A stretch of DNA of 20,969 nucleotides from a virus. Of the stretch, positions 1-20,969 are shown one piece after another. The notes beneath the pieces are model-generated. The model worked only from the letters and a program-made list of their open reading frames with translations. It searched no databases and was not told the origin of the DNA. The position numbers and the translations under genes were made by a program. Every line of letters begins with the position of its first letter. Positions within the stretch are counted from its first letter, which is position 1. The stretch spans positions 1 to 20,969 of IMG/VR virus record IMGVR_UViG_3300006925_000199. One strand, given 5' to 3'.

Positions 1-39
1 ATTTGGTTTGTTGGCTCTGTGGCCTTTTGCTTTTGCCAT
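1..39 (-). CDS. Start of a further late gene, truncated by the window edge
   Basis: An ATG at 39-37 opens a frame that stays open to the window edge for 13 codons, reading MAKAKGHRANKPN. A GAGG Shine-Dalgarno sequence lies about six bases upstream. It follows the 818-residue virion gene on the same strand after a spacer of about 80 bases, so it is probably the next gene of the late cassette. The basic N-terminus says nothing firm about function. In this position a scaffold or capsid gene would be usual, but that is only an expectation. Confidence 0.6.
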   Translation of the reverse strand, partial: MAKAKGHRANKPN

Positions 40-58
40 TTTTTACCTCATAATGCGG

Positions 59-110
59 GGCTACTTGGCGTGTAGGTAGCCGCTTCGGTTATGTCAGGGC
101 CGCTATGCGG
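59..110. repeat. Two short hairpins between late genes
   Basis: GGCTAC at 59-64 pairs with GTAGCC at 76-81, and CCGC at 100-103 pairs with GCGG at 107-110 across the loop TAT. Both lie between the stop of the 818-residue gene and the start of the next leftward gene. Neither is followed by a T-run on the minus strand, so a strong intrinsic terminator is not supported. They could be mRNA processing or stability elements. Confidence 0.3.
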
Positions 111-118
111 GTAGCTGA

Positions 119-2575
119 CTAATTCTTATTCTTTGTAAAGTCTGGATTTGTTGAGCTATTTAAAAAGGAGTCGCCTAAAGTAGCGTCAGCTACAGACGTA
201 GCGTTAAACGCGCCTTGTAATATAGCTAAAGGTGGTGATGCTTTGGTGGCTACCTTACTGATAGCCCTACCTAGAAGTTTACCCCCAGACAATGGGTCAT
301 TTTTAAAAGTTTCTATAAAGTCTATTTTAGATTTACCGTCAAATACTTGCTCTTGTAAAAACATAACCATAGAGTCCACGGAGCGTTCTCCTGACGCATA
401 AGCATCTCGCAGGCCTTTTATAAACTTTAAATTTTTATCTAGTTCTTTTTTAGGCATTTTGGTAAAGTAGCCTGTCTTCTTTTTAGACTGTACTTTCCAA
501 GCCTCTTCTACTCCGTCAAAAAGTTGGTCCATAGTAACTTTACGACTGAGGATAACTTGGTTGCCTCTTCCCCCTCCTGCTGCGAATTGTCTTGCGCGGC
601 TTTTATTGGGAGTATGAAACTTACCAACGTCGTCACTTCCATACCCGTAGTCTGTTGGATTTACTTTTTCTAAGTCGAGAGGTTCCCCTCTGTACACTTT
701 TACTTTATCACCGAGAGCATACGCTTGTGGATTTTCAAGAAAGCTGTTCTGTGCAGCCATCTGCTGACCCTTCTCTTCGATGCGTTCTTTAACTTCCGGT
801 TTACCACGATTGTTTATCTTGGTAAGGCGGTCTTCACCGATAATTTTGACGAGATGGGGTGCAACCGTCACTTCTCCTCGTGATACGGCTACATCTATTA
901 GTTTAGCACTGCGTTCTGGATTGTCAACTGTTATTCCGCGTCTAACTGCCTCTTTCTGCGCGTCTTTAAGCATTTTCATGATGTCAGACTCGCCTGCGAA
1001 CTCAACAGCGGCTGCATTGATGATGAACGTACCCTCTTGCTTTTGAGTGTTTACGTTGTCTGCAACTGACTCTGCTTCGGATACTTGACTAGGCGGCGCA
1101 CCAATAAATCCAGACGGTGCCATGCCTGCTGCCATCTGTCCACCTGCAGCCATGCCGACTCTGCCGCCTTGGGCCATAGAGCTTTCTGTAGCTTCCGCTT
1201 CACTGAAGCCCCCAAAGTCACTTCCACTTACAGAGCCGCCGCCGCCGCCTGAATAGTCACCCATCTCCCCGCCGCCTTGACCCGTATCGCCGCCATCATC
1301 CATGGATGGTCCAGTAGTTTGGGTTGCTCTTTTCCACGCATCCTGCGCCGCTTTTTGTGCTTTATCTCTCGCGTCTTGTGCCGCTTTATCTGCGGCTGCT
1401 TTATCAACTTTAGCTTTTTCTGCTGCCATAAGACCCGAAACAGTACCTCTACCGTTTCTGGCATCCTGTAGAATGCTCTTAACTTTGTTTAGGTCTGTTA
1501 CACCATACTTTGCTCCCAAGGCTCTGGCATCTGCTTCCATTCCAAAGGCTGCAGTTTGGCCTGTGGCTGTCATGTATGTGCCGTTATCCTTATAATATCC
1601 ACCCGTGCTTAACCTACCAGAAACATACCCAGCATCCGCCAAAGACGTACCAGTTTCCTTTTGCATGTTATACGAGGATGGAAGATATCCTTTATTAAGA
1701 GATTCTAAGGTTCTTGCCTGAACGTGAGAAAGACCCCTCATGTTTCCAGTGTAAGTTCCTGACCCCGGCGCACGAGTTATGCCAAATCCACCGATAGACA
1801 TTGCAAACCCTGTAGCACTCGCGTTAGCTGCTGTAGCTGCCCTTATCTGTGCCATATCCTGATACTGTTTAGAATGGACCATATCCGCAACAAAGCCTAA
1901 TGCTCCACTTGGTCTAAACGACGCATTTCCAAAAGCATTTGTAGTGGTTGTGCCGTTTATAAAACCACCTGCTATACTTCCGGGGATACCACCCACAGCA
2001 CCCATAAGACTTCCTACGACCTTTTCTTTATTTTTTTCGGCGGTGGCCTTTAAACCTGTTTGTTGTAGGTCTTTAGCAGTTTGGTCTACTGCGCCGGGAA
2101 TTTGTTGAACATTTTTTATACCCGAATCAAACAGCGCACCCGGTTTTATGTCTTTAAAGTCACCGCGAGTAAGCGGGTCAAACACTTCGCTAAACATCTC
2201 AACTCTGTCGTGCTGTCCCGGCTGTTGCTTTAAAAAGTCACCGTATGTATTATAATTTTGTGTAAAGTTAAAATCCGCAGCATCTTCACCAAACTTAATA
2301 TCCCCGCCTAAAGCACCGGAGTCTCCACCTAACGCACCGATTAAGTCTCGTTCTAAGTTAGCTCGTGAATCTTCGTTTCCGTCACTTGTATCTTCTGCAG
2401 ATGAATCACCACCAATTTTAGGGGCCGTAACATCAATACCTGTCTGCTCCTCTAGAGTGGGCATACCTAAAGTTTGACTAAAAAAATCAACGTAAGAGGA
2501 TTCATACTGCTTTCTTGTCAGCACTTCCTTTTCGTCTTCTTTTCTAGTCGTGCCTAGCTGTATTCTGTCAACCAT
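119..2575 (-). CDS. Large virion-associated protein with possible ADP-ribosyltransferase-like C-terminal region
   Basis: An 818-residue protein just downstream of the portal. Residues 1-110 are acidic. Residues 185-265 are Gly/Ala-rich with glycine-zipper-like stretches. Residues 380-415 form a Lys/Ala/Asp coiled coil, followed by a Gly-rich linker at 424-456. Residues 465-530 hold AQGGRVGMAAGGQ and the segment GTFIINAAAVEFAG. From about 620 the protein looks globular again: VYRGE (627-631), GKFHTPNK (651-658), and an acidic pair E690-E691. This order loosely recalls R-S-E ADP-ribosyltransferases, but homology is unproven. The start ATG overlaps the stop of the 73-residue gene by eight bases (ATGGTTGA), pointing to translational coupling. 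Position and composition favour an internal or ejected virion protein; a tail or scaffold role is possible. Confidence 0.7.
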   Translation of the reverse strand: MVDRIQLGTTRKEDEKEVLTRKQYESSYVDFFSQTLGMPTLEEQTGIDVTAPKIGGDSSAEDTSDGNEDSRANLERDLIGALGGDSGALGGDIKFGEDAADFNFTQNYNTYGDFLKQQPGQHDRVEMFSEVFDPLTRGDFKDIKPGALFDSGIKNVQQIPGAVDQTAKDLQQTGLKATAEKNKEKVVGSLMGAVGGIPGSIAGGFINGTTTTNAFGNASFRPSGALGFVADMVHSKQYQDMAQIRAATAANASATGFAMSIGGFGITRAPGSGTYTGNMRGLSHVQARTLESLNKGYLPSSYNMQKETGTSLADAGYVSGRLSTGGYYKDNGTYMTATGQTAAFGMEADARALGAKYGVTDLNKVKSILQDARNGRGTVSGLMAAEKAKVDKAAADKAAQDARDKAQKAAQDAWKRATQTTGPSMDDGGDTGQGGGEMGDYSGGGGGSVSGSDFGGFSEAEATESSMAQGGRVGMAAGGQMAAGMAPSGFIGAPPSQVSEAESVADNVNTQKQEGTFIINAAAVEFAGESDIMKMLKDAQKEAVRRGITVDNPERSAKLIDVAVSRGEVTVAPHLVKIIGEDRLTKINNRGKPEVKERIEEKGQQMAAQNSFLENPQAYALGDKVKVYRGEPLDLEKVNPTDYGYGSDDVGKFHTPNKSRARQFAAGGGRGNQVILSRKVTMDQLFDGVEEAWKVQSKKKTGYFTKMPKKELDKNLKFIKGLRDAYASGERSVDSMVMFLQEQVFDGKSKIDFIETFKNDPLSGGKLLGRAISKVATKASPPLAILQGAFNATSVADATLGDSFLNSSTNPDFTKNKN

Positions 2576-2789
2576 TCTTGATTACCGCCTCGTGGTTACT
2601 CTTGAGTTTGAGGAGTGTTTCCAGTAAAGCCAGCTTCCCCTGCGCCCGGAGCAGTTCCGACTCCGATTGTGCCGTCACCACGCCCTGAATCGTCAGTTCC
2701 CGGAGGTCCTGCAGGTACTCCTTCAGGGCTTCCCATTCCTTGCCCTGCACCAGCGGGGCCAGCGTCTGCGCTTGCTTCTTGTTGAGCAT
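2568..2789 (-). CDS. 73-residue helical protein overprinted on the portal C-terminus
   Basis: The frame begins at ATG 2789-2787 (MLNKKQAQTLAPL), inside the portal gene but in another frame, and ends eight bases into the next gene. It is predicted to be almost wholly alpha-helical: W19 in GKEWEALKEYL, then SESELLRAQGKLALLETLLKL at about 42-62. Small phage proteins with this pattern (WxALxxYL, then an LRxxQGxLxxLxxLL helix) commonly follow portal or packaging genes; I recognise the type but cannot name it. AAGGGA lies a short distance upstream. The portal frame over the same bases is Gly/Pro/Ala low complexity, so the helical frame looks like the constrained one. The 8-nt overlap with the 818-residue gene supports translation. 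Confidence 0.7.
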   Translation of the reverse strand: MLNKKQAQTLAPLVQGKEWEALKEYLQDLRELTIQGVVTAQSESELLRAQGKLALLETLLKLKSNHEAVIKNG

Positions 2790-4713
2790 TTGCCATCATC
2801 CCTTGTAACATCTTTGCATACAGTTGAGCTTCGTTTTGGTCGTTCACCAGACTATCGGGGTCGATGTCCTGTGATATAGCCAGTTCACGCATCAGGTTTG
2901 GTATCTTGATGAATGGTGCTAACATAGGGTTAGCGACTGTTTGTAGAAGCGTTGTCAGCCTCTGGCTACGAACTTCTTTCTGCATTACGGCTGCAACACC
3001 GCGTGGTTTGATTTCTAGGTCACCCTCGATGTCAGGGGAGTCTTCGTTAAACTGCATGTTCCACTGGAAGTATGCTTCACCCAATGGCTTTAGCAGCATG
3101 TCGTCAATGTTCTTTACGACTGTCTTCATTGCCAGACCAGCAGAACCCATAAGCATGGATAATCCTGCCGCTGTGCGGCCCGTACCACTAACGCCCGTCT
3201 GACCGTGCATAATGGATGGGATACCAGTTTCTTCGTCAGCCAACTGGCGGCTAATCTGATACATTTGTAGGTTTTCACCAGCCGTGTTAGGAAACTTCAA
3301 ACCGTTGATGGCTGTCCCTGTAACACCTGATTGGCGACGGAATATCTTACCGGGGAATATGTCCATGTTTTGGCCCGGCACAAGGCTTGCCTCATCCACG
3401 TCAAACACCAAGTTACCTGCTAGAGCTAGGTTATCAATAGCCATGCGTACGTGACCATTCATGAGCTTTTGAGCGTCTTCCATGTTCTCTGCTACACCAA
3501 CACCCCATAGCTGGTAAGGGTTGACTTCGTAGGGGAACACTTGATATGGAATACGGGCTGGTGTGAAGGGGTTAAGAACACAACGAAGTATCATGTTTCC
3601 ACAAACCCAGATGTTTACCTGTAGTTCGTCAAACTCTGACATCATATCTGCTTCTGCAAACCCTGCTGACTTAGCTAGGTCAGCGTCAAGAACACCCCAG
3701 TATTCGAGAACTTCGTAGCGGTTCTCTGAAACGTATGGTTCGTTTTCATCTTCACGAATTGTGTCTTCGTAATACTTATCTTCGTAGTTAGGGCCTTTTG
3801 CTAGGCACTCTTCTATAGCTTCCGAAATAAAGTAAGGACGCTTGATTAGTGCGCGAAGCTGTTGGCGGTTTAGTCTGTGACGTTCTATGACGTATTCACA
3901 GTCATCTATGCTGGTAGCGGATGGGTCTGGGTGGAAATCCCACGAAGACACCATTTCGATTTTAGGTACAACCTTCTCGTAGGGCTGGTATTCCCGATTA
4001 CCCTCGTCGTCACGGCCCCACTTGTGGACACGCTTGTAAAAGTTAAAAGGCCCCTTGACAATTCCTGTGCCAAGAAGGGACGATTCAAATATAGCGTTTC
4101 GGAAAACGTTTACTGCGTTGGTATCTAATAACTGGTCATGGATAACTTTTTCCATGTTCATCGCTGCAATTTGTGCTGGGCTAATCTGTGGTTCACCCAT
4201 CTTTGCAGGACCTTCAGCGAGTGGCAAGCTGCCATACTCTCCTTGAAGCCCACCGAGAAACTTACTAGATGGCGTTGCACCTAATTGTCCGGGTGGCAAA
4301 TCACGCCCATCACCAACAAAACCATACGGGTCTTCCATCTGGTCTAGCGGTGTCTCCATATGTGCAAACTCCGCAATCCCTTCGGGAATAGGAGTGTGCT
4401 GTACGACTAGAGGAAACTTCTTGTTAGCAAACAGGATATCTACAATCTGCCCGTAAGCAGCCAAAACTTTAGTCTTGGTGATTCTAACGAACACCTTAGA
4501 CCGTTCTGAATCACGGTAGGCTGTAGAAGAGTCGTAAACACCACGAAAATTCTTGTAGGCTTGCAACCAACGCTGCTCGTGAGAGTAACGTCCGTTTTCA
4601 GCTTCTTCGAACTTCTGTTTTACGTATCCTGCTAGACCGGGAAAGGTTTCATCCGCGTCATACAGTGGAATGGTCGTGTCATCTTCAGGTTGAAGGAAGT
4701 TATCATCTGCCAT
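2596..4713 (-). CDS. Portal (head-tail connector) protein
   Basis: A 705-residue protein expected to form the twelve-subunit ring at the capsid vertex through which DNA is pumped and to which the tail attaches. Evidence is size, position after the large terminase, and sequence type: an N-terminal region with RWLQAYKNFRGVY and YRDSERSKVFVRITKTKV (about 48-84), the middle block with PYEVNPYQLWGVGVAENM, and VSGTGRTAAGLSMLMGSAG, the last typical of portals of short-tailed phages. The length suits podovirus portals, which are larger than most siphovirus ones. The last 60 or so residues are Gly/Pro/Ala-rich low complexity and carry the overprinted 73-residue gene. It starts three bases after the stop of the 72-residue gene with only a weak Shine-Dalgarno sequence, so coupling is likely. 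Confidence 0.88.
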   Translation of the reverse strand: MADDNFLQPEDDTTIPLYDADETFPGLAGYVKQKFEEAENGRYSHEQRWLQAYKNFRGVYDSSTAYRDSERSKVFVRITKTKVLAAYGQIVDILFANKKFPLVVQHTPIPEGIAEFAHMETPLDQMEDPYGFVGDGRDLPPGQLGATPSSKFLGGLQGEYGSLPLAEGPAKMGEPQISPAQIAAMNMEKVIHDQLLDTNAVNVFRNAIFESSLLGTGIVKGPFNFYKRVHKWGRDDEGNREYQPYEKVVPKIEMVSSWDFHPDPSATSIDDCEYVIERHRLNRQQLRALIKRPYFISEAIEECLAKGPNYEDKYYEDTIREDENEPYVSENRYEVLEYWGVLDADLAKSAGFAEADMMSEFDELQVNIWVCGNMILRCVLNPFTPARIPYQVFPYEVNPYQLWGVGVAENMEDAQKLMNGHVRMAIDNLALAGNLVFDVDEASLVPGQNMDIFPGKIFRRQSGVTGTAINGLKFPNTAGENLQMYQISRQLADEETGIPSIMHGQTGVSGTGRTAAGLSMLMGSAGLAMKTVVKNIDDMLLKPLGEAYFQWNMQFNEDSPDIEGDLEIKPRGVAAVMQKEVRSQRLTTLLQTVANPMLAPFIKIPNLMRELAISQDIDPDSLVNDQNEAQLYAKMLQGMMANAQQEASADAGPAGAGQGMGSPEGVPAGPPGTDDSGRGDGTIGVGTAPGAGEAGFTGNTPQTQE

Positions 4714-4716
4714 AAT

Positions 4717-4935
4717 TTAGTAATCGCGTTCTTCAGCCATTTTCATTACAGAAGGGTCTACTGCACCCTTGGTCGCTGCCTTTGGCATGTCTTCAGTCAA
4801 AGAATCTGTCTTGGCACGAGTGTCAAATTCTAAACCTTCACGGTAAAGAGTCTTTGACCCCATCTCATCGTCAACAGATGTCTTGTCTGAGTTCATGATG
4901 TAGGATGCGCCATAATTGTAATTATTATCAGGCAT
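4717..4935 (-). CDS. Small acidic protein between recombinase and portal, unknown function
   Basis: A 72-residue hydrophilic protein starting MPDNNYNYGASYIMNSD and ending AEERDY. No domain is recognised. I chose the ATG at 4935 over the ATG two codons earlier at 4941 because GGGAG at 4946-4942 sits six bases from the former and directly abuts the latter. The gene lies 12 bases after the recombinase-like gene and 3 bases before the portal, inside a tightly packed late operon, so a small structural or assembly role is plausible. Nothing in the sequence shows which. Confidence 0.65.
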   Translation of the reverse strand: MPDNNYNYGASYIMNSDKTSVDDEMGSKTLYREGLEFDTRAKTDSLTEDMPKAATKGAVDPSVMKMAEERDY

Positions 4936-4947
4936 GGTCATCTCCCA

Positions 4948-6705
4948 TTATCTAGTTAAAAAGCCTTGGTCTTGTTCAATGGCAGGAGCGGCTTCAGGTC
5001 CCCTGTCACGTCCTAAGTCGATAAAACCTGCCTGTTCTTCGGCAGCTATGCGACTAGCAGGTGTTGTGCCAAACGTGTCAGGCTCTGACCGTCCAGCAGC
5101 AATGTCTCGTACGTCACTGTACCCTATAGGGCCAAACTCTGATGCGCCAGCGATGGCAGCAAGGGCAGGAGAGTCTGTAGCCGCTTCTACCTCAGTTGCT
5201 GTTGAGGCAGCAGTTGCTGCAGTCAGGCCTAAACCCAAAGGTCCTAGTGCCTTTTTGACAGGGCCGGGAACTTTACCGAGATACTTATTGATTCCATCCG
5301 CCATCGACTTTGCGTCAAAGCCTTTCCGTTCCAAGTTGGCACGAGCTTCTGGGTTGGATTCAGGAACTACGTCTGCGTCAGCACTCGCCAGTTTAGCAGC
5401 CTGTCTACCTTTAATCTTAGCTTCTTCTATAGCGCGAGACTTATCTTCAGCTTCTTGAATTTGTTCAGGGGTGATAGCAGCTAGGGTAGAAGTTCGTTTT
5501 GCTTCGGCTTCGGCTGTTGCTGCCGCTGCTTGACTTTGTTTAGCACGTTCTTCTGCTAATATGGTTGTTTGCTGCTCAGAAGCAAGGGCTTCTTTTTGTT
5601 CGTCAGTTAAAAGGTCTAGGTTTACACGGCCTGTCTGTGTGGTACCAAACTCACCACCTGCAAAGTCTACGGGACTTTCAATCAGGGCAGGTAGGTCTTT
5701 TTGGGGTACAAAGCCAGCGTAGTTCTTTTTCAAGATAGACGGGTTTACGTGGCCCATCATACCTTCAACGAAGTTTTCGTTTACGTTGTATTGCTCTAAC
5801 ATGAAACGGGGTACGATAGAGCGGATAACAGATGGTGTGGTTACAGGCTCGTAATTGCGAACTAGCTCACCCGCAGGAGAACGACTTTTTATTTCTTTTG
5901 CTGGGAGTATGTTAGCGAAAGGTTGGAGACGAGTTCCAATGTGCTTGTTGAAAGCATCCGTGAAGTCTCCATCTGTAACGTCAAACAGATAATCGGATGT
6001 GCTTGTATCGTAGTTCTGTTTTAAAAGACGGCCTAAACGCGAATTAGTATCAAAAGAAAGTTCAGGGCGACCCTTGTGGTCTTTCTTTGTTGTTACTTTG
6101 CCTTTTACTGTTATGGTATCACCCACAATAGTAACGTCTGACTTTTTAAGACCTAACAGTTGTTCAGGACGATTTGCTGTAGCTTTGTGGTACTCTAGTA
6201 GGTCTGATGTAGGTTGACCATACTCGGCTGCAACAAGAGGAGTTGCTTCTGCGTATATCTTATCTAGCTCTTCTTTAGGAAGAAGACCTTGCATAGGACG
6301 TTCGCCAGCTAAACCTGTGCGTTGTGTTCCTGCTAAACCTTTTGCACCAGCTAGTTGCGGGTACATAATCTCGTCAACACCCTCGGCTACTGTCTCCATA
6401 GCGGCTGTAGCACCGTAACGCTCCATCACGGGGCGTACCAATGCTTCTAGTGTTTGGAGATTGTAAGCTCTGTTCTTAGCGTCGGGGCTACCTTCGACAG
6501 TAAACAGCTTGATTACGTCAGCTTGCTTGAGGTCTTTGTAGGGGGTACTCAGGTCAATACCTAATGTTTTAGCACCAGACTTAATAGGGTTGATGCGCTT
6601 CTTTTGCTTTTCGTCAGCCTTAGACATGGCAAAATCCCACGCCTCGCCAAGCGTGAGAGTACCGTCTTTTGCTTTTTTACCTAATTCTATATCCGTGAGT
6701 GCCAT
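4948..6705 (-). CDS. Tyrosine recombinase (integrase-family) with long C-terminal extension
   Basis: A 585-residue protein. Residues 15-100 resemble a core-binding SAM-like domain (LTLGEAWDFAMSK, then IDLSTPYKDLKQADVIKLF, then an R/L-rich helix). Residues about 165-335 resemble the catalytic core: NRPEQLLGLKKSDV with Arg179 (box I); a lysine beta-hairpin at 201-212; SVIR at 292-295 in place of the usual HxxR; GMMGH with His319; and NYAGF with Tyr329, the candidate nucleophile, ten residues after the histidine. Only the box II histidine is replaced, by serine, so activity is possible. Residues 340-585 are extra: an Ala/Glu-rich coiled coil, then a Gly/Ala hydrophobic stretch (about 480-520) and an acidic tail. 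The gene abuts the TerL stop (TAGATG) and lies before the portal, an unusual place for an integrase. A virion role for the extension is inference. Confidence 0.72.
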   Translation of the reverse strand: MALTDIELGKKAKDGTLTLGEAWDFAMSKADEKQKKRINPIKSGAKTLGIDLSTPYKDLKQADVIKLFTVEGSPDAKNRAYNLQTLEALVRPVMERYGATAAMETVAEGVDEIMYPQLAGAKGLAGTQRTGLAGERPMQGLLPKEELDKIYAEATPLVAAEYGQPTSDLLEYHKATANRPEQLLGLKKSDVTIVGDTITVKGKVTTKKDHKGRPELSFDTNSRLGRLLKQNYDTSTSDYLFDVTDGDFTDAFNKHIGTRLQPFANILPAKEIKSRSPAGELVRNYEPVTTPSVIRSIVPRFMLEQYNVNENFVEGMMGHVNPSILKKNYAGFVPQKDLPALIESPVDFAGGEFGTTQTGRVNLDLLTDEQKEALASEQQTTILAEERAKQSQAAAATAEAEAKRTSTLAAITPEQIQEAEDKSRAIEEAKIKGRQAAKLASADADVVPESNPEARANLERKGFDAKSMADGINKYLGKVPGPVKKALGPLGLGLTAATAASTATEVEAATDSPALAAIAGASEFGPIGYSDVRDIAAGRSEPDTFGTTPASRIAAEEQAGFIDLGRDRGPEAAPAIEQDQGFLTR

Positions 6706-8409
6706 CTAGTATCCGAACGTCCCATCAAAGGGTTGGAAGGCTTGGTCTTTTATGCCTTGCAATGATTTATGAATTGATGTATAACCACTTGTACGAGTCA
6801 TAACCATATAACGGAGCGCATCATATGCGTGGTCTTCTGCTTTTGTATCTACGTCTTCACTGTTGGTTTTGGACAGCGGAATACCTGACATCTGTGCGAC
6901 AGTGTGTTTACAGGTTGCGAAGATTCGTAAACGTGGTTCTTGAGTATACGGGTCGTCCGATAGTCTTCTATGGAGTTCCATCTTTCCTTGCAGTCTATTA
7001 CGGTCAGATGGTGTCCATCGAACACCTGCTCTCATCATGGTTTCTGCGATAGATGGTCCGAAGCCTGTTTTGTTCCAACAGGAGGCATCAAGGACGTTGT
7101 AGTGGGGTAGAGGGTCTAACTCCTCCATTTCTAGTATTTTATCAGCTAACTGCTCTGCTGTCAAGTGTTTAGCGTATAACTCTTTATACACCCATATATT
7201 GTTGTCCCAGTCGATTGCACCCCACAGGACGCAAGAAGGACTAGCGTAGCCATAATCCGCAGCACGAATCCGGGGCCAGTTGGTTGGCATCTCGAAAGGT
7301 TCGACGACATGTTTGGAACGGGAGAACTCAGGAAAGGCTGCGCCTTCTGCTACATCCCAGTCTCCATCAAGTAGCCTGCGACGTTCTACGTCTGGTAACG
7401 AACGAAGCATTGCTTCATACTGTCCGTCAGCCATGAGGTAGGGGTTGTCAGTTAATCTAGCTGGTACAAATTTTCTATAAAAGAGAGGCTGTCCTGCTCT
7501 TGTAGGATGTGTGTCAGGCCAAAGAAACGCTCTACCCGTCTCTGGGTCATACGCCGGAAAAGCCTCATTCTCCGTGTGCTTCTCAATGTACATCTTTTTA
7601 ACCCACCAGCCGCCGACACCACCGGGGTTAGCAGTACATCGCATACAGAGGTTTTTCTGTAGTTCTGGGTCCGTTGACCGAAGACGTGAACGCAAATAAT
7701 CCCAAACATAGCTACTCGGATACTGGGTGATTTCATCAACGCCTATCCAGTTGAACGCCTGACCTTGAAAACGAGTTACGTCTTTGTCGCGGTCTAGATA
7801 GGTGAACCACATGGTTGCCCCAGAAGGGAAAACCCAAGTGGATTTGGATTCCCGATATACGGCTCCGGGAAATGCCTTTGGATAAAGCTGCTTGGACTTG
7901 TCTATTAGTTCTGTTAGTTCGTCAAGAGTCCGGCGAAGAAGCAACCCACGATGGTTAGCATTATGGCAGTATCGTAAGGGGTCGGCAAGAAGTGCGAAAC
8001 TCTTACCACCACCCGCTGCACCGCCGTACAGAACATCTTGTTCAGGGGCTGATAGGAACTCTTCTTGAGGACCGTCATTAGGTTTGAATATAACAGGGGT
8101 ATCATCAATTATTTCCTTGACCGTTGCCGGGAGATTGGATACGTCATCCATATCTACAACCCGCGAACCTGTGCCGTTGATTGCGGTCTCTACCTTCTTG
8201 GCACTCTTCTTTAGCTTACGTGCGTAGCTGGCTTTATCTTGAGCTTTTTGCTGGTGCTTCTCTTTAGCCTTTTCAGCTTTGCGAACACGAGCCTGTAGCG
8301 CACGTCTGGCTCTTTCAGCGCGAGAAAGATTGTAAGTTGCCTTTGGCGCATTGGGGTCCTTCTTGGGCCTACCGCGCTTTTTCGGAGGATTGTCCTGCTG
8401 TTCTGCCAC
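6706..8409 (-). CDS. terL: Terminase large subunit (packaging ATPase and nuclease)
   Basis: The motor that pumps DNA through the portal and cuts concatemers. From the start chosen here it has 567 residues: Walker A GGAAGGGKS (129-137), Walker B WIGVDE (221-226), and an RNase H-fold nuclease with acidic residues Asp385 (RAADYG), Asp441 (NVLDAS) and Asp530 (HAYDALRY). The frame is open upstream to a TTG at 8451. I prefer the GTG at 8409 because AAGG lies six to seven bases before it and the protein then begins MAEQQDNPPKKRGRPKK. An ATG at 8433 is the main alternative. About the first 75 residues are highly basic, with an AT-hook-like RGRP. The start overlaps the preceding 156-residue gene by about 40 bases. 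Confidence 0.92.
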   Translation of the reverse strand: MAEQQDNPPKKRGRPKKDPNAPKATYNLSRAERARRALQARVRKAEKAKEKHQQKAQDKASYARKLKKSAKKVETAINGTGSRVVDMDDVSNLPATVKEIIDDTPVIFKPNDGPQEEFLSAPEQDVLYGGAAGGGKSFALLADPLRYCHNANHRGLLLRRTLDELTELIDKSKQLYPKAFPGAVYRESKSTWVFPSGATMWFTYLDRDKDVTRFQGQAFNWIGVDEITQYPSSYVWDYLRSRLRSTDPELQKNLCMRCTANPGGVGGWWVKKMYIEKHTENEAFPAYDPETGRAFLWPDTHPTRAGQPLFYRKFVPARLTDNPYLMADGQYEAMLRSLPDVERRRLLDGDWDVAEGAAFPEFSRSKHVVEPFEMPTNWPRIRAADYGYASPSCVLWGAIDWDNNIWVYKELYAKHLTAEQLADKILEMEELDPLPHYNVLDASCWNKTGFGPSIAETMMRAGVRWTPSDRNRLQGKMELHRRLSDDPYTQEPRLRIFATCKHTVAQMSGIPLSKTNSEDVDTKAEDHAYDALRYMVMTRTSGYTSIHKSLQGIKDQAFQPFDGTFGY

Positions 8410-8839
8410 GATGTACCTTACCGCCACGCGCATAGGCTGGCTTTGATGCAAATAGAGAGATAAACGCGCCTAGTCCGGGAATCGAACGTAAGCCAATAGA
8501 CTTTGCAAGGTCTTTGGCTGTAGACTTGGTTGCACCTTTGATTACATTTTTCTGTTCTTTGATGTATGCCTGACGAACCTTTCGGTCTTCGGCACTAAGG
8601 TCCTGTGGTTGAATTTTTTCTAGTTGCTCTAGCTTTTGCTGTGCTACTCTGCGTGTAGACTCTGCAATATTTGCTTGACGAGTGACTTTATCTGCGTCAC
8701 GTTTTTTCTGACGCTTCTTTTTAGCCTTGCGTATCTGTCGGTTGTCTGAGTCTGCTTCATAGACTCCTAAACCAGCACCTGCAGCACCAACAGCAATAGC
8801 AGTAGCACCTACAGCCTTTTTAACGTCGTTGTCAGCCAT
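8369..8839 (-). CDS. Small membrane-type protein between terminase subunits, unknown function
   Basis: A 156-residue protein. It has a Gly/Ala hydrophobic stretch at about 9-27 (KAVGATAIAVGAAGAGLGVY), a long basic coiled-coil middle at 33-110 (KKKRQKKRD, RRVAQQKLEQLEKI), a second short hydrophobic stretch near 120-135 (SIPGLGAFISLFAS), and a basic tail with ARGGKVHRG. Two hydrophobic ends around a charged middle could suit a membrane-interacting or DNA-binding virion protein, or less likely a holin; none is proven. The start overlaps the small terminase stop by eight bases (ATGGCTGA), the same arrangement as at the 73-/818-residue junction. Its 3' end runs about 40 bases into terL. Confidence 0.65.
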   Translation of the reverse strand: MADNDVKKAVGATAIAVGAAGAGLGVYEADSDNRQIRKAKKKRQKKRDADKVTRQANIAESTRRVAQQKLEQLEKIQPQDLSAEDRKVRQAYIKEQKNVIKGATKSTAKDLAKSIGLRSIPGLGAFISLFASKPAYARGGKVHRGRTAGQSSEKAR

Positions 8840-9230
8840 CGATGACCATCTCTTTCTTTGGTGGCAGCAGAACTACCCCGTGGATAGCCTGTACGTTGTG
8901 ATTCATTGTCTCTTGTTTACCCAGACCAACCCTGTTGAGTATCGCTTCTGCAGCACGTAGCTTCAAGTCGTCTCCACGTTCTACGACGGGGGTGTCTACA
9001 AGGTCTATCATCTTGTTCGCGGCCTTCAGGGAGTTGCCTGCAAGGAGCGCACGGGTGCGTTCTACGATTTCGTCGGCTAAACTGTCTCGTAACCACGTCA
9101 CAGAGCCGTGTGAGTACCCCGCAACCTCTGCTGCTTGGTTGAAGTTACCGTTGGTTTCGAACAAAGCCGTAAGGAACGTTTCCTGCTTTTCGGAAAGGCC
9201 CTTCTTCTTTGGTTGTTGGACCAAATTCAT
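8832..9230 (-). CDS. terS: Terminase small subunit
   Basis: A 132-residue protein, the expected size for a small terminase, which recognises phage DNA and loads the large subunit. Residues 13-42 carry the family's helix-turn-helix pattern: LSEKQETFLTALFETNGNFNQAAEVAGYS, where a GN-x-x-x-AA-x-x-AGYS core is typical. A helical middle (LADEIVERTRALLAGNSLKAANKMIDLV) would form the oligomerisation region. It is the first gene of the late cassette, with AGGA about nine bases before its ATG and a near-consensus promoter about 120 bases upstream. The call rests on the N-terminal motif plus position two genes before terL. Confidence 0.82.
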   Translation of the reverse strand: MNLVQQPKKKGLSEKQETFLTALFETNGNFNQAAEVAGYSHGSVTWLRDSLADEIVERTRALLAGNSLKAANKMIDLVDTPVVERGDDLKLRAAEAILNRVGLGKQETMNHNVQAIHGVVLLPPKKEMVIDG

Positions 9231-9350
9231 TGTTTGTTTCCTGCGAACATGGGGGGATTAAGTGCCGGGGAAGCGTATCGAAGACCTATAATGTAAGGAT
9301 AAATCGCTATGGTTGGGGTCGTTCGCCTTTTTGCAACCGCCAGCACCCTT

Positions 9351-9379
9351 ATTATGGCGTTAATATAGTGTGTTGTCAA
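9351..9379 (-). promoter_or_regulatory. Leftward promoter for the packaging/virion cassette
   Basis: On the minus strand TTGACA (9379-9374) is followed after exactly 17 bases by CATAAT (9356-9351). This matches the sigma70 consensus at 6 of 6 and 5 of 6 bases. Transcription should start near 9344, giving a leader of about 115 bases before terS. No other leftward candidate of this quality lies between terS and the terminator near 9955. Confidence 0.75.
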
Positions 9380-9430
9380 CAGGTAATGCCCAACAATATA
9401 AAAAAAATACACGGGGGTGGCGTTTTTGGG

Positions 9431-9459
9431 TTGACAGATGGTGAATCTGACGTTACACT
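9431..9459 (+). promoter_or_regulatory. Rightward promoter facing away from the late cassette
   Basis: TTGACA (9431-9436), a spacer of exactly 17 bases, then TACACT (9454-9459): 6 of 6 and 4 of 6 matches to the sigma70 consensus. It is back-to-back with the leftward late promoter; the two -35 boxes are about 50 bases apart. No coding region follows. The transcript would meet a strong terminator after about 80 bases. Confidence 0.65.
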
Positions 9460-9468
9460 GGGTGTAAC
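9452..9468. promoter_or_regulatory. Palindromic operator over the rightward -10 box
   Basis: GTTACAC (9452-9458), TGG, GTGTAAC (9462-9468): a perfect inverted repeat with seven-base arms. It covers the -10 box and the expected start site of the rightward promoter, the position where a dimeric repressor would block transcription. Which protein binds is unknown; the winged-helix and ribbon-helix-helix proteins in the window are candidates. Confidence 0.5.
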
Positions 9469-9546
9469 CTCGCCGGGCTAAACCCCATATCCCCCCGGTA
9501 TACTGATAGGCCCCCTTACCCGTTCGCGGGAAGGGGGTTTTCTTTT
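9466..9546 (+). ncRNA. Predicted short non-coding transcript (~80 nt)
   Basis: The interval between the predicted start of the rightward promoter and the end of the terminator T-run. The plus strand has no ATG here before the terminator. A small stem CCGGG (9473-9477) with CCCGG (9494-9498) could form ahead of the terminator hairpin. The combination of near-consensus promoter, operator and intrinsic terminator with nothing coding between them is the whole evidence. I recognise no known RNA family and it does not fold as a tRNA. It could be a regulatory RNA, or simply a short abortive transcript that modulates the divergent late promoter. Confidence 0.4.
9511..9546 (+). terminator. Strong intrinsic terminator, rightward
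   Basis: CCCCCTT (9511-9517), a bulged A, then CCCG (9519-9522) pair with CGGG (9527-9530) and AAGGGGG (9531-9537) around a TTCG loop. TTTTCTTTT follows at 9538-9546. The T-run is on the plus-strand side only, so it ends rightward transcription. Confidence 0.8.
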
Positions 9547-9950
9547 GCCCCTAGACGTTGCCCTACACGTTGCCGGGAATACCATACAGGTAACCCCTAA
9601 AATACAAAAAACATGTCGGGATTGCTAGCAAATGCCGGGGGGGTGGGGTGGCCCATGCGTACCCGTGCAAGGCAATATTTATCTTTTCATCATCAATGAT
9701 TGTCACGTCTCACCCTACTGGCACCATATCCCGCGAACTAGCACCATAACCCCTTGAAGATACATGCGCCCGCACCCGCCCGTGTCCGTGTCTTGTCATT
9801 TGTCACATGTTCGCAGGGTTTTATCGGTATGGTTTACCATAAAGGCTGACTGTTGACGTTGATATAACTAGCACAACGGGGACAATCCCAAAGGGTAAAA
9901 CCCTAACAACTGCAACGGCTAACGGTATATTCCAGACTATCCCGCAACGC
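9547..9950. other. Gene-free stretch with short inverted repeats
   Basis: I see no supportable gene here. It holds several perfect short palindromes clustered at its right end: TATGGT-TT-ACCATA (9828-9841), GGGA-CAA-TCCC (9879-9889) and AGGGT-AAA-ACCCT (9892-9904). It also has a G-rich run near 9636-9653, a repeated GCACCATA near 9720 and 9742, and CCAGACTAT at about 9932 and again at 9959. It lies between the terminator of the early genes and the late promoter hub. An origin, attachment site or regulator-binding cluster would fit, but nothing decides between them. Confidence 0.35.
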
Positions 9951-9976
9951 AAAACCCCCCAGACTATGCTGAGGGG
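9951..9976 (-). terminator. Intrinsic terminator for the leftward early genes
   Basis: Read on the minus strand, CCCCTCAG (9976-9969) pairs with CTGGGGGG (9962-9955) with one U-G wobble around a six-base loop, followed by TTTT (9954-9951). It lies about 145 bases after the stop of the last early gene and faces the rightward terminator at 9511-9546, so the early and late regions are insulated. Confidence 0.65.
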
Positions 9977-10086
9977 CTTCACGGGAGGAAATAAACGCTA
10001 GTCTAATAATAATAAAAGAACTAGCAGGATGTGTAAAGCGGTCATGATGCCGTCGCCATTATTGTTACTAAACAAAGAAACAAACA

Positions 10087-10099
10087 GGTGTAGAACACC
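10087..10099. repeat. Short inverted repeat after the last early gene
   Basis: GGTGT, AGA, ACACC: perfect five-base arms just beyond the 3' end of the 72-residue gene, with no T-run on either side. It could be a small mRNA hairpin or a protein-binding site. Arms this short can occur by chance. Confidence 0.25.
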
Positions 10100-10121
10100 A
10101 CAAACCCATAACGGTCTACCA

Positions 10122-10340
10122 TCACTTGGCCCCTTTCTTCACTTGGATATCGGCAACGGTCTTAACATCAATATCCCAGCTACCGACTCCCATAGCATCC
10201 AGTTGCTTATCCAAAAAGCTAATCTGGTTACGGACCAATTCTACGTAGTCCCGCAATCTCATGAGGTCTGCGGCTGGTACTACCGCAAAGTTTGAAGCGT
10301 TATCCTCGGTGATGTTGTATTCAAAATGGTCTTTATTCAT
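10122..10340 (-). CDS. Small hypothetical protein, last gene of the leftward early block
   Basis: A 72-residue protein with a leading FEYNITEDNASNFAVVPAADL segment, a helical middle (MRLRDYVELVRNQISFLDKQL) and a lysine-rich end. I do not recognise it. The start at 10340 is supported by AAGGGA about eight bases upstream. It lies 15 bases after the 67-residue gene and is followed by 145 non-coding bases and a terminator, so it closes the operon. A cytoplasmic host-takeover role is possible but not shown. Confidence 0.55.
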   Translation of the reverse strand: MNKDHFEYNITEDNASNFAVVPAADLMRLRDYVELVRNQISFLDKQLDAMGVGSWDIDVKTVADIQVKKGAK

Positions 10341-10355
10341 GTTCTCTTCCCTTCA

Positions 10356-10559
10356 TTATGTTACTGAAACGTCAAAGCTCAGACGGTTCGTGATAATTTC
10401 TATTACCATATCCTCAAGGCGATAATCAAGTTCGGATATAATAAACTGTTCGATTTCCGGCCGACTGAGTAGCTCGCGTTCATCAATTTCTTTTGCTAGC
10501 TTGCCGATTATGACATCATCCAGCGCATCATTTAAACTGATATATCTGGATTCTGACAT
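10356..10559 (-). CDS. Small acidic hypothetical protein
   Basis: A 67-residue acidic protein, largely helical (LNDALDDVIIGKLAKEI, then RPEIEQFIISELDYRLEDMVIEIITNRL). No family is recognised. Its ATG at 10559 comes two bases after the stop of the winged-helix gene, with a GGGGG stretch upstream, so the two are probably translated from one message. The tight link to a likely regulator could mean a partner or modulator protein, which is inference. Confidence 0.55.
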   Translation of the reverse strand: MSESRYISLNDALDDVIIGKLAKEIDERELLSRPEIEQFIISELDYRLEDMVIEIITNRLSFDVSVT

Positions 10560-10561
10560 AG

Positions 10562-10975
10562 CTACGCCCCCTTCTTTACTAGCTGGTACTGCATCCGGTT
10601 TCCTTTACCTGCAGATTGAACGCCTTTAATATTGTATCCTTGCGCCTTCAAATACGAAATAGCTGAATGGACCACTGAGCTAGACAATCCCGCATCCTTT
10701 GCAAGGGTCTTGATAAGCACCGGATACGCCCGCCGCTTGAATACCGCCAGTAATGCCGCCCCATTTGTATTCGTGGCTGGCTTCTTTACAGGTGCCACAA
10801 CTGGCAAGCTCACGGGTTCCCCAAAACGTGCCGCGGTTGGTGCCGCCGCCGTTGTTTGCTGGATATCCGCCAAGAGTTCAAAGGCCTTAACCACATGTTC
10901 GCGGCTCATCTTATCGCTACGAATGGCAAGGTTTAACTGGTTCTTGATTTCGTTGATTTGTGTTTCGTTTAACAT
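10562..10975 (-). CDS. Winged-helix DNA-binding protein, candidate regulator
   Basis: A 137-residue protein in three parts: an N-terminal helical region (1-40, ETQINEIKNQLNLAIRSDKMSREHVVKAFELLADI), a Pro/Ala-rich linker (41-70), and a C-terminal winged helix (71-137), where YPVLIKTLAKDAGLSSSVVHSAISYLKAQGYNI is a clear helix-turn-helix and KGNRMQYQLVKKG the wing. I start at the ATG 10975, not the in-frame ATG at 11026, because AAAGGA lies upstream of the former and nothing of the kind precedes the latter. An inverted repeat over its predicted promoter (11030-11049) suggests autoregulation. The N-terminal half probably dimerises. It could control the 9.4-kb promoter pair; the target is inferred. 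Confidence 0.68.
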   Translation of the reverse strand: MLNETQINEIKNQLNLAIRSDKMSREHVVKAFELLADIQQTTAAAPTAARFGEPVSLPVVAPVKKPATNTNGAALLAVFKRRAYPVLIKTLAKDAGLSSSVVHSAISYLKAQGYNIKGVQSAGKGNRMQYQLVKKGA

Positions 10976-11029
10976 GGTTTTTTTGTTCCTTTCTATTGAA
11001 CAAAGATTGAGTAGATAATTAAGCATAAC

Positions 11030-11049
11030 AGAACAACGGTCATTGTTCT
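11030..11049. promoter_or_regulatory. Operator-like inverted repeat upstream of the winged-helix gene
   Basis: AGAACAA (11030-11036), six bases, TTGTTCT (11043-11049): a perfect repeat with seven-base arms, 55 bases before the chosen start of the winged-helix gene and directly downstream of a possible -10 box. No T-run follows on the minus strand, so a protein-binding site is more likely than a terminator. Confidence 0.45.
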
Positions 11050-11050
11050 A

Positions 11051-11079
11051 TAAATAACGTATAGGGCTTCCACTAGCAA
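11051..11079 (-). promoter_or_regulatory. Possible promoter for the winged-helix gene
   Basis: On the minus strand TTGCTA (11079-11074), 17 bases, TATTTA (11056-11051): about 4 of 6 matches in each box. The match is modest. It is reported because the start site would fall inside the adjacent inverted repeat, as expected for a repressed promoter. Confidence 0.35.
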
Positions 11080-11216
11080 TAATCCCCCAGCTTTCCAGTC
11101 AGCATCATGATTTCATCGAAATGCTTTCCTGCGGTTTCATTATCGCCAGACATAGCGGCTTCTGCTAGCAGGGCAAGTGATGCCCTGATTGCTGTTTTGA
11201 TTTCGAGAATGGACAT
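11073..11216 (-). CDS. 47-residue small protein, unknown function
   Basis: The frame starts at ATG 11216-11214 and ends at TAG 11075-11073, giving MSILEIKTAIRASLALLAEA and on to GKLGDYC. The start overlaps the stop of the DUF932 gene by one base (TAATG), a classic coupled junction. The protein is amphipathic and helical with no transmembrane segment. No family is recognised. The tight junction with the gene before it, and a length just enough to fill the space up to the next promoter, make it a likely real gene that length cut-offs would miss. Confidence 0.55.
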   Translation of the reverse strand: MSILEIKTAIRASLALLAEAAMSGDNETAGKHFDEIMMLTGKLGDYC

Positions 11217-12202
11217 TATGCCGCCGCCAATTCTAGGGACTGCCAAGCGTCACCCGTTAAGATATCCCGAACATGCCCAGACCGGACGCGCTGAGTATCA
11301 TGCTGTTTTTGGGTTGATATCCCCTTTTCCATTGTATGGGTAGACCAGTGAGTGAGCGCATTATATCCCGCCCACATCGTCTCGCCCAGTTCGTCGGTCT
11401 CTTCTGTGAATAAGTCCATCATGTAATTAAACAGACTTTTGTTTACCAGACGGTCACCTTCCTTATCGCTTGGCCTTGCTGGTCTAGCACAAATCGAGCC
11501 TTCCAGTATCTCGGCAAACTGTCTAGACGACAGAGGACGACGCGCCCAGTTGTCCATCACTTCACGCTGGCCTGTGAACATGTCCAGCGATAGCATAGCC
11601 TTTCCGGTCATCGCGCTGGTATCTAGATTGCGGGTATGTTTCCGCTTTTGGTGATATGCCTTTTCCCCGCCAAAGACTAGGGTATTACGGCAGAGGTCAC
11701 GATAGGCACCAGAGAACACTTGAAACGCCCATGACATGTCTATCGAATTGAACACGTCCAAACGTGGCACGACGCTATCATTGCCCGCCCTGCTCTTCAC
11801 CTCCGACGTTAAATCAGTGAAGTAAATAGTCCGGTGCGCCTTCTTCCCTTGTTCGAAAAGACGGTCTACCACCTTAACAGACTGGTTCCGCAACTCGCTA
11901 TCTTGGATTTGTTCAGCTTGTTTTTGTAACATCGTTTCATGCGGGACTAGCTGGTAGGATTTAGGGACGGGTCGCATCTGGACAACTTCACCGGATGCCC
12001 GATTAAAGATAGCATCAAAGCCCGTCATTCTTTCAGGGTATACGATATCATCAATAGACGGCTCTGCAACAACTGGCACCCGCTCGAATACGGCCCGTTG
12101 TGTGAATAGGTCAAGATTAAACGGGTTCGAATGCTGGTATTCCCAGCCGTCCCTTATCTCTTTTAGTTCCCCAAAAGGGAGTGTGGTTAAATCATTAGGC
12201 AT
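11216..12202 (-). CDS. DUF932 (phage/plasmid-like) family protein
   Basis: A 328-residue protein of the DUF932 family found in many phages and plasmids, of unresolved biochemical role. Recognisable parts are the N-terminal VVQMRPVPKSYQLVPHETML (about 74-91), the core FNSIDMSWAFQVFSGAYRDLCRNTLVFGG (151-179) with the family's A/YR-x-x-C-x-N pattern followed by a histidine (YHQKRKHTR), and MWAGYNALTHWSTH near the C-terminus. The length is usual for the family. The protein is soluble. It is preceded by about 240 non-coding bases and coupled to the 47-residue gene. Members often sit among host-takeover or plasmid maintenance genes, which suits this block; function remains open. Confidence 0.8.
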   Translation of the reverse strand: MPNDLTTLPFGELKEIRDGWEYQHSNPFNLDLFTQRAVFERVPVVAEPSIDDIVYPERMTGFDAIFNRASGEVVQMRPVPKSYQLVPHETMLQKQAEQIQDSELRNQSVKVVDRLFEQGKKAHRTIYFTDLTSEVKSRAGNDSVVPRLDVFNSIDMSWAFQVFSGAYRDLCRNTLVFGGEKAYHQKRKHTRNLDTSAMTGKAMLSLDMFTGQREVMDNWARRPLSSRQFAEILEGSICARPARPSDKEGDRLVNKSLFNYMMDLFTEETDELGETMWAGYNALTHWSTHTMEKGISTQKQHDTQRVRSGHVRDILTGDAWQSLELAAA

Positions 12203-12441
12203 AATATTTCTCTTTCATTGTGGTTAAAGTATCCGGCAAAAGGCCGGGGTATTTACAGGATAAACACAGACCAGAAACAATGTAAACAACAAATATTTCG
12301 GCAGCATTTTGGTGATAATTTTGCCCCCATCTCGCAAATTATCTTGATAAATCCAAACCAGCCCAGCCAAAAGGAAACGAAAAACCAGATGAGCTTGTGA
12401 TATATCCCCAATAAAAAACTTTAGCGTGGCCCATTTGTCAT
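12203..12441. other. Non-coding gap upstream of the DUF932 gene
   Basis: No supportable gene in either strand. It holds an inverted repeat CCGGC (12233-12237), five bases, GCCGG (12243-12247) close before the DUF932 start, and AT-rich sequence that could contain a leftward promoter, though none matches well. At its right end (12423-12452) is a copy of the 23-bp repeat described separately. Confidence 0.35.
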
Positions 12442-12452
12442 TTAATGCGTGG
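12423..12452. repeat. Outlying copy of the 23-bp AGCGTGG/ATTTGTCA repeat
   Basis: AGCGTGG (12423-12429), three bases, ATTTGTCA (12433-12440), then TGCGTGG starting at 12446, 23 bases after the first. Element order, inner spacing and period match the array at 13319-13382, about 900 bases away on the other side of the gp88-like gene. It overlaps the 3' end of that gene by a few codons. Confidence 0.5.
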
Positions 12453-13131
12453 CAAACAAAACCTGCTTATCAGGTGCCGACCAGCAAAGCGCACAGTTTG
12501 CACAGTTTGCAACTTGTCCCGTTTGTTCAGGGCAGGCAAATGATTTCCCTTTTGCTGGTTGCGTTCTTTCTAGGCTATTAGCTGAAAAGGAAATGTCCAA
12601 GTCATTACTAAAACGAACAGACCAGCGGGTGCCGAAAAGGTGCCGGACATATGCAAGGGCCTGTCCTATAGGCTCATCCTTAGAGCGTCCGGTATATCCC
12701 CAAGCCGCAAGGTTATCATATAGGCCCAGCATCTTTTCCCAGAAGTTCACATAATCCACCGAATAGAAATCACCCAGAACATGAAGCCGGACTATCACGC
12801 CTTTATATGTGGCGCATAATTCTTCTAGCTCTTCTTCTATCTTGGCTTCAAGTGCTGGCCCGTGTTCGATACGATGCGCGAAGGCCATGTTATTACCATA
12901 ACAATTATCCCAGTGATAACAAGAGCGGGGACAGGTTGCCCGTTCTTCTAGTGTTAGGGTGAGAATGACGTAACCTTTAAACTGGCCTTTCTTTACAATA
13001 GCTAGCTTCCCCTTGTCTGCTATCTTGGTATTCTTGCTGTGTTTTAAGGCACCCGTCTTTATATCTGCGATAGAGCGACGGGCCTTTGGATACATGGTAA
13101 AGGCTGGCTTGTTTGTATCTGCTTTTTTCAT
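12442..13131 (-). CDS. gp88-like cysteine-rich phage protein
   Basis: A 229-residue protein resembling the mycobacteriophage gene product 88 family. Visible parts are RRSIADIKTGALKHSKNTKI (19-38), a cysteine cluster CPRSCYHWDNC (67-77), RLHVLGDFYSVDYVNFWEKM (115-134) with His117 and Asp121, the core WGYTGRS (144-150), RFSND (173-177), and a second cysteine group from Cys200 to Cys216 (CPEQ, then CANCALC). Such clusters suggest a bound metal or iron-sulfur centre. The enzymatic role of the family is not established to my knowledge. The ATG at 13131 has AAAGGA about ten bases upstream. The gene is flanked by copies of the 23-bp repeat and has a possible promoter of its own. Confidence 0.75.
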   Translation of the reverse strand: MKKADTNKPAFTMYPKARRSIADIKTGALKHSKNTKIADKGKLAIVKKGQFKGYVILTLTLEERATCPRSCYHWDNCYGNNMAFAHRIEHGPALEAKIEEELEELCATYKGVIVRLHVLGDFYSVDYVNFWEKMLGLYDNLAAWGYTGRSKDEPIGQALAYVRHLFGTRWSVRFSNDLDISFSANSLERTQPAKGKSFACPEQTGQVANCANCALCWSAPDKQVLFATH

Positions 13132-13161
13132 TGGTTCGGTTTCCTTTTCTTTTGTGGCACC

Positions 13162-13194
13162 TTAACCGTTAAACAAACCAGCCCCCCTTGTCAA
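13162..13194 (-). promoter_or_regulatory. Possible promoter and operator for the gp88-like gene
   Basis: On the minus strand TTGACA (13194-13189) is a perfect -35 box overlapping the stop of the 61-residue gene. Seventeen bases further the -10 position reads TAACGG, a poor match. However, the palindrome TTAAC-C-GTTAA (13162-13172) covers that position, as an operator would. It may be a tightly regulated or activator-dependent promoter, or no promoter at all. Confidence 0.35.
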
Positions 13195-13376
13195 GAGTGT
13201 TTTGTAAATCTAGAAACCCAACACGCCGCGCAAAAATAACCCTTTCCATCTTGTATAACATCGGCCCGACTACCGCACCCACACTTAGCAGATGCAAGCA
13301 ATTCAACTACAGTTTGATAGCGTGGGTGATTTGTCACGTTTAGCGTGGGGAATTTGTCACGTTTAGCGTTTGTCAT
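13191..13376 (-). CDS. 61-residue zinc-ribbon protein with duplicated start region
   Basis: A small protein whose C-terminal half has CGC (32-34) and CAAC (49-52), a CxC-x14-CxxC set likely to hold one zinc ion. It starts at ATG 13376 with AAGG seven bases upstream; the ATGA overlaps the stop of the previous gene by four bases. The first 20 codons are built from 23-bp tandem repeats. In them a GTG-ACA-AAT in frame at codon 14 (V-T-N-H-P-R) is a second possible start, giving a 48-residue protein. The repeats shift frame at each copy, so only some copies could serve. Function unknown; nucleic-acid or protein binding is typical for such ribbons. Confidence 0.6.
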   Translation of the reverse strand: MTNAKRDKFPTLNVTNHPRYQTVVELLASAKCGCGSRADVIQDGKGYFCAACWVSRFTKHS

Positions 13377-13382
13377 TTGTCA
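13319..13382. repeat. Tandem 23-bp repeat array inside a coding region
   Basis: Unit A 13319-13341 and unit B 13342-13364 share AGCGTGG, then three variable bases, then ATTTGTCACGTTT. A third, partial and diverged unit follows from 13365 (AGCGTTT, GTC, ATTTGTCA). The 18-bp core ATTTGTCACGTTTAGCGT is identical at 13329-13346 and 13352-13369. A related copy lies at 12423-12452 and looser ones near 13642 and 14922. Confidence 0.7.
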
Positions 13383-13657
13383 GCCTTGTGTTTTGCTGTT
13401 GTCTCGCTTGGCGTGAGGTATTCATAATCAGAATATCTGTTGCGGTACTTGCCATGTTCGCAGGCTGTCATCTCTTGTTGCATGTCGAACATGTCAGCCA
13501 GTCTAAACTCTACAGTTTCCAGATAGCAAACGTCATCGTAATTAAGAGGGCCTTTGTCATCTGTCATCCTGTTCATATCCTTGACGCGATTAACAATCTC
13601 TAAGAGTTGCTTCTTCTGTTTACAGGTGAGGTTAATTTTGTGTGGTCTATTTGTCAT
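13373..13657 (-). CDS. Small hypothetical protein (94 residues)
   Basis: A hydrophilic, helical protein (MTNRPHKINLTCKQKKQLLEI, then NYDDVCYLETVEFRLADMFDMQQEM). No family is recognised. I chose the ATG at 13657 because it overlaps the upstream stop as ATGA, as at neighbouring junctions, with GGAG nine bases before it. An ATG five codons earlier at 13672, with GGGA nearby, is a real alternative. The start sequence ATGACAAAT, three bases, CCAC resembles the minus-strand reading of the 23-bp repeat. Confidence 0.55.
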   Translation of the reverse strand: MTNRPHKINLTCKQKKQLLEIVNRVKDMNRMTDDKGPLNYDDVCYLETVEFRLADMFDMQQEMTACEHGKYRNRYSDYEYLTPSETTAKHKADK

Positions 13658-13857
13658 TGGTACTCGCTCCATTTTTCATCCCATGCTTGGGTCAGTAGTT
13701 CATCAAGTTCGGCACTTGTCATGTGTGCCATCTTGTCTCGGTGGGGTGCCATTCGTTCTAGGAATTGTCCTTTGTATTCACAACAGCCAGCCCAGAACGA
13801 TGCCTTCTCCCAATAGTCCTCTTCGCGGTCCATTGCAAGCTGTTTCATTTTACCCAT
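13654..13857 (-). CDS. Small hypothetical protein (67 residues)
   Basis: A charged helical protein with DREEDYWEKASFWAGCCEYKGQFLERMAPHRDKM and an acidic end (SAELDELLTQAWDEKWSEYQ). Four tryptophans and a Cys-Cys pair stand out. No family is recognised. Its start overlaps the previous stop by eight bases (ATGGGTAA), with AGGAG about ten bases upstream, and its end overlaps the next start by four, so it is firmly inside the operon. An in-frame ATG three codons later lacks a comparable ribosome site. Confidence 0.55.
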   Translation of the reverse strand: MGKMKQLAMDREEDYWEKASFWAGCCEYKGQFLERMAPHRDKMAHMTSAELDELLTQAWDEKWSEYQ

Positions 13858-14068
13858 CTTGCATAAGCTCCTGTTCTAGTTCTTCGGTAAGAATCTCTTC
13901 TGATAATTCCACAACACGTCTTGCCCATTTGTTTATCTGGGAATAGTTCTGGGGTTCATCTGTAACAAGGTAATTCAGCATACACATTGCCGTCAGAATC
14001 TTGTTTCGATTCTTTGCGTCAAGTGCCTCCATTATGGCGTTGAGGTGTTCTGCATGTTTCTTTATCAT
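13850..14068 (-). CDS. Small hypothetical protein (72 residues)
   Basis: A helical, soluble protein (MIKKHAEHLNAIMEALDAKNRNKILTAMCML at the start, an acidic EELEQELMQDG end). I do not recognise it. It starts with an ATGA overlap on the stop of the zinc-ribbon gene and has GGGAG about nine bases upstream. No helix-turn-helix or membrane segment is evident. Confidence 0.55.
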   Translation of the reverse strand: MIKKHAEHLNAIMEALDAKNRNKILTAMCMLNYLVTDEPQNYSQINKWARRVVELSEEILTEELEQELMQDG

Positions 14069-14205
14069 GATTCGTCACTCCCTTCTTCTATAAAATCATC
14101 TGACCCGCAACCCTGACAGAATCCGCCAGTGTCCCAGTCAATGTGCTTTAGGTCGTTATAGCTATCATGGTAGGTACCACAATCCTTACATGTAAGTCCA
14201 GACAT
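14065..14205 (-). CDS. 46-residue zinc-ribbon protein
   Basis: The protein has CKDC (residues 6-9) and CQGC (30-33), a CxxC-x20-CxxC zinc-ribbon layout, with an acidic tail (SDDFIEEGSDES). The frame is open further upstream to 14304. I start at the ATG 14205, one base after the stop of the 161-residue gene, because the longer form would overlap that gene by nearly 100 bases and because AGAGG lies upstream of the short start. Such minimal ribbons often bind nucleic acid or modify a partner enzyme; the role here is unknown. Confidence 0.6.
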   Translation of the reverse strand: MSGLTCKDCGTYHDSYNDLKHIDWDTGGFCQGCGSDDFIEEGSDES

Positions 14206-14206
14206 T

Positions 14207-14692
14207 TTACCACAACCTCTTAAACACGTTGGTATCAGCTGTCCTATGTCCCTTTTCCATCTTTGTAGCGTAGACAGTACAGTTTGTCCCCGAATCGTCT
14301 TCACGCCAGAAGTTAAAATCGTAGTACTTGCCGTCTAGCTCTACTTCCATCCAGTCGTCACCTTCCCAGCCTGTATCCACTAACTGTGCATGTAGGTAGT
14401 GAGAAGTAGCCATCAAGAAACCATGCTCGTAGTCTGTAAGTTCCATACTGCCTGCGTTATCAGGGTTCACATAAAGGTCTGGTTGGATTTTGTCCATGCG
14501 TTCAGTGGAATAGCTACAGATAAATAGGTCGGGATACTCCCAGCCATCACCATTCCAATGTTCGTCACTAACACTGTTGGGGTCTACCTGTGCTTCTGCT
14601 TCTTCGGCAGTGTCTGCACTTACAATAAATTCAGCAAAGTCGTAGCCTTGCTTTACGACCCTGACATTCCATTCGTACTTGCCTGTTGACAT
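14207..14692 (-). CDS. Acidic hypothetical protein (161 residues)
   Basis: The N-terminal 40 residues (YEWNVRVVKQGYDFAEFIVSADTAEEAEAQV) look like a small alpha/beta unit of the kind that ends with an AxTAEEAExxV helix. The rest is acidic and rich in aromatic residues (DEHWNGDGWEYPDLF, GWEGDDWMEVELDGKYYDFNFW). It has no membrane segment. AAGGGAAG lies a few bases before the ATG and a good promoter about 35-60 bases upstream, so it heads its own transcript. Very acidic phage proteins are sometimes DNA mimics that inhibit host enzymes; that is only a possibility here. Confidence 0.6.
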   Translation of the reverse strand: MSTGKYEWNVRVVKQGYDFAEFIVSADTAEEAEAQVDPNSVSDEHWNGDGWEYPDLFICSYSTERMDKIQPDLYVNPDNAGSMELTDYEHGFLMATSHYLHAQLVDTGWEGDDWMEVELDGKYYDFNFWREDDSGTNCTVYATKMEKGHRTADTNVFKRLW

Positions 14693-14725
14693 ATTACTTC
14701 CCTTCGGTTGGTTGCTGTTTCATTA

Positions 14726-14754
14726 GCTATACAGCAAACTATCTGGTGTGTCAA
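14726..14754 (-). promoter_or_regulatory. Leftward early promoter
   Basis: On the minus strand TTGACA (14754-14749), exactly 17 bases, TATAGC (14731-14726): 6 of 6 and 4 of 6 matches to the sigma70 consensus. The predicted start is near 14719, about 27 bases before the 161-residue gene. It begins directly after the terminator that ends the preceding transcript. Confidence 0.65.
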
Positions 14755-14791
14755 ACAAAAAAGAACGGGGCCACCCCGAAAGGTAACCCCG
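14755..14791 (-). terminator. Intrinsic terminator of the first leftward transcript
   Basis: On the minus strand CGGGGTTACC (14791-14782) pairs with GGTGGCCCCG (14775-14766) over ten pairs, two of them U-G, around a six-base loop. A T-rich run (TTCTTTTTTG) follows. It ends the three-gene transcript from 15414 and abuts the next promoter. Confidence 0.7.
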
Positions 14792-14817
14792 CTCCCCTGT
14801 CAACCACAACAGAAAGG

Positions 14818-14868
14818 CACTCTACGGCGCATATAGAAAGGAGAAAAGCTATGCGACTTCGTAGAGTG
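14818..14868. repeat. Imperfect inverted repeat over a stop codon
   Basis: CACTCTACG (14818-14826) and CGCATA (14828-14833) pair with TATGCG (14850-14855) and CGTAGAGTG (14860-14868): nine plus six pairs with a small unequal internal loop and a 16-base loop. The TAG stop of the 82-residue gene (14851-14849) lies in the stem-loop. A 3' mRNA stability hairpin is the simplest reading. Confidence 0.5.
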
Positions 14869-15097
14869 TCCCTAGTTTTACCACGTCTTGTGCGTGAGTG
14901 TCAAGCCATTTTTTTGCGTTGCGTTGATTATTTGTCACATGCACTGTAATCCATCTTGTCAGGTCTACAGCTTCGCCATCTTTGACAAGTTCTTTGTTTG
15001 TCTCGTTCAGTCTTGTCAGGCTAGCTGGCGTTACTACTTGCCAACTATTATCGTAGGTGCGTTCGATTATTTCTGCTTTTAATTCACGCTTCTTCAT
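14849..15097 (-). CDS. Small hypothetical protein (82 residues)
   Basis: A basic then mixed protein: MKKRELKAEIIERTYDNSW, a central WITVHVTNNQRNAKKWL, and ending GTLYEVA. No family is recognised. I chose the ATG at 15097, which overlaps the ribbon-helix-helix gene by 14 bases and has GGAG ten bases upstream. An in-frame ATG at 15142 would overlap much further and has no visible ribosome site. It is the last gene before a hairpin at its stop and a terminator. Confidence 0.55.
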   Translation of the reverse strand: MKKRELKAEIIERTYDNSWQVVTPASLTRLNETNKELVKDGEAVDLTRWITVHVTNNQRNAKKWLDTHAQDVVKLGTLYEVA

Positions 15098-15284
15098 TTT
15101 CTTCTTGCTCCAATACGTGGATGTAAATATCAATAGCTTCACGAATCAAATCAGCCACGCTAACTTGTTCTAGCTCAGTTCTTTGTCTGTCGTGTGCAGT
15201 CTTGTACAGCTTGTCGTACTGCTCAACTGTCATCAGAAGATTGTATGTCTTCGTCTCTTCTTGTATCTTGTTCGGTCTGGGCAT
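15084..15284 (-). CDS. Ribbon-helix-helix type protein, candidate repressor
   Basis: A 66-residue protein with the pattern of a MetJ/Arc/CopG-type regulator: a short strand (TKTYNLLMTVEQY), helix one (YDKLYKTAHDRQRTEL), then VSVADLIREAIDIYIHVLEQ as helix two. These dimerise through the strand, which enters the DNA major groove. AGGA lies six bases before the ATG at 15284. It overlaps the preceding 63-residue gene by 62 bases in another frame. As the second gene of the leftward early transcript, next to a divergent promoter region with a short palindrome, it could repress its own promoter or the replication block; the target is inferred. Confidence 0.62.
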   Translation of the reverse strand: MPRPNKIQEETKTYNLLMTVEQYDKLYKTAHDRQRTELEQVSVADLIREAIDIYIHVLEQEENEEA

Positions 15285-15414
15285 TTTGTTCCTCGTGTAA
15301 TTCAGCTACCCAATCGTAGGTTTCATCTCGTAACACACGTCTTTTATCTTTGACAACCCGTGTTCGGTATTTGTCAGATTGTACGTCTCTTACTATAGGG
15401 TTCTTTTTATTCAT
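15223..15414 (-). CDS. First leftward early protein (63 residues), unknown function
   Basis: A strongly charged protein: basic N-terminal half (MNKKNPIVRDVQSDKYRTRV, VVKDKRRVLRDETYDWVAEL) and acidic, low-complexity end (EEQNAQTEQDTRRDEDIQSSDDS). AAGGA lies about eight bases before its ATG, and a leftward promoter lies 40-70 bases upstream. Its 3' end is overprinted by the start of the ribbon-helix-helix gene. No family is recognised. Its position suggests early, strong expression on infection. Confidence 0.5.
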   Translation of the reverse strand: MNKKNPIVRDVQSDKYRTRVVKDKRRVLRDETYDWVAELHEEQNAQTEQDTRRDEDIQSSDDS

Positions 15415-15432
15415 AGTATTATTCCTTATAGG

Positions 15433-15443
15433 GTTAGCCTAAC
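15433..15443. promoter_or_regulatory. Short palindrome downstream of the first early promoter
   Basis: GTTAG-C-CTAAC, perfect five-base arms, flanked by GGGT on both sides (15431 and 15445 region). It lies in the leader of the leftward transcript, between the predicted start and the ribosome site, where a repressor such as the ribbon-helix-helix protein could act. Confidence 0.35.
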
Positions 15444-15454
15444 AGGGTATCCTT

Positions 15455-15483
15455 GTAATAGCATGTCAAGAATATCCCGTCAA
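15455..15483 (-). promoter_or_regulatory. Leftward early promoter in the divergent region
   Basis: On the minus strand TTGACG (15483-15478), exactly 17 bases, TATTAC (15460-15455): 5 of 6 and 4 of 6 matches to the sigma70 consensus. The start would be near 15448, some 35 bases before the first leftward gene. Confidence 0.55.
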
Positions 15484-15497
15484 CAAAAAAAATAACA

Positions 15498-15526
15498 TTG
15501 ACACACGTTTTAGTTTGTCGTAGGGG
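15498..15526 (+). promoter_or_regulatory. Possible rightward promoter for the replication block
   Basis: TTGACA at 15498-15503 is a perfect -35 box, but the -10 position 17 bases on reads TAGGGG, which doubles as the ribosome site of the primase gene. If it is used, the start would fall almost at the primase ATG. The true promoter may need an activator or lie elsewhere in 15415-15532. Confidence 0.3.
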
Positions 15527-15532
15527 TATGTC

Positions 15533-16333
15533 ATGGCAAACTGGATTACAGATTATGTGATGGACTTACCCTTGCAACCGAATGGTCGGATGCGTATGGA
15601 TTGTCCTGTGTGCGGAAAGAAGAACACGTTTAGTGTGGGCGAACATGAAGGGCAACGTCTCTATCATTGCTTTCACGCTGACTGTACTGCTTCTGGTCGC
15701 ACTGACTTTCGTTTAAGTAAAAATGTAACTACACATCCTATGTTATTGAAAGCAAAGAGAAAACTACACTACAAAACAGAAGACGTGGGTGCTGCATTTG
15801 AAATGCCCAGCACGTTCGCTCCTATATCTCGTAGTCAAGAAGCGGTTGCCTACCTCAAGCGAGTTAATGCGTACAGTGCTTATCTTGATGGTCGCGTCGA
15901 TTTACGATTTGACTTTCAGCGTAACCGTGTTGTTTACATGGTCACGGATGGTAAGCGTGTTGTTGATGCCGCAGGTAGAACTTTAACGGGCGAGAAGCCC
16001 AAGTGGTGGAGATATGGAAAGTCAGGTCGTCCTTTCGTTTGCGGCACAGGACGTGTCGCTGTTCTTCTCGAAGATTGCGCTAGTGCTTGTTGTGTATCTG
16101 ATATTTTTTCGGGGGTAGCCTTGTTGGGAACTAACCTTCTTGACACACACATCCCGATACTGCAGAAGTATGACAAGGTTCTTGTGGCTCTTGATAAGGA
16201 TGCTACAAAGAAGGCCCTTGATATTGTAAGAAAGTTACAAGGCGTTGTGCCTACAAACATACTGATTTTAAATCAAGATATAAAGGACATGGAACATGAT
16301 ACCAGAGAGCGATTATTCGCAAAGTACACTTGA
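15533..16333 (+). CDS. DNA primase (zinc-binding and TOPRIM domains)
   Basis: A 266-residue protein matching the primase half of T7 gp4. It makes RNA primers for lagging-strand synthesis. The zinc-binding domain has CPVC (24-27) and Cys46/Cys51 in YHCFHADC. The TOPRIM catalytic core has Glu180 in VAVLLEDCAS and DKD at 221-223 in VLVALDKDA, which bind the metals. AGGGG lies six bases before the ATG. There is no helicase domain: that is a separate, overlapping gene starting 38 bases before this stop, so what T7 makes as one bifunctional protein is made here as two. Probably acts in complex with the helicase at the fork. Confidence 0.9.
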   Translation: MANWITDYVMDLPLQPNGRMRMDCPVCGKKNTFSVGEHEGQRLYHCFHADCTASGRTDFRLSKNVTTHPMLLKAKRKLHYKTEDVGAAFEMPSTFAPISRSQEAVAYLKRVNAYSAYLDGRVDLRFDFQRNRVVYMVTDGKRVVDAAGRTLTGEKPKWWRYGKSGRPFVCGTGRVAVLLEDCASACCVSDIFSGVALLGTNLLDTHIPILQKYDKVLVALDKDATKKALDIVRKLQGVVPTNILILNQDIKDMEHDTRERLFAKYT

Positions 16334-17534
16334 ACATAGGGTGTTGGGCTTCTTGCTCGACAACGAGTTCTACAACAAAGTAAAGAACATTGTGTCGAAA
16401 GACATGTTCACGGGACGAGATGCAACCATCTTTGACGTGATTACCTACGGACACAAAGAGTATGGTGCAACTATGCACCCTCAACAGGTAGCGGCATTAG
16501 TCAGTGACCGCAATCCCGCTATGCCATCTAGCGCAATAGGTGAGATATACAAGATACTAGACAACCTATCAGAGAAAGTATCCTCTGACATGGCCCTCGA
16601 ACTTGATGTAGTCAAGAACTTCTGGGTTCGGGACAGAGCCAGACAGATTGGTGAGAAGGCGATTGCCATATTCACGGGTGAGTCCGAGCATTTTGGTGAA
16701 CTAAAAACCTTGATTGACATGGTTGAAGATGGGCGGATGTCTGACAAGACAACGTATAGTGAGATGGACAAAGGATTTACACAGCTTGTAGAAGAAGAGA
16801 CAGGTGACCCTGACTTCCCATTCGGTTGGGATTTGTTGCGTGAGCATTTGACAGGCATGGATAGAGGTAACCTTGGTATCCTGTTTGCAAGGCCAGAGGT
16901 AGGCAAGACAACGTTCTGTGCCTTTCTTGCAGCGAACTACATACGCAGTAATAACAAGGTTGTGTACTGGGCCAACGAAGAGCCAGCCGAAAAGATTAAG
17001 CTACGAATCATCCAGTCATTCTTTGAACGTACACGACAACAAATGGTCGAGGAGCGACATACCCTAGAGCAACGCTACATAGAAGAGATAGAGCCATACC
17101 TTGTTGTCATGGATTCTGTGGGGACATCAATGGATGAACTGAACGAGTACGCCCAACTAAATGAACCAGACGTTATGTTTTGTGACCAGCTAGATAAGTT
17201 CAGAGTTGCTGGTGACTTCAACCGTGGTGACGAACGCCTGAAGGAAACGTACGTTCTTGCTCGTGAGATTGCCAAGCGCAACAAACTTCTGATATGGTCA
17301 GTGTCTCAGGCTAGCTTTGATGCACATGACCGCCAGTTCATTGACTATTCAATGCTGGATGGTTCACGTACTGGCAAGGCTGGTGAGGCTGATGTCATCA
17401 TTGGTATTGGTAAGACTGGTACATCAGAAGAAGAGAACACAGCACGACACATCTGCATCTCAAAGAATAAACTGAATGGGTGGCATGGTATGTTCACCAG
17501 CCACATAGATGTACACACGGGGGTTTATTACTGA
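16296..17534 (+). CDS. Replicative DNA helicase, DnaB type
   Basis: A 412-residue ring helicase that unwinds DNA ahead of the polymerase. An N-terminal DnaB-like helical domain (about 8-100, STLEHRVLGFLLDNEFYNKV) is followed by a RecA-fold motor: FARPEVGKTTF with the Walker A lysine Lys204, catalytic glutamates in WANEEPAEKIKLRI (Glu228/229), Walker B DVMFCDQ with Asp297, SVSQASFD with Gln338, and SRTGKAGEADVIIG near 357-370. The ATG at 16296 has AGGA eight bases upstream and overlaps the primase stop by 38 bases. The stop overlaps the exonuclease start as TGATG. An N-terminal DnaB domain means it could also contact the primase, as in bacteria. Confidence 0.92.
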   Translation: MIPESDYSQSTLEHRVLGFLLDNEFYNKVKNIVSKDMFTGRDATIFDVITYGHKEYGATMHPQQVAALVSDRNPAMPSSAIGEIYKILDNLSEKVSSDMALELDVVKNFWVRDRARQIGEKAIAIFTGESEHFGELKTLIDMVEDGRMSDKTTYSEMDKGFTQLVEEETGDPDFPFGWDLLREHLTGMDRGNLGILFARPEVGKTTFCAFLAANYIRSNNKVVYWANEEPAEKIKLRIIQSFFERTRQQMVEERHTLEQRYIEEIEPYLVVMDSVGTSMDELNEYAQLNEPDVMFCDQLDKFRVAGDFNRGDERLKETYVLAREIAKRNKLLIWSVSQASFDAHDRQFIDYSMLDGSRTGKAGEADVIIGIGKTGTSEEENTARHICISKNKLNGWHGMFTSHIDVHTGVYY

Positions 17535-18112
17535 TGAAAGTCTTGACGTTTGACGTAGAAACTACACACAAAGAAAAAGCTAATGGCTCATCTACACCTC
17601 TGCCGTACTTCGGCAATACGTTGGTGTCGCTAGGTTTCAAGTGGCTAGGTATGGACAAGGTGAAATACATATGCTTTGACCACAGCACAGAGCCACCCAG
17701 CAATGACGGCTTCAACATCTTTCAGGATGCCTTGAACCTTGCTGATGTAGTAATCGGACATAACATTAAGTTTGACCTGTCTTGGATACGCGAGTGCAAC
17801 TTCAAGTACGACGGCAACGTGTACGACACTATGGTTGCTGAGTACGTTCTTGCCAAAGCTAGACGATGGCCTTTAGGATTATCGGCAGTTGCGGAGAAGT
17901 ATGGTGGTGTTCAAAAGGAGAAAGACCTTATCACTCCTTACTTTAAAGAGGGCAAGACATTCTTTGACATACCATGGGATACTATTGTAGAATATGGTAT
18001 CGCTGACGTAATCGCTACAGAAGACGTTGCTGTAGCCCAACTCAAAGCCTTTGGCACAACATTTGAGGAAATGTATAATGACACTACTACCAACCTTACG
18101 TCTGTCGTTTGA
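17534..18112 (+). CDS. 3'-5' exonuclease, DnaQ-like (polymerase proofreading subunit)
   Basis: A 192-residue DEDDy exonuclease: ExoI LTFDVETT with Asp7 and Glu9, ExoII IGHNIKFDL with Asp81, ExoIII YGIAD with Tyr154 and Asp158. In most family A phage polymerases this domain is the N-terminus of the polymerase; here it is a separate gene whose end overlaps the polymerase gene by about 35 bases, so the two probably assemble as subunits. I start at the ATG 17534, which shares a base with the helicase stop (TGATG); the frame is open further upstream but only inside the helicase gene. It gives proofreading and perhaps strand-displacement control. Confidence 0.9.
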   Translation: MKVLTFDVETTHKEKANGSSTPLPYFGNTLVSLGFKWLGMDKVKYICFDHSTEPPSNDGFNIFQDALNLADVVIGHNIKFDLSWIRECNFKYDGNVYDTMVAEYVLAKARRWPLGLSAVAEKYGGVQKEKDLITPYFKEGKTFFDIPWDTIVEYGIADVIATEDVAVAQLKAFGTTFEEMYNDTTTNLTSVV

Positions 18113-19610
18113 GATGACAAACGTTCTTGCTCACATAGAGCAGAACGGCATCAAGATAAACAGACAAACGTTATCTAAGATTAGAGAAGAATACGAACAA
18201 GAACTATTCACCCTTGAGCGCAGACTAAACGAACTAGCCGCGAACGCGATGGGTGACACCCCAGTAAACCTCGACAGTCCAGACGACAGGTCAATGGTCA
18301 TGTACTCCTGTAAGGTACAAGACAAAAAGCATTGGGCTGTGACGTTTAACTTAGGGCATGAGATGCGTGGCGCAACCAAGAAACCAAAGCTGCGTAAGCG
18401 TATGTCTCGCGCTGAGTTTAAGGGACACGTACTGCGTAACACAGATGTAGTCTACAAAACTATAGGCTCACAGTGTGGTGCTTGTAATGGTAAAGGACGG
18501 TTTAACCCTTTACGTAAAGACGGCACCGTTGGCAAGGCCGTACGTATTTGCAAACCTTGTGAAGGCAGGGGTGTTGCTTATGAGAAGACAGGCGAAGTTG
18601 CAGGATTCAAGATGATACCGCGTGACGCATTTGACGTTGCATCCGGTGGGTTTAAGACGGACAAAGAAACATTAGAAGACATGTCCCTTTCACTGAGAGG
18701 TGAGGCCCGTGAGTTTGCTCAGTCGTACATCCGGTACTCTGCCCTGCGAACATATCTGCGTTCCTTTGTTGAGGGGATGGAGAACAACATGGATGAGAAC
18801 GACTTCATCCACACCGAGTTCATGCAGTGTGTCACGGCAACAGGCAGACTATCCAGCCGCAACCCTAACTTCCAGAACATGCCGCGTGGTTCTACCTTTG
18901 CTATTCGTCGTGCTGTAGAAAGCAGGTTCGAGGGCGGTAGTATCCTTGAGGGTGACTACGCCCAGCTAGAATTTAGGGTGGCAGGCTTCCTTGCAAAGGA
19001 CAATGCCGTAACGCTGGACGTAGAACAAGGCACAGACGTGCATAGCTACACCGCCAGTGTGATTGGCTGTACAAGACAAGAAGCTAAAGCACACACCTTT
19101 AAACCGCTGTATGGCGGCGTTAGTGGTACAGAGGACCAGCAACGTTACTACCGTGCCTTTAAGGAGAAGTATAGTGGCGTGACAGGCTGGCACAAAGATT
19201 TGCAAAAAGATGCAGTGACAAAGAAAGAGATTACCCTGCCGTCAGGTAGGCAGTATGCTTTCCCTGATGCTAAGTGGACTGAGTGGGGTACAGCCACAAA
19301 CCGCACAGCAATCTGTAATTACCCTGTGCAAGGCTTTGCTACTGCCGACTTGTTACCAATGGCACTGGTCAAACTCTACAAAGATATGCAGGGTATGAAG
19401 TCTGTAATCTGCAACACAGTACATGATTCTATTGTCATAGACGTGTTTCCCGGAGAAGAAGAAGCCTGTATTCAGGTAATGGCGAAGGCCATGCTATGTC
19501 TTCCAGAAGAAACAAAAAGACGCTATGCCATTGAATATACTATGCCTGTTGGTATAGAATTAAAAATGGGAAAAAACTGGCTTGACTTAGAGGCAGTCTT
19601 TGAGGTATAA
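18078..19610 (+). CDS. DNA polymerase, family A, with DnaJ-type zinc motifs
   Basis: A 510-residue polymerase without exonuclease domain. Residues 12-55 are the thumb helices (NVLAHIEQNGIKINRQTL); NLDSPDD (64-70) and FKTDKETLEDM (192-202) bracket an insertion holding CGACNGKG (133-140) and CKPCEGRG (158-165), two DnaJ CxxCxGxG motifs likely to bind one zinc. Then come palm and fingers: motif A GDYAQLEF (Asp293), motif B R333, K337, F341, Y345-G346, and motif C VHDS (His449, Asp450), where Ser451 replaces the common Glu. I start at the ATG 18078, with GAGG nine bases upstream; the frame also allows a TTG at 18051 and an ATG at 18114. A DnaJ-like insertion is the recorded signature of HMO-2011-type phages; it sits where T7 polymerase binds thioredoxin. 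Confidence 0.93.
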   Translation: MTLLPTLRLSFEMTNVLAHIEQNGIKINRQTLSKIREEYEQELFTLERRLNELAANAMGDTPVNLDSPDDRSMVMYSCKVQDKKHWAVTFNLGHEMRGATKKPKLRKRMSRAEFKGHVLRNTDVVYKTIGSQCGACNGKGRFNPLRKDGTVGKAVRICKPCEGRGVAYEKTGEVAGFKMIPRDAFDVASGGFKTDKETLEDMSLSLRGEAREFAQSYIRYSALRTYLRSFVEGMENNMDENDFIHTEFMQCVTATGRLSSRNPNFQNMPRGSTFAIRRAVESRFEGGSILEGDYAQLEFRVAGFLAKDNAVTLDVEQGTDVHSYTASVIGCTRQEAKAHTFKPLYGGVSGTEDQQRYYRAFKEKYSGVTGWHKDLQKDAVTKKEITLPSGRQYAFPDAKWTEWGTATNRTAICNYPVQGFATADLLPMALVKLYKDMQGMKSVICNTVHDSIVIDVFPGEEEACIQVMAKAMLCLPEETKRRYAIEYTMPVGIELKMGKNWLDLEAVFEV

Positions 19611-19647
19611 TCCCTTTACGTTCAACTTTAACCCAGTGGAGATATAC

Positions 19648-20484
19648 ATGGGAACAGAACTAGAAACAGTAAGTAATGAATTTTCAATCGACATCGCAGA
19701 CGATACTGCATCATTGTTGGCGGCACTTGGTCAGGATGACACATCCCAAGCAAAGGCTCCATCACTGTCCAGTCTTCGTATCAACTACGATGCAGACACT
19801 GATGATGGTGAAACACTGAAGCGTGGTACGTGGAAAATCTACGACGGCTCAAGTATGGTGTACGCTGATGAGGTTTTCATCAATCCAATGCTGCGAACGT
19901 ACGAATGGTCTATCTACGACCAAGAAGAGGGTGCCTTTACTTGTCGCTCTGTTCAGCGTAAGAAAATTCAAGATGCTTTCCCTGATAACTCAGGCGGCAT
20001 GAAGTGTGGTAGACTCTCCAAGAAAGAGGAAGAAGAACTCGCACAGGATGACCCGCGCCTGTTGTTGTCGAAGTCAGTGTCTTGTAACGTAATCTTGTAC
20101 GGCTCTGTTGACATCCCTAACGGGAAGTACGCAGACGGTTCAGATGCAGTGATTGAGAACATGCCGTTTGTAGGTTACTTTAAGCGGTCAGGGTTTCGGC
20201 CTATCAACGACTTCATCCAGCAGAAGCTAGGCAACAGGATTCCGTTACCTACTTCTTACATCAAACTAGGCACAAAGCGCATGGCAAATGGTGGGGTAAC
20301 CTACTGGATTCCACAGCCTGAATTGGTGAAGGAAGTGTCATTTACTGCTGAACGCAAAGAGATGATGCAAAAGTTCATGGATACGGTAGCCGCATCTAAC
20401 ACTAAAATCCTTGGTGAATACAAGGACGCTTCAAAGCAAAACCTAACTGACGAAGACGCAGACTTGTCTAAGCGGTTCGGGTAA
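19648..20484 (+). CDS. Protein of unknown function in the replication block (possible ssDNA-binding role)
   Basis: A 278-residue soluble protein: acidic N-terminus (ELETVSNEFSIDIADDTASLLAAL), then a beta-rich middle (LKRGTWKIYDGSSMVYADEVF, LRTYEWSIYDQEEGAF, SCNVILYGSVDIPNGKY, MPFVGYFKRSGFRPINDFI) and a helical acidic end. I start at the ATG 19648, because GGAG lies six bases before it; the frame opens upstream at 19600. It lies between polymerase and nuclease, where T7-like phages often place single-strand binding or recombination proteins. The aromatic beta strands would allow that, but the usual acidic phenylalanine-ending tail is missing and no family is recognised. Confidence 0.6.
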   Translation: MGTELETVSNEFSIDIADDTASLLAALGQDDTSQAKAPSLSSLRINYDADTDDGETLKRGTWKIYDGSSMVYADEVFINPMLRTYEWSIYDQEEGAFTCRSVQRKKIQDAFPDNSGGMKCGRLSKKEEEELAQDDPRLLLSKSVSCNVILYGSVDIPNGKYADGSDAVIENMPFVGYFKRSGFRPINDFIQQKLGNRIPLPTSYIKLGTKRMANGGVTYWIPQPELVKEVSFTAERKEMMQKFMDTVAASNTKILGEYKDASKQNLTDEDADLSKRFG

Positions 20485-20969
20485 TGATTGCTCTTGTAGA
20501 AATACAGGAGTTCCTAAAGAAAGTCGGGCGGGGAGAAGTTGACGCTTCCCGCCTCGACGACTTGATTAAACAGTTTGGTAAGGATTGCGAGGACTCCCTG
20601 CGTAAGCAGTTGTCCAACCGTGGTGACTACCGGATTCGTATGTCAGGTGTAGGAAGACCCCTGTGCCAGCAGAAGCTAGAGAAGCAAGGACACAAACAGG
20701 AGTTAGCATACAACGATGTCATGCGCTTTTTGTTAGGTGACCTTGTGGAAGCAGCCGCTGTCTTCATCATGAAGTCTGCTGGTGTCAACGTGGTAGATAC
20801 CCAACGTTCCTGCGAACTGGAACTTGGTGGTCAGAAAATCAAAGGCACACTTGACCTTGTTATGAATGACGGCGAAGATAAGGTGTGGGATGTTAAGTCT
20901 ACTAGCCCTTGGTCATACGACAACAAGTTCTCAGGACGTGGCGGCTATGACGTTATCAAAGAGGACGAC
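20484..20969 (+). CDS. PD-(D/E)XK exonuclease, truncated by the window edge
   Basis: The frame opens at ATG 20484, sharing one base with the previous stop (TAATG), and is still open at the window end after 162 codons. MRFLLGDLVEAAAVFIMKSAG (about 82-102) matches the conserved G-x-x-x-E helix of RecB/Cas4-type nucleases. KGTLDLVMNDGEDKVWDVKSTS (about 121-142) supplies the core: an Asp in GTLDLV and the D-x-K of WDVKS. In T7-like replication blocks this place is taken by the exonuclease that degrades host DNA and removes primers (T7 gp6 is of another fold), so a host-DNA degradation or recombination role is likely. No separate ribosome site is seen; translation is probably coupled. Confidence 0.82.
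   Translation, partial: MIALVEIQEFLKKVGRGEVDASRLDDLIKQFGKDCEDSLRKQLSNRGDYRIRMSGVGRPLCQQKLEKQGHKQELAYNDVMRFLLGDLVEAAAVFIMKSAGVNVVDTQRSCELELGGQKIKGTLDLVMNDGEDKVWDVKSTSPWSYDNKFSGRGGYDVIKEDD

Follow-up and report, generated by a model that had tools for sequence, protein, structure and literature searches.

Why would a gene with the marks of a tyrosine recombinase (YR) lie among the packaging and portal genes of a phage, and what might its product do there? The question is raised by a virus contig of 20,969 bases, the whole of which is called the window here. Its terminase large subunit (TerL) is 50–55% identical to those of the HMO-2011-type isolates CRP-2 and HMO-2011, and motifs of the CXXCXGXG type, which are known from this group in the literature, occur in the reading frame of its DNA polymerase. 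The source clade is a set of uncultured marine short-tailed phages, to which the HMO-2011-type podoviruses are distant kin. All members of the clade are metagenomic, many of the contigs are partial, and the sequences are not independent of each other.

The gene in question (4948..6705, minus strand, stop codon included), hereafter the slot gene, is an open reading frame of 585 codons with an ATG start. The first-pass annotation had described it as abutting the terminase gene terL (6706..8451, minus strand; phrog_979, E=4.4e-61) and this is exact, as its first base directly follows the terL stop codon (gap 0). On the 3' side, a 6-nt gap and a conserved 74-aa ORF (4717..4941, minus strand) separate it from the portal gene (2596..4713, minus strand; PF23899 SU10_portal, E=2.8e-30), behind which lies the gene of a modular post-portal protein (119..2575, minus strand). 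The slot gene is placed in the late packaging/portal operon. In CRP-2 and HMO-2011, the portal gene is directly behind terL with no gene in the slot position, and an integrase of approximately 300 aa is located upstream of the primase gene, whereas no integrase was found upstream of the primase gene (15533) in the window. The YR is out of its usual place, as had been remarked before.

Small ORFs between terS and terL (8369-8839, minus strand, in the window; 67-1066 in L016; 5922-6311 in L015) differ among relatives, and several of them, otherwise different proteins, share an HRGR[KRT]A-like C-terminal motif. The window further encodes a 229-aa protein with clustered Cys (CPRSCYHWDNCYGNN ... 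CANCALCW; 12442-13131, minus strand) that has relatives, for example at 1758-2486 of L015. A DUF932 protein (PF06067, E=9.9e-20; 11216-12202, minus strand), likewise present in relatives such as L015, is encoded in the small-gene region and adjoins an HTH-containing 154-aa ORF (10562-11026). An in-frame stop in the TerL reading frame of L010/L046 (556-2295) may be due to faulty sequencing or to decay of the gene.

The description of the slot protein as a YR with a C-terminal extension is borne out by the ORF, PHROG_1, a PDB profile, and structural matches. The window protein matches the PHROG_1 integrase family (E=2.5e-10, aa 140-438) and PHROG_216 (E=5.5e-4); on its own it has no Pfam match, and an NCBIfam search gave nothing useful. 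A profile of 65 relatives matches the XerC-like structure 4a8e in the PDB (E=2.6e-9), and among the 65 slot proteins 50 match PHROG_1 and 28 match PF00589 at E ≤0.01. The AlphaFold2 model of the window protein (type Y02) matches lambda Int, XerH, XerA, and Tn1549 Int in Foldseek and VIA-align, and a Y09-type model likewise has YRs as its first structural matches, so that the structure prediction proposed earlier came out in favor of a recombinase fold; whole-model TM values are low because the tails are disordered. In searches of Pfam, PHROGs, and NCBIfam, the YR domain is the only recognizable domain of the window protein.

The N-terminal region (aa 1-135; 6301..6705, minus strand) is helical and core-binding-like in the model, with VIA-align rows spanning aa 17-361. 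A GTQRTG motif at aa 126-131 is strictly conserved in the alignment of relatives. The catalytic domain (aa 140-345; 5671..6288, minus strand; PHROG_1 and Foldseek/VIA-align) carries the residues named previously, R179, S292xxR295, H319, and Y329, including the His-to-Ser change of box II at Ser292. Read from the alignment, a YR core is present in 65/65 complete distinct slot genes, with Arg-I, Arg-II, His or Arg, and Tyr kept. R179, F241, R295, and F582 are invariant, and a Tyr occurs within the 23 residues after position 319 in 65/65; position 319 itself is His in 27/65 and Arg in 38/65, so among the catalytic residues conservation holds for Arg179, Arg295, and Tyr and only in part for His319. 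Counted by type, the third catalytic position is His in five of the 11 YR types and Arg instead of His/Trp in six, and the first position of box II is Ser, Tyr, or Ala in 58/65. Among members of one type, dN/dS estimates for the core lie mostly at 0.03-0.35, which indicates purifying selection. With the box II His missing and Arg at the third position in 6/11 types, these proteins are best called putative recombinases.

Beyond approximately aa 345, a helical Ala/Glu linker (aa 346-475; 5281..5670, minus strand; DSSP on the model) leads to an exchangeable Ala/Gly-rich tail module (aa 476-565; 5011..5280, minus strand; 17 types within the clade), which is modeled with low confidence as are the other tails, and then to a conserved C-terminal end with a ...QGFLTR motif (aa 566-585; 4951..5010, minus strand; F582 in 65/65, G581 in 63/65). 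This is the order of Ala/Glu and Gly/Ala parts that had been read from the sequence, together with the suggestion that such a protein might be packaged or anchored. A hydropathy of at least 1.6 over 19 residues is reached by 6/65 tails and the window's tail is not among them; most tails are insufficiently hydrophobic, and a transmembrane tail is not supported for most members. Anchoring accordingly has weak support, while packaging and delivery gain support from the Cys content, the C-terminal motif, and the operon position.

Relatives were collected as loci with a TerL at least 75% identical to that of the window, and a large gene lies directly behind terL at 90 such loci (repeated contigs counted), giving 65 distinct complete proteins of 519-851 aa and 10 partial ones. 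Average linkage at 40% for cores and 45% for tails divides these into 11 YR types, with mean identities between types of 22-35%, and 17 tail types, although both counts depend on the cut-offs; single-linkage clustering merged YR types and was replaced for that reason. Cores and tails are freely combined. The window pairs a Y02 core with a T17 tail; T17 is found behind five YR types, and Y09 in front of five tails. An alignment shows an extra N-terminal module in some Y09 proteins, and L015 (Y05) seems by eye to have one as well. Forty of 40 Y02-related loci are consistent with the slot, with an identifiable terL or portal gene adjoining in 39, and the slot proteins tried, from types Y02, Y09, Y03, and Y06, have no match among 50,697 phage records.

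Exchange of these modules can be followed in the DNA. L016 is 97% identical to the window as far as 5 nt into the slot gene, counted from its ATG, where the YR module becomes unalignable, and 98% identical from about aa 476 through the end of the portal gene; a segment of 5280..6700 (minus strand) is therefore wholly replaced, with a Y09 core for Y02. In L007, the tail module is replaced instead (5009..5386, minus strand), as identity is 96% through the YR module, is lost at aa 440-565, and returns at 94% afterwards. Mapped onto the TerL tree, the YR type switches 29 times or more, where 10 would be the smallest number possible, and more than one YR type occurs within each of six sets of loci whose TerL ends are identical. 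Slot exchange by recombination is recent and clean. The main feature of the slot gene is that phages almost alike elsewhere trade its parts in many combinations.

The slot proteins also have no Cys at all, with 0 in 39,864 residues, while TerL has 73 in 7,357 and the post-portal proteins 0 in 27,322; further slot genes add 0 in 11,613 and 4,502 residues (16,115). Base composition does not account for this, since slot-gene DNA often reads TGT/TGC when translated in its two remaining frames (619 and 2,573 times). Canonical HMO-type integrases contain Cys in 80/80 cases (199 in 23,924 residues), and at that rate, with one representative per YR type, the chance of zero Cys would be 1.6e-16. When ORFs of 150 codons or more were compared in P22, T7, and N4, 8/9 ejected proteins had no Cys, against 6/72 other ORFs (p=8e-7), and the N4 vRNAP has 0 Cys in 3,500 residues. 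Judged by position, several of the Cys-free, non-ejected ORFs correspond to scaffold, needle, or coat genes. As scaffold, needle, coat, and fiber proteins can be Cys-free too, the signature supports a virion or assembly protein and not strictly an ejected one, and the depletion common to slot and post-portal proteins could have some other cause. In a survey of 11 long contigs, a length of at least 400 aa together with absence of Cys was seen only for the slot gene product (11/11), the post-portal protein, an internal-virion-like block, and a few others. A literature search found no description of Cys absence as a mark of ejected proteins.

A further link to the post-portal protein is found at the C-terminus. 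Within their final 30 residues, 94% of slot proteins (3% when shuffled) and 53% of post-portal proteins (2% when shuffled) carry the motif [GSN]F[LIMVF][STNDQAL]; in the Cys-free, mosaic post-portal protein of the window it takes the form DSFLNSS. The motif has few residues, and some Y02 relatives have it in degenerate form or not at all. Hydrolase domains (PF07486 or PF16754) were found in the post-portal proteins of 8/32 relatives. Cell-wall hydrolases are a usual cargo of particles that need to cross a cell wall. The post-portal gene has a mosaic build too, combining a conserved center with swappable C-terminal cargo (PF07486 in 6/32, a pesticin-type muramidase in 2/32), and L004, elsewhere almost identical to the window, has PF07486 where the post-portal protein of the window has another, unassigned domain. 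An ADP-ribosyltransferase domain suspected there by eye had no Pfam match and was dropped.

A more conventional account would be that a temperate-phage integrase has moved from its place upstream of primase, as in HMO-2011 and CRP-2, into the late operon, the types then reflecting different attB sites. Integrase swapping between close phages is common and would suit this account. No second integrase was found in 12 long contigs (PF00589, PHROG_1), which also counts in its favor, and CRP-2 Int gave no tblastn match among the clade loci fetched. Relatives do integrate, as in CRP-3, which enters tRNA-Met (PMC6918029), and have int upstream of the replication module. However, the slot proteins lack the Cys present in all canonical integrases, and signs of lysogeny, such as an adjacent attP, excisionase, or repressor, did not appear: no HTH_3 repressor in the 12 long contigs (mostly partial), neither a tRNA nor an Rfam match close to the slot among scanned contigs, and, in the prophage search proposed earlier, no prophage of the clade by TerL alignment in 84,980 species genomes, where pelagic hosts are perhaps under-sampled. 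The sole match in species-genome contigs was L143 (NVWB01000161.1), a planctomycete MAG contig with a TerL 51% identical, which may be a binned phage contig. Moreover, the close spacing of the genes (gaps 0 and 6 nt) leaves no room for attP beside the slot gene, and since swaps begin no more than 5 nt from the ATG with both flanks untouched, any attP would be either within coding sequence or at an unlinked site. Nor does this account explain why the C-terminal end is conserved, and we regard a relocated integrase as unlikely.

It also seems improbable that the YR fold is retained in a DNA-binding structural ejection protein that has no recombination activity. The lost box II His, the Arg at the third catalytic position in six types, and the virion signatures are all compatible with such a protein, but both Arg and the Tyr are kept in 65/65 across 11 types that share 22-35% identity, and purifying selection is strong. 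The first-pass annotation had further offered a resolvase for concatemers or genome ends. As a late cytoplasmic enzyme acting on concatemers, dimers, or ends during packaging, it would fit the gene's position by terminase and portal, and YRs resolve dimers elsewhere, as XerCD and Cre do. Our searches nevertheless gave this proposal no positive evidence: a limited test, in which coding and intergenic DNA were pooled, found no convincing dif-like 11-bp inverted repeat common to contigs of one type, and CRP-2 and HMO-2011 have no gene in the slot position. Neither 11 interchangeable types on near-identical packaging genes nor the tail mosaic would be predicted, and we consider a resolvase very unlikely.

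We therefore favor as probable that the product of the slot gene is a mosaic protein of the ejection (internal virion) kind, with a YR head, which delivers this YR into the cell with the genome. Delivery with the DNA, among the roles first suggested, survives on the absence of Cys, the motif shared with the hydrolase carrier, and the late-operon position. We infer the virion location, the ejection, the catalysis, and the DNA site of the protein. Expressed along with the late packaging and portal genes, it would enter the procapsid close to the portal by means of its C-terminal end, whose conserved sequence is similar to the one in the post-portal hydrolase carrier, and would leave the particle together with the genome. 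In the new cell, the YR domain would cut and rejoin DNA via a covalent 3'-phosphotyrosine. The likeliest target would be a site either on the phage genome as it comes in (circularizing or end processing) or on the host chromosome, although the searches for attachment sites and repeats turned up no DNA target. The YR, the tail, and sometimes the extra N-terminal module would be swapped by homologous recombination in the conserved terL, linker, and C-terminal segments, and slot type may thereby change faster than the rest of the virion, a behavior established for ejection proteins of the P22 type. More tentatively, it is possible that the delivered protein is an active site-specific YR, and that the clade maintains 11 or more interchangeable recombinases and 17 carrier tails as a pool that reassorts between near-identical phages, so that the DNA target specificity introduced into the cell differs from particle to particle.

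Parts of this proposal have precedents. Cre circularizes incoming P1 DNA. A mutation in P22 gp16 has been reported to affect circularization of transducing DNA (PMC10883804). By analogy with these two cases, handling of the incoming genome by the slot protein is plausible. Ejection proteins are mosaic and highly variable, including those of the P22 type (PMC8954989, PMC10883804), and as they vary among P22 relatives with SieA escape mapping to gp16/gp20 (PMC10883804), a similar pressure may be a reason for the diversity of slot tails.

Compared with the YR superfamily (XerA/XerC/XerH, lambda Int, Tn1549 Int), the slot proteins share the fold, Arg-I/Arg-II/Tyr, a core-binding-like N-terminal region, and in five types the third His, but differ in the replaced box II His, in about 240 extra C-terminal residues, in the lack of Cys, in the Arg at the third position of six types, and in gene location within a late packaging operon. 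The integrases HMO-2011 gp09 and CRP-2 gp19 have the same fold and belong to the same wider phage group, yet are about 300 aa long, contain Cys, and are encoded upstream of primase. The slot gene resembles those for P22 gp7/gp16/gp20, T7 gp14-16, and N4 vRNAP and gp51-52, which are nearly all Cys-free, in its late head-operon position, mosaicism, and variability; podovirus ejection proteins may carry enzyme domains, but none of this set bears a YR, and a review on ejection proteins does not mention one. Polyvalent proteins and other virion-delivered effectors are likewise multidomain, encoded alongside portal and terminase, and proposed to be packaged and delivered. Polyvalent proteins carry several effector domains per polypeptide, whereas the window slot protein has one recognizable domain, and a single catalytic fold has diversified in the clade; their survey does not mention a recombinase or integrase.

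Enzymes delivered from virions are known and include RNA polymerase, ADP-ribosyltransferase, and lysozyme, and we found no packaged phage recombinase in the searchable literature. Total absence of Cys offers a simple and testable sequence sign for ejected phage proteins. If the proposed delivery is true, DNA rearrangement could start before any phage gene is expressed, and the swapping pattern would represent a natural set of recombinases under selection for change.
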